Positions 1 to 64,000 of a DNA stretch of 64,000 nucleotides are shown here, piece after piece. Source of the stretch: Carposina sasakii (Eukaryota > Arthropoda > Insecta > Lepidoptera > Carposinidae); contig CP053169.1 in assembly GCA_014607495.2 (NCBI GenBank), forward strand, positions 9,548,001 to 9,612,000, written 5' to 3'. Under the pieces are notes generated by a model. The model saw only the letters and a program-made list of their open reading frames with translations. It did no database searches and was not told the origin of the DNA. The first letter of the stretch is position 1; every line of letters starts with the position of its first letter. Both the position numbers and the translations under genes were made by a program.

Positions 1-326
1 TATCCAACTATCAAATTCATTAATATGTTTGAGTAAAGTTTGAATAAAGTTGTGTTACTTATTTACGAAAAAACTACTAAACGGATTTAGATTAAACTTG
101 CCAGGTACATAGCTTACACATCAGAATAACAAATCACTACATAATAATTATAAAACAAGGTCGCTTCCCGCTGTCTGTCCCTATGTATGCTTAGATCTTT
201 AAAACTATGCAACGGATTTTGATGCGGTTTATATGTATAGCTAGGGACCCGCCCCGGCTTCACACGGTGTAATGCTTTATTACGCGGATGAACTCGTGGG
301 CGGCGACTAGTGTCAGATAAACATAC
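1..326. other. Smr intron after exon 17 (partial)
   Basis: AT-rich intron sequence. From about 142 to 312 it holds a diverged CTAGT-ending repeat (listed separately). No other coding signal is seen. Confidence 0.6.
142..312 (+). repeat. CTAGT-ending Helitron/Lep1-like repeat, copy 1
   Basis: It contains GCTGTCTGTCCCTATGTATG, CTTAGATCTTTAAAACTATG and AACGGATTTTGATGCGG, and ends GGGCGGCGACTAGT. The same phrases recur at 21.9, 25.2, 34.1 and 61.6 kb. Ending in CTAGT after a GCGG-rich stretch is typical of lepidopteran Helitron-like (Lep1) sequences; that family name is an inference. Confidence 0.65.
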
Positions 327-551
327 CTTGTTAGCATTAAGTTTAGCGGCGTCCGTCGGCTGGCTTTTAAAACTGATCTCGATCATGTTAAGGACCACAT
401 CCTTAACGGTGCGGTGTGTGAGCGCGGGCCCGTTACGAGCGGCAGCGGGCGCGGGAGCGGGCGCGGGAGCGGAGGCGGGCGCGGGCGAGGGCGCGGGCTG
501 CGCCGGCGCCGGTTGTGAGGTCGGTGTTGAGGTTACTACGGTTGGCGGTTG
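327..551 (-). CDS. Smr: Smr exon 17 (last in window; Pro/Ala repeat)
   Basis: The acceptor is AACGTTGCAG and the donor AAG|GTATGT. It has 75 codons in phase 0 at both ends. Thr/Pro-rich start, then a strict Ala-Pro repeat (APASAPAPAPAPAAA), then a compact conserved-looking end TVKDVVLNMIEISF...NANK. The gene continues past the left edge of the window. The GC-rich repeat also opens a shadow frame on the other strand. Confidence 0.84.
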
Positions 552-3500
552 CTGCAACGTTTTATATATTGTTAGTTAACAGAACGCTGATGGCGGGCAT
601 GTCATATGGTGTGTCATAGAAAATTTATTCTCAGCCACGGCGAAAAGTTAAAAAGCAATATTAAAAGGCACGAGCGTAGCTAGCGTCAAATATTTTGTTA
701 GAACAAGACACCGACACTTAGATAAAGATGAACTGTATAAATGGATTTGAATTACCGACTAAAAACGAAATTAAATGCAATCAGAAAAACTTATCAAGAG
801 TAGTTAGATTCGTCTTACGATACACCCTTTAAAGATTATGTAAGACACAATTTTTCTTTTGAAAAAAAAAGACAGGATTGACACTTTCCGCTGTTGTACT
901 GTATGTATCTACGTAGCTGCACTGAAAAAAGAAAAAAATCAGGTAATCATAACTACCTTATGCTCCTCCTCGTCCGCTGTCTCGGTGGCGCTACTGTCGT
1001 CGTCGCGCGGGCGGCGGAGGCGCGCGGGGGGCGGGGGCGGCGGAGGCGAGCCGCAGCTGTCCGCTGACGAGGTGCTGTCGGTGCTGCTGCCTCGCGAGGG
1101 AACACGCTCTGCTGGGGGCAGAGGGGGACATGTAGCACTGGAGACTACACACAGCCTAAGAGTCAGATGACACCAAAACGCGATGCGACGCTTTGATGTG
1201 CATCGCAACGTCACAAGGTGTATCGTAAAATCGTTGGCAGCACGAACGATTTTGCCACCGCGTGTTGCGTATTCGTAACGTAGAAAACGTTATTCAAATA
1301 ATATGTACTTTTGTTCGATTAGTAAATGAACTATATTTTGAGTCGCTCTATTAAATGACCCTTAGCTACTGGTCCGTTCTTCTGTCAAGGCTTGGCCGAA
1401 ATTACTGGACGTGGAATGCCTAAATACGGCATATAAGTGAGGAAGTTAAGGGAAAAACTAAGAGTACTCCTGGAAAATCGAGTAGAACGGGAATTCACGT
1501 AGCCAAGTCTAAATGAAAGCTAACCGTTCTGTTTAACTGTCCTAGTCTATAATATAAAATGCTTTATCCTAAAAAGCTGACAGATCAACACACAGTGTAA
1601 ACCGCTGATGTTAGAGACCTGAACCTGAAACTTAAAATTTCCCGAAATCTCAATGGAAACGAGAGAAACGGAAGTCCCAAACTGCAACAACCCTGAAAAC
1701 CAAAACCAGAACTCACCAGAAACCATGGTATCCAGCTGAAACTTCTTCCTGTACGTGAAGTAGAAGGCTTTCAGGCTGGCCGGGGTCTTCCCGCACGCGG
1801 TGGCCATGCGGTCCCACGCGGTCCCGTGGTCCCGGAGCATGGTCCTGAAGCGGGACACCTCTTCCTCCGAGGGTTCTGAGGGCGGCTCCCCCTGGTTCTC
1901 TATACGTCTAAGGATGCGCTTGAAGCAGTCTAAGCAGCATTTGCTTAGCTCGCTTGGTATTCCTGTTGATGGGTAGGGTTTGGGTAAAATGAGACGCTTA
2001 TCTGCTGTTGGCAACATAACTGGCAGCCATCTTTAATACACTAGATAAATGCAATTATATTCGTGAGAACGCTAGATAATAGCAGCAGTGCCCAATTCAG
2101 AAATCTGGAAGCCTTGGGCCAACCAAGGAGTCTAACAAAGAAGTGGTCTCTTGCCCCAGAACTGAATTAGTTTTTGTTTTTCAAAGTTTATATTTTGCCC
2201 CTCTTTTGTGGAAGCCCTGGTTGCCCTCTTCTAAATCCTGAGTAGCATTCACTATGGGTTCACCCACCACCGGGCCCTACACCCTCCACTGACCCTCGGA
2301 TCTGATAACTCATAATCGCAAAAACAAGCACTTGCACTACAATCGCCACAAGAAACCAGATCCGAGCACCCAGCACTCCTGAGTAGCAGTTACATATATA
2401 TCAAGTGTACGCTGACAAACTCATGGATGGCCGCTAACATAATGATAAGGTAAAACAAATGTTATACTTACGCAGCTCGTCCATAAGAGGCCTTTTCAGT
2501 TCTAGCGAGAGGTCGTGCCACCGCGGCGGCAGATGCCTCAGGCGCTTGGCACGCACCTTCGGCACGGGACACGTGGGCACCGGACACCGCGTGTACCGGG
2601 ATCTTACGTATCTGCCAGGGTTGGAGAACGAGACGTTGATAACGTATTTAATTGTACGATAAGCTGTGCTGATGCGAGGCTTTGCTAGAATACATCAGCT
2701 GCATCTCCTTCCGTGCATGTAGTAAGAGTGGGATAAAGAACTCAGTGGCGTTTTCTCAGCCGATAACAAGCAACTTGTAGTAACCTAGACCTAGGTCTAT
2801 TTTACTATTATGCTTATCTGGGTTAACAAAACATTGACCCAGTCCCTACTAGAATCTCTAAAGTCATGGCGTGGGTCCATGATGTCAACGAATTTGATTG
2901 GTGAATATCAAACACATCCATGGCACGTCTCTAGTGGAACGTGCTTCAGCATGGTCTTCCTACGCTGTAATGACAACATTACCTGCTATGACACGGCTCG
3001 CAGACCCTGGCGCCCGCAGCGTCCTCCTGCAGACCGTAGTAAGCGGCTCGCGAGCGGGACACCACCCTCGTGGCGCCCGCCGCGCCGCACACCGCGCAGT
3101 TGGTGGTGCACGCCACCGTGGCGGTTATGGTGGCCGTGGTAGGCGTGGGTATTGTTGAGGGGGTGGCCGTTCTTTCTGTCACCGCTGTAGGTAAAAGTGG
3201 TTGTGAATATCAACTAGTAGACTCTAGAAGGCTGAATACGTACCTTGATTTAAAAAAAGCAGTAGAAATGCGATAGCAAATGTGTACAATTGTAAGTAGA
3301 AGTACGTTACAATTATCGCGTTGGAATAATAAACGAATATTGTACAATTTTTGTTATCGCATTGCCGTTGCTAGATAGTAAGGCAATACGAAGTCGGGTT
3401 TGATTATCGAGCCAGTAGAGAGAGAAGTCTTCGAATATTGGCATGGTCAAAACCGGAGTAAATAGGAAAGGGTGTATAATTTTTTTTCAATATTAGTTGG

Positions 3501-6500
3501 CGTGAAGACCCTGGGCCCTTGGGGACCGGCGGCATAAATAAATTATCCCATACAAGTTACCAATTAATAAAACCCAGTGGAGGTCTGCAGAGAAGCACAA
3601 AAGAGGCAACATCAGTAATAACAGATTAATAACCATCCCGCTATCCAGTTCGCAAACACCCGCCATATTAAAACAGTTAATTAAGCTCGGATAATAACGT
3701 TAATTAATGTCATATATCGACTTTTGTATAGCGAATAAAAACGCCAAGCATTTTCATGATAAAATTCAAAGTTATATTCGGATACATCGAAGCTTTAACG
3801 CTAGTTTTTTTTTTAGATAAATATGCAGGGTACTCCAGTGAGAGATCACTGATATCTGTACATATTTTTATATTTCATTAACAGTTTTAGAGCTATCAGA
3901 TAACTCATTGTACTCTCTTGAACAAATCCACGATACTGTATAAAAATTTACACCAAAGAACGATAATATATTTTCTAGATTTATACGACGTTATATCAAG
4001 TCGACAGAATACGATTCCTAACATTTTTATTATACAGTTCAGCGATAACAATGTTAATCAAAGGCTACGCAATGCAACCTGCATTTCATTGCCTAGTAAT
4101 AATAAAGTTCAAAATTTGTGAGCATCAAAAGTTCAGTGGTTCTCAAAGTGCATGAAATCGTGGGCTCACGAAATCCTTGTCAGCTAAGCTAAATAAGGAA
4201 GTCGCTTATGACAGGTATATGCTAGACACGACTGATTGATTGATAAAACCACGTAGCGCATGATTAGTAGAAAGTATTTTAGTGGGAGTCTAAAAGAAAA
4301 AGAAAAAAAAATGGTAGAATACTTTCCGCCGCTTGCTAGAGCATTCCCAATATCTCTCTTTACTTAATAACAGCTCTGAGCGACAGAAAAGGATAGCGCC
4401 AGGAAAAAGGCGAAAGCACAACAAATTCAGCACTTAACAGGATTTCATAATAAATTCTCAACGCTTATTATCAATGGCATTTCAACCTTGTACCTCCAAA
4501 CTCTGACCCACCATGTGGCCCACACAAACACACTTTGTGAAGCACTACCCTAATTAGATATACACTAAACAATAGTGTATAGCTAACTGGTTAATCTGCG
4601 AAATCAGTGCGCGCCCGACAGCCAGCTGCTGTAATATTCAGGCGCGCGCTCGGCATTTGCAAGCCAAACTAGATACGGGCCGTTCAGGATTATTTGATTA
4701 ACGCTGCTTAGTTCGCCTGATTATACTCGAAATTGTGATGCCGGTGCATTAGTAGGGAATTTTTATCATTTAACGTATGTGTATGGCTGGCATAAATATG
4801 GAATCAATGATTTAGGCATAATTAACGTAGAAGGTAACACAGGACTGTGTTCCGAAAACGGGGTAGTTAGCCAGAACTGTACGATCCTATTGCCACGTTC
4901 AGCATGGCGGGGCTAAATGTTAATTAGTGATAAGTGAAAAGTTGCTTGCTTTCATGAGAGAACTGAGAGAAGGTACATACAATGATCAACATAAAATATA
5001 CGTTAATAGCAGACAAATGAAGAAGACTTGTTTAGGTACACATCGAACTAGCCATGGTAATACTTTATCAGCGGTTGGAATACGCTTGAAACTCCAATAT
5101 AGTAATGACCTAGCTATAATAACTAAAACACAAACCCTAGTCTACACCTAGACTTGAAACTCAAACTATTGGCCAATCCTAGCCGCTCGAGTTAGTTAAA
5201 ACAACTCGAACTGCGCCCTCAATTATTAACAGTTCAAACTGCAGTGGAAGCTTCGCTAAACGCTCGGGATTTATTTGAATAGACAAAACGGAGGGTAGTT
5301 TGTGTTTTATGGTGAAACTTGTGAATATATTGAACAGTTTGTCATTGTGTTGATTAATATATAAGGGAATTAATATACGGAATGGGATGAAACAATTACC
5401 GAATGTAAAATAATAATTGGAAATGAGAGTGGAACAATTTGTATATCTGGGAAGTATGTTTACAAGAGATGGCAAGTGTGAAAGTGATATAGAGAAGAGA
5501 GTAAAAGCGGGAAATCAGGTGAATGGGGCAGTGCACTCTTTAAAAAGGCTCGTCTGTCTGTTCACAGAGCGGTGCTCACCCCTACACTGATGTATGGCAG
5601 CGAAACTTGGGTGTGGGAAAAGAAGCATGAAAGTAGAAGAAATGCTGTTGAGATGCGATCATTACGAAGTATAAGTGGCGTGACTTTGCGAGATAGAGTG
5701 AGAAATAGTGTGATAAGAGAATTATGCGGTGTGAAAGAGGACGTAGTGACAGGGATAGAGAAAGGTATGCTTCGATGGTTTGGACATGTGGAAAGGATGG
5801 ATAGAAGACGATTAACGAAAGAGATATATATGGCAGAAGTGAATGGCAATGCTGGGAGAGGTCGCCCTAGATGAACCTACATAGACCAAATTGGGGATGT
5901 GCTAAAAAAGGGCTAGTCAAGAGCACCCGAAACCGGCGAGCATGTATGAAGATTGGATGAGGCGAAAGAGGTATGTTTGGAACGTACTAAATGGAGATCT
6001 GTAGTCTCTGCCTACCCTTATGGGATATAGGCGTGAGGTTATGTATGTATGTATTAATATACACAGCAACTCTTAAAGTGTACTGGAAATGGTGAACTGA
6101 AGTAACCAGTTTGCGGGTAGATGTCATACATAGTACATACTTACCTAATTACAATTTTTTTGGAGATAGGTAGAGGTATAATGTACATAATCAATACTCG
6201 TATATGGCTTTCCACCATAGATGTGCTATGCTACGGATACGTATGATATACATTAATCATATTCATTGATCCATGATGTCAATGACTTTGATTGGTGGAT
6301 GGCATGAACGTACAAAGAACAACGGACGTAATGCTGTCACTGCACAGATTGAAGCACCGAAATGGCGGTGCGTTGGGCATGTGTGCGTATTTCCAGCAGG
6401 CGCCGAGCTTACTATGGTTTGTATGAGTGTGTGAATAACGCGTCAATACACATCCCTACTTCATGGAATATCGTTGCCGAGCTTACTTTGAATGCTTCAT

Positions 6501-9500
6501 TCTGTGTAGTCACAACACTCTGACGTTCATGGTGGATATATCAAAGGCATTCATAACAACTAACATAGTAGAAAGCTGACATTTGGCAAATACGTTTTTA
6601 GGGAAGCACTAAGAAAAGATTTATTTTTTCTGTCAGTATCAATATTGTAATATTTTCAATAGCGAGGCTATAGATATGACCACCGCCAGCCCTCTTACTC
6701 TCACACAGCTGATCAGGCGTCAGTGTGAGTGAGACAACAGCGAATCGGTGCTGAATAATCACACCAATTACAGCTGTTTGCTCGGCGTTAATTGGTTTCG
6801 CTCAAACTCGCTCCACCACTGCACCATAGTATAAGGGAAATTGTATAAATCTTACACAGTAAAAACTGTGTATACTACAAAAAATGCAAGATAATACCGT
6901 GTAAACCTAGTCTAAGGATCTCTAATTGTCAATCACTAAGTAACCGGAATAAATATTCACAAACTTCACATCTCATTAACCTAGTCCCACACTAAGATCT
7001 CTAAGTTCTTGTGCCAATATTAATTACTGAACAATAGTTGTATAAATACTTAGAAAATGGTGGCAACACATTGATATTACAGATACATATAATCACGCCT
7101 TTATCCTTTACGGGGGAGGCAGAGCATAAAGGGCCGATAGAAACCCATGGTGCCACTTCTGACCAATTTTGAGGGTATAGTATTGATATTATACCGTCAA
7201 TATAGGTTACAGAGCGCAGTATGTACCAAGCACTGGCTTCTCCGCATCTGCACTACTACTACTTCGTACATGCAAACATCCCGAAATACGAAGCGAACTC
7301 ACTGGAGAGCTTGTAGCATCGGTTTGCTCGTCAGAGCGTGACAATTTAACGAGACTACCCTCAACGCTTGTTGACAGTACAAATACGGGAGACATCCCGC
7401 CGATTAAATGAATGTTGGCGTATCTAAATCATTTGATGTTGAACGTGGGTAGTATGTAAACGGAGAAATATATCGGCATATTATGCGGAGACTTTTATTT
7501 ATAAATACAGTCGATTTCCTTTGAGAGCCTGGATTTTAATTTTATGAATATAAGCAGGATAAATTCATACTAAAATCGAAGATTGAAATGTAACGTGCAA
7601 GTACAATACAATTTCATTAAATAAACTAGCTATAGAGCTGTTGGGAAGTTAGTATATAAGATATTAGTTAATAGCGCTGAATGAAAGAAGAATATGTAAG
7701 AAGGTATGTTAAGCGAACAGCTATGTAAATATATAGAGAGAAGATTGTATGGACAAAGGGAATTCTAAAATTTTGGAAATAGGTTCTCTATAGTGGGCTA
7801 TTTACATAAAGGTATAGGCAAATTAATGGACAAATTAAGTATTATAAAAGCTTAAAACTCAACATTGCTCTAAAATGTATTCACATATAATATTGGTCAA
7901 AAGGTTATTAAAAACGGGATGATCACTCCACTTTAAGTCCCGCGCGTGGAGTACAATCCCCTTGATATAATATTCCGTGTGTGCACGGCTTTAGCGGGAC
8001 ACTGACGCGGGATTACTGTGTGTCACGAGCTTTATCCTTTAGCTGTTCGATGACAATGTTGGTCCACAATGATATTTATGTGTTATTTTTGTAATTCATG
8101 GTTTTCTGGTTAAATACACGAGCCTAATTTGTGAATAAATCCAGCGCTGGTGGACCAAATATGGCGTCCGGACTGCAATAAAAGTTTATTCTGTGTTAAT
8201 AAAGCTTTCGCTTTGTAAATACAGATAAATTAATCATTACAGTTAAAAGATCTCTACTAATAATGATATTTAATGAAAACTTCGATGTGAAAGCAAAAAT
8301 AACACTCAACAAATTGAGCCCCACGTTGGGCGCCAATAACGAAATCGCCAGAAAAATACCCGCATTTTAGATTCTATTATCATCGAAAATAGGCTTCGAA
8401 TAACTGAAAACCTGTAATCGCAATACACAGGACACTTAAACAAATCGACAGCTCACCGCTTCTCTCGATTGAAATGATAGGACTACTAAAATAAGAATCG
8501 TTCAAAAGTCTTTCACGGAATACCTTTGGGATCGAGCGGAGTTATACAATAAACAGCCAAGACCGAGAGCAATGAGAATGTCAATAACTAAAATATACAT
8601 TCCAACAGCCCTGTCGTATGGAATGATAAAATTTATGCTACATTTATTGAACAAAAATGTAGTCGTAAAAATATGACTACATATATTTTTACGACTTGTA
8701 CATTTTTGACTAAAATCCATTTCTGACAGAAAAAATCAAAGTATGTACTAACTTTTTATTTATCTGTAAATATCGTGTGAAATCTACAGGTAGGTACTAA
8801 TTTTGACAATAGTTCTTTATCAATGGACCACTTAAAATATTATTGATAAACTAATTTAAAAAATTACAGCTTGACAGAAAAGTATGATGTCGTGAAATTG
8901 AAAGCAAACACCGCCAGATATTTATTATTATAATTTGGCTTGCGACGGCTGGTTAGCTCCCGCATAGATATTTACGAGGCCCGCGAGTCCCTCGGGACGT
9001 TACCAAACGTCGGTCCTAAGCAAAGGTACAATACCATCAGTCGCATTACATATTCATTGTCTTGGACGGTATTCTTTAAAAAATCGTGATAAATCCCAGA
9101 GAGAGAGAGTCAAGAGAAAGACTTGAAAATTTAAAAATTTTCATCTTCAGGGAGAAGGGATATTATTGTGCGCTCGTATGAAGTACCGTGCGTTACTTAA
9201 CATTCTTAATTTGATAATTAAAAGTAGGATTAACATGGGATTAACACTATAGTAAGTAAGTATCAAGACTGTAGCTAGTCCAAACATGGAAATTAGAAAA
9301 TGAAGGTCTTTTAAAGTTATGATAAAAATTTCATCGTAAATTTCTGAGAGCAATTGATTTTCAGATCAAGAGGGTACAATAACTATTGCTTTGTTTCAAA
9401 AACCGACCCCTAATCAGCCACGCAAATCCGATCCCATACTAACTCGAGCTTTACATTTCGCCGGGCGTATATAAAGGAATCGCGGTCTATCACCGTCACA

Positions 9501-12500
9501 GTCGGCTCGCGGTCGCGTCGGCAGCATGTTGTCGCTGTACCGCGCGTGGCTGGGCCCGAGTCCCTGCGTGGCCCGGCCTGCGCCCCCGCCCGGGGCCCAC
9601 CGGCCCGTCCCACGGAGAGCTAGAGTCCCCTCCCCGGTGGTAACACCGCCACCAGCATCGCCCTCATCGACGACGTCCAGCGAGCTAGACGTGGAAAGAA
9701 TCGAAGCACCAGAGCCGGAGAAACGCGAAGGAAACGCTGTTCTAGACGTGGCGTGCTGCGACGGGCCAGTACGCTTCAGCCGCGTGTTAAACGTCGCCTG
9801 GTCGGAGTCAGCGGAGCGCGCGTGGGCCTGTCGACATCGGAAGACCCGTGCCGCACTACACTACTACCCCTGCAAGACCTGCGGCTCCAAGTTCCCGTCG
9901 TACTACTTCGTGCACAAGCACAAGAAGCGATGCCACGGCGACGAGACTAGCGACAGCCCGACTTTGACCGAACCTGAGCCGTCGACCAGCGCCGCGCCGT
10001 GAGGTTTAGTGGAATTACATATCAACCGAGATGACGAGCTTACTCTATCAATTGTATCATAGGTTAAATTCATTTAAAATAACTTATTGTGACGTTACTG
10101 ATTATATTTAATATTAATATTTTGTTGTTTTATTTCATTGTGAGTGTGGTATCTAAGTTTATGGGGTACTAAGGAGAAGTCCCTTTTATAATGAAACAAT
10201 CCAAAACAATCTTGTAGTAACAGTAAGTAAAGTTCAACTACTTTTCTTGTTATTTGAAGTAGGTATTATTCTCAATTAATACGAGTTTTAATGAAAATAT
10301 AACATTGTATAAGACGTAAGACCAATAAATAGTATACGATTTTGGTCTCATTATCTACCTGTCAATATCCAAAATACCATAATAATGCGCTAACCAAAAA
10401 TAAAGATTAACCTGCGTATCATTAATCGCTAACCCGATCATCCACAAACTATTGAGACATAACGCTATGTCAAAGAATGCAAAGCACTGCCATCCCTCAC
10501 TCAAGTACCCTCCAGGGAAAAGTTACCACTTAGAATACGAGCATTAGGCTCTGAACATACCTATCTGACGAAAAAGCATCAAGCGTATCTTCACATATAC
10601 TTTCCTAAGCTCAGGCAAACGCATCATCAAATCAAATGAAATATTTATTTGTTGTCTAAAGTTTGCAGTACCTTAGGTTATAGGCCTTATTATTTCAATC
10701 TAGATACAAAAAATGTACAGTTGTCGGATTCGAGGGAAAACTTATTAATAAAATCTTAACGGAAAGAAAATATTTTTCGGTTCGTCTTCTTAAGTTTATA
10801 AATCGATCAGTCGAGGATGTAAGGCCTGGTGGACGAAAAACACCGTTTTGCCTCCGATAGGTGTCTCCGTTACACAAATAATTCAGTCATTCACATATGA
10901 ACTAACTATTCAAAGGAACTATTCGGTGAAACTCTTACCAGTCTCCGGCGTGGGCGGCGGCTGACTGGGCGTGGGCGGTTGACTGGGCGTGGCCGGCTGA
11001 CTGGGCGTCGGCGGTTGGCTGAGTGGTTGGCTGGCAGCCGCCGGTGACGCCGCAGGTTCGCTCACCGTCACAGTCACCGCTGCTGATGGCAGGCTGGTGG
11101 TGGATGGTGACGGCGAAGGAGGGGACGGTAACGTCGGCTGTGGAGGTTTGGGAGGGTTAGTTTACGAGTAGGTACGCTTCCTTCTTCATCTTCTGCAGCA
11201 CGATAATCTAAATGGAAACTGGTTCTATTTGTGAAGATCTGACGAGGGTACTCGTATCTAAGTAAGAGACTGATATATGATAACTTTGCGATCAAACTCT
11301 TGTTCTATGACAAGCACTTGACTGATCCCCGTCTCACTTTATGGATTGCATGGAAATAAAGTTTTCTTAGGACTCTCAGATATCTTCCTATATAACTACA
11401 ATATATAGCGATAGAAAACCTGCATTCAACTCCATATGACCGAAAGCTATTCTGTTACAGTCTGACGAAGATGTAGGTAGGAAGCTGAAAGTCATGTATG
11501 TTCCGTACAGAGTGTTATTTCATCATCTTCCTGCCCTGCTCCCCTGTAGGGACACCAAAAAAGGATTTCCCAAAATCCTTACGGAAACGTACGAAAATAA
11601 AATGCTAAAGTAGTTTATCTAAAAGATTATAAGTAGGTACTCACCGCAACACTCGTAACCGACGGCACTAGCGTCACCGGCGCTGGCGCTTCCTCCGTCG
11701 CAGGTAAAGGTATCGCCAGCGGTGAGGGTATGGGCGCGGTTTCAGGCGTAGGCGCCGGGCTGTCCAGGCCGTCAGCCATGGATCCGGCAGTGGTGGTGAC
11801 GGGCGCTGCAGGCGCTGAGGATGCCGGCGGAGGCGAGATCGGCAGCGGCGGCGTACGCAACTCCGATCTGGTGGATTGTTTCCATGTTAGATGTGTTTAT
11901 TTAAGGTGGGATAGATGGGATTTGTTTGTCCTAGTAGGCTAGCTCAATTTACTTACTCGGAGGAAAAGGGTAACATACATACATAACTCTATGTTCTATA
12001 GGGGTGGTAGGCAGAAACTAGACATATCTCCATTTAGTGTGTTGAATCATATTATTATTTATTTAGTGGTAAGATATTTTTATTCCTAAACTGTACTTTT
12101 GTTAGAAAGAAATATGCCATACTCTTTACTAATTATTGTACACGTCAAAAATTCACTATCGAAACGTCAATGTAATATTCCTGTATGTACTGTAATGTGA
12201 TTTCGAGTTAAATTTTGTGGATAGGTTCATAGTGGGCCGTAGCTTTTTGTTACATACCTGTTACACCTGTATACTGTGATGACTTGAAAAGGGGGTAAAC
12301 AGGAGATCGAGCCTTGTGGCGTGCTCTAGGGGAGGCCTACGTCCAGTAGTGGACTGCAAAATAGATAGGCTGATGTAATGTAATGTAAGGTATATGTTGG
12401 TGTGTCTATAAATAAATATTATACCGTAAAATTGTAACCATTTAACTATCAGTATGTACTTTCGTGAGGTGGGCAGCAGCGCCTCCCGTGTTGACAACAT

Positions 12501-15500
12501 AGTCCAAAATACAAACTGCGGTCACCAACCCGCCTGCCCAGCGTGGTGACTATGGGCAAATACCCCCCATGGCAGTCTTGTGGCGTGCCCTGGGGGAGGC
12601 CTACGTCCAGCAGTGGACTGTAGTAGGCTGATGATGATGATGATGTACTTTCTAATAATCGTGTTCACTTAAGCACTCTAGCATAGCAAAACACATGTGA
12701 ATAAAAGAGCAGTACCACATCCCCGGTCAAACAACGAACCAATGCGGAGAATTATGTTGACCCAACCCCTGGGGGTGCGGGGTTTGGAGTTGTATTATCT
12801 TTTTCGTACTATACCACTAATATACTACTTTTACATTAACAACCAGGTAAACTAACTTGAATGGTAATAGCGATAAACAGCGATTGTTATTATTTAACCA
12901 CCTCTTCAAATTAGACACCCGTTAAACACGACATTTGACAGCAAAATGTATCGAACATCTATCAAATTGATCAATATGCATATGTCGTGGCCATATTGTT
13001 AAATTGATCATTTCATGAAATGGTCGAGCATTTCATGAAGTGGTCGCATTTCATGAAGTGGCCAATTCAATTTGACCAGATCGTTAAATCGTCTACATTT
13101 CACGATTTTGTCATCCACGTTTGGCCAAATCGTATTAACAGGGTGTCCATAAAATCCGAATGTGGTAATAGCTTACACCATATATAAGTATACCATAAGG
13201 TATGATGGTATGATTTTTTTTGCTATTATTTATGTGATATTTTCACAATATAATATTTAAAAACATAAAAGACTTTACAAAAGCGATTCGCATCTGGCAC
13301 ATCGCCGGACGCTGCCTGGGCACGCTCGCTCCGCTCGCTCGGCTCGTGCGTCATTTGTCATAGTCTAACCTAACCTAACCTATCGTAATCTAAGGTTTTT
13401 GTTTAACAATATTATTATAAACCACCATTAAGTCTAATATACATTATACAATATAACACACTATCCGTGAACTTCTTCTGCATAGTCACCCTACTCTCTT
13501 TAATTTGTTTTATAACCTAAAAAGAAAAATCCGCCATCTTCACACATAAATAAAACGCGCGCAGCGCCTCTACCGGTGATTCATGTAACTATTTTACGAT
13601 ATGATCAATAATCTTGACCACTTCATGAAATGATCGGGCGTTTAGTTGCCCATATCGAGAAACGATTTTTAATCATCGATCTGCCCAAACCATATCATGA
13701 TGTGGCCAATAGACAGTAGAAATTTTCATGAAATGCGACCATTTCATGAAATGCTCGACCATTTCATGAAATGATCAATTCTACGATATGGCCACGACAC
13801 ATATAAGTACATAATCGATTCTCATACGTGATCGATTCTGGCCGCCACAAATGTTTTAATTATTTTATTAGCATGGCCTTAAATGTATAAACATGAGACA
13901 TGCAGCATGCTTTACCTATAAACGATAAAACGCTACGCTGGCCTTACCCTAAATTCCCGGTAAAAGCTCAAATTTATCCTCCTTCTCCTAAAAAAAAAAC
14001 TACAAACGCGAATTCCGACGCGAGCATTGCTACTATTTGAACATCATTAAAATCCAGCCAATTAATACGGTGGGGTAGCTACCCCGGGGTAATTAACGCG
14101 AACAAACCCTGGGGGGAGGGGGAAGCCAATTAATCTGGTATGGATGTTATGGACAGTAAATTAATATGTGTTCGGCGTAGATTTCAGTTTTAAGATATGT
14201 AATAGGTACTTACTGAAGGAAGAGTTAAAACTAGGGGCGCAAATCAAATTCTATGTATTTTTCTTGCAATCAAGCCTGGGCATGCGGACCCAGTCATTAA
14301 CACAGTCCATCCAATATTTCTTAGGCTTTTTTTAAATTATATTAAATAGGCTTACGTTTGACCACAACGCGCCTGACGGTAAGCAGCGTTGTTGGTTTTC
14401 CTCTTTTCTTATAGTCATCCACATGACCAACGCTAACCGTGGTACCTAATATGAGTTTCGAAAATGATCATGATGGCATGAAGATGATGATGATGATCCA
14501 CATGACCAACGCTGTGTTTTCAGTTGCAAAGTTTTGTCATAGTTATTTCCTCGCTCTCGAATCAAATCATCTTTATTATCAAAGCTAATATACAAGTTTT
14601 TTAAACATACCAAAGTATTCCGTCATTAGAGGGAAATGTATACAGGGTGATTTTTGGTCGTCAACGTTCCCGAAAACTACGGAATCTCCTCATCATCACG
14701 ATCATTTTTCTCCATGGAAGCATACCTGGGAAGTGTCTGGTTTCCAAAATATTAGGGTCCAAAGTTGAGTAAATAGACTGCGTTTTTCTGCATAAATGCT
14801 TAAATAAATATTAAAATAAATATTTGTCTATAAAAAAACTAACATAAACACTAGACACTATAAATTTCGCACGATCAAGGAATTTAAAAATTAAAAAAAA
14901 AAAAATCCCAGCATTTTTTTTGGCATAAACTTACTTTATTTCATGTATAGAATACGTACCCTTCGTTAAAGGTGGCCACAAAAAAACACCCTGTATATAA
15001 CTTATGATACCATTAGATGCCCCAATACTAAACAAGCAAACAAAAATTGGCAGTACAAAGATTTTAACCCACAGCCAATCAAACATTTCTCTATAGTCGG
15101 TAAGGTATTTTTTCCTCTATTTCCCTCTGCTCTCACTTCCTCAATTGGGCTGCTTTTAATTAAGTCAATTAGAAAGATGGGCCTCGCCGCTGCTGTTTGC
15201 GCAAAAATCCAAACAAGACAGCAGAGATGTTGCGTAGGGAGGACGACTGTCGATGATTTTTATCGATAAATTATGTGATCCTGCAGTTCTGGCTACCACA
15301 TTTCAAGAACACAGCCGTATGTATATGTATGTAAATTATAACTTGTATAAATATCGATCTACATTCTCCATTTTACTTGGTTTAGGTTAGGTATCCATTT
15401 ATATTCCTCAGATGTTAAGTGATAAATACTAGATAGGTATTTTAAAACTAGTTATGAATATTAAGGTCAGGTTATCAATCTTTGACAAACAATATGATAA

Positions 15501-18500
15501 TACTATTTTTTTTTTTCTAAAATACAAATATACCTATTAGTAATATTTTGTTAAAGGACGCTACGTGAAAATTAAAAATTACAAAAAATTCAAAAAATTT
15601 ACTTACAAAAATTTATTTATCTATAATTATTTGCAATAATAACTAAACCTACTTAAACTAGTTATGTGTATGTTCATAAAATACGTAATGTATACTGTGA
15701 TGTTTAATGTGTGAATGTATTTATTTTAATAACTTGCATCGAATAAATTGAAAGCTTTAATGTACAAAAAATAATCATGATGTGTATAAGAAGTGCAGAT
15801 AAAATAAATCACAATTTTCTTCTCTATTATTATTTTCCTAATCGTCAAGGTTCAATCAAAATAAGGGCAAAAACAAAAAGGTCTTAAAGTCAAAATGTTT
15901 GAGTTAGCGAATTTAAAAATTAAATGTCAAACAAACGCGTTTTACATTTAATAAATCCGTCCCAACTATCGACACGTCACATCCCTAGCCCGCTCTTGCG
16001 GCCCGGATACCGTATGCTGATCATTTCCCGCGGGGCGCCGCGCAAATAATAACCTCGGAGTGATTGTCAACACACGCACCAATACGTTGTTATTCCATTT
16101 CTTTATGTCTGATCTCCCCTAGCCCCTGAGGGTTGGGGGCACACAATTGGAAGTGATTGGCTAATTGGTTTTTCTACGTTCATACCTGGGGGTCTAAAAC
16201 GGTTGCTTATTGTGATATTCTGAGGGATAGGGATATCCCTTCTTGCTTATCTGTGTCTATTACGTCTTACTACAATTTAATATAGAGAAGACTTTTTTGG
16301 TTGAACACACTATTTTTCTATTTTTAAGGACTACTAAGTTGAAACTGTTTAATTCTGTAGATAGTCCATTTATTAATAGGGAATACTGTTTTCCGCAAGT
16401 CGTCCTAGACGGCAACCGCTAATTTTGACATAATATACCTATAGTGAGTGAGGTGACCAACAAAACCTTATCTGTATTATTAGAAAAGTATTTAAACATT
16501 GCCTAAATTTAATACATATTCCATACATTTTGCTAACAAATGTAATTTTTAAATAGTGCCTAACTTTAAACGCTGTTTTGTAATAACACGTTATTAAAAT
16601 AACCCTTACACTTTCCATATTGCATGGCATCATTTACTAGATTATTAACCTAGACCTGATTGTAATTGAAAACTCAGCTACACAACTCAATAGAAACACT
16701 CTAAAATAAAAGGAAGAGAGAATAATGAATTTTAAACGATTAATTTGCGGATGAAAGATGGATTTATTCAGTTCCTTGAAGCTCATATAACGGAGTGGTG
16801 CAAACAGAACGGCACATAGCCCGCCTTTTGGGGAGCTCGGTTTTTATTCAATTACATTTCAAATTAATATTGAGAATGGATGGGATACGAAAGGTTGGAT
16901 TTTGCTTTTATTTTTTGGCGTAAAACAAAAAGAATGTGATATGCATGTAGGGATGGTTTCGGCAGAGTAGAGTAGCGCCACCCCATGTCTGCCCGTGCCC
17001 GTAGTATCGTAGAGGCAGGAGTTGGACAGCAGTTCCTTTTGTGTTACAACGTGGCCAAAAATCATACTTCGGTCACCAACTCGCCTACCCAGCAGACCTA
17101 TTGGCTATCTTTTTTGACAGTTCATAGCGATCATCACTCAATGGAAACTCAACAACTGGAAGTGGCATAATGCCTTATCTGAAGAAAATTTTGGCAACAC
17201 ATACATGTCACTTCCAGTTAGCTAAAGATAGCCATAGGGGGGCTGAGATCTGGACCCATCGAATTGTAGAGTTAAAACAATGTGGTCACAATTCTAAATA
17301 TTTAATTATAATATTCCCGGATAAAACGTAGCCTATCTAAATTTGGGTATTCTTCCATCTGTGTACCCAATTTAATTCAAACTTAACCCTTTTTTGGGAA
17401 AAAATCAATAATGTCAATTGTATTAGTTAGGTGTTACATTGTTATACATTTTTGGATTGTACGTACTTATCATAAAATATTTTACAATTTCAATATTATA
17501 TACCCTTTGCTAAATCCCATTTATTGAATCACTGAATAATAGAATAATTAAGAGTGAAATTAAAATTACACATTTATTTGATTTTAGTTATTTGCGAACG
17601 GTACATATACACCGTTCGCAAATAACTAAAATCAAATAAAAAGATAATAAATTAAATGGAATACTGTTATTCTCACATAGTATAACTCATTAGTTTTTTG
17701 CCGTGTAGTCGGGTAAATTATATATTTAATCTGTGTTCTATAAAGATAGCCCTTCTGAGATAATACATAAAATTACATAACTAACTAGCTTTCACAATCC
17801 CATGTTTTCGAAATAAATTATTTAAAGAACGATGTGACGAATTTGAGCCTGTCCTCTGTGTTTTGGCAGGTACACAAATAGTAGTTCAACGCTGGTCTAA
17901 AGACAACGTTAAATGTACTATGTAAGCTTATGTAAACTTTGTAACAATCTCGTAATAGTAAAAACCAAACTGTCTCATAAGATAAGAAACATACTTATAT
18001 AAAACAGCTATTCTTCTTATGTCTGTAGAGAGTAGAGATCAATCTCCTCTATATTTTAAAACTTGTATTTGTAAAGTTAAGTATCCACATTTTCTAGATT
18101 AGTTAGTTTAATAACTTTTTGTTCATCTCAAACCACCACATTGCATATCACAGTGGGAACAAAGCAAAAAAATCAGACAAGAACTAGGTTTCTCTATGGA
18201 AAATGGCTAAGAGTGATCGAGGATAGGACCTAGGGTTCGCTTTGTTGTCTGCACATAGTATTCCTAAAATGCTTAAGGGGCAATTTAAGGGGTAAAGAAA
18301 ACTACTGAAGCCCGAGAATATCTAGTCGTATTTTATCGCAATGTTTAGGTAAATAACTGTGTGCGCTACGTGGACTACAGTAACAAGGAGTTTTTTTTTT
18401 AAAGTAATTTCATAAACCGTTAATTAAACTTATCTGACACTAAGGATCAAAGTATGCATGACCAACTTTCCTTTTAATTGGCAATTCATCTAATTCTTAA

Positions 18501-21500
18501 TTATTAAAACAAGCTACACCATTTTAAAATTGAGTAGCTCATGAGGGGTCCTTATAACATCCGCCTGCGACAAGGCAAAAGGGTTCTCACTATTCACAAA
18601 AATATGTCAATTGATAGCGAATGTCAATGAAATATTTAATAAATATGCATGTGGACACCGTCATACCCCATATCATCCTATGTGACCCTTGACTAGATAA
18701 CCGTGATGGACTCTGTCTACACCCACCTCAATTCAAAAACATCTGATCATCCATTCAAAAATCAAACAACGTCCCGGTCCATCAAAAGCCCTGCCCAACC
18801 CTAAACCTCGGACTATTAAATAATTCATGGGCCCCCGAGCCGGCAGTGTTGACACGACGTAATTAAAAAGCCGGGTTCCGTACGTATTGGTATTTCTCGA
18901 ATTATACCACTTTTTGTGGCACTGTTCAAATTGGCTAGCGAGCGGCGCCGAGTAATGTGATTGCATTGATCTCGCTCTCTGTTTGATAACGGAATGCGTT
19001 TTGTACATGCATAAAACTGATTCTATTGTTTAGTTAGATTAGTAACTTATCTCTCTGATTTAGACAGATGAGTCTTACACACATACACGCCGTGTTGCCA
19101 AAAATAGAGAAGCCAGTAGAATTGTTTTATCGGGAAGGTGATACAGGGTGTAGAAAGACAACGTTGTTTCTTTGATGCCTCGTATTCCTTGTTACATCAC
19201 GATTTTTTTTTCTATGGAAGCAACCCTGGGAAACCACTGGTTTCCAAGATATTGAGGTCCAAAGTTACATTATTAATTTTTGTATTTATTATTCTGGATT
19301 TTAAATATTGGTCAACCTAAACATTGCCTTAACTTGACAGATATTCCATACATTTTGCTGTCAAATGTCAACTTTAGTTGAGGGGTTAGTTCTATAAACC
19401 TAACTTCTGTATCTTTTGATCTCTAACATCTAACTAATGTACGTGACGCCATCTACCTTCTGTTAGACGTAACCTTTCATCCCTTTAGTGGTGCAGAACC
19501 AGAACCCCTCACTCCAGTCACAGATAACTTACTCCAGTAAAGACAAAACTTTACGCAGTGCCCAAGAGATGTCTCTGTTTCGAAAATCCAATTCTAGTTG
19601 TCCCATGAATTAATTGGGTGCTAATAATTTTATATTTTCTGCTACTACATCAACAATTAGCACAACAATAGTAACTTTACGACAAAGTACCTAATTATAC
19701 TTATTTCACACTATCATTTCATATAAAGACCGCTCTTCGCGTTCCTACGATTCTCTGTTAGCTGCGTTTTAGCTGGAAAATTTAACAGAATAGAGGAGGG
19801 AAGAATTGCTTGTCAAGCATGAAGAAGGTATAAAAGAGGAGGTGGGACTATTACCATATGAAGTGAGTCGTGCGGCCGGCATGGCAACAGGCATCAAATT
19901 ACGCGACAGCGCGCATGAGGGGAAAAAGTAGGGAAGTGAATGGTTACATTAAAGAATTTGTAAAAATCATGACGTGTAGAGCATGATAGGGGCGTAAATT
20001 GAATCTTAATATTGATTACAGGAAATTATCTTGTAACGATTATGTATTACAGAAAGAACGATAGCTGTAACCATTATTATTATCACTTATTACCTACAAC
20101 GTTTTGCTTGTGCTCCGAAATGTAACCGTATTAATATTACAAAGACACTAGCGCTTTTATCAGGGTACTTTATTACTAAAACGTAGTATAATATTGCCAT
20201 CTAGTGATCAGTAGTCGCACTAGTAAAACAATCTTGAAACCATATTGATAATGAGCAAGTATACTAGTCACTACAAGGTGGTTTCTATGCAAATGGCCAG
20301 GGCTACAGTGTTCAATGCCCCCCTCATCCCATACTTCACCCCCGCTCCGCGGCACACTATTTTTGTATGAAAATATACTTAGCCGCTACTCCTCTTTTAT
20401 TTCTTCTCCATTTACCAAAATATAGATTGACGTAGTGATAAGTGGTACTATATTTTGCAGTATGTCCAAATATATGAATGTAGTAGCGCCCTCTCTTCTT
20501 CCATATTCTTGTTTACCAGTTACTATGCCTGTAAAGTGTACTAACCTGGGCGTGGGCGTGCATTCGGGCGGCGGTGCGAGCCCAGCGAGCGGGTCGGACG
20601 ACATCGACTCATCCATTGCGTCTTTGCTGTCCGCCGCTCGGCAGACTGTACCTAAAGAGGGAAATGTATTAGACTAATAATAAATAAACAAGATGACAAG
20701 CCGGTAGAGCAGATTAATGACGAAGCTGATGCTTGGCGTCACCATCGGCACGGACCCGAGTTCAGAGAGACACGTTACCACCTTTGGTCCTAAGCTCTCA
20801 CCTTGCTTTCATTGGCCGGTTAAGAGGAAACAGCGAAGAGAGTGGAAGTGGATACTATGCGTACAATGCTGGTAGTTGATATCTAGCCAAAAGTGCTGTT
20901 GTGTGTTGATATCAGCTGTTCAAATATTCGCCATTTTGTTGTCACATAGTTTTAAGGACAAATATGTTGAGGGTAGACATGGCTAGCGAGAATTCGGGTC
21001 CAAGGGGGTAGCACAAACTTTGTTCCGCTGTGTAACGTAAGCTAAATCTATGAGATTTGTCAGTTGCTGGTCCCACAGGTCTCCTCTCGTCTAGCACTCA
21101 CCCTGACTCCGCTGCAGCCTGGTGGTGACCCCGGGCGGCAGGTCTGGCTCGCTGGCGGGACGCGGCGGGTTGCGCGCGGACCGTCGCTGTCGCGGCTTTC
21201 GTAGCATCTGTTTGTAGTTCTCCGCTTTTTTTGACAGGTAATAAAATCTGGTGGAAGAATGGTAGGCGCGATTTAGATATAGATACTAAAAACAGAAGAC
21301 CAGAGAGACAGACGTGGTCTCGAACCGACGGATGGTGGAATAAGCGAATGGAGACCGCGCCTCTAAAAGCGTAGTGTTGGACGCCCTCCGGCCTGATGGA
21401 CCGATGACTTAAAGAGGGCGGCTGGTAGTGACTGGATGGCAAAAACGGGAGATCGAAGTAGTGTACTCTGGGAAGGCCCACGTCCAGCTGTGCAGTGCAA

Positions 21501-24500
21501 TAGATAATGACTTCTAAGAATAGCACCACCCCATGTCTGTCCCGTGCTGACGACATAGTCCGAAAATCACACTGCGGTCACCAATCCGCCTGCCCAGCGT
21601 GGTGACTATGGGCAAAACCACCCTGTGGCTGTAGCCTTGTGGCGTGCCCTGGGGGAGGCCTACGTCCAGCAGTGGACTGTAATAGGGCGAAGACAAGACA
21701 TGTCTGCCCGTGGGCATCGTAAGATGTCCGGGGGGTGGACAGCAGCGCCCATGTTGTCAACATAGTTCGAAAACTACACTGCGATCACCAACCCGCCTGC
21801 CCAGCGTAGTGACTAGGGGCAAAAACCCCCTATGGCAGTAGCCGCGTGGGGTGCCTTGGGGCAGACGTCTGGCCATGGACTGCAATAGACTGATGTGACT
21901 TCTTAAATGGTCCTATACACGGGTCTCTAGTTATACATATAGGTACATATAAAATTTCTCTTGAATCACTCTATCTATTTAAAACCGCCTTAAAATCCGT
22001 TGCGTATTTTTAAACATCTAAGCATACGTAGGCACAGACAGCGAGAAGCGACTTTATTTTTAATATGTCATCATCATCATCATCAGCCTATTGCAGTCCA
22101 CTGCTGGACGTAGGCCTCCCCCAGGGCACGCCATAAGACTGCCATGGGTATTTGCCCATAGTCACCACGCTGGGCAGGCGGGTTGGTGACCGCAGTTTGT
22201 ATTTTGGACTATGTTGTTAACACGGGAGGCGCTGCTGCCCACCTCCCGGAAACCCTTAATCGCCTCGTACGATACCCACGGACAGGCATGGGGTGGTACG
22301 AATTCTACTCTGCCGGCACCACGCGGCACTTTTAATATGTAGTGATGATTAAATGATCAAACTCACCTAACACAGTCCTTAACACTCTTCCTGGGTAGAA
22401 ACGAGGCGATTTGGCCAAAGTTCTTCGGATGCTGGAGGTATTTCTCCCGGAACATATCCCTTTCTGCCGCCGACCACATGTTCGACAGTTCGAGGGATTT
22501 CTGCTCGCCTTCCATGTCTATCACGCGTGCTGTAAGAAACACATTGTTACTCTTATGCTGGCCATAGACCTTTTTTTTTGTTTAGTTTATCCCGAAGGAA
22601 AGGCAAGGGGAACTAAGCCCATACAGCCATTGTCTTTAGTAAATGATTTCTGAATCTGATTTATGATGGATGATATTGATGATGATGAATGGAAACGTCG
22701 GGAAAATCCTCAAGAATGGGTGTAAAATTAGTAAAGATCAAAAATAATTGCAGAAACAACTTACATGAGCCCATGAAGAGATCGTATTCCGACTAAAGTT
22801 TTACTTAGCTTACCTGCATATAAAACCATGCACACGCACTAGATTCACATCACAAGTAAACAAAATATAACTTATCTACCAGAAAACATCACTTTACGGA
22901 CACAAAATTACACCCGCTCCCTTCCAGCTATCCCGTCGAATCCTGGCCATAGACCATTCTTCCTATCGTCTAGGAGTCGATTGGCATGACAATGACAGTT
23001 CCACTCTCGGTCAATCAAGGATGTTCTGATAACTATTTAAAGTAAAAAAATTGTACAAAACGCCTGAAAATAGTACATACAGAATTTCGGGATGGCGTGA
23101 GCGAATCTCCATCCCTAAATTCTTTATGGAGAGGCGAAGGAGGAAGGAGCTAGGCAGGAGAAATTCAAAATTCAAGCGCCATCTATTTTTGACAGTTATT
23201 TTCACTTGTCGAAAATTCCCTCATTCTAATTCTATCTGAGGCTAAGTCCAAACGCATGACGCAATGGAATGTAGCAGTTAGTCTAAGGCCGCAGTACGGC
23301 AATACCGCCGCGGATTTTAACCGCCTGACTTGTTTTAGTATGGCTGAGCAACATCGTCAGTTACTCACAAAATAAGGCCGTTTAAAACCGCGGCGGTTTT
23401 GCCTTAGACTAACTGCTACATTCCATTGCGTCATGCCGTTTGGAGATAAGAAGGAAGGCCAAATATACTGAGGGTAGGTAGATGTACTCGTAAATGGCAT
23501 TTTGAAAAGTTCACCAAAATACACTTTAGGTAGAGTTTTAGTTTTAAGAGAGACGGCGTCATGTTCCACGATGTCGAAAATAAGATTGCAGTGTAAGGTT
23601 TTAGTCAGAATAAAATAACATATTGTTTCTTTTAAAGAGTCAGCTAATCTGTCGGATTGTCATCTCAACGGATTGCGAGAGTGAATGAAATAGAGAGGGC
23701 GGCTATGTTCTTAATATGTTCTATTTGGCCATGATTTCCAACCCAACGCATTATGAGAGTAAACCAATAGAGAGTGCAGCCAACACATAGCCCAGCAGTC
23801 AACAGAGAGTGCCCACACTACTACTACAGCTATCACTCACGGTTGGCGTCGACGCAGGCGCCGGCAGCAGGGTCCACCCGCAGCGGCGGCACGACGGTCA
23901 GAGCCCTCATCTTCTTGTCCTCGTGCTCCTGCTCGTGTAGACCGTCAGCTACCTCCTCCAGCTCTGCCTCCGACTTGACCCTCGCCCCGAGTCGGTGGAA
24001 GCGCTCGCGCTCCTCTCTCTGCTTGCGAAGCTCGGGGAATACCTGACAAACGAAACATGTAGGGTTGATAAGAGTTCAAAAATAGTTCTTTAGGCTACGC
24101 TAGAAGACTGGACTCCGTTTTACAGATCATTCAATCATTATCGTCTCTTCACTTCAATAATTACTCTTCACTTCTACCTTAGTATCTTTTTGTATTAAAA
24201 TAAATTAAGTAAAGGACAGATTATGTAATTAGATCATTATTTACTTATGGAATGGATCCCTCAGACAAAGAAGTTTTGTGGAACGTTGTATTTAGTTTCA
24301 AGATCTTTTAAATAAATAATACAAATGATAATAAGCTATTTGCACTTTCTAGCAGAATTACATGGGACCTGATTATAAGGGTTATATAGAACAGAATTCT
24401 GATTAATGTTTCTACAGTCATTTACATTAATTTCATTGAGGACGAAATACCAAAACTTGAAACACGACATAACTTAAAGGTTTATGGATCATAATGTATT

Positions 24501-27500
24501 TCATAGCAGAGATACACCATCTAGTAGATAAATAAATATATTTATAGATAGATAGATAGATAGGATAGTTTTCACTCTTTCTTTGACTCTAGCTGGTAAA
24601 TTTGAGAAACAATACCTTATCACAATTTAATTTGAGAATAGAGTTAGGCTACTCAAACTCACAAATTAATTAAATAGATTGGTGAAGTAAACACTTACTT
24701 TTTCAAAGAATTCCCTATTCTTCGCGTCTTTTACTTTCCTCTTCTGTCCCTGTTCTATCCTTTCTACCCTCTTCATCCATTCTGCTGCTCTTCTCGTGTA
24801 TTCATCTACTAATGCGTCTTCTCTCTGTAACAGAAGAAATTATCTTTGTTAATATTCTGCTGCATCCTGTGCTTAAGCAGGACTTCACTAGAATACATCA
24901 GCTGCATCTCTTGCGTGTCGTAAGAGTCGACTATGGGACTCAGGGGCATCTCAGGCGATGATATAGCGACTAGATATCGATATGGATGGATAGATTCTAG
25001 TGACTTGTCAGTGATGTCTATGCATCTGCATCTGCATTACCAGGGACGATACTCTTCCCACGATGCGGGCTGATCACGCACCGTGGGAAGCTAGCATAAT
25101 GCCTGAGTTAAGCATGTCTTTGTGCATTTTTTCGAACAACTTTTTGGTAAAATATTATCACTACATTGTTATAAAACAAAATCGTCCCGCTGTCTGTCTG
25201 TCCTTATAGTTACTTAGATCTTTATAAAACTAGGCAACGGATTTTGATGCGGTTTTTTTTAAATTGTCATTCAAGAGGAAGGTTTATATGTATAACTAGG
25301 GACGCGTCCCGGCTTCGCACGGATGTAAAGCTCTCTAACGCGGACGATGTCGCAGGCTAGTAAAGAATGAGAAACTTACCCTTTCAGTTTCCATCTTCAT
25401 GCGGCGTATGTACTCGATAAGTTTGGGCCGAAAGGTCTTGTACTTGCGGTTGTTTTCGTGATACACCGCGGTATCCTGGGGTTGGTTGTACAAGGGGTAT
25501 AACACGCCGGGGGGGTGCGGGGCGAATAGGGCGTGTGCTGCTGCTGCCTGGAAAGTAATTACATACATCGTACATATATAAGGTCACCAATCCGCCTGCC
25601 CAGCATGGGGACTATGTGCAAAACCCCCCTACGGCAGTAGCCTTGTGGCGTGCCCTGGGGGAGGCCTACGTCCAGCAGTGGACTGTAATAGACTGAAGAA
25701 GACATACATACATAAAATGACGCCTTATTCCCGGAGAGTAAGGCTGAGATCACGGAAGACACGCAGTTGTTAGTTTTACATTTCTATCTTGTTTAGTAGG
25801 CAATATAAAATAATAGATCTATTTGATACAAGTGCTGTGGCGGTTAGACGGACCATAGCTGGATCCTTTTTCAAATAGTCTTGTATTTTAATTGACCTAA
25901 ATTATGTGTGATGTACCTAGCCGCGAGTGAATAAGTACATAAGAAACTATTTTGCTAAATTAGTAAGTCAAGTCAATTTGTAATTGTGTGTTGCGTAATA
26001 TTTTTGTGTCGCATACTTGCGGAGACCTTCATTTAGCTGTATGTCACTATATTGTTGTTATTACTGCCTTAATGTAGCTGTTGGTCTTCCTAATACCAAA
26101 TAAATAAATAAATAAAAAAATAAAAAATAAATATGCTATCAACTGATCACTGATTATTTTACATCTGCCCCTGCTGGCTGTTTCTTCATGACCCTGCAGT
26201 TCTGGTGACACCATTTCGGGTACACAGTTTTTCTAAGCTTTACTTGCATTTTCCTTGCTTACAGGAGTTGCAGTGGCGGGAACGAGTGGTGGGCCAATCC
26301 CTATGTGTATGCATGCAATATATTAATTAATTGATGTCGAGAGCATTTTGAGGCTGCAGCGTGATGTGTTTGCAGCTACGAAGTGAATAGGTGGCGCAAC
26401 ATAATCGTCAACGCTAATCTACACTTAAACCCCGTTAGGTCTCGTTAAGGACCTTGCATCGAAACTTTCTTTCAGTGCGCGAACGTTTTCAAAGCAACAA
26501 AATTGCGCTCTAAGAAGTGCTTTGCACTCCTTTACACATGAAGTACAGACACAATAAGCTAGGTAGTTAACCTATAGTGGCATGAATGAATGGATGGTCA
26601 ATCCCTGACGGCTGGCCACGTACCTTTTTCCTATTCTCAGCATAGACGCACTGCGCGAGGCTGCGGTTCCTCGGCACGGCCTCCTCGGGTTCCTTCTCCG
26701 CCGCCGGCTTGGACGCGGACTGCTGCAGCTCCTCCGCCTTCTTCTTCAGCTTCACGAGCATGCTTTCTGACAGCGCCATCTCGCGGTCCACCTGGGGGGT
26801 TTTAGGACAGTTTTTTATAACAAAGAATTTCATGTGACAAAACCATTATTCAAATCGGTCTAATTAAAGTCCGTTTCAAAGAAAAAAAAGCCTCGAGCAC
26901 ACCATGCGTATGTGTACACGTAAGCGTAGACTTGCTCGTATCACGAGTTGGGCAGACCGGATGCGTATGCGTAGACATAAGCGTAGACGGCAAGCGGTGT
27001 GTCCTGTCTTATGCAGTTCTATACTTTACAATTCAGCAGTACGTGCATATCCGGTCTGCTCGCGCCTTTACCCCTATGCCTGAATTTGGCACTAACATTT
27101 TGTTGTATGCATTGACACAGGACACAGACACAGATAAGTAATGTAGTTATGTGTATAGTAACTAGCGCTAACAGCCAAATGAACAGTTTGGTGAAACGCA
27201 GTCTGGTCCTTAGACCAGTGGTTCCCAAAGTGGTCCAGGAGATTCGATGGGGTCTACGTTTGCGTGAAAAAATGGGGCTTCACAGTTAATTGGTATGTGG
27301 TGTAGGCCTGCAGGGGGTCCACGAGAACCAGTTAACTTTTGAAAGGGGTCTATGAGAAAAAAGTTTGGGAATTCCTGCCTTAGACGTTACGATGCCACAA
27401 CCACACACAAACTTATTATAACACCCTTCATACTTCCAGCTTCTCACTTTATCGAGATATACATATGTACTACAGTGCCGGAGACAAGCAAATTTACGTA

Positions 27501-30500
27501 ATTCGTACTATACAGTCGAATTTAGAACTCGGGCTTTCTCTCAGGCGATAAGCTAGCAACTGTCACTAATCATTCATCTGTCCCCTATATCCTAAACGTG
27601 GCTATGGGATCTCTATTATAATCCCACTGTTGTGACTACATTTCTGGAACACAGTCGTGTACATGGAGAAGAAATAAAAGAGGAGTAGCGGCTAAGTATA
27701 TTTTCATACAAAAATAGTGTGCCGCGGAGCGGGAGTGAAGTATGGGACGAGGGGATCATTGAACACTGTAGCCCTGCCCATTTACATAGAAACCACCTTG
27801 TAGTGACTAATCAAACTACTTGCTCACTATCAATATGGTTCAAGATTGTCTTACTAGTGCAATTACTCATCACTAGATGGCAATATTACCCTATGTTTTA
27901 GTAATAAAGTACACTGATAAAAGCGCTAGTGTCTTTGTAATTTTAATACGCTTACATTTCGGAGCACAAGCGTGTGGTTACAGCTACTGCGTTACACTGG
28001 CGCTGAAGCTCCGCCCCTATCATGACGTCATGGCCTCACGATTGCCACACGACTCAGTTCATAGTCCCACCTCCTCTTTCATACCTTCTTAATGGTCGTG
28101 TATGATACGTACAGTTGTACATGTATGCACTACACCATCCCTCTGGTACGCTCACCTTCGATATTTGCTGCAAGAGATCATCCTTGGTGGTTCGAAAGCT
28201 CTGGTCCTCCAGCGTGGGCTCCGACGGAGGGTTGGGGGATAGCACCTCCACGGTGTTATATGAGTTCACCTGCTCCTGGAATCAGGGGAAAAACTTATGT
28301 AAATTAAATAGTGCTGATGCGGGGCTTCACTAGAATACATCAGCTGCATCTCCTTCCGTGCGTGTCGTAAGAGTAAAGAACTCAAGGGCGTTCTCTCAGT
28401 CGATAAGCAAGCTACCCTTTTACAACTGGCTACGCCATGCTAAACGTGTATGAAGGATCTCCCTGCAGTTAGGGCTACCCCATTTTGAGAACACACACCG
28501 TGTAAATGATTTTTGAGAACTTACTTGTGTTTTAATAAATTACAATGCTTTATAATAGAAACTAAACAATATTCGACAACTAGGTTTCTAATATACAACT
28601 GCGATTCTAGGGACTAATGGCCACGTCTACGTTTAAGGTACATTAAATTACACATCAAATGAGGGTATTACCAGAAGATATACATACCCATCTTCTTGAA
28701 GAGGGGGCGTGGGAGTCGGAGTCTCAGAGTGAGGTCATTTACATACAAGTCATATGAGGGCAGTTCCACCAGACTCACCCTAGTATCAACCCGGAGCTGC
28801 TGGTGGTGCATCGCGTGCGACCGATCCGCGCCCAGGCGTATCTTCTTGAAGGGGGGAGGGTCGGGCGGCGGGTGCGGCGGAGGCGCCGGCGGCTGCAGGT
28901 ACGCGGTGTTGAGGAGGGACATGCGCCCCGTCTGTCGGTACTCCGGGACTGATCCGGACCGCCCATAGCTGCTGTCCCTGGAAAAAGAGGATGGTGAGAT
29001 TAGTCTTCTCATCATTTCAGAGATAGACGGTGATGTATTATAAACCTAAGTCTTAAAGTTGAACACAGTTTAATAATGACATTAGACAGCAAATTGTATG
29101 AAATATCAGTGAAATTCAGGTCTTAGATAACGTTCCTGCCCTGTTCCAATTATTTCGGGGTCGACGCAATATGTACTCTTCTTCCATTCATCCCTATATC
29201 CGACACCTCGCTACTCACCCAGTACACGCATTTGTATAGGAAGTTCACTGCTGGACATAGTCCTTCCCAATGAGGGTACGATACGATCATGCCTGCCTCG
29301 CTTGTCTAATACGGTTAAGCGGATTTTTCGCCAGAGCCTCTTTTGTCAGTCAGGCGCAGGTGAAGTTGGCTTAGGTTTTGAAGTCATAGACCGCTCCTAT
29401 TCCCAGCCTAAAGGTATTCCAGTCGGCTCCACAAATGGTCTGGCTTCAGCCAAGTTCAGGAGTAGAACATAGATGAAGATATACACAGTGGACTCCTCGA
29501 GGAAATACTGTCCCACAATGGAAATAGGTAGTTATTCTATGTATCATTTCAACTGGTATTTAATAGGATTATGTATAGAACAATACAGCAAACAACACTA
29601 AAACAATATAAAGTACACACCACAATTTTCTGTGACGCATTTTATAAACAAACATAACTGAGCTGTGCAAATACTGACTACGAATGGCATATGATAAACT
29701 ATTTGCTTAATAATTTGTGAGGTAATCTTATTACTATCTAGTCAGCTGATAAGAACCGCGATTTATTTTATTACTAAATAAATGGTAAATAAACAGCACT
29801 GGAAGCTATAATGTCAATGTCAAAAATATAAGGAAACTGTCAAATCTAGTTATAAAACCAACAGCGTTTCCATTATACGGTCTAAAATCGGTATTTCGTG
29901 CTTGCACCACGGTGTTTAAGCGCTCGTCATGATATCGGATCAAGTAAAATCAAGATATAGATCGGATAATTGACGACCGATTGGTGTAGTTGGTAGTGGC
30001 CCTGCCTGCGACGCCATAGGTCCTGGGTTCGAATCCCGTACGTGCAAACATTGATAATATGATGAATATCGATGTTTATTTCCGAGTCATGGATATTTCT
30101 ATACTTATCTAATTTATATACCGTTGCTTAGTATCCACGACACAAGATATAGATCTTAGTGTAGGACTAGGTTTAGATATTTATTATATATAATGGAGAG
30201 AAAAACTACTTAGTTGACTATAATGTCGGTCCGATATTGTATCACTTAACTGTAGGTAGCGGCGCGGCCGTAACTAAAATCCAGAGATGTTGGTGTGCCT
30301 AATATAAATAAATAAGAGTAAAACACTTAGATATAATGTCGTATATTGGTAGGTAGCCTAAATCAGAGATATCAGTCAAAGGAACGGCGCAAGCAGTTTT
30401 CTGGGACGTTGTATCTAGTTTTAAGTTAAAAAAAAATAATGTAGAAACGGTCTAAAATGCCTTCTCTACAGTGAGGCTTGTTTCACAGCTATCCAGGAGA

Positions 30501-33500
30501 CCCAGGTGCCCGCTATGCTCTCTAAACTAAAACGATGTTTCAGAAATTATTGTGGAGACGATTGCTAGCGAGAGACAGTGCTAATGCAAAGCTTCGTTAA
30601 AATACATCAGCTGCATCTCCTTCCTTGCATGTCGTAAGAGTCCTCACTGGCCTCACAGTTCTAGTCTTTGACCCTTAGATTGCATTACTGCATATTGATG
30701 ATGATGATGATCTCCGACAGTATTTCGGTCAAGGCGACCAATCTCTACGGAGATTGGCCAGGTACGCAGGAGATAATAATATATAATGCACAAGTGTGTG
30801 CGCAAACACAGATGCACTCTCTATTCCGTTACTCTCAATAGTCCGATGGAACGGAAAGCCGACACGACCGGAGAGAGATCAGGCGCAGGACCAACGGTTT
30901 TACGTGCTTTCCGAGGCACGAGCTAAGTGACAATTTTGCAACATTAAAATCTGTACATTAAATAAATTCATTGCTACAGGTCCGTGACTGGGATCGAACT
31001 CACGCCTCCCGCTTGGAAGGTGCACGTCTTAACCACTAGGCTATCACCGCTATACATTACATATATTAGAAATGTAGTGCATTACTGTACATTACAATAA
31101 TGCAATCTGACGGTCAAGGACTGGAACTGTGAGGGACCGGAAAGTCTCATGGTGCATCGACGCAGTTAGTAGGACATTAGCACTCGTCATCTTATTCCTC
31201 TATGCCAAAGCAAACCGGGCGGGTCACTAGCACAGGATACAGTGCATAAAACACGCTGAAATAGCACAAAAAACACGAGCTAATATTAAAAAGTAAAGTA
31301 AACATCAGCGGCCATGGCGTGACGTGTGCGCACGTGGCGGCCAACGCAACGTGGCGTCTAAATTCAGGGCAGACTTCGTTATCTGTGCAAATACGTATGG
31401 CCACGTGATACGGTCAATAATTCCTGTAATGATTTGCAGGGATATTTATTACATACATATAATCATTCTCTTTATGAAAGGGGCGGATGGAATGAGCCAG
31501 TCGAATTCTGGTTTTAATAAAAGTTCTGGGGTAGTTCTAATTTCTTTCTTTACAAATGATAATTTGTTGGGAACTGAATCCGATCATGATGCAAAATTTC
31601 AGCTCAATCGAAGTGGATCAAATTTAACTTGCACGATTTGATTACAAACGGGAAATAGACGCTTGTAAAAAGCTTAATATTTTTATGCATAAGTATATTA
31701 TTATTTATTTTAAACCTAAGAATTTTGTGTTATTTCGTATATTTTAACACATCACAAAAATCGCTTATTACCAAACATTTCACGGTAAAACGATTGCGCT
31801 CCACTTGAGCGGTAGCGATAAGAAGCGCGACAGAACAGTTCCAATAAATTTCCTATGCTGATGCGGAACATCACTTGACTTAGGTGCAAATACATCAGAA
31901 GATGCTGTCCTTCAACGTTTAGATCTGTATAAGTACCGGAATGCTTGAGTACTCGTCTTTGACTAAGGAACCAGTAAGGGGCGTAGTCTCTTTCCAGGGG
32001 AACGAATTCGAATCTGCGGACAAATAACGCATTGAGCTGGCAATACAGCCGTGTGTATGTCATCATCATCAACATCAGCCTATGCAGTCCACTGCTGGAC
32101 GTAGGCCTCCACCAGGGCACGCCACAAGACTGCCATGGGGGTATTTGCCAAAATCACCACGCTCACGCTATTTGCCCACCAGACGGGAGGCGCTGCTGCC
32201 CACCTCCCGGAAACCCTTAATCGCCTCGTACGATACCCACGGGCATACATGGGGTGGTACGAATTCTACTCTGCCGGCACCACGCGGCGGCGGTGTGTAT
32301 GTAATATGTACGTTAAAAGAAATGTGCAAGAGTAAGTACATATTTTACTAGCCATTAGTAATGTCTGATCATTTAACATTGCAACACAATGCTACTACTC
32401 CCCACATCTACGAGAAGAAACACTCAACTCCATAAGATTTCATAACAGTCCCGCTTGGATGAGCGCCAAGCCAGTGGGAATTTTAATAAGCATTCAGTGC
32501 AGAAAGCATTTTGGCAGATAACTGGAATAATCAGAGGTTTGTTTACGTTTGTTTGAAGAACGTCTATTCACGCTGGAATACAGGGTGATTTTTGGTCGTC
32601 AACGTTCCCGAAAACTACGGAATCTCCTCATCATCACGATCATTTTTCTCCATGGAAGCATACCTGGGAAGTGTCTGGTTTCCAAAATATTAGGGTCCAA
32701 AGTTGAGTAAATAGACTGCGTTTTTCTGCATAAATGCACATAGACGCGCGTAGCAGGATTTTTTCACGAAAAATAATTAATATCTGTCTATAAAAAAACT
32801 AATATAATCACTAGACACTATAAATTTCGCACGATCAAGGAATTTAAAATTAAAAAAAAAAAAAAAAAATCCCGGCATTTTTTTTTGCATAAACTTACTT
32901 TATTTCATGTATAGAGTACGTACCCTTCGTTAAAGGTGGCCACAAAAAAACACCCTGTATATAATTTATTCACGTCTATTCGCGTTAGCCAACCAACCAA
33001 AATTTTGTGTAGGGGCAAAAGTGGAAAATAGGATGGAAACGCCTACCTTCGAAGTGGACTTTATCTGGTGTTGGTAGTTGCGCAGGCGCCTGGCAGTACA
33101 GTTGGTGAATTTGCCAGTATTGTGGGTTTCCTCCTTTGCCAATCCGCAAAGGAGGAAACTCGCGAGGTATCCCGATGATTTGCCTTCCTGGTTGACGGGA
33201 CAATCGGTATGTCGACCGAACCGAGGTAGATCAGGTATATACTTCCACGAAATGCGAAGACGTCAGCTCATTGACAGCTGTTTGTTTACCCGCGTTTCCA
33301 TTGGGATAGGAAAGGATTAGGAAATGCGGGAAATGCAATGCAATGCAATGCAAACTTGGTATATACTTTATGTGTAATTTAAATAAGTCCTGTGCTGATG
33401 CGGGGCTTCACTAGAATACATCAGCTGCATCTCCTTGCGTGTGCATGCGGTAAGAGTCCCCATTGCGGGAACACAGTCGTATCTATCTATAATACCTATA

Positions 33501-36500
33501 TGTGATTGATTATATAGGTAAGGAACTCAGGGATCGGGCGTTCATACAGGACTGACTGACATTTAGCCCCGCTGTGCTAAACGTGACTGCAGGATCTCCA
33601 TCGTGATCTTGCAGTTCTGACTACCCCGTGTTTATCGCAGTGTGTGTATTATTTATGTAATTTAAATAAAAATAAGGAAACAGACGGAGATGCAGCTGAT
33701 GTATTAAAGTGCGGGGGTTGTGAAGCGTGCGGTTGAAATCTGGAATTTTTCTAGCAGTATACCCGCTCTTAATATTAAATTAAGGGTAAACAACATAGGT
33801 AAGGGGTGAATATAGAAACAGTAGGTAAACGATAAATTCTAAAAAGCGTCAATGTTTTATCGTCCACTAGATCTAGTCTAGGTCTTGTTCTAACCTTGCC
33901 TGTATTTTAAAACTAGGCGAACTGCAGACCGTTTAAATCTGCTCACGTTATAAGGAGGTCATATCGACAGGCGACAGGAATAAACGGCGCGCCTCGAGCG
34001 CGGTGGTGCATCACAATAGTGTGCTATCCAGTTCAGTGAGCGATTGGGTGAACGTAGTTAGTTTAGCAACCCTTGGTCATTCCACAAATACTGGTTAACA
34101 TGAAGTCGCTTCCTGCGGTCTGTCCTATTCTATATTTCCATGTATGCTAAAAGATCTGTAAAACCACGCAAAGGCGGTTTTTTTAATAGAGTGATTTAAG
34201 AGAAAGGTCTGTTATTGGGAAAGGTTTACATGATGCAATGCTGATACGAAAGTATTACCACTACGATACCCTTTACGCAGATGAAGTCGAAGGCGGCCGC
34301 AACTAAAATCATATTTTCTATACCCATACACGCACACGGCTAGCGGCTGTTTTCCCGAAACATTGTAACCATAACTACAGGATCGTAAAGGAGATCCCAA
34401 AGCCAACAACCATGGCAGAGACGAAGAAAGTAGGGAAGACCTGGGCGAAATAAAACGTGACGCTCAGAACATTAGGGAAGACCAGCAAGCCTAGCATGAC
34501 CTGCGAAACACGATATGATAAACCGATTTATCGACATTTAGCATGTCAAAATACGATAAATATAGCCGCCATGTTGAACTTTGTATAGAGACGATATGAT
34601 ATCGTATGATACGATATCCACGAACTGTGGTCATGCTAGGGGGTCTGGAGCGAAATAAAACGTGACGCTCAGAACCGAACGGGATGGCGGACATATTATG
34701 TGGAGGCCCTCTGCCCCAACTAGGGGACACAGGAATATAAGTCAAGACAGCCAGCATATCGGAGACCGATGTCAATTCTACGAGTATTATTGTAAAAAAC
34801 TTCAAAATGAAATATCCTGTTTTGCTAACATCGCTCAATACAATCACATTCGCGACGCGTCCTACATAATCTCATCCACGGAACTTTTAGTTCTGTAATC
34901 CCTTCTCTTCGCGGAGAACTAGCAAAGTCTAGTCTTCTCAAAGCAACAAATAATCTACCTCGACTAATCACTCTGATTGGTACAAAGCTAAATCTTCACC
35001 TTCAGACGTCTTTCGTTTAACATTTGGTCAAGCGAATGTGTACCAACTGCTAGGGTTACCTGCATTGTAAAAAAATAAAATTTGCCATTCGTAAAAATAC
35101 ATTCTAGTAATTAGCAAAATAAGTTGTTTTGCACCGTATTATTACAAAAAAAAATACATACTAGCACGGTATGCAGAGGTCGTGGGTTCGATTCCCACTC
35201 GGGTGAAGAATTTTGTCCATTTTCTTTATTAATAATTTTATAATATATAATATCTTGACTAAGATAAATTTATAAAAACACTTCTCCATTAATATAATCC
35301 GTTAGGATATGGTTGATCGTTTCATCTTTAAACACTGTGCTGAGGGATTCAGCTTTGTTTGCCGAGATTTGGCTAGTGTATAGCTATCGGGATGAAGAAT
35401 AACATTGCCAATATGTAATTTAGAAGGCTTAGTGGTTAGAGCGGCTGGCACGGTTTGCAGTGGTCGTGGGTTCGATTCCCACTCGGGTGAGGAATTTTTT
35501 CCATTTCTTTATTAATAATTTTATAAAAAATACATTCTTAAATTTAAACATTGTAACTAACTTAACTTCAACATACATAAACTATATGCTAAACGTGGTT
35601 ATGGGATGTTCTTTTCGTCCCCATTTTACCTAACTCAAGAAACATACAATTTTGACGGACATTATATCTTCGAAGACAGTGTGTACAAACATCACGTTCT
35701 ATAAACTAACTATTGTAGATATATCAGCCCCCCCCCCACGCATCGTGGATATCGTATCGTCACTATACAAAATTCAACAAGGCGGCTATATTTATCGTAA
35801 ATTGACAGGTTAAATGTCGATAAATCGGTTTATCATATAGTGTTTCGCAGGTCATGCTACTTGGGCAGGTTTAAATATAGATCAGCTTGACCCTATAACG
35901 TAAATGTAACTAAATATGTATAGGTAGATACAACACTAGATCGCTACTTCCCGTGAACTGTAATGTGTTATTCTGATGTAAAACCTACATAACTGCTACG
36001 TTTCATCAAAATCCATTCAGTGAGTTTTTCGTCTAACAATCTAAATCCCTTCTTACAATCCCTATGGGTGCGCCCACCACCGGGCCCTACACCCTCTACT
36101 GACCCTCGGATCTGATAACTCATAACTGCGAAATACTTCTTACAATGTAACTATTATGTTTTTAATATTAGTAAGATATGATGTATTCAAAACGGAATAA
36201 AATATCGTCCTTATTCACAATTAATGTTCTACATTCAACTAGCGAAAGCCCGCGATTTCGACCATCTGAACTTTACAGTGTCTGTCCTTACTCCCAACTA
36301 TGTTATGCAAAATTTCAAGAAGCTTGCTTAATTTAATAATTGTTTATCAATTTATTTGCACTAAATATGTGTATAAATACATATTGTTAATTGTATTCAC
36401 ACCAAGTCCTACATATTTAGTCATTACTCACATAAAGCGTGAAGTGGTGACAAACAAAGAAACTTACTTTCGCAGTTTTGGGATTAATTGAAGATACGAC

Positions 36501-39216
36501 AACCCTAGCGCAGCAGAAATGCGCAAAAACCTGCCGATATGATTTATTAATACCTACACGGAGGAAGTTTACTGTCTCGTTGACTGCATGACGCCCGCGC
36601 CGGTTTCCAATTCACAACACTCGTCTTTGTCTTGGCACGACTTTGAGAAGGTCTTCTCTGTTCATTACGAAATATAATTAAATTATGTTTAAATTAATGT
36701 AAAAAAATCATCATTAAACTATACGTGACAAAAACAGTTCCGGTCGTGTGTTAGGAGTTCTTGCATAACTCTTTTTTTTTAAATTTGAATTTATAATAAT
36801 TAATATAGCGTACTTGCTTGACCTTACCAATTACAATAACATAACTTCTGGTAACCATGATCAGTAAATTTCATTCAGTACGTACTCCTTTGTTTGAAGA
36901 TACTATACAGATTATACCCTCAAAATTGGTCAGAAGTGGCACCATGTGGTTCCATCGGCCCTTGGTGCTCTGCCTACCCCGAAAGGGATAAAGATGTGAT
37001 TATGTATGTTGCTCGGAGCGTTACTTACAATGTACTTGCGGTGATGATTAAGGTTCTAAAATTACCCGGTAAACAAGGCATGGTACAAGGTGGTATACAC
37101 AATCGACAACTGGTCAGATCACTGAGGAAGACCATCATCAATCTATCTAGAAGAGGTTCTGGCGATATACATGCATACATAGAACGTTACCAAAATGGGG
37201 TAGCGAGAACTACAGGATCACATAGGGAAATAGGTACTATATTATAGTCAGATGTAAAAGATTAGTGAGAAGCGACTAGCTGAGACTACGCCCTTAGGTC
37301 GAAAACTGGATGTCTGCGATTAGCGGGGCGACGCGACGGCGGCAGCGGTACGATAAACACATAGATTCATATTGAAGGGAACTGGATGGCAGCGGCGCGC
37401 GGAGCGACGGCGTCCGAGCAACGAGCCGCGTCCGCTCCCGCCGTCGTCGCCCCGCAAATCGCCGACATCCAGTTTTCGGCCTTAGTTGCTTAACACAGGT
37501 CGACCAGTATGGTTACTAAAAAAAGATGCATTCTCTAACACAAGGTGTGAGGATTTGTGTACGAGTACTCAAATAGATTGTGGCCAACATCCGTTAAGCC
37601 AAGATCAGTGAGCTATTAATGACGTTTGAGTTTATTATAATCAACACATCCGGCGTATTCCGGTCAGTGCATTCACCTGTTTGTTAATGCTGCTTTACGG
37701 TGACGAATGGAATGGAAGAACTAACTAGCAAAAGCAATGCGATAGCATCATGAACGTATAAAGAATAACGGACAGTGTTGTCACTACACGGATTGAAGCA
37801 TTCATAGTAAGCGCGGTAACGTAGTAGGGATGTGTATTGACGCGTTTTCCACCCACACATACAAATCAAATCAAATACGTTTATTTCTGGATCACAGGTA
37901 AAAAAAATTGGTCTTAACTCTTTCCGTCACGCTTATAAAATATTTTTAACATAGTAAGTTTTAGCATTATTAACAATAAAAAAATCATATAAAGCAGGAA
38001 AAAAAAATATTATTAAGGTTTTCGAAAAATGAGGTGGTTAGTGCCTACCTGAAAATTTAATGATAATTTACGCATTTCGATTACGCAAAAAACTTAAGTG
38101 TAGTATTTTCTTAAATATATATAAAACAACATTGAAGATAAAAGCTAACTTATTTACCTGTTATTTTTTATAAAACACGCAATTAAAATTACGTGCAATA
38201 TTCAATTCAACTAAATTGAGTTGTCATTCTTTCATTTGGCGTATATTCCGTATCTTGTCAAGCATGAATCGAACTTTGTACAACCGTTATAAGTAGATGG
38301 CATAGATTTTAATTAAAAAATTCAGAAATAGGTGGTTATAGCATAGCAAAAGCACCAATATTAAAGTAATATTTTGATCTAGTTTTACACCTTGGCACTG
38401 TCCACATCGTTGAAGTGACTACATTACATATGAGAGGAAACTTCTTTACTTGCTTGGTTTGCTGGAAGAGATCTCCGGTAGAGATAAGCTTGCCAGTGTA
38501 TATGCAACTCTTCTTTCATGTTGTTTGCCATATTTCTTTTGTGTATGTGCAATAAAGAATAAGGAAAGATGCCCGTTTAATGATCATAACCTAACCTTCG
38601 AATATCATTACTCATGAATCATGTCAATGACAATATAATAAAATCTATGCACTATTGGTAAATAATTTGAAGAGGTAGATAGAGATACATGACATTTATC
38701 ATGGTTAGAACCAGCGGGCTGTAACCAGGATCTCTCAAAACATGATATTTCCCATTGCGATAGCGAGACGTCCACGCTAATACTCGTAGCAGCATCTTGC
38801 AACCCACAATAGAGACAATCATGCTATAAAAGCTCATAATTTGGTTGGAGTTTGAGAATTTGGTCATAGTATTACAGTAATACTGTGATTTGGTTGCATA
38901 TAACTGCCGGATATTCTGGAACTACAGGATTCCCTGGACCTATGGCGTGAAGAGCAGGGTCATACTGTCACATACAGCAATCGGTAATGAATACCTGGAG
39001 CTATAATACGGCAGGCAGGGTCACTAACAATCATATAGCAATCGTCATAATTCGTCTCACCTGTATGACAAAGCCGCCTGTCCATATCCTGGCTGTATTC
39101 TATAGGGCTGGGCGTAGGGCGCGGGGGGAGCCCGGGGCTGCGGCGGCGCCACCACCGCGCCCGCAGGCTTCGAACCGTACAGGGCGCCGCCGTGCGTGTG
39201 GTCCGTCTGCCCTGCC
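327..39216 (-). CDS. Smr: SMRTER / N-CoR-SMRT family nuclear receptor corepressor, partial gene (17 exons)
   Basis: Scaffold subunit of the HDAC3 corepressor complex, nuclear, expected to bridge nuclear receptors (for example EcR/USP) to histone deacetylation. Seventeen exons join in phase into 3,034 coding bases (1011 full codons) with GT-AG junctions throughout. Domains, numbered from the first full codon in the window: Gly/Pro/Tyr-rich N-terminal part (1-118), coiled coil (about 147-190), helical segment with YPLYNQPQDT and YHEN motifs (about 215-340), deacetylase-activating domain with SANT1 (about 350-450), Pro/Ala/Ser linkers (483-658), Cys-rich module (about 685-800), SANT2 (about 820-868), acidic segment (about 900-936), Pro/Ala tail (937-1011). 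The start codon and C-terminal receptor-interaction motifs lie outside the window or were not found. Identification rests on family motifs such as QHPKNFG, FYYLSKKAENYK and KKIRLG. Confidence 0.93.
957..1144 (-). CDS. Smr: Smr exon 16 (poly-Pro and acidic segment after SANT2)
   Basis: The donor is AAG|GTAGTT (weak). The acceptor was chosen as GTGTGTAG because it is the site that fits the 1-base phase left by exon 15; CTTAG and CTCCAG nearby would break frame. The product includes a Ser-rich stretch, seven prolines, RLRRPRDDDSSATETADEEE. N-CoR has a similar acidic Ser/Thr segment (STVSAQEDEDIEASNEEE) directly after SANT2. Confidence 0.82.
1717..2019 (-). CDS. Smr: Smr exon 15 (SANT2)
   Basis: The acceptor is GGCTGCCAG and the donor TCTG|GTGAGT. 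The exon contains 101 codons. It starts MLPTADKRLILPKP, holds a further Cys pair (KCCLDCFKRI), then the second SANT/Myb domain: EVSRFRTMLRDHGTAW, ATACGKTPASLKAFYFTYRK. The family equivalent is the N-CoR SANT2 ending YFNYKRRHNLD. SANT2 binds histone H4 tails in SMRT. Frame beyond the donor (to 1547) is intron. Confidence 0.93.
2472..2611 (-). CDS. Smr: Smr exon 14 (Cys-rich module, continued)
   Basis: The acceptor is CCCTGGCAG and the donor CTGC|GTAAGT. The in-phase reading is YVRSRYTRCPVPTCP, then KVRAKRLRHLPPRW, then LELKRPLMDEL. The other two frames hit stops or give no sensible sequence. CPVPTCP extends the Cys set begun in exon 13. Confidence 0.88.
2983..3184 (-). CDS. Smr: Smr exon 13 (Thr-rich segment and start of Cys-rich module)
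   Basis: The acceptor is TTTACCTACAG and the donor CAG|GTAATG. Entering phase 1 and leaving phase 2, it is the only exon found that connects exons 12 and 14. After a Thr-rich stretch the product reads CTTNCAVCGA, then VSRSRAAYYGLQED, then ARVCEPCHSR. The paired CxxC motifs look like a zinc-binding module. Confidence 0.88.
5395..6057 (+). pseudogene. RTE-type non-LTR retrotransposon remnant (reverse transcriptase C-terminus)
   Basis: Two frames carry the typical C-terminal part of a non-LTR reverse transcriptase. From 5429 the reading is VEQFVYLGSMFTRDGKCESD. From 5572, in another frame, it is MYGSETWVWEKKH, then LRWFGHVERMDRRRLTKEIY, then GRGRPR. A frameshift near 5560 and a stop after GRPR kill it. 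The 3' end (GGAGATCTGTAGTCTCTGCC then (TATG)n) is a typical lepidopteran RTE-like end. Truncated at the 5' side. Confidence 0.85.
6418..6540 (-). repeat. Interspersed repeat (GTGTATTGACG family), copy 1
   Basis: Reverse-strand copy of a sequence also found at 37740-37866 and 58560-58693. Shared phrases are AAGCATTCATAGTAAGC (with changes), GTAGGGATGTGTATTGACG and a nearby GTTGTCA. Class unknown. Confidence 0.55.
7095..7188 (-). repeat. GTCAGAAGTGGCACC repeat, copy 1
   Basis: Reverse copy of a short element shared with 36910-37013 and 62108-62218: AAAATTGGTCAGAAGTGGCA, GGCCCTT, TGCTCTGCCT, GGGATAAAG. The other copies end in (TATG)n, so this is likely the 3' end of a LINE or a dependent SINE. 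Confidence 0.6.
8648..8707. repeat. Imperfect inverted repeat (hairpin)
   Basis: AAAAATGTAGTCGTAAAAAT is mirrored by ATTTTTACGACTTGTACATT within 60 bases. The loop is short and AT-rich. No known function; it could be the remains of a small palindromic element. Confidence 0.55.
9468..9502 (+). promoter_or_regulatory. Core promoter of nested zinc-finger gene (TATA box and initiator)
   Basis: TATATAAAG at 9468-9476 is followed about 31 bases later by an arthropod-like initiator CACAGTC (A at 9500). This would give a 5' leader of only about 26 bases before the ATG at 9526. Spacing and motifs are seen directly; activity is inferred. Confidence 0.65.
9526..10002 (+). CDS. Intron-nested single-exon C2H2 zinc-finger protein (158 aa)
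   Basis: Open frame from ATG 9526 to TGA 10000-10002, on the strand opposite Smr and inside its intron 12. The first 70 residues are disordered (Pro, Ser, Arg rich). Residues 73-112 look folded (VACCDG, NVAWSESAERAWACRHRKTR). Residues 115-137 form one zinc finger, YPCKTCGSKFPSYYFVHKHK then KRCH: Cys116, Cys119, His132 and Cys136 or His137. The tail is acidic and Ser/Thr/Pro rich. Coding GC content is far above the surrounding intron, and a TATA box and initiator sit at the right distance upstream. Probably nuclear; binding to DNA, RNA or protein cannot be told from one finger. I do not recognise an orthologue. A retrogene origin is possible, but no poly(A) tract follows the stop. Confidence 0.75.
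   Translation: MLSLYRAWLGPSPCVARPAPPPGAHRPVPRRARVPSPVVTPPPASPSSTTSSELDVERIEAPEPEKREGNAVLDVACCDGPVRFSRVLNVAWSESAERAWACRHRKTRAALHYYPCKTCGSKFPSYYFVHKHKKRCHGDETSDSPTLTEPEPSTSAAP
10324..10329 (+). terminator. Possible poly(A) signal of nested zinc-finger gene
   Basis: AATAAA lies about 320 bases after the stop codon, followed by a T/G-rich stretch (TTTTGGTCT). It is the first canonical signal on this strand after the frame, but this AT-rich DNA makes chance matches likely. Confidence 0.35.
10939..11137 (-). CDS. Smr: Smr exon 12 (PTPSQP repeat linker)
   Basis: The acceptor is AACCTCCACAG and the donor ACTG|GTAAGA. The exon has 66 codons starting in phase 0 and leaves 1 base. It contains a short tandem repeat of about 18-24 bases coding for SQPPTP/SQPATP units (roughly 10955-11030), a likely length-variable site. 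It would be a disordered linker between SANT1 and the Cys-rich module. Confidence 0.83.
11645..11867 (-). CDS. Smr: Smr exon 11 (Pro/Ala/Thr-rich linker)
   Basis: The acceptor reads ATCCACCAG with a likely branch point CTAAC upstream; the donor is GCG|GTGAGT. The exon gives 75 codons after the split Arg, ending in phase 0. It is disordered and rich in Pro, Ala and Thr (PISPPPASSAPAAPVTTTAG). An 8.7-kb intron with many repeats separates it from exon 10. Assignment rests on phase and composition. Confidence 0.83.
12303..12375 (+). repeat. CTGGACGTAGGCC repeat, 3' fragment
   Basis: Contains CTTGTGGCGTGCTC, GGAGGCCTACGTCCAGTAGT and GGCTGATG at the end. It is the 3' end of the abundant family seen at about a dozen places in the window. 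Confidence 0.7.
12462..12645 (+). repeat. CTGGACGTAGGCC repeat, 3' two thirds
   Basis: Begins within GGTGGGCAGCAGCGCCTCCC, includes CGGTCACCAACCCGCCTGCC and TGGCGTGCCCTGGGGGAGGC, and ends (GAT)n. A trinucleotide tail is typical of RTE-mobilised SINE or LINE ends in Lepidoptera. Confidence 0.75.
12979..13806. mobile_element. Inverted-repeat element with TTTCATGAAATG motifs (about 0.83 kb)
   Basis: The left end (TGTCGTGGCCATAT ... TTGATCATTTCATGAAATGG) is repeated in reverse at the right end, with arms of at least 75 bases. At least seven copies of the palindromic TTTCATGAAATG or close variants lie in both subterminal parts. The centre has CGCTCGCTCCGCTCGCTCGG followed by tandem AACCTAACC. There is no coding capacity. 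Non-autonomous DNA element; superfamily unknown. Confidence 0.65.
14643..14993 (+). mobile_element. CAGGGTG MITE, copy 1 (351 bp)
   Basis: Bounded by CAGGGTG and CACCCTG, with TATA on both sides (14639-14642 and 14994-14997). The interior matches copies at 32.58 and 45.52 kb almost base for base (CGTCAACGTTCCCGAAAACT, TCTGGTTTCCAAAATATTAG). A Tc1/mariner-like or other TA/TATA-targeting superfamily is possible. No open frame. Confidence 0.82.
16975..17093 (+). repeat. CTGGACGTAGGCC repeat family, diverged 5' part
   Basis: CACCCCATGTCTGCCCGTG, ACAGCAGT and CGGTCACCAACTCGCCTACC match the 5' half of the family. The typical 3' half is missing. Confidence 0.55.
17573..17640. repeat. Perfect 30-bp inverted repeat with 8-base loop
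   Basis: Arms 17573-17602 and 17611-17640 are exact reverse complements; loop ACATATAC. The stem ends GCGAACGGT / ACCGTTCGC. The perfect match suggests a recent origin. No protein or promoter context; it lies in Smr intron 10. Confidence 0.9.
19144..19275 (+). mobile_element. Diverged CAGGGTG MITE fragment
   Basis: Starts CAGGGTG and keeps ACTGGTTTCCAAGATATTGA and GGTCCAAAGTTA from the family interior. No CACCCTG end was found, so it is truncated or decayed. Confidence 0.6.
19821..20408 (+). mobile_element. Fold-back-like repeat with AAAGAGGAG ends, copy 1 (0.59 kb)
   Basis: The start GAAGAAGGTATAAAAGAGGA and the end CTCCTCTTTTATTTCTTCTC form imperfect terminal inverted repeats. It shares ATACTTAGCCGCTACTCCTC, TTTTTGTATGAAAATA and ACACTAGCGCTTTTATCAG with an opposite-strand copy at 27666-28091. 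No coding capacity. Its end lies only 140 bases from exon 10. Confidence 0.7.
20546..20651 (-). CDS. Smr: Smr exon 10 (short linker exon)
   Basis: The acceptor is CCTCTTTAG and the donor CAG|GTTAGT (a weaker donor). It enters with 1 base and leaves with 2, which fits both neighbours. The product is a polar, Pro-rich linker (DAMDESMSSDPLAGLAPPPE). There is little family-level conservation, so support comes from phase, splice sites and GC content. Confidence 0.85.
21102..21247 (-). CDS. Smr: Smr exon 9 (last SANT1 helix, basic tail)
   Basis: The acceptor is TTCCACCAG and the donor CAGG|GTGAGT. The split Arg codon leads into RFYYLSKKAENYKQML and then a basic RKPRQRRSARNPPRP tail. The two Tyr and two Lys that in human SMRT (Tyr470, Tyr471, Lys474, Lys475) contact inositol tetraphosphate and HDAC3 are conserved. 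Only the first aromatic of the family's YYY is Phe here. Confidence 0.96.
21430..21893 (+). repeat. Cluster of three CTGGACGTAGGCC repeat pieces in tandem
   Basis: A 3' fragment (21430-21505) is followed by one larger copy (21512-21690) and a second (21698-21893), all on the same strand. Each carries CGGTCACCAA or CGATCACCAA, CCGCCTGCCCAGCGT and the GGCCTACGTCCAGC block or a variant. They fill the 1.1-kb intron between exons 8 and 9. Confidence 0.72.
21940..22060 (-). repeat. CTAGT-family repeat fragment, reverse strand
   Basis: The reverse complement reads AAGTCGCTTCTCGCTGTCTG, then CTTAGATG, then GCAACGGATTTTAAGGCGG, matching copies at 0.14, 25.2 and 61.6 kb. The CTAGT end is partly lost (CCCGTGTATAGG side). 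Confidence 0.55.
22072..22328 (-). repeat. CTGGACGTAGGCC repeat, near-complete copy
   Basis: Best-preserved copy: from GTGCCGGCAGAGTAGAATTC (reverse strand) through GGCGATTAAGGGTTTCCGGG, the GTGACTATGGGCAAATACC block and GGAGGCCTACGTCCAGCAG to (GATGAT)n. About 257 bases. A non-autonomous element mobilised by an RTE-type LINE is likely; no Pol III boxes were recognised. Confidence 0.8.
22367..22529 (-). CDS. Smr: Smr exon 8 (SANT1/DAD core)
   Basis: The acceptor is TTTCTTACAG and the donor AG|GTGAGT. The exon encodes the SANT1 helices NMWSAAERDMFREKYLQ, then HPKNFGQIASFLPRKSV, then KDCV. The Lys of HPKNFG, one of the inositol-phosphate contacts in human SMRT-HDAC3, is present. A long minus-strand copy of the CTGGACGTAGGCC repeat (22072-22328) lies 38 bp beyond the donor. 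Confidence 0.97.
23247..23444. mobile_element. Palindromic MITE with about 80-bp arms
   Basis: TCCAAACGCATGACGCAATG ... TTAGTCTAAGGC is mirrored by GCCTTAGACTAACTGCTACA ... CCGTTTGGA. Arms continue inward through CCGCCGCGG. TAA occurs next to both ends. About 198 bp, GC-rich, no coding. Probably a PIF/Harbinger-type (TWA-targeting) MITE. Confidence 0.75.
23841..24042 (-). CDS. Smr: Smr exon 7 (start of deacetylase-activating domain)
   Basis: The acceptor is TTTGTCAG and the donor AACC|GTGAGT, leaving one base to the next exon. The product starts VFPELRKQREERERFHRLG and continues ELEEVADGLHEQEHEDKKM, then RALTVVPPL. The family reads FPEIRKQREQQERFQRVG ... DGLSEQENNEKQMRQLSVIPPM. This is the extended N-terminal part of the DAD that allows SANT1 to bind and activate HDAC3. 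Confidence 0.95.
24545..24565 (+). repeat. GATA microsatellite
   Basis: About five tandem copies of GATA within AT-rich intron sequence between exons 6 and 7. Confidence 0.7.
24699..24824 (-). CDS. Smr: Smr exon 6 (basic helix before the DAD)
   Basis: The exon has 42 codons, phase 0, with acceptor TCTGTTACAG and donor AAA|GTAAGT. The product is highly charged (EWMKRVERIEQGQKRKVKDA, then KNREFFEK), matching N-CoR EAWEKKVDRIENNPRRKAKESKTREYYEKQ in order and spacing. It is too short and interrupted to appear as a long open frame. Confidence 0.95.
24870..24965 (+). repeat. CATCAGCTGCATCTCC repeat, fragment
   Basis: ACTTCACTAGAATACATCAG, then CTGCATCTCTTGCGTGTCGT and AAGAGTCG. Same family at 2668, 28310, 30573, 33393 and 42245. 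Confidence 0.6.
25172..25362 (+). repeat. CTAGT-ending Helitron/Lep1-like repeat, copy
   Basis: ATAAAACAAAATCGTCCCGC, CTTAGATCTTTATAAAACTA, AACGGATTTTGATGCGGTTT, then GGGACGCGTCCCGGCTTCGC and the end GTCGCAGGCTAGT. It ends only 18 bases before exon 5's donor boundary at 25380. Confidence 0.7.
25380..25547 (-). CDS. Smr: Smr exon 5 (YPLYNQPQDT / YHEN motif)
   Basis: The exon has 56 codons, phase 0, with acceptor ACTTTCCAG and donor AGG|GTAAGT. After an Ala/His/Pro lead comes LYPLYNQPQDTAVYHEN, then a basic helix (RPKLIEYIRRMKMETER). N-CoR carries LPLYNQPSDTKVYHEN followed by KLILFFKRRNHARK at this point, which makes this one of the most diagnostic exons. Confidence 0.96.
25581..25697 (+). repeat. 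CTGGACGTAGGCC repeat, 3' half
   Basis: GGTCACCAATCCGCCTGCCC to GGAGGCCTACGTCCAGCAGT and an AGAAGA tail. It starts about 33 bases beyond the exon 5 acceptor. Confidence 0.7.
26095..26135 (+). repeat. A/T-rich AAAT tail
   Basis: Several tandem AAAT units (AAATAAATAAATAAAT with A-rich variants), the probable tail of a retroelement whose body is not recognisable. Confidence 0.55.
26624..26791 (-). CDS. Smr: Smr exon 4 (coiled coil, TBL1/GPS2-binding type)
   Basis: The exon has 56 codons, phase 0 at both ends, with acceptor CCCCCCAG and donor AAG|GTACGT. The sequence runs VDREMALSESML, then KLKKKAEELQQ, and ends CVYAENRKK. This parallels N-CoR VDREI...LKLKKKQQQLEE and YEENRKK. The heptad-like Leu/Met pattern supports a coiled coil, and the exon junction falls inside it. 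Confidence 0.95.
27040..27212 (-). mobile_element. Small element with GTTTCACCAAAC ends, copy 1
   Basis: The reverse strand reads GCGTTTCACCAAACTGTTCA, then GCGCTAGTTACTATACACAT. The same order of motifs occurs at 53350-53487 and 59647-59783. A MITE is likely; ends not resolved. Confidence 0.5.
27666..28091 (-). mobile_element. Fold-back-like repeat with AAAGAGGAG ends, copy 2 (0.43 kb)
   Basis: Opposite-strand copy of the repeat at 19821-20408: GAAATAAAAGAGGAGTAGCG at one end, and CCCACCTCCTCTTTCATACC at the other. It is shorter by internal loss and ends 64 bases from exon 3. Confidence 0.7.
28156..28275 (-). CDS. Smr: Smr exon 3 (start of coiled coil)
   Basis: The exon has 40 codons in phase 0 at both ends, with acceptor TGATTCCAG and donor AAG|GTGAGC. 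It begins EQVNSYNTVEVLSP, which matches the conserved Glu after the DTR junction in N-CoR, and ends in TTKDDLLQQISK. That is the first turn of the coiled coil which in SMRT contacts GPS2 and TBL1 (repression domain 1). Confidence 0.93.
28310..28505 (+). repeat. CATCAGCTGCATCTCC repeat, longer copy
   Basis: Starts GCTGATGCGGGGCTTCACTA, continues AATACATCAGCTGCATCTCC, AGTCGATAAGCAAGC, GCTAAACGTG, GGATCTCCCTGCAG and CCCCATTTTGAGAACACA. Partial matches to the second half occur alone at 15.28, 27.6 and 60.3 kb. Class unknown, possibly a SINE. Confidence 0.65.
28779..28977 (-). CDS. Smr: Smr exon 2 (KKIRLG motif exon)
   Basis: The acceptor is TTTTTCCAG and the donor AGG|GTGAGT. This exon carries a proline run (PPAPPPHPPPDPPP) followed by KKIRLG and LRVDTR. 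Vertebrate N-CoR/SMRT have an equivalent KKIRLG...LRIDTRE stretch just upstream of the coiled coil. The frame stays open past the donor down to 28668, but only the GTGAGT at 28773-28778 keeps phase with exon 3. Confidence 0.92.
29973..30200 (+). repeat. tRNA-derived SINE (GATTGGTGTAGTTGG head), copy 1
   Basis: The tRNA-like head has an A-box-like GATTGGTGTAGTTGGTAGTG and a B box GGTTCGAATCC (30026-30036). The body GTTTATTTCCGAGTCATGGA and TACCGTTGCTTAGTATCCAC follows. A second copy at 60042-60270 matches throughout. Confidence 0.8.
30573..30660 (+). repeat. CATCAGCTGCATCTCC repeat, 5' part
   Basis: GTGCTAATGCAAAGCTTCGT then AAATACATCAGCTGCATCTC and ATGTCGTAAGAGTC; diverged in its first bases. 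Confidence 0.55.
30697..31052 (-). repeat. tRNA-derived SINE (GTGATAGCCTAGTGGTTAAG head), copy 1
   Basis: Read on the minus strand, the head is AGCGGTGATAGCCTAGTGGT and the B-box-like stretch is GAGTTCGATCCCAGTCACGG. The body contains CACTTAGCTCGTGCCTCGG and ACCAATCTC, and the tail is (ATC)n. A plus-strand copy lies at 41636-41962. Confidence 0.82.
31500..31640 (+). repeat. LINE 3'-region fragment (CR1/Zenon-like)
   Basis: AAATTTCAGCTCAATCGAAG and flanking GGGGTAGTTCTAATTTC resemble the 3' untranslated part of a common lepidopteran LINE, also seen at 40440-40963. Short and diverged. Confidence 0.45.
32062..32288 (-). repeat. CTGGACGTAGGCC repeat, near-complete copy
   Basis: The reverse strand has GTGGTGCCGGCAGAGTAGAA at its start, GTATCGTACGAGGCGATTAA, and GGAGGCCTACGTCCAGCAG at its end, with a (GAT)n-like tail. 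A short internal deletion relative to the copy at 22.1 kb (between TTTGCC and CCACCAGACGG). Confidence 0.78.
32581..32957 (+). mobile_element. CAGGGTG MITE, copy 2 (377 bp)
   Basis: Same ends and interior as the copy at 14643. It has an additional stretch (GCACATAGACGCGCGTAGCA) that copy 1 lacks but the copy at 45519 shares. The right flank is TATATA and the left ATA. Confidence 0.82.
33330..33354 (+). repeat. Short tandem repeat (ATGCA)n
   Basis: Four to five tandem ATGCA units directly 5' of a CATCAGCTGCATCTCC repeat copy. Confidence 0.75.
33393..33640 (+). repeat. CATCAGCTGCATCTCC repeat, long copy
   Basis: GTGCTGATGCGGGGCTTCAC, then ACATCAGCTGCATCTCCTTG, then GGAACTCAGGGATCGGGCG and GATCTCCATCGTGATCTTGC. 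A short reverse echo (GAGATGCAGCTGATGTATTA) lies at 33689-33708. Confidence 0.62.
34090..34300 (+). repeat. CTAGT-family repeat, diverged
   Basis: AAGTCGCTTCCTGCGGTCTG, GTATGCTAAAAGATCTGTAA, AGGCGGTTTTTTTAATAGAG, then ACGCAGATGAAGTCG; the typical end is not clear. Confidence 0.5.
34445..34675. mobile_element. CCTAGCATGACC MITE inside a 26-bp direct repeat
   Basis: The element 34490-34640 has terminal inverted repeats CCTAGCATGACC / GGTCATGCTAGG, and its interior can fold (CGATATGATATCGTATGATA). Outside it, the same 26 bases, starting GCGAAATAAAACGTGACGCT, occur at 34445-34470 and 34650-34675. A second, inverted copy of the element lies at 35728-35860. Confidence 0.72.
35163..35260 (+). repeat. 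tRNA-like SINE fragment (GGTTCGATTCCCACTCGGG), copy 1
   Basis: Contains a B-box-like GGTTCGATTCCCACTCGGGT followed by GAAGAATTTTGTCCATTTTC. The first part of the tRNA-like head is missing. A fuller copy follows at 35425. Confidence 0.65.
35425..35560 (+). repeat. tRNA-derived SINE (GGTTCGATTCCCACTCGGG), copy 2
   Basis: An A-box-like TTAGTGGTTAGAGCGGCTGG and a B box GTGGGTTCGATTCCCACTC are followed by TTCCATTTCTTTATTAATAA as in copy 1. No clean tRNA cloverleaf, so not a tRNA gene. Confidence 0.7.
35728..35860 (-). mobile_element. CCTAGCATGACC MITE, second copy, one end lost
   Basis: AAATGTCGATAAATCGGTTT, TTTCGCAGGTCATGCTA at one end. The other end is replaced by a run of C residues before CATCGTGGATATCGTATCG. 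Confidence 0.65.
36058..36130 (+). repeat. CACCACCGGGCCCTACACCC repeat
   Basis: CACCACCGGGCCCTACACCC, TGACCCTCGGATCTGATAAC. Also found at 2255-2325 (plus) and 39750-39820 (minus). Class unknown. Confidence 0.6.
36910..37013 (+). repeat. GTCAGAAGTGGCACC repeat, copy 2
   Basis: CCTCAAAATTGGTCAGAAGT, then GCCCTTGGTGCTCTGCCTAC and GATTATGTATG. See copies at 7095 and 62108. Confidence 0.62.
37297..37481. mobile_element. GC-rich palindromic MITE with TTA duplication
   Basis: The ends GGTCGAAAACTGGATGTC and GACATCCAGTTTTCGGCC are inverted repeats, extending inward through GCGGGGCGACG / CGTCGCCCCGC. TTA flanks both sides (37294-37296, 37482-37484). 185 bp. A 3-bp TWA duplication fits PIF/Harbinger. 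No coding. Confidence 0.8.
37740..37866 (+). repeat. GTGTATTGACG repeat, copy 2
   Basis: ATGAACGTATAAAGAATAAC, GATTGAAGCATTCATAGTAA, GTAGGGATGTGTATTGACGC. Same family as 6418 and 58560. Confidence 0.6.
39061..39216 (-). CDS. Smr: Smr exon 1 of those visible (N-terminal low-complexity part)
   Basis: The acceptor reads TTTGTCCGCAG and the donor is CAG|GTGAGA. The exon gives 51 full codons plus split codons at both ends. The product is rich in Gly, Ala, Pro and Tyr (YAQPYRIQPGYGQ), like the disordered N-terminus of N-CoR proteins. The donor phase (2 bases) matches the next exon and forms an Arg codon. Two bases must come from an upstream exon, so this is not the first coding exon. No clear partner was found between 39217 and 64000. 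Confidence 0.82.
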
Positions 39217-39749
39217 CTGCGGACAAAGAAATTGCTGGTGTTAATTAGTTTATTAAGTATGGTGTACTGTCGAATAGAAAATACATTGTACATAAGCCAA
39301 TTTGTCCCCTCAGCCAAGCAAGAGCGTCCGGAGAAAGGTCGTCGATGTCCTCTATGGGCTCCGGGGTTTTAAGTTTTAATTGATGTGAGTGATATATTTA
39401 ATTAAAGGAACCTTAGGTAAATGAGGTTCTTTAAATACATACATACACAAACGAATGTGTTCTCAAAAATGCAGTACTTACTTATTTAGAACCGCAGGAT
39501 CGCAAATGAGATTGAATATACCGATTACCGAATCAAAAGTGAGAAAGAGTTGCACTAGATGCAGGCAATCTTTAGTTGGTTCGGTAGTTAGAACTAACAT
39601 GGAAAACTAATGATGCCACGGGTGTTGGCGAAACATATGTCGATTAAAAAATTTAATTGGTTTTCGGATTAGCAGCTATGTATTTATGGTTGCATGCTAG
39701 GTGCTTGGATCTGGCTTCTCGTTGCGACAGTATTATCTTGTGTTCGTGA

Positions 39750-39820
39750 TCATGAGTCGGCAGATCCGAGGGTCAGCGGAGGGTGTAGGACCCGGTGGTG
39801 GGAGACCCTCAATGGAAATC
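39750..39820 (-). repeat. CACCACCGGGCCCTACACCC repeat, reverse copy
   Basis: The reverse strand reads CACCACCGGGTCCTACACCC then TGACCCTCGGATCTGCCGAC, matching 36058 and 2255. Confidence 0.58.
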
Positions 39821-40439
39821 TTTCATTTCATTAGTTAAAATCCATCCATCTGTACAAATCGAAATAAAATTTAACTTTATCACAACGTGAAGACCTTAGA
39901 ATAATGATTCGGTGAGGTGAGCGGAAATACTGGAATGCTGAACAAGACTATAGGGTTGAGTTACAACAATATTATAACTCGCAGGAAATGCATTTTTATT
40001 TTGATTTCCGTACCTAAGTGTTTTCCGCGCCAAGACGGGCGAATCGAAGTTAAATGGGCTTATGGTTATTGTGTGAGGTTTTTTGTCACTTGACTCTCTA
40101 AGGGTTGAATGTTTTTGAACTTTTTGAGCATAACGGTTTTTTTTAAATCGTCTATTGGTAGTTTTTAAGCCATTTTCTAAGGCCGAATTAAATAAACAAA
40201 ACATAGCATAATGAGTGAGATCAACACTAAAATATCGTTTCATCAATTCGTTCTGAAACTTCGCCGGCAGCTGCCGCGGCACGATGGTCCGTCGCTCGGC
40301 TCGTGCGTTGTTTGTCACGATGTTACCTATCATGTTTTTTTAAAGTCTGACAAAAAGTTGGTACTGCACAATATTGAGTGATTTTTATTTGTACCATGTT
40401 ATTTTAATATCATGGACTTCTTATAGGTTTTCCTATAAT

Positions 40440-40963
40440 CTATAAGGAGAAAACTAATTTCTGTATTTTTTTCAAAATTTTAGGTTCAGCAGTTTCGGAG
40501 ATAAGGGGGGGGGGAATGGTCAATTTTCGTCTTTTAAATGCAAAAAAGAGATGTAAGGGGTTGAAATAGTGGATGAAAGTTTGTATGGAAATTACGGCTT
40601 TTCTTGAATAACTTGGAAACCCTATTTATTTTATGAAATTACAAAAAAATACATTTAAGATCTTCTCAACAAGACCTTTCATTTGATATGCCACACGATC
40701 GCAGTTATTCAGAATTTATTTTTTTAATTTTCTGCCCTATTCCACGCCCGCAAAAATTAGACCCCCCATTATACAGATTGTCATCTGCCTCACGACTCAC
40801 ACCTCTGTGTTTGGGTCAGTCAGGAATTGATATGTGTACCAAATTTCAACTTAATCGGTCTAATAGATTCGGAAATAATTGACTGTAAGCGACGGACGGA
40901 CAGACACACGAGTGATCCTATAAGGGTTCCGTTTTTGTATTCAGACGTACGGAACCCTAAAAA
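40440..40963 (+). repeat. LINE 3' end (CR1/Zenon-like)
   Basis: TTCAGCAGTTTCGGAGATAA, CCAAATTTCAACTTAATCGG, GACGGACGGACAGACACACG, TAAGGGTTCCGTTTTTGTAT and GTACGGAACCCTAAAAA, in the order seen in a very common lepidopteran LINE 3' untranslated end. No reverse transcriptase frame remains. Confidence 0.72.
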
Positions 40964-41635
40964 CCACGACAAACGGGTTATACAATCTCCTAAATTTGTC
41001 AAACAGATTTCACGAGTAGGTATTTCATCTTGGAGTAAATAAAAATTATGTGCTTATTAAAAAGGGATTGCTCTATTAGCTACTATTCCGTAGTTTGACG
41101 ACCGTGCTATGCTGTAGCTATATGACGGCTATGAGTATGACGTCATCCCTGCGTTACATCTTTATTTAATCTATATATCTCTATATTTAGGTCAGTAGCA
41201 GTAGATTATTTTGTTTGTTTACCATAGATGAGCGTGTGAACTCAAAATTCCGACTAAAATGCTTCTGAATTTCTCTCTTCGGGTTGAAATGTGAAATCCC
41301 TTTGATATTGCTGTTACTTGCGTAATACGAATGTTATAAGCGAACTAGCGAACGCCCACGACATCTTCCGCATAAACTTTGAAATTCCTATATTTTCCGT
41401 TCCTGTGGAAATTCTTAATTAATAGAATGCTTCCGTCATAAGAACACACCCTCAAAGTTCCAAATCTGTAAGATCAGTATTCATCTGAGATCAGCGGTTA
41501 AGGCAGTGCTTTGATCCATCACTGAGTGAGTAGAGTACTACCTATGAAGTATAAACCTATATATTTTTTATTATCGCATTTCTTTTGAGTTTGACCCGAG
41601 TACTGATGATGTATTACAGATATTTCGAGTGACAA

Positions 41636-41962
41636 AGCGGTGATAGCCCAGTGGTTAAGACGTGCACCTTCCAAGCGGGAGGCGTAAGTTCGATCCCAGT
41701 CACGGGCCTGTACCAATGAATTTATTTCATGTACAAATTTTAATGTTGCATAATTGTCACTTAGCTCGTGCCTCGTCCTGCGCCTGATCTCTCTCCGGTC
41801 GTGTCGGCTTTCCGTCCCATCGGACAATGAGAGTGACGGAATAGAGAGTGCATCTGTGTTTGCGCACACACTTGTGCACTATAATATCTCCTGCGTACCT
41901 GACCAATCTCCGTAGAGATTGGTCGCCTTGGCCGAAATACGGTCGGAGATCATCATTATCAT
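41636..41962 (+). repeat. tRNA-derived SINE (GTGATAGCCCAGTGGTTAAG head), copy 2
   Basis: The head is AGCGGTGATAGCCCAGTGGT, the B-box-like stretch is AGTTCGATCCCAGTCACGGG, the body is CACTTAGCTCGTGCCTCGTC and the tail (ATC)n. About 325 bases. Matches the minus-strand copy at 30697-31052 over its whole length. Confidence 0.84.
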
Positions 41963-42244
41963 ATTTCGGGGTACACTCAGGCGTAACCAATAACAAGCTA
42001 CGGTTTGCGTAAAATAACATAGACTTATTCTCAACGCAGAAATTATTCTAAAAGCAGCATGCAGATGCAGTTACAAGTTATCTTCTATTTACAGCCAAAT
42101 GCAAATGAGTCACCCGGGCCAGGTCAAGTATTTCTGTTGATGCCGGCTTTGTAGGTCATATTGCAGTTAGGCAGTGGTATGAATAGTTGCTCCACTTTTA
42201 AAGATTATTTTAGGGTTCCTGCTACTGGTGCCGACACTCGAAAT

Positions 42245-42465
42245 TACATATTCAAACGGCTGTGGTCCCGAAATGGGGTGGCCAGAACTGGAGGTTAATA
42301 AAGCATAGCTACGTTTAGCATAGGGGAGACATATGTTAATGATCAGCGTTTAAGCTAGCTTATCGCCTGAGAGAATGCCCGACTTCCTTAATCGACTCTT
42401 ACGACATTCACGGAAAAATATGCAGCTGATGTATTCTAGTAAAGCCCTGCATCAGCACTGGACTG
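42245..42465 (-). repeat. CATCAGCTGCATCTCC repeat, reverse copy
   Basis: The reverse strand reads GTGCTGATGCAGGGCTTTAC, AATACATCAGCTGCATATTT, GTCGTAAGAGTCGATTAAGG, GCTAAACGTAGC, and ends CCAGTTCTGGCCACCCCATT. It shows that the GTTCTGGCTACC half and the CATCAGCTGC half belong to one unit. Confidence 0.65.
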
Positions 42466-42976
42466 GAAACTAACGTTTTTAATAGGGAATAATAATAAAA
42501 AAATGCGCTCCCATAAAAAGACACAATATTGCAAAGTATTTAAGTGTATTTTAAACAGGCAAGTATCACTCAACTTTTGGATAAAATTTAACCCTTATAA
42601 TGTGACTCTCAGCCCATGCTCTCAGCTTTCTCTCTGTGTTGCCGGAATGAGTCTATGGGAGCACATTTGATATTTTGATATGGTTTTTCCTCAAAAACAT
42701 TAATATCGATCGAGTGGCAGCGGTAATAGGTCAATTTCGCCTTGAATCGGGTAACTACTGCTAAGTAGCAAACGAAGTTCAATAAACTGAATGTGAATTA
42801 AATTTAACCTAGATCACGCACGTTTGTCTCAGTGTCAGAGTATTTTGCTTGTCTGAAAAAATCTCGATCGAGTTTGGAATTAATTGAAAAATCACACTTA
42901 TTCTACTGGGGCTCAGACAAAGTACCATTATTTATCGATCGAATCGAAGGTTCGTTACTAACACATTTGCTGCAAT

Positions 42977-43157
42977 GGGCGTTTTTCGACTAGAAGACAC
43001 AACGACACCACATCACATCATCTAGTATAGGGGCCGCGCGCGTCGTCGTGGTCGTGTCGTCTAGAGGAAAACGAGACATACTATCTATACAATGAATTTT
43101 TGCTTTCAAAAAAGCCGTTGTCGTGTCGTGGCTTGCTCGTCTAGTGGAAAAACGCCC
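42977..43157. mobile_element. Palindromic MITE with GGGCGTTTTTC ends
   Basis: GGGCGTTTTTCGACTAGA is mirrored by TCTAGTGGAAAAACGCCC; inner GTCGTGTCG blocks also pair. AAT is present on both sides (42974-42976, 43158-43160). 181 bp, no coding. Confidence 0.75.
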
Positions 43158-43306
43158 AATAGCATTCATTTTCGCGCGTTCGAAAAGGACACGTGATGAA
43201 TGAAACCACCATTCGTAGGAGTATTACACTAATGAACGTCGATGGCAAACGATGTTACATTATCTAAGCGCTCTGTTCTCTATCGTCAAATTAATTATAA
43301 AATTTA

Positions 43307-43450
43307 GGGTAAGCACACGGACTGTACGTAGATACTTGACTACGTTGACGTGCAGTTGGCTTGCAGTTTCATTGCAGTCGTGCCAACTGCATTCAATCTG
43401 CATCGGAACTGCAATTTTGCAGTCGACTTGCAGTCCGTGTGTCTTTACCC
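43307..43450. mobile_element. Palindromic MITE with GGGTAA ends and TTA duplication
   Basis: GGGTAAGCACACGGACTG is mirrored by CAGTCCGTGTGTCTTTACCC; inner TGCAGTTGGC / GCCAACTGCA also pair. TTA flanks both ends (43304-43306, 43451-43453). 144 bp; PIF/Harbinger-type by duplication. Confidence 0.8.
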
Positions 43451-43911
43451 TTACTCGTAGGAGATGACTCGCGCGCCTTTTGTTTTAGAACCTTCCTTCA
43501 AAAGTAACAGCTATTCCATACTATTATGTTATTTAGTTTTACGACCGCCATTTCATATTCGTACACGTGTGTTTTATTTACGTAATTTCCACCAAGGTTA
43601 GCTAACAAAGGTTAACGGACTACGTTATAACATGCTTCCGGCGCAATAACTATGCACTATAAAACTATGGATAAATAACATAATAAAAATAACAACTTGC
43701 GACCGGCGACCGACCCTCATAAATTAATCCTGTATGTGCGCACATACGTGTACCTGCATATTATATCATTGTTTTATTGCGCTGTCCATTTATTGAGACG
43801 TTACAATACTTTTACTTTATTACGTGACCAATAAAAAACATTTATTTGCGTCGCCAAATGGAACTCTACGGTTCATATTTCCATACAAATATTATAAGTG
43901 GGGAGTCAGAG

Positions 43912-44146
43912 TAGAATAGCACCCATGTCTGCCCGTAGGTATGGTAATAGGCGATTAAGGGTTTCTAGGAGGTTGGCAGCCTCTCTTGTTACCACATAAT
44001 CCGAAAATCGTACTGCGTGCAACCGCAAATCACCCGCCCAGCGTGATAGATAACTATGGGCAAAACCCCCCTTCTGGGAATAGCCTTATGTGTGCCATGC
44101 CCTGGGGGAGGCCTACGTCCAGCAGTGGACTTCAATAGGCTGATGT
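43912..44146 (+). repeat. CTGGACGTAGGCC repeat, long copy
   Basis: From GAATAGCACCCATGTCTGCC through GGCGATTAAGGGTTTC to GGAGGCCTACGTCCAGCAGT and GGCTGATG. Diverged in the middle. Confidence 0.75.
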
Positions 44147-44489
44147 ATATGTCAATGCATTATAAGTACGAAATTCTGTATGTAACAGCGCAAGGGATTT
44201 TCACAACGTTCTAGCTCGTGTACATCTATCTATCTAAAACTCTTGCAAATCCTGCAGATCGACAATAACCAAGATAGAATCTTGCGGGATTATAATGGAC
44301 ATAAAAATCTCGAGAATATTACTCAGAAATAGCAATTTAGTCAATACTTTTGCAACATCCTGTTGAATCAGCAAGTAACTGCGCATTGATGACTAACCGT
44401 GAAAGAAACTGACTCATCGGATACTTACTGCCGCGTGGTAACCTGGCAGAGTACGAGTTTGTACACACGCTGGGCCTTGCCGCAATGTG

Positions 44490-44600
44490 ATTTTCAGACT
44501 ATGTTGTCAGTACGGGAGGCGCTACCTCGGAAACCCTCGCCTCGTATTATACGAGGCAGATTACAGGGTATTCCGGGAGGTCGGGCAGCCACGCGCCTCC
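44490..44600. repeat. Rearranged CTGGACGTAGGCC repeat fragments in both orientations
   Basis: ACTATGTTGTCAGTACGGGA (reverse orientation) and GCCACGCGCCTCCCGTACTG (forward) lie within 110 bases, so two family pieces are fused head to head. Confidence 0.5.
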
Positions 44601-44699
44601 CGTACTGACAGTTCCCTAGTCGACTACCTGTGTAGACTTCTCTTAATGAATACAGCAGTGTCATGGACCGTGTGTGTTATGTATTATTAACTGCTAGTA

Positions 44700-44913
44700 C
44701 CGGCAGAATAGAGTTTGTACCACCCAATCCCGCCTGGGCAGCAGCGCCTCCCGTACTGACAACATAGTCCGAAAATCACACTGCGGTCACCAACCCGCCT
44801 GCATAGCGTGGTGACTATGGGCAAAACCCCCCTGTGACAGTAGCCTTGTGTTGTGGCGTGCCCTTGGAGAGGCCTACGTCCACCAGTGGACTGCAATAGG
44901 CTGAAGAAGAAGA
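44700..44913 (+). repeat. CTGGACGTAGGCC repeat, long copy
   Basis: CGGCAGAATAGAGTTTGTAC to GGCAGCAGCGCCTCCCGTAC, CGGTCACCAACCCGCCTGC, AGGCCTACGTCCACCAGTGG and an (AAG)n tail. Confidence 0.75.
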
Positions 44914-45229
44914 AGTATTGGAATACTTTTTAAAGTTTCAAGAATTTCATGATCGTAATGGCTGGGTTGTGCAAATATTTTCACCGCTTGGAAGTTTTTG
45001 AAAAGTTTCTCAAAGCAATAAATAGACTATTTGTCTCGTTTATCTTGAAACTTACTTACAATCGTACAATCTGTGATTCGTACTTGTGAATATTGCATTA
45101 TTATTTGCGACGATTATTTCGTGATCTTGAAGTGTAGAGTAGACAGATACGCTATAGAGACAATTTCGTACAGGACAAGCAAGATTATATTATGATTTAA
45201 TCAGGTAATCTTATAATATAAAATAGTAT

Positions 45230-45485
45230 CCTTATTTTTGTTGGTAAGCGCAGATCTCGAGGACGACTGAACCGATTTCGCTAAATGTTCTAAAGGAGAG
45301 AAAATAAAAAAAAAATGCGTAAGAAAAGTCTAAAAACAACCCTTTTCTATACTTCCATACAAACAATTTGTTCGAAATTTGAAAGTTCGAATTGTAGTAA
45401 AGAGATTCCGGGAAGGCAAAACAAATTGAGTGACGTTAGTTCAAAGTCGTGGGACAGGACAACGTCTGTCGGGTCCGCTAGTTTA
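45230..45485 (+). repeat. CTAGT-ending repeat, older copy
   Basis: ACGACTGAACCGATTTCGCT and the end GGGTCCGCTAGT are typical of the CTAGT-ending repeats; the middle is diverged. Confidence 0.5.
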
Positions 45486-45518
45486 AATATAACACATAGG
45501 TAATGTAAATAATAAATA

Positions 45519-45879
45519 CAGGATGATTTTTGGTCGTCAACGTTCCCGAAAACTACGGAATCTCCTCATCATCACGATCATTTTTCTCCATGGAAGCATA
45601 CCTGGGAAGTGTCTGGTTTCTAAAATATTAGGGTCCAAAGTTGAGTAAATAGACTGCGTTTTTCTGCATAAATGCACATAGACGCGCGTAGCAGGATTTT
45701 TTCACGAAAAATAATTAATATCTGTCTATAAAAAAACTAACATAAACACTAGACACTATAAATTTCGCACTTTTCAAAAAAAAAAATTTTTTCCCAGCAT
45801 TTTTTTTGGCATAAACTTACTTTATTTCATGTATAGAATATGTACCCTTCGTTAAAGGTGGCCACAAAAAAACACCCTG
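45519..45879 (+). mobile_element. CAGGGTG MITE, copy 3 (361 bp)
   Basis: The left end is CAGGATG (one change), the right end CACCCTG. The interior is nearly identical to 32581-32957 except for loss of the GATCAAGGAATTTAAA stretch before an A run. Right flank TATA. Confidence 0.82.
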
Positions 45880-46439
45880 TATAAACTTAAAGACATGCAA
45901 ACAGTACCTACGTATAGACAAGTTAATAGTTTTTGTTAAGCTTACCATGCGTAGTATAATTAATATTTTATTTACACATATTATTAATAGGGACTAGAAG
46001 ACAACACGAGAAAGAAAGAAAATACGAATCTAGTAACAAAACCGTACACATACTAAAATAAACATTTTCCCAAGAAAAAACTGTTGGTATTGGCGGTGCT
46101 CGAATACCCATGTGTTTGCATAACATTTCCGCAAATTCGAGAACACCGTTACTGACCTAAAAACCTGATAAAAACAACTGAATTTAATAAAGCAAAGATC
46201 CCGTTTCGAAAAAAATAACGCATTGAATTTATCCATATTATCTCACTCGGTGATATTTTTTTTTTCATTTTCTTAATAATATTTACCATATTATTCATTC
46301 ATTTGGAATATTGACTATTTTGGTCTGTTTTTATGCGCCATGGATGGTTATGTTTTTTGAGTGTACGTTTGTATGTAAGGATATATTTCTTCGGCACGCT
46401 CTAGCTAGATCCCTTTACGCATTTGAGCTTGCGACATTA

Positions 46440-46614
46440 AGGTGGGTTCCCACGGAGCGTGATATTACGGACGGACGCACACCAGCCCGCACCACGGATC
46501 GTGGTTAACGGAGCGTCCGTGGTAATACAGACACGTGCGTGGTGCGCGTCCGTCCATAGCCGTGTCGGCGCGTCCGCGTCCGTCCGCGAAAGCACGCACC
46601 GTGGGAACCCACCT
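46440..46614. mobile_element. GC-rich palindromic MITE with AGGTGGGTTCCCACGG ends and TTA duplication
   Basis: AGGTGGGTTCCCACGGAGCG is mirrored by GCACCGTGGGAACCCACCT; TTA flanks both ends (46437-46439, 46615-46617). Inner ACGGACGGACGC-like blocks pair with GCGTCCGTCC. 175 bp. TTA duplication fits PIF/Harbinger. Confidence 0.83.
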
Positions 46615-49343
46615 TTAGATTCGTCTTATGTCGGGTGTTTTTCTTTAATTAAATGAGGAGAAGAGAACTCTATTATATAAAAGTTTAAGTGTAATATCGA
46701 GGTAAATAAGTTTGTATTTATGTAGCTAGCTACACCTATATACATGTACAAGGCAAATAATGAGCGTAGAGTTACTTCATATTCGCTTGCTAATTTGCTT
46801 TTCTGGGAAATTACATTGATACATGTTTGTGATAGAGTTGAAATTTAGTAGTTTAATAAAAAATTCTTTTGTAGTATTTTACACTTGTTTTGGATGTTTT
46901 ACGATGCCGATTTTAAATCTTGATCAACTGTATAATGTACTAATGTAGATCTGTATACCTGTAGTCAATCCTTTCTATCATTTATTTACTGTCGCTAGTG
47001 GCGAAATATTCTGTAATATACATAAATAGAAAAAAGTATCTAATAGAGAGAAATACATTTTTGATCATGGTCAGTTTGGCCTCAGGCCTCATATGGACTA
47101 CCTATGAATAAAAAATAATATGTAAAAAAAACCCAGGACCTTACTCAACGACCTCAACAATTTCCAATTTAAGATACCTATCACACAACTAAACTTTTAA
47201 CAATAATGACCTAATACCAAACGAAATGAGAGCAAACAATCGGCGTTACATCCAATCGCTTCTAGTCGAGCGCGACTCAAAAACAAGCAACGGCTGGTTC
47301 CCAACACTTACACGAACGTACAAAAATAAATAACGATACAACAAACGCAGCTCTAAATTCGTCGCCGTAAGTTTGAAGTGCCGTATGTCGCAGTTGTGCC
47401 TTTTTCCGCTGAGCACACGGTGATGCGTCACAAGTGCGCGGGTGGCGGCGCGGGAGATCGGGTCATCGTGCTAAACACGCTACACGTATATATAGTTAGC
47501 TTGTTGATGTGTACACATCGTATCGTTGTATCTACATATAGTACGTTGTTACCAGCCGGTTGTTTGCTCGCTCGTGAAGGTCACTCACTTGACTCGAGAC
47601 GGAGACGAGTTGAAAGTTACGCCTGATTTCGCTGTACTTGTTTAGTATGTACAAAGTAGTATGTTTTATGTTCAAATGATTTATTTTAAAGCGTATTAAA
47701 ATGAGGCATTGTTTAAAAATGTGATGAATGGGGCTTTGACGGTTTTGACGATATGGCAAATCATAACTTTTATCTAGCGTATTGTCGAACCAGTATTGTT
47801 TAACTAAAATAAGAATAATATTTTTGCCTAATCAATCACGTAGGAATTGAGTCAATATTATATCTATTAGTAAAGTGTATGACTAACAATGTTTGTTAAT
47901 TAGTCCATTCATCAACTAATTGTGTATTAGACCGACCCGGACCTTTAAAAAATTAAGTACTTACTTACATCGTACGTACACCTATCTGATCTTACACTAT
48001 GAATTCTGTTTCTAATTATTACGGATCTCATCTTAAGATGCGGTTTTCAGAGACATTTAAACACTTGTTTGGTTTATGTTTTTACCAGACATTTTGTCCC
48101 GGATAGTCTACTGAGCTAAGAAGCTATGGCGAGTTGCTAGTATGTTATAAATACAATGTAAGATTAACGTTTTTGTGAACATACTGATGAAATGATGTCA
48201 CTTCAGAATCCCATAGAGTTTTTGTAGGCAGAATGAAAATAAACAATGGAATCATTATGGCAAAAAAATGTTCCTTACAACAGCTACAATTACACACGTG
48301 CGAAGAAGCATTCAAGTACATAAGCTATTATCTTCTTTATCTTTCTTTGATAAAACTTGCCCGTTTTGATCATGTAATGTAATTTTAACTCAACTAAGAT
48401 TCCTAAAAAACTACCCGACACAGGTTATTATTATGGCCCAAAACATTTTAAATAGGCCTGTTGTACCAGACTTGTAATACATAATTGTAATACGTACGTT
48501 ACACTTTATATCAAAGACTGTAAGCGTTACCTATCTAAACATGTTACTACTTATCAGTTGTCACTGTAATTTACTTCTTATTTATTTTACTTAAGTTCTA
48601 GACAGACACTTTAAATTAAACATACGAACACAGACGAACGACCACGCCTGAAAATAATAAACCCTTATTATTCAAGAATCACTACGCAGTGTAATGAAAC
48701 CAGATACGTTCGCGTGTTTAAGCTAATGTAATCAATCAGACAAAAACAGAGCGTATTTTAGACTTTGGATTCATTGAGCCATTAGGTATTTAAACATAAA
48801 AACATGTCGATAATTCCGTTAGCGGTTTACGATTGCAAAATAAACATTAACATATTAATTAATTTAGAACATTTCCTTATAAAATTGCTCAATAAATAAA
48901 CGTATTAATTTTCCGTTAAGTAATAAAACAATAATAATGTTGAAATTAGCGAAATAAAAACCGGGGCTTGCTTGCCTCAAGTAATAAATTGTGGCATTAA
49001 TAATATCGGCGAATCAGCATAAAAGTCCTGTTTTTAACTAAAATATACGCTAATAACCGTAACCTATATATATTATATGTCGAAAAATAACAACCTTTGG
49101 CATGCCTAGAATAAATAGATAAGTAAATATGTGATTGTTCATTGCTAACTCAGCAACATGCTCGCTCACGCATCATACACTTTTCACATGGGGTCATGTT
49201 ATTATAAACGTATTTAAGTGCCTACCCCGTAAGGGTTAAATGTGTGATTATATGTATGTATGTATTAAGTGGGATTATCCCCATGTGTGATTCCTAGAAT
49301 GTCGTATTAACCCAATGCTTGCGCGTAAATGCAATACGCACAA

Positions 49344-49438
49344 GACGTAATAAAGACGCATAAGTAAATGCGTCTTTATTACGTCATCGACGCAACGCAT
49401 ACACTTAGTATGCGTTACGTCGATGACGTAATAAAGAC
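49344..49438. repeat. Two adjacent hairpins plus a third copy of one arm (A-A'-B-B'-A)
   Basis: GACGTAATAAAGACGCA (49344-49360) pairs with 49369-49385. GTCATCGACGCAACGCATA pairs with TATGCGTTACGTCGATGAC with one mismatch. GACGTAATAAAGACG then returns at 49424-49438. TGACGTAA resembles a CREB/ATF site, but the repeat structure makes a small mobile palindrome equally likely. Confidence 0.8.
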
Positions 49439-49539
49439 GTGAGAATAAAATCTATTTAATTCCTTTGCATTTCCCTCGTTATGTCTCAGAAATCGGAATG
49501 CTTAGAAGTTTTTGTATGTTCAGGTATGTCAAAATCGCA

Positions 49540-49838
49540 AATCTATACATATAATAAAAATGCAACGGATCGCTGTCTGTACATGGAAGATATATGAGAA
49601 AAAAATTATAGGAGATCTTTATCAACGCAATAGTACCCAAAACAATGATTTTTGGAATTTTTGTCTGTTTGTCTGTGCGTTTGTGCACGCTTATCTCAGA
49701 AACGGCTGAACCGATTTCGATGCAGTTTTCACGAATATATTGTGACAGGTCCCACTTATATTGGCTACTTTCTATCCCGGGAAAATGTTTTTATCCCGGA
49801 TAATTTCAACATTTTGTTTTTTCTGTAGTCCGCTAGTA
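49540..49838 (+). repeat. CTAGT-ending Helitron/Lep1-like repeat, second subfamily, copy 1
   Basis: AACGGATCGCTGTCTGTACA, CTCAGAAACGGCTGAACCGA, TTCGATGCAGTTTTCACGAA, TATCCCGGATAATTTCAACA and the end GTCCGCTAGT. Near-identical to 50945-51278. Confidence 0.75.
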
Positions 49839-50944
49839 TGTAATATATTTAAATTTTAACTTTCGTTTCTATTCTATTTATATTCTCGTAAGTATACCTT
49901 ACTCGTATTTAATTGAAGTGTATGCTATTACAGAAAACAAAAGATCACAGTACGATGTAGCATACGAGTATACGTTGGTCCTAAATCATGGGTGGTTTAA
50001 AAATAAAGTTGCGCGGGAGCAGAGTCAAGGCCGAACAGAGGTGGCGACAGCGACACAAGGTGCCATGTGGTAACATGTGGTGCCATGTGGTTGCAGGTGA
50101 ATAGAGTATACATACGGGCAATGTCATTTAGATAAGTAAATGCTAATAGGACCTTTTTAGTGTTGTAAATACACGAGTACAGTAAGAGACAGGCATAATT
50201 AAACTAACTTCGAAATTATAGCGGACATCGGTTTTCACTAATAATGTTAGAAAAATAACTGTTTCATATTTGTAGGTAACTATATATAAATTTATCATGG
50301 TATTTCTCTTTAAAATGTAACTTTAGTGTGTGTACGGGTTACCGTACATTGTTATGTCACCTATCGACAGATCAATAGTTCGTAATAAGTCTCTCTGCGT
50401 AATTTGTATAGTATTGTCTATATAGCATATCTTGTATTAGCGAACTACATAGCATTATATATAATATATTAAATTCAATGTTCAACATTCACTCAACGGG
50501 TTCAGTTGTATTTATCTCTTATGAGTTGACGACTTCCCTCAGCATTAGCATAGCATAGCATCATAGCATTAACTAGCAACTTTATTGTACGAGTGCCACA
50601 CCGTACAGTGTGAGTGAAGTAATAAAAATTGTATCTTAGTACCACATAAAACTCGACATCACTCTTTTAGTCGTTATTTAAACGAACAAAAATTCCCAAC
50701 ATTGGGTATAAAACAAAGTTGGTAGAAATTATAATACGAACGCAACTTTGCGTAAAGCCTCCTTCAGTTGCGGTGGACTAAATAACGAAGTGAACTTCAA
50801 GAAAGTTATGCCCCTTAACTTTGTTAAAAAGTGCAAAAATAAACTCAGAATCTCAGTAAGGCGAAATGTTAACTTGGAGACTACTTAAAGGATTTCTAAA
50901 GACGATTTGAATGTTACTTGAAACTACAATCTATACTACATACT

Positions 50945-51278
50945 CGTATATAATCAAAATGTAACGGATCGCTGTCTGTACATGGAAGATATATGAGAAA
51001 AAATATTATAGGAGACCTTTATCAACGCAATAGTACCCAAAACGATGATTTTTGGAATTTTTGTCTGTTTGTCGGTTTGTCTGTTTGTCTGTGCGTTTGT
51101 GCACGCTAATCTCAGAAACGGCTGAACCGATTTCTATGCAGTATTCAGGAATATATTGTGACAGGTCCCGCTTAACATATAGGCTACTTTTTATCACGGG
51201 AAAATGTTTTTATCCCGGATAATTTCGACATTTTGTTTCTTCTGTAGTCCACGCGGACGGAGTCGCGGGCGTCCACTA
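50945..51278 (+). repeat. CTAGT-ending Helitron/Lep1-like repeat, second subfamily, copy 2
   Basis: Same phrases as the copy at 49540 and a fuller end, CACGCGGACGGAGTCGCGGG then CGTCCACTAGT. The GCGGAC...GTCGCGGGC...CTAGT ending is characteristic of lepidopteran Helitron-like repeats. Confidence 0.78.
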
Positions 51279-53349
51279 GTCGAAAATATAACAATGATAT
51301 TGTAAAATATTCAGAAAAATTATGTATCTGTTATTCTAATTTTGGAAAATAATGGTTTTACTCTTTTATAAATAAAATAAACATCACATAAGAATCTAGA
51401 AAACACGTCTAATTAAGCACACGGATACCGATCTGCAGCCTTATAAAGCCGTAATATTTTGAGACAAATAAAGCAGTAAAATTAAAACATGAAGTAAAAA
51501 GTAACTCGAGAACTTTTAACATACGCATAACACTGGGGGCACAAGGAAGTAATATAGTAGCGGTTCCCAAAAAAACATGTAACAGGCCCTTTGGGTGGTT
51601 TTCGGGGAAGAATTATAACTTTGTTTTTCTTCCCTTTGGGCTTCTGCCAACGACGTGTAGCTATTTAGGGTTACCATGTTTGATGAACACGACAACAAAC
51701 AATATATGAGTATGCAGAGTTGTGGACGCAAACAGTCCCCTAATGACATAAACAGATGACACATTATAACAATATGTAAATAGTATCCAGTAGGTTTTAC
51801 CGTAACCATTTTACTTGCATATATATTAGTTATTACCACTCGTCTTTACTCGTAATAATATTTTTATAAATATCTACGTACGATAGCGACGATGTATACA
51901 TGTTTGAGGCATCATATGTCTGAAAAATCTTTTTTCTTTATAAAAAATATAAGACTGAATTTTTTATCACGGCTATTATATTATGCGCTGAGCAGTTTAA
52001 ATCAGACTCGTAAGTATTCAGTTACTACATACGTTACAACTTTATTCGTGTAAAATTATAGTAAAATATAAAACTGTTACGGACAACCCTGTGCAATAAA
52101 ACAACTGGCGGCGATAAAAACACGTATAAACCATACTACGAATAATAGAGAAAGCTGTTTATATTGTTTAATGTAGGTTATACAGTTTTTATGGGTCCGT
52201 CTCGAGCTTCTTTCGCAATTCCTTTAAATAAAAGACATTCAAGGGTTGGCTGGGATAAGAAATAGCGAAGGGGTTTAGTGCAAAAAAGATAATATCGGAA
52301 CGCATGAGCACTAACGTCAGTGAACAATTACAGAAAATTACTAGGTTATGTTCCCGAAGAATGACAATTTGGTGCTTACGCTAATTAAAGTCTAGGCGAC
52401 GATGATCAATGATCACGTATTTTTCACAGTAATGTTGAATATATTATATGTATGTAGTTATATAATAATACGTATGTAAAATACGTTGGTATTTAGATGT
52501 GAAGATTGGTACCTGACTTTTAAGATATTCGCGAATGATACACCTATACCATAGAAAACATTATGTTATTCCGTTCCGCCATTTTGTTCTTCAATAAGAC
52601 CGCCTTATAAGTACTATCACATTAAAAATACATTATTGTTAAAAAAGTTTAATAAGGATAAATTTAAAATAATTCCCTAAATAGCAAAAAACTATCTAGG
52701 TCGAATTAAATTCACGTACAGTGTATACTAGGTGTCGTAGAGGTGACGTTGGCATTTAGTGAAAATGATTTACTATGACGTTATTTTATTTGTTTGTAAA
52801 TGTATTGTGCTGTTGATTCAATCAAGTTACCTACTGTAATAGATACCTATCAAGTGAAATGCTAAATATTTAGTCCTGATTGAAAGATAAGATTAATTTG
52901 TAGATAAGGTAGATAACCTAACAATAGGCATCCAATATAATAAGGAGGCTTTGTGTGTTGCCTGTAATGTAGCAACAAGAGATAATCGTCTACTATACCT
53001 ACAAATGACACGGATCAAATCAACGCACAGCCTTAACAGCTGGTCTTATGAGACCCGGAAGTTGGAGAGTGTGGTCTTCCCATGACATAGGAGGTTTATA
53101 TGAACTCTCAAAGCAGGATTGGACCCATCGTGGAAGAGAGTCCTCCCATAAACGACTATCATCCTACGAAACCCACCAGCATTTGGATCAGGGAAGGAGC
53201 TTCGGTAGAGCCACCTTCAGCTCACACAAGCTCGGTGAAGATGAAAAAGCCTTCAGTCTATTATCAATACAGATAAAACACATTTTCATAAACACTAAAC
53301 CAGCGAGTGAGGAATGCAGTCTAAGTAGGTAAATAGAAAAAAATATGTA

Positions 53350-53487
53350 GAGTGCGTTTCACCAAACAGTTCCTTAGAACGACGGCGCTAGTTCCTATGT
53401 GTATGACTACAAAATCGATTGTAGTGCATACAAAACATAGTAGTTTCGAAATCAGGCATAGGAGTTATTTTATGAAACGGACTCTAG
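53350..53487 (+). mobile_element. Small element with GCGTTTCACCAAAC start, copy 2
   Basis: GAGTGCGTTTCACCAAACAG, GGCGCTAGTTCCTATGTGTA, CGAAATCAGGCATAGGAGTT, TTATGAAACGGACTC. The ends are imperfect inverted repeats (GAGTGCGTTTCA / TGAAACGGACTC). See 59647 and 27040. Confidence 0.65.
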
Positions 53488-53814
53488 TCAAGTCTAGTCT
53501 CTGTCCAGGCGTGACTATAAAGTAATTTTATGTACATTTCTAATTGACTTATATTAGGTAAATGTACTTACATATTAATTGTCTACAATGACTAATTCAC
53601 TAGATATGTATATCATAACAAAGCTGGATTGAGAACTGAAGGAGTGTTACTAAAAATAGATCGTTCGTAGTTTCCTGTTTAAAGACGAATGGGCTTAGTA
53701 GGTAGGTATTAGTCATTGTTCGTAATTCAAACATTAAAGATGCGAAAGTAACTCTGTCTGTCAGTCAGTCTGGCTTTCACGCTAAACCTACTGAACCAAT
53801 TTAAATTAAGGATG

Positions 53815-54010
53815 ATGGGCAAAAATGTATGGGAGAGTCCCCACCGACAAATAACGATCAGACGTATATCGTTGGAGAACTCTTTTTGTGACTATCGATT
53901 GTTACTATAAGAGTGATTCTCAAGTTAGTTGTGTGAAGAAAGTTATAGCTCAAAGAATTCAGATTCTTTTTGCTTAAAAGTAGTACTTATTCAAGTGTTT
54001 TGTTAGTTAC
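53815..54010. repeat. Outer inverted repeat, left arm
   Basis: ACCGACAAATAACGATCAGA, TATATCGTTGGAGAACTCTT and AGAAAGTTATAGCTCAAAGA recur in reverse order and orientation at 58375-58560. Together the arms enclose the MITE and palindrome at 54.1-58.3 kb. Confidence 0.65.
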
Positions 54011-55250
54011 CTGCGAGGTATCAGCCTTTAAACGCTGGTTCTGGTACATTTCTAAATGATATGGACAACCCATAAAATGTATTTGAAAGACTTATGTATA
54101 CAGGTGTTGTCTCAACTTTGGCTCTTAATATCTTGTAGTCCGGGAGGTAGCGTTGCATTTTACAAAATCATTTCTGGTCGATTGATTAATGTCATAACGT
54201 ACTTTTCATGGATAGTCATTGAGTAACTCGAACGTCAGCAGCTCCAGTAAGGGTGGGGAGAGAATTTCAAGTATGTCAAAAAAAAAAAAAAAAAATTATT
54301 TCTGTTCGTCCGAAAATTTGCACATCAGTAGTTTTAACAATAATAATAATTATAGAAACCGTCAGCTGTGAAGAAAATGGCGGGTTGTACGTCAGCAGGT
54401 TATATATACCTATATTAAAAATAATTATTTTCATTTCATTTCCGGTCGAATGAAACTGATACAGGTTATTCTTTATGCTATAAAAATGATAAAAAAAAGC
54501 GTCAGCAGATCTATCGATAGGGGTAAAATCGTCAGCAAGGGGATTATATGTGCCGAGCAGGTATTCAATCCGAGTATGCATTAACCATCTATATTATTCA
54601 ACTGACGACCTTCTCCCTGTCAATTACTCTGCTGATTCTTTTCTTCATTATATACATTGTTCAAATTATGCTTACGATCAATTTTCAAGCGACCTGAAAT
54701 CAATTTGATTATAAAAATTCTCATTTTTTAGTCCAGTCAAATTAGCTACAAAAATAGGGGTAAGGTTACATTAATTCGCACCTTGCTAAAAATTTGCATG
54801 AATGTTGGGAACACCATTACATACAATTTGTCAATTATCCACATCAATCCAATGTGTGGAAAAATTTTTATTGAAGGTCAAATGTTGCAAAAATCGGTTT
54901 TTGAGTTTTCCAGCTAAACGGTAAGTTCTATCATGAAAATAGGTGAGACAAAAATTATTCATCATCCAATTATCTACAAAAATTGTTCATACACTTTTTT
55001 TCCTAAGAATCGCCATTTCGGAGATATAGCGATGCAAAATGTTGAAAAGTTGTGTTATTCATAATATGCACACGTTTCCGCGCCACCCGTGAGGTAGTGT
55101 ACATGACGCGTTTTTTTTACGTGGTTTCCCCGGTAGGCCTATTCCACGATCTATTGTGGTTCTGTTGAGTTAAAAAACTATTTTATTAAATTTAAAATGG
55201 TACTATAGTAAATGACAAGAGCGGTGTAAGTAATGAGTAAATTGAAAAAA

Positions 55251-56090
55251 TTATTCGTCTGATAGATACTCGTTTAATGGAACATAATCCATACTGTCTT
55301 GCACTTCTTCTCCTTCTTCTTCTTCTTCTTCCTGCTGGGTACAAATAAATTGTTCAAAGAGCGATGCATCAGATGTCTCCTCGCCTATATCGTAAGAATC
55401 CTCTTCTTCTGGCGATTGAACATTGGAGCACGATTGGCCTCGACAACTGATACATGCTAATGAACAAAACAACCCAACTTTTTTACAGCCGCATTTAGCA
55501 TTACACCCCGTTTTGCAATTGCAAAAAATTGAATTGAGGAGTTTTTCCGGTGCAGGAGGGAGTAAAGTCTGAACTGGTTCCAATATATTGTCAATTAACT
55601 TCCAACCCCAGTCTTCTGGGTTTAGTTTATTACCGAGCCATACTTGAACTTGATAATATACCCGAAATAGATGTTGATAAGCAGAAGCAGAGGTTGGAGG
55701 AAGACAAGCTAATTGTACTTGTTTTTTTTTATGCGTATTTTTTGCAAAAGATAAGTATCGAAACTTATCTAAGCACGTAATTTTTTTTGGAGCTCCGTAA
55801 ACGGAAAGAAGAAAGCGAATTCCGTTGGTGTTACAGCTTGTGGAGTAGAGGTACTTTCTTTGAAAACGTCAGCACAATCAACTAAATCTTGTCTCTCAAA
55901 CAATTTCAAAACTGATTTTTTACCTCTCCTGAAAAATGCTGATGTCGTGTCGCAACCAGTTACTGCATGTAGAAATAAGATATGATTTTGGCATTTTGAA
56001 AAAGCAGATAAACTCTTGGATGAATATATTTTTGATTGTTGTTCAGCTTTCCCAGGTTTTAAAAATAAATAATTTTTTCGGTTGGCGTTC
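55251..56090 (-). pseudogene. 3' half of FEN/XPG-like nuclease plus CXC-domain gene, left-arm copy (broken)
   Basis: Read on the minus strand from the arm's inner edge: NANRKNYLF, KAEQQSKIYSSKSLSAFSKC, HILFLHAVTGCDTTSAFFRR, GKKSVLKLFERQDLVDCADV, then a frame break near 55833, where one T is missing relative to the other copy. Downstream, 55583-55251 gives EPVQTLLPPAPEKLL, the Cys-rich CNCKTGCNAKCGCKK and CISCRGQSCSN (tesmin/TSO1-like CXC), then an acidic tail to a stop. LHAVTGCD...GKKSVLK resembles the GCDY...GxGxKxAxxL region of FEN1/XPG nucleases. Pseudogene: no 5' half. Confidence 0.75.
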
Positions 56091-56101
56091 GGCGCAAGCT
56101 G

Positions 56102-57051
56102 ATAATGATGCTGATGTCCTGATAGTTGAAACAGCAATAGAACAATTTAACTCGACAAATCCAACTATTGTTGTTGGTGAAGATGTTGATGTTGGTATTA
56201 CTTACTGCTCGAACGCCAACCGAAAAAATTATTTATTTTTTAAACCTGGGGAAAGCTGAACAACAATCAAAAATATATTCATCCAAGAGTTTATCTGCTT
56301 TTTCAAAATGCCAAAATCATATCTTATTTCTACATGCAGTAACTGGTTGCGACACGACATCAGCATTTTTCAGGAGAGGTAAAAAATCAGTTTTGAAATT
56401 GTTTGAGAGACAAGATTTAGTTGATTGTGCTGACGTTTTCAAAGAAAGTACCTCTACTCCACAAGCTGTAATCACCAACGGAATTCGCTTTCTTCTTTCC
56501 GTTTACGGAGCTCCAAAAAAAATTACGTGCTTAGATAAGTTTCGATACTTATCTTTTGCAAAAAATACGCATAAAAAAAAACAAGTACAATTAGCTTGTC
56601 TTCCTCCAACCTCTGCTTCTGCTTATCAACATCTATTTCGGGTATATTATCAAGTTCAAGTAGGCTCGGTAATAAACTAAACCCAGAAGACTGGGGTTGG
56701 AAGTTAATTGACAATATATTGGAACCAGTTCAGACTTTACTCCCTCCTGCACCGGAAAAACTCCTCAATTCAATTTTTTGCAATTGCAAAACGGGGTGTA
56801 ATGCTAAATGCGGCTGTAAAAAAGTTAGGTTGTTTTGTTCATTAGCATGTATCAGTTGTCGAGGCCAATCGTGCTCCAATGTTCAATCGCCAGAAGAAGA
56901 GGATTCTTACGATATAGGCGAGGAGACATCTGATGCATCGCTCTTTGAACAATTTATTTGTACCCAGCAGGAAGAAGAAGAAGAAGAAGGAGAAGAAGTG
57001 CAAGACAGTATGGATTATGTTCCATTAAACGAGTATCTATCAGACGAATAA
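56102..57051 (+). pseudogene. FEN/XPG-like nuclease plus CXC-domain gene, loop and right-arm copy (broken)
   Basis: The loop (56102-56205) encodes ADNDADVLIVETAIEQF and NPTIVVGEDVDV, like the acidic metal-binding parts of FEN/XPG and other PIN-fold nucleases (DAD...; EDVDV). The frame shifts near 56190; the reading then continues as LVLLTARTPTEKIIYF, HAVTGCDTTSAFFRRGKK and beyond. A second break near 56664 lacks a T that the left copy has. From 56668 the CXC block and acidic tail run to TAA at 57049-57051. The 5' half, expected upstream, is replaced by the inverted left arm. Function of the intact protein is unknown; a role in transposition is likely. Confidence 0.75.
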
Positions 57052-58374
57052 TTTTTTCAATTTACTCGTTACTTACACCGCTCTTGTCATTTACTATAGT
57101 ACATTTTAAATTTAATAAAATAGTTTTTTAACTCAACAGAACCACAATAGATCGTGGAATAGGCCTACCGGGGAACCACGTAAAAAAAACGCGTCATGTA
57201 CACTACCTCACGGGTGGCGCGGAAACGTGTGCATATTATGAATAACACAACTTTTTCAACATTTTGCATCGCTATATCTCCGAAATGGCGATTCTTAGGA
57301 AAAAAAGTGTATGAACAATTTTTGTAGATAATTGGATGATGAATAATTTTTGTCTCACCTATTTTCATGATAGAACTTACCGTTTAGCTGGAAAACTCAA
57401 AAAACCGATTTTTGCAACATTTGACCTTCAATAAAAATTTTCCACACATTGGATTGATGTGGATAATTGACAAATTGTATGTAATGGTGTTCCCAACATT
57501 CATGCAAATTTTTAGCAAGGTGCGAATTAATGTAACCTTACCCTATTTTTGTAGCTAATTTGACTGGACTAAAAAATGAGAATTTTATAATCAAATTGAT
57601 TTCAGGTCGCTTGAAAATTGATCGTAAGCATAATTTGAACAATGTATATAATGAAGAAAAGAATCAGCAGAGTAATTGACAGGGAGAAGGTCGTCAGTTG
57701 AATAATATAGATGGTTAATGCATACTCGGATTGAATACCTGCTCGGCACATATAATCCCCTTGCTGACGATTTTACCCTATCGATAGATCTGCTGACGCT
57801 TTTTTTTATCATTTTTATAGCATAAAGAATAACCTGTATCAGTTTCATTCGACCGGAAATGAAATGAAAATAATTATTTTTAATATAGGTATATATAACC
57901 TGCTGACGTACAACCCGCCATTTTCTTCACAGCTGACGGTTTCTATAATTATTATTATTGTTAAAAACTACTGATGTGCAAATTTTCGGACGAACAGAAA
58001 TAATTTTGGATTTTTTTTTTTGACATACTTGAAATTCTCTCCCCACTCGCCCCACCCTGAGTGCGCCTGCTGACGCTCAATTCAATTGATGTCCTCATCT
58101 AAACTATCAATTGCACTCAAAATCGATCGGCCTAAAATCACCATCAAAAATGCAACGCTACCTCCCGGACTATTGGAAACCAGACACTTCCAGTTATGCT
58201 TTCATGGAGAAAAACGATCATGATGACGAGAAAATGCTTAGTATTCGCAAACGTTGACGACAAAAAACACCTGTATATTCCTATTACGTAATAGACTATT
58301 TTTATCAATATTTTATCGTTTAATTTTAATAATATATTTTTAAGATCTCTTAATACTTAAAAAAAAGTACTTGC

Positions 58375-58560
58375 CTTAAAGTAAAAAAGGAAAACATTTT
58401 GTTTTTTTTTTTCTATTTTTAAAAAATTTCTTTTAGCTATAACTTTTTTCAGAGAACGATTTCAAGATCGCCCCAATAGAAACAATTGATAGTCACAAAA
58501 AGAGCTCTCCAACGATATACGTCTGGTCGTTATTTGTCGGTGGAGACATTTTGCCCATCT
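58375..58560. repeat. Outer inverted repeat, right arm
   Basis: Reverse-complement match to 53815-54010: GTCACAAAAAGAGCTCTCCA, ACGATATACGTCTGGTCGTT, ATTTGTCGGTGGAGACATTT, with TAGCTATAACTTTTTTCAGA further in. Confidence 0.65.
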
Positions 58561-58693
58561 TCCTTCCATCGTCCTTGGTACACAGCATGTACGTACAGAG
58601 TGTTGTCAATACACAGAGTGAAGCATTCATAGTAAGCTCGGTAACGATATTCCATGGAGTAGGGATGTGTATTGACGTCCACACATACAAACC
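58560..58693 (+). repeat. GTGTATTGACG repeat, copy 3
   Basis: GTGTTGTCAATACACAGAGT, GAAGCATTCATAGTAAGCTC, GTAACGATATTCCATGGAGT, AGGGATGTGTATTGACGTCC. The cleanest copy. Followed by CACGCGGACGGAGTCGCGGG from a CTAGT-type repeat (58745-58785). Confidence 0.65.
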
Positions 58694-59042
58694 TTAGTAG
58701 GTACTCGTAAGTAAGCTGTTTCGACATTTTGTATTTTCTATTCTACAATCCACGCGGACGGAGTCGCGGGGTCCACTATTTATTACTATTTAAATTCCAT
58801 TCTAACCCATCTTGACTAAGTACATAATAAATAATTGACTAGCTACTAGACTACTAGAAACTTGGCGTACAAAATAATTTACTAAAAGAAACTTAAATTA
58901 TGATGATGTATCACCCACGCACACAAGCTAAGAATAGGGTAAGTAGATTATGGTAAAAGCAATTTTAATCACTATGCGAACGGCAAAGGTGAAACAGGTT
59001 TAAATCTCAAGTGAAATGAAAATTTGATGAAAATAAAACATG

Positions 59043-59163
59043 AACCAACCCGCCTGCCCAGCGTGGTGACTATGGGCAAATACCCCCCATGGCAGTCTTG
59101 TGACGTGCCCTGGGGGAGACCTGCGTCCAGCAGTGGACTGCAATAGGCTGACGATGATGATGA
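59043..59163 (+). repeat. CTGGACGTAGGCC repeat, 3' half
   Basis: ACCAACCCGCCTGCCCAGCG, GTGACTATGGGCAAATACCC, CCTGGGGGAGACCTGCGTCC, then (GAT)n. Truncated at its 5' side. Confidence 0.75.
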
Positions 59164-59646
59164 AAACATGAACAAAAGTGCTACATAACCAATAACCGCA
59201 ATGTCTTAAAAGAAAATTGATATTTTGTTATACATACAAATAGACACAGGTGTGTTCCCGAAATGGGGTAGCCAGAAAAACAAGATCATAAAGAAGACCT
59301 GGCAGCCACGTTCATTTTACCTGAGATTTAAACTGAGAAAACACTTTTAACTTTCGAACTAAAAATAAAATGGCCGCTCGCATTATTTACGATTTCACGA
59401 CGAACAATGTTCACTGCCAAGGTCAGAGTTGGATTACTACCTATAGTTAAGCTTATCACGGTGTAGCAACGCAATTAAAAAACATTACGACTGCCTACCA
59501 GCGACCTTCTACCATTGATAGGTACCTATTTGCCCTACTTTAACTGTTACCTCAGTTACTCAAGTAAAAAGGTATAACATTGAAAGGGAAATCAGTTATT
59601 AATTTGACGAGTTGGACCCGGTGAAAGTTGCCCACTACTTACGTGA

Positions 59647-59783
59647 AGAGTGCGTTTTAGCAAAATGCTTCAATGATGGCGCTAGTTACTATGTGTATGA
59701 CTGCATTATCTGTGTTACTGTATACAAATAATGTTAGTTCCGAAATCAGGCGTAGGAGTTATTCTATGAAACAGACAGACTAC
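59647..59783 (+). mobile_element. Small element with GAGTGCGTTT start, copy 3
   Basis: GAGTGCGTTTTAGCAAAATG, GATGGCGCTAGTTACTATGT, CCGAAATCAGGCGTAGGAGT, TATTCTATGAAACAGAC; same order as 53350-53487. Confidence 0.62.
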
Positions 59784-60041
59784 TATTGCATTTAGTAATC
59801 GAATCATTTTAGTGAGTTTCTGCACTTTCTGCTATCTCGATATCTGTTTTTTTTTGGGGTAAATACAAACCGATCGACCTGATCTGGATAAAGTTCGATA
59901 CCACTTCGATTATTTTCGATTGGAATATAAAAATATGGTCTGACGTAAGCTCATACCACTACTTTAGCTACTGACCTCACTAGCACGATTCTACAAACGC
60001 AGGAAATAAGATTATGGCAATAAAAACTTATGTATACATAT

Positions 60042-60270
60042 TGGTGAGATTGGTGTAGTTGCTCGCTGCGCCATAGGTCCTGGGTTCGAATCCCGGCAGG
60101 TGCAAATATTGATATGATGAATTTTGATGTTTGTTTCCGAGTCATGGATGTTTCTATACTTATCTATGTATTTATATACCGTTGCTTAGTACCCACGACA
60201 CAAGACCTCAGGGATCTTAATGTGGGACCAAGTTAATGTGTTGTGTAGTGTGTGAATATTTATTTATTTA
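60042..60270 (+). repeat. tRNA-derived SINE (GATTGGTGTAGTTG head), copy 2
   Basis: A box GATTGGTGTAGTTGCTCGCT, B box GGTTCGAATCC (60083-60093), body TTTCCGAGTCATGGATGTTT and CCGTTGCTTAGTACCCACGA, then an A/T-rich (ATTT)n tail. The head is shortened between the boxes compared with copy 1. Confidence 0.8.
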
Positions 60271-60989
60271 TCTGTACCTATGTATACGTAACACCTGAGT
60301 CTAATATCTGACGTGCCTGTAGGATTTCCATCGCCATCCTGCATTCTGGCTACCACAGTTATGGGTACACACTTCTTTGTGTGTATATATGTACTTACAT
60401 ATACGTATAATGATGTGTATTTTACTACAGACTGTGCAGCATGCTTGCCATGCAATGGATTTGACCTAAAAACTAAAATAGGGCACAATAAATGCACGTC
60501 GAACTAAGTAGGTAGGTACGACACGAACTTTAGCACAATGACCAAACATCCTGGTTGGGTACTTACTATAAGTAAAATTACTACATAGTAAAGTAAATCT
60601 TTACGAGCTATCGATAATAGTTACCAATCACTGATAAGACACGTCATCTCATAAGCGACGATCGCTGCGAGTCGCGGATGAACCACGCTGTCACATGACA
60701 AGTCAAGTTATAGCTATGTAGAGCGTGATCAGAATTAGGTATAGGTACCTCGTTACGATGTCTATTAGCACCTCTCCAGACGGAGTAGACCACACCATAA
60801 TACACTAAAACACTACACTATAGAACATCCACCTGCGTACAGAGAACACCATTTCACGAACGGATAAGGACCTCGATACACGTTCCCGAATGATAACGCG
60901 GCTAAACAAAAAAAAAACCGGGGATCCTAAGAAGGTCGAATCTGGTATTTTTTTCTGAAAAGCTGGCAACGTCGCGCCGGGCGCCGGAC

Positions 60990-61110
60990 GAGAACGAGAA
61001 CGCGCGTTCGGCTCGCGCTCCGCTCATTGGCCGAGTGTAGTGGCGGCCATCACTGTACGCTCGACGGTCGTCCAATGACACCGCGTCCCGCACGCCCCGC
61101 CCACATCCTG
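60990..61110. promoter_or_regulatory. GC- and CCAAT-rich island, possible TATA-less promoter
   Basis: A local GC-rich island in AT-rich DNA with ATTGG (61026-61030), CCAAT (61072-61076) and a GC box GCCCCGCCCAC (61094-61104), plus CpG-rich GCGCCGGGCGCC. This could be the promoter of Smr (minus strand, 21.8 kb upstream of the first exon seen) or of a gene to the right. No transcript start can be fixed. The 142-residue open frame across it (60902-61330, minus) looks accidental. Confidence 0.4.
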
Positions 61111-61617
61111 TCAGCCTGTTGAATGAATTTCGCGGCAGTCGCGAGGAGACCTCTCTAGGTGTAGGATGTTGATCAATCTTCCAAAACTTTAACAACTTGA
61201 TAACGTCAATAATATCGAGCGACACCAATATGTGAATGGTCAGTGCTAAGTGAATGTATAAATTTAGGCGTATCATTAGATTTGAAGCACAATGATTTCT
61301 ATTAAATTCTATATTAAAAATGCAAAACAAATAATATTAGTAAAATAAATTATGTAATAGGTGTTAGGAACTTTCCTAAGTTAGTGCTGATTTGAATATT
61401 ATTTTTCCCTGCTTTAAAATAATATTATTTGACTGCGATAAATTATGTAGGTAATTAAATAGTGATTATAAATTGCTTAAAATATACTCAGATCATTTTG
61501 TTCAAAAAGCCATAACGTAGTGACTTACGACAACTGACTGAAGTAGTGTGGTTATTATTTTTTTTACCTGAAACAAATAAACAAGCAATAAGATTTTTGA
61601 ATTGTTGTAATTGCTTC

Positions 61618-61745
61618 ACTACATATAAAACAAAGTCGCTTTCTGCTGTCTGTCCCTATGTATGCTTAGATCTTTCAAACTGGGGAACGGATTTTGATGC
61701 GGTTTTTTCAATAGATAAGAGTGATTCACACAACTAGATTTGGTT
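61618..61745 (+). repeat. CTAGT-family repeat, 5' part
   Basis: ATAAAACAAAGTCGCTTTCT, GCTGTCTGTCCCTATGTATG, CTTAGATCTTTCAAACTGGG, AACGGATTTTGATGCGGTTT, then AGAGTGATTCA. The end is missing. Confidence 0.65.
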
Positions 61746-62107
61746 CTTCATGCATCGACTTTTTATTGTCTAGCTAGGTATTGCAATTGTATATCTCCTT
61801 CAGTTATTAAACGCGGTCTACGTGCGTGTTACAAGTTTACAACATTCATAACTCCAAAATGCGGATTTCCATGATCTATAATTATTTCTTGGTTCGCCGA
61901 ATAGCAGAAAAACTGACACTTCGTGAAAAACTTATGTTTAAACTATTTGAATGACAGACGCATAAAATGTATCACCGAGATTTAAGTAAGCTATTATTTA
62001 AAAAAAAACTTTTAAGACGTGGTTAAAAAAAACTGCACGAGACAATCCACAATCATGTAAAACTGAGCCGCTATTTCGGTGCCTTTAGGTTAAGTCGAAC
62101 TTGCAAC

Positions 62108-62218
62108 TATTCAAAATTGGTCAGAAGTGGCACCATGTGGTTCTATAGGCCCTTGGTGCTCTGCCTACCCCGTAAGGGATAAAGGTGTGATTATATGTAT
62201 GTATGTATGTATGTACGC
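62108..62218 (+). repeat. GTCAGAAGTGGCACC repeat, copy 3, with (TATG)n tail
   Basis: AAAATTGGTCAGAAGTGGCA, GGCCCTTGGTGCTCTGCCTA, CCCCGTAAGGGATAAAGGTG, then five ATGT units. The best copy of this family. Confidence 0.68.
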
Positions 62219-62404
62219 GAGCGAAGTGGTGGCGGTCGCTAGTTAGTTTATAAAATTTTTATTATATTATGTACTTTTACAAATTGTATTACTTTAGTTC
62301 TACTTCACCTGCCCTGCTCATGGTGCACCCTGACTATAAATAGCCGCTCCGATTGACTCGGAAATATTTCCCAATGGATTCGTTACCGGTTGGTAGATAG
62401 AATA

Positions 62405-63260
62405 AGGTGGTCTGAGTCTTCCGGCGACTCGGACCACTCGAAACTCGGACCGCGGTCCCAATCGCCGGATCTATTAATTTTAATATTTTTCTTCCGGCGA
62501 CTGGGACCATGCTCAATATGGATAAAAAAATCTATTGTTCTGATCGATTTGTAGTACAGTCAGAAGAAAAAGAATTTAAATAATTTTTTTTTTTTTATGA
62601 AAATCGTTTTAAATCCGACAAAATTATTGAAAATAATCAGTTACATACAAATAACAATTATGTAAGGTACTATAAAATAAAATAACAATATAAAAAATAT
62701 TTTTTAACTTAAACAAACATTTAAAAAAATCACAATCTGTTTATCACACTAGTTCCTTCCAAATGGTTTAATAACAAATTTCAATTTTAAAAAATCTGCC
62801 TTTTACATGTTAACTATTAATTATCTTATACTAAAATAGTATAGTAATGAATATGCTACAGGAACAATATTCATGTGGGTTTCAGTACTTCCTACATCTG
62901 CATGTAGCGTAAGTTGATAGAAAGTATTGACACAGATTTTAAAGGTGCTCCGACAGAATTATTCCGTTTCTTGTACAATCGCTTTACCATATTATAAAAA
63001 CGGCAATTTGGAGACAACGTGTAGTTGTCTACTGTAAACTTCGCGAGGGATCGAGAGAGCTAAAATAAATACTACTGTAGTGATGCATTGTTATTCGAAT
63101 GCCTACAATATTTTGGTTTAAATGAAATTCAGTTGACTGTACAATTATCGTCAGATATTTTGCGGTCCCAGTCGACGGATTCAAAAACGGTATCCGGCGA
63201 TTGGGAACGCGGTCCGAGTTTCGAGCGGTCCGAGTCGCCGGAAGACTCGGTGGTCTCACC
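62405..63260. mobile_element. 0.86-kb DNA element with GC-rich inverted ends
   Basis: CTTCCGGCGACTCGGACCAC, TCGAAACTCGGACCGCG, TCCCAATCGCCGGAT at the left are mirrored at the right (ATCCGGCGATTGGGA, CGCGGTCCGAGTTTCGAGCG, GAGTCGCCGGAAGAC). An inner pair (GGCGACTGGGACC / GGTCCCAGTCGACGG) repeats the motif. The AT-rich middle has no coding frame. The target duplication is unclear. Confidence 0.72.
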
Positions 63261-64000
63261 CCAATGTGGCAGTTAACAGACAATCTGGTGGTGGTGGGTG
63301 TGTAATTTGTCCACGTCTGCCCAACCTATTCACTATGCAGGATTAGTTTATACTGCGTTGCGTAGCCTGACTAGGAAACATCACGCCACAAGTCTTCATC
63401 ACATATCCATTTCGTCCTTCCTTCGTGGAGCGCTCTATGTAAATTCATACAAGCCAAGCAACATTGTTGTTGCGCATGCGCACCAGACATCTGGTATCTA
63501 TCAGCGAACCGGTCTCGAAAGTAACCGGTCACCCACTCTGTTACCTTCAAGCGATACACAACCTGATATAGCTATGTAGGGGCTATAAAGTATATACGAC
63601 AGTGTAAATTCTACAGTGACTCAACTATTCAACCATAGTCTACCACAGAATAAGATTAAAATATTATTAATCAACTTATTTTATCTGGTGCTATGTATAT
63701 ATTTTGAGAGAAAGTGGATTACTCATAGAAAAGTCTAATACATTACTCATTAACATTTGATGCTCTCAGAGAATTTAGTACCTAAGCTACCTCTTTTGAC
63801 TATGCTACTACCAAACGGACAGTCAACTTGATTCACTTTATTTGTTACACTATAACTACTTAATAATACAGCTTAAGAAAAAAGCGATGGAGGAAAGAAA
63901 GCGGACCACAATGCCTTGTGGTTTTCGAGATATTATTGGCAAAAGGCAAAAATTGCATTATTTATACCCAATTTACGAACTTTGCGAACATGTGTGGAAA

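What the first reader, a model, noticed from the sequence alone, without database searches (positions are those of the whole stretch)
54136..58172. 4-kb palindromic transposon with mirrored FEN/XPG-like plus CXC gene halves
The element has 26-bp terminal repeats and a TTG duplication. It consists of two arms of about 1.85 kb in opposite orientation, each with the 3' half of one gene, around a 120-base loop holding the gene's preceding part. A transposon half seems to have been duplicated in inverted form across a short loop, producing a fold-back element. The gene combines FEN/XPG-like motifs (DADVLIV, GEDVDV, HAVTGCDTTS, GKKSVLK) with a C-terminal CXC domain. Academ transposons are known for XPG-type nucleases and short duplications, so this may be an insect Academ derivative or a related, less described group.
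Basis: partly seen in the sequence, partly recalled or inferred. Interest (0 to 1): 0.85.

Follow-up and report, generated by a model that had tools for sequence, protein, structure and literature searches.

The report
Palindromic fold-back derivative of Academ-type transposon
This is a dead, hairpin-shaped copy of a "jumping gene" whose intact relatives combine a cut-and-paste enzyme with a DNA-repair-type nuclease; it is a neat but understandable variant of a known transposon group, and it could in principle make double-stranded RNA against its own relatives.

The parts
54136..58172 (.). whole fold-back element, 4,037 bp
54136..54161 (+). left 26-bp terminal inverted repeat
   Evidence: identical in inverted form to 58147-58172
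58147..58172 (-). right 26-bp terminal inverted repeat
54133..54135 (+). TTG target-site duplication, left copy
   Evidence: site is single in three paralogues
58173..58175 (+). TTG target-site duplication, right copy
54162..54252 (+). left-end-specific subterminal segment, not mirrored; inferred remnant of the parent's gene-5' end
   Evidence: does not align well with the right end; carries CGTCAGCAG at 54233
58047..58146 (-). right-end-specific subterminal segment, inferred original gene-3' end
54253..56091 (-). left arm: inverted copy of the 3' half of the transposase gene plus 3' noncoding DNA
56210..58046 (+). right arm: 3' half of the transposase gene plus 3' noncoding DNA, inferred original orientation
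56092..56209 (+). unique loop encoding part of the nuclease (DNDADVLIV...GEDVDV)
56204..57051 (+). gene remnant in right arm (GCDTTS nuclease part and CXC-like tail), frameshifted
   Evidence: open frames; tblastn with P0215
55251..56091 (-). mirrored gene remnant in left arm, frameshifted; an open stretch of 205 codons reaches the stop
54233..54241 (+). subterminal motif CGTCAGCAG, 97 bp from the tip (further copies 54390, 54500)
58067..58075 (-). subterminal motif CGTCAGCAG, 97 bp from the other tip (further copies 57790, 57900)

Best explanation
It is a young, non-autonomous fold-back derivative of an AcademX-type DNA transposon. The intact parent would encode one protein of about 1,450-1,550 aa: N-terminal Cys/His motifs, an RNase-H-like DDE transposase core, a FEN/XPG 5'-nuclease and a nine-cysteine CXC-like tail. 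How it arose (inferred): after excision, gap repair copied the element inward from the gene-3' end, the new strand folded back at the loop and copied itself outward, and the product was joined near a GGGTGGGG tract to the surviving left end. The original 5' half was thus replaced by an inverted copy of the 3' half. It moves, if it moves, because both ends keep the 26-bp TIR and the CGTCAGCAG motifs that an intact relative's transposase would bind. This locus is an insertion with a TTG duplication into a short repeat with ACAGGTG/CACCTGT ends. Shown: anatomy, duplication, protein family, nuclease fold. Supported by model: DDE core. Inferred: route of formation (about 55%), mobilisation in trans (about 70%).
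Confidence: 0.8

Rival explanations
1. Same AcademX-type derivative, but made by recombination or a joint deletion between two head-to-head copies rather than by fold-back repair.
For: Two copies in opposite orientation could give the same outer L end and R end with mirrored arms (inference).
Against: Needs two nearly identical copies with different breakpoints; arms differ by only 3 substitutions in about 1.84 kb away from the outer junction, and the left arm stops short of its own end, which fits one template better.
Confidence: 0.25
2. Assembly or read artefact: an inverted read (missed adapter, fold-back read) was assembled as a palindrome.
For: 12 of the 15 differences between the arms away from the outer junction are single-base indels, mostly next to the same base, as in imperfectly polished long reads.
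Against: An artefact would mirror the flanks or one whole end; here the two ends differ, each has the TIR, and the flanks together make one interrupted repeat with a clean duplication.
Confidence: 0.07
3. A multi-copy family with established long terminal inverted repeats, in which the mirrored gene half is copied from element to element.
For: Long inverted repeats occur in the Foldback-like element Galileo of the P superfamily (PMC4168063 passages).
Against: blastn finds no second copy in the window. Not testable genome-wide here.
Confidence: 0.2
4. Host-useful or self-limiting hairpin RNA locus that silences intact relatives, like maize Mu killer.
For: About 4 kb, inverted duplication of part of a transposase gene between two transposon ends, stable hairpin. 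Mu killer is described as a partial inverted duplication of mudrA with two copies of the TIRA region and a proposed ~4 kb hairpin RNA (abstract of PMC3440606). Drosophila hairpin RNA loci suppress selfish genes (abstract of PMC10317233).
Against: No transcript or small-RNA data; it may be too young to have any function.
Confidence: 0.12

Closest known systems
AcademX lineage of the Academ DNA transposon superfamily
   Same: Nuclease encoded by the element (XPG type is recalled; the passage in PMC10045372 says 'nuclease'), 3-bp duplication (3 or 4 bp stated for AcademX), DDE-type core, inferred full length near the 5,565-bp average of bivalve Academ
   Different: This copy lacks the 5' half and is a palindrome; a CXC-like tail is not mentioned for Academ in the passages I saw; no direct sequence comparison with a named Academ
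Fold-back type elements such as Galileo (P superfamily)
   Same: Very long inverted repeats; defective copies attributed to failed gap repair, slippage and template switching (PMC4168063 passages)
   Different: Different transposase family and 7- or 8-bp duplications in Galileo; here the mirrored DNA is the gene-3' half and its noncoding tail
Mu killer of maize
   Same: Inverted duplication of part of a transposase gene with two terminal-repeat copies, about 4 kb (abstract of PMC3440606)
   Different: Plant Mutator element; Mu killer silences its parent, whereas neither transcription nor silencing has been shown here
P-element, hAT and RAG1 transposases
   Same: DDE core with helical insertion, by structure comparison of a relative's model
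   Different: Fused to FEN/XPG nuclease and CXC-like tail; no sequence match in the PDB profile search

Membership tests
AcademX | XPG-type nuclease encoded by the element (XPG type recalled) | tested here: met
   [not shown]
AcademX | 3- or 4-bp target-site duplication | tested here: met
   TTG, site single in 3 of 3 paralogues in the window; AcademX value from a passage of PMC10045372
AcademX | DDE transposase core in the same protein | tested here: met
   [not shown]
AcademX | sequence homology to a named Academ transposase | not tested
   no named Academ sequence in the tools used; the Kojima 2020 paper is not held
AcademX | termini like those of described Academ elements | not testable with these tools
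   no repeat library
FEN/XPG 5'-nuclease superfamily | seven metal-ligand acids (recalled from human FEN1 D34, D86, E158, E160, D179, D181, D233) | tested here: met
   P0003 D61 37 of 42 (5 gaps), D101 37 of 42 (5 gaps), D174 41 of 42 (one E), D176 42 of 42, D199 42 of 42, D201 41 of 42 (one N), D256 41 of 42 (one N); the mapping to FEN1 residues is mine
Tesmin/TSO1-type CXC domain | nine-cysteine CXC pattern | tested here: inconclusive
   nine Cys, each in 37 or more of 42 rows; UniRef names several relatives 'Tesmin/TSO1-like CXC domain-containing'; no Pfam CXC match for the fragment or among the 16 families of the 22-member scan
Fold-back element | inverted repeats making up nearly the whole element | tested here: met
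   arms make 3.7 of 4.0 kb
Fold-back element | several copies in the genome | not tested
   The genome search did not complete; none besides itself in the window
Mu killer-like silencing locus | small RNAs from the hairpin that silence intact elements | not testable with these tools
   no RNA data

The most novel reading that the evidence does not exclude
The element is a natural RNAi trigger: a TIR-bounded, potentially mobile hairpin that carries 1.84-kb arms of its parent's transposase gene, is transcribed from a flank into long double-stranded RNA, and silences intact AcademX copies. It would be an animal counterpart of maize Mu killer that could spread with the very transposase it shuts down.
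Probability: 0.12. Interest if true: 0.75.

Novelty: new variant of a known kind. Interest (0 to 1): 0.45.

Why it matters
It gives a clean and recent case of how a large cut-and-paste transposon is turned into a palindrome, probably in one step. It leads to a widespread family of proteins, mostly unnamed in the databases, in which a P-element-like DDE core is fused to a FEN/XPG nuclease and a CXC-like tail. If such hairpins are transcribed, a transposon's own repair accidents could found its silencing, which small-RNA data could test directly.

Tried and rejected
Artefact of a mirrored read: judged unlikely because the ends differ and the duplication is clean. Other copies of the element in the window: none by blastn at E<=1e-3. 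Exact 26-bp end in IMG/VR: 0 matches. Relatives in viral contigs (62 pattern matches) and prokaryote genomes (38 pattern matches): none confirmed; neither collection is meant to hold insects, so this says little. PDB by sequence: no match for the fragment at E<=1 or for the profile at E<=10. Pfam on the fragment: only VESA1_N at E 3.3, chance; three open frames alone: nothing. Ten paper searches: Academ with XPG as whole words 0 papers, AcademX 1 paper, DUF6589 with transposon 0 papers; none of the 20 listed of 61 papers contains the word Academ; one search matched 'academic' and was useless. A paper on an aphid reports only truncated Academ copies (PMC9783078 passages); papers on mariner and Bari elements (PMC4678618, PMC4877112, passages) showed no palindromic precedent in what I saw. 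A tree of the C-terminal part (FastTree, midpoint root, no support values printed; window plus 70 of the 179 proteins that cover it) puts the window copy with bee, fly and wasp proteins and next to beetle, moth and spider ones; this would fit horizontal transfer, which I did not test. The bacterial promoter scan is not meaningful for an animal genome.

Full report
Anatomy. The element spans 54136-58172 (4,037 bp). Its first and last 26 bp are perfect inverted repeats (TAGTCCGGGAGGTAGCGTTGCATTTT). TTG stands at both outer sides. The interrupted sequence is a short repeat of which blastn finds three other copies in the window (near 14747, 32685 and 45623, minus strand). All three run across the site without the element, with TTG once in two and TTA once in the third, so the 3-bp duplication is supported by undivided paralogues and not merely read off the ends. 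The interrupted copy itself has ACAGGTG/CACCTGT ends at about 54100 and 58274.

Mirror structure. Arms 54253-56091 and 56210-58046 surround a 118-bp loop. In the alignment the arms differ by 8 substitutions and 13 indels. Five substitutions and the one 6-bp indel lie at the outer junction or in an A-run, leaving 3 substitutions and 12 single-base indels. Most of these indels sit next to the same base, which looks like residual long-read error, so the true divergence is probably about 0.2% and the event young (inference). The outer 117 and 126 bp are not mirrored beyond the TIR. The right arm is the natural 3' half of the gene with its own end; the left arm is an inverted copy attached to a different end (inference from orientation). 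CGTCAGCAG occurs at 54233, 54390, 54500 and, inverted, at 57790, 57900, 58067, and nowhere else in the 64 kb; about 0.19 occurrences are expected. Two pairs are mirror copies, so four sites are independent. The outermost pair lies 97 bp from each tip although the surrounding sequence differs, as expected of a transposase-binding motif (inference).

Gene. Open frames on both arms give the same C-terminal half. The joined fragment finds 141 proteins at E<=0.001 among 717 candidates (120 listed): 77% identity over 91% of the query to a protein of the bee Andrena cerasifolii, 88% over 44% to the end of a Chilo suppressalis gene model. Two longer queries reach 939-aa and then longer relatives, 196 and 263 proteins, with only the best 7,993 and 7,991 candidates scored and 120 listed each; many are 1,450-1,575 aa long. 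Those that do are mainly insects (beetles, bees, wasps, ants, moths and butterflies, aphids, whitefly, thrips, a fly, a stick insect) and spiders, also an octocoral (Dendronephthya) and one rust fungus record (Austropuccinia).

Placement. PMC10045372 (passages) states that AcademX makes 3- or 4-bp duplications and AcademH 9 or 10, and links the difference to the nuclease and helicase they encode; that the nuclease is of XPG type is recalled. The nuclease, the DDE-like core, the duplication and the inferred parental size of roughly 5.7 kb (bivalve Academ mean 5,565 bp, passage in PMC10294476) agree with AcademX. I could not compare with a named Academ protein, and the Kojima 2020 paper is not held. 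I therefore file it as 'AcademX-type', very likely but not proven.

How it works. The intact relatives are presumably cut-and-paste elements whose DDE core cuts and joins; the fused nuclease may trim the second strand or flaps (inference, no test). The fold-back form most likely arose during repair of an excision gap. PMC4168063 (passage) names failed gap repair, slippage and template switching as sources of defective P-type copies. The outer junction lies in GGGTGGGG present on both sides, a possible microhomology. No such homology is evident at the loop.

Consequence. A transcript through the palindrome would be an almost perfect hairpin (901 central bases: -694.9 kcal/mol against -191.6, sd 8.1, 20 shuffles). 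Maize Mu killer (abstract of PMC3440606), an inverted duplication of part of a transposase gene with two terminal-repeat copies, silences its parent, and hairpin RNA loci suppress selfish genes in Drosophila simulans (abstract of PMC10317233). This is the most novel reading left open; nothing here tests it.

Limits. The host genome could not be searched, so copy number, the parent and other fold-backs are unknown. The host is probably an insect and perhaps a moth or butterfly: this rests on a repeat style that I recall and on the Chilo match, not on a test.

Noticed in passing
window near 14747, 32685, 45623 (minus strand) and 54100-58274: Four copies of a short repeat with ends like ACAGGGTG/CACCCTGT next to TA, possibly a mariner-type miniature element; one is interrupted by the fold-back element and is internally shorter. 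The repeat finder (12-bp minimum) did not report these short ends as inverted repeats.
   Followed up: partly
window 53837-53957 and 58428-58547: A second, older inverted repeat (84% identical, 121 bp) lies just outside the element on both sides.
   Followed up: no
window 20106-20415 with 27659-27971; 30698-31051 with 41636-41962: Other pairs of inverted repeats spanning about 300-350 bp, 92-95% complementary, 7 and 11 kb apart.
   Followed up: no
window 1547-2032 (-): Open frame with a weak Myb/SANT match (E 0.0014, below the Pfam cut-off), possibly an exon of a co-repressor gene.
   Followed up: no
[not shown]
   Followed up: partly
relatives in alignment A1: 8 of 22 long relatives match Pfam DUF6589 weakly (best 5.1e-5), suggesting that this family of unknown function is part of a transposase.
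   Followed up: partly
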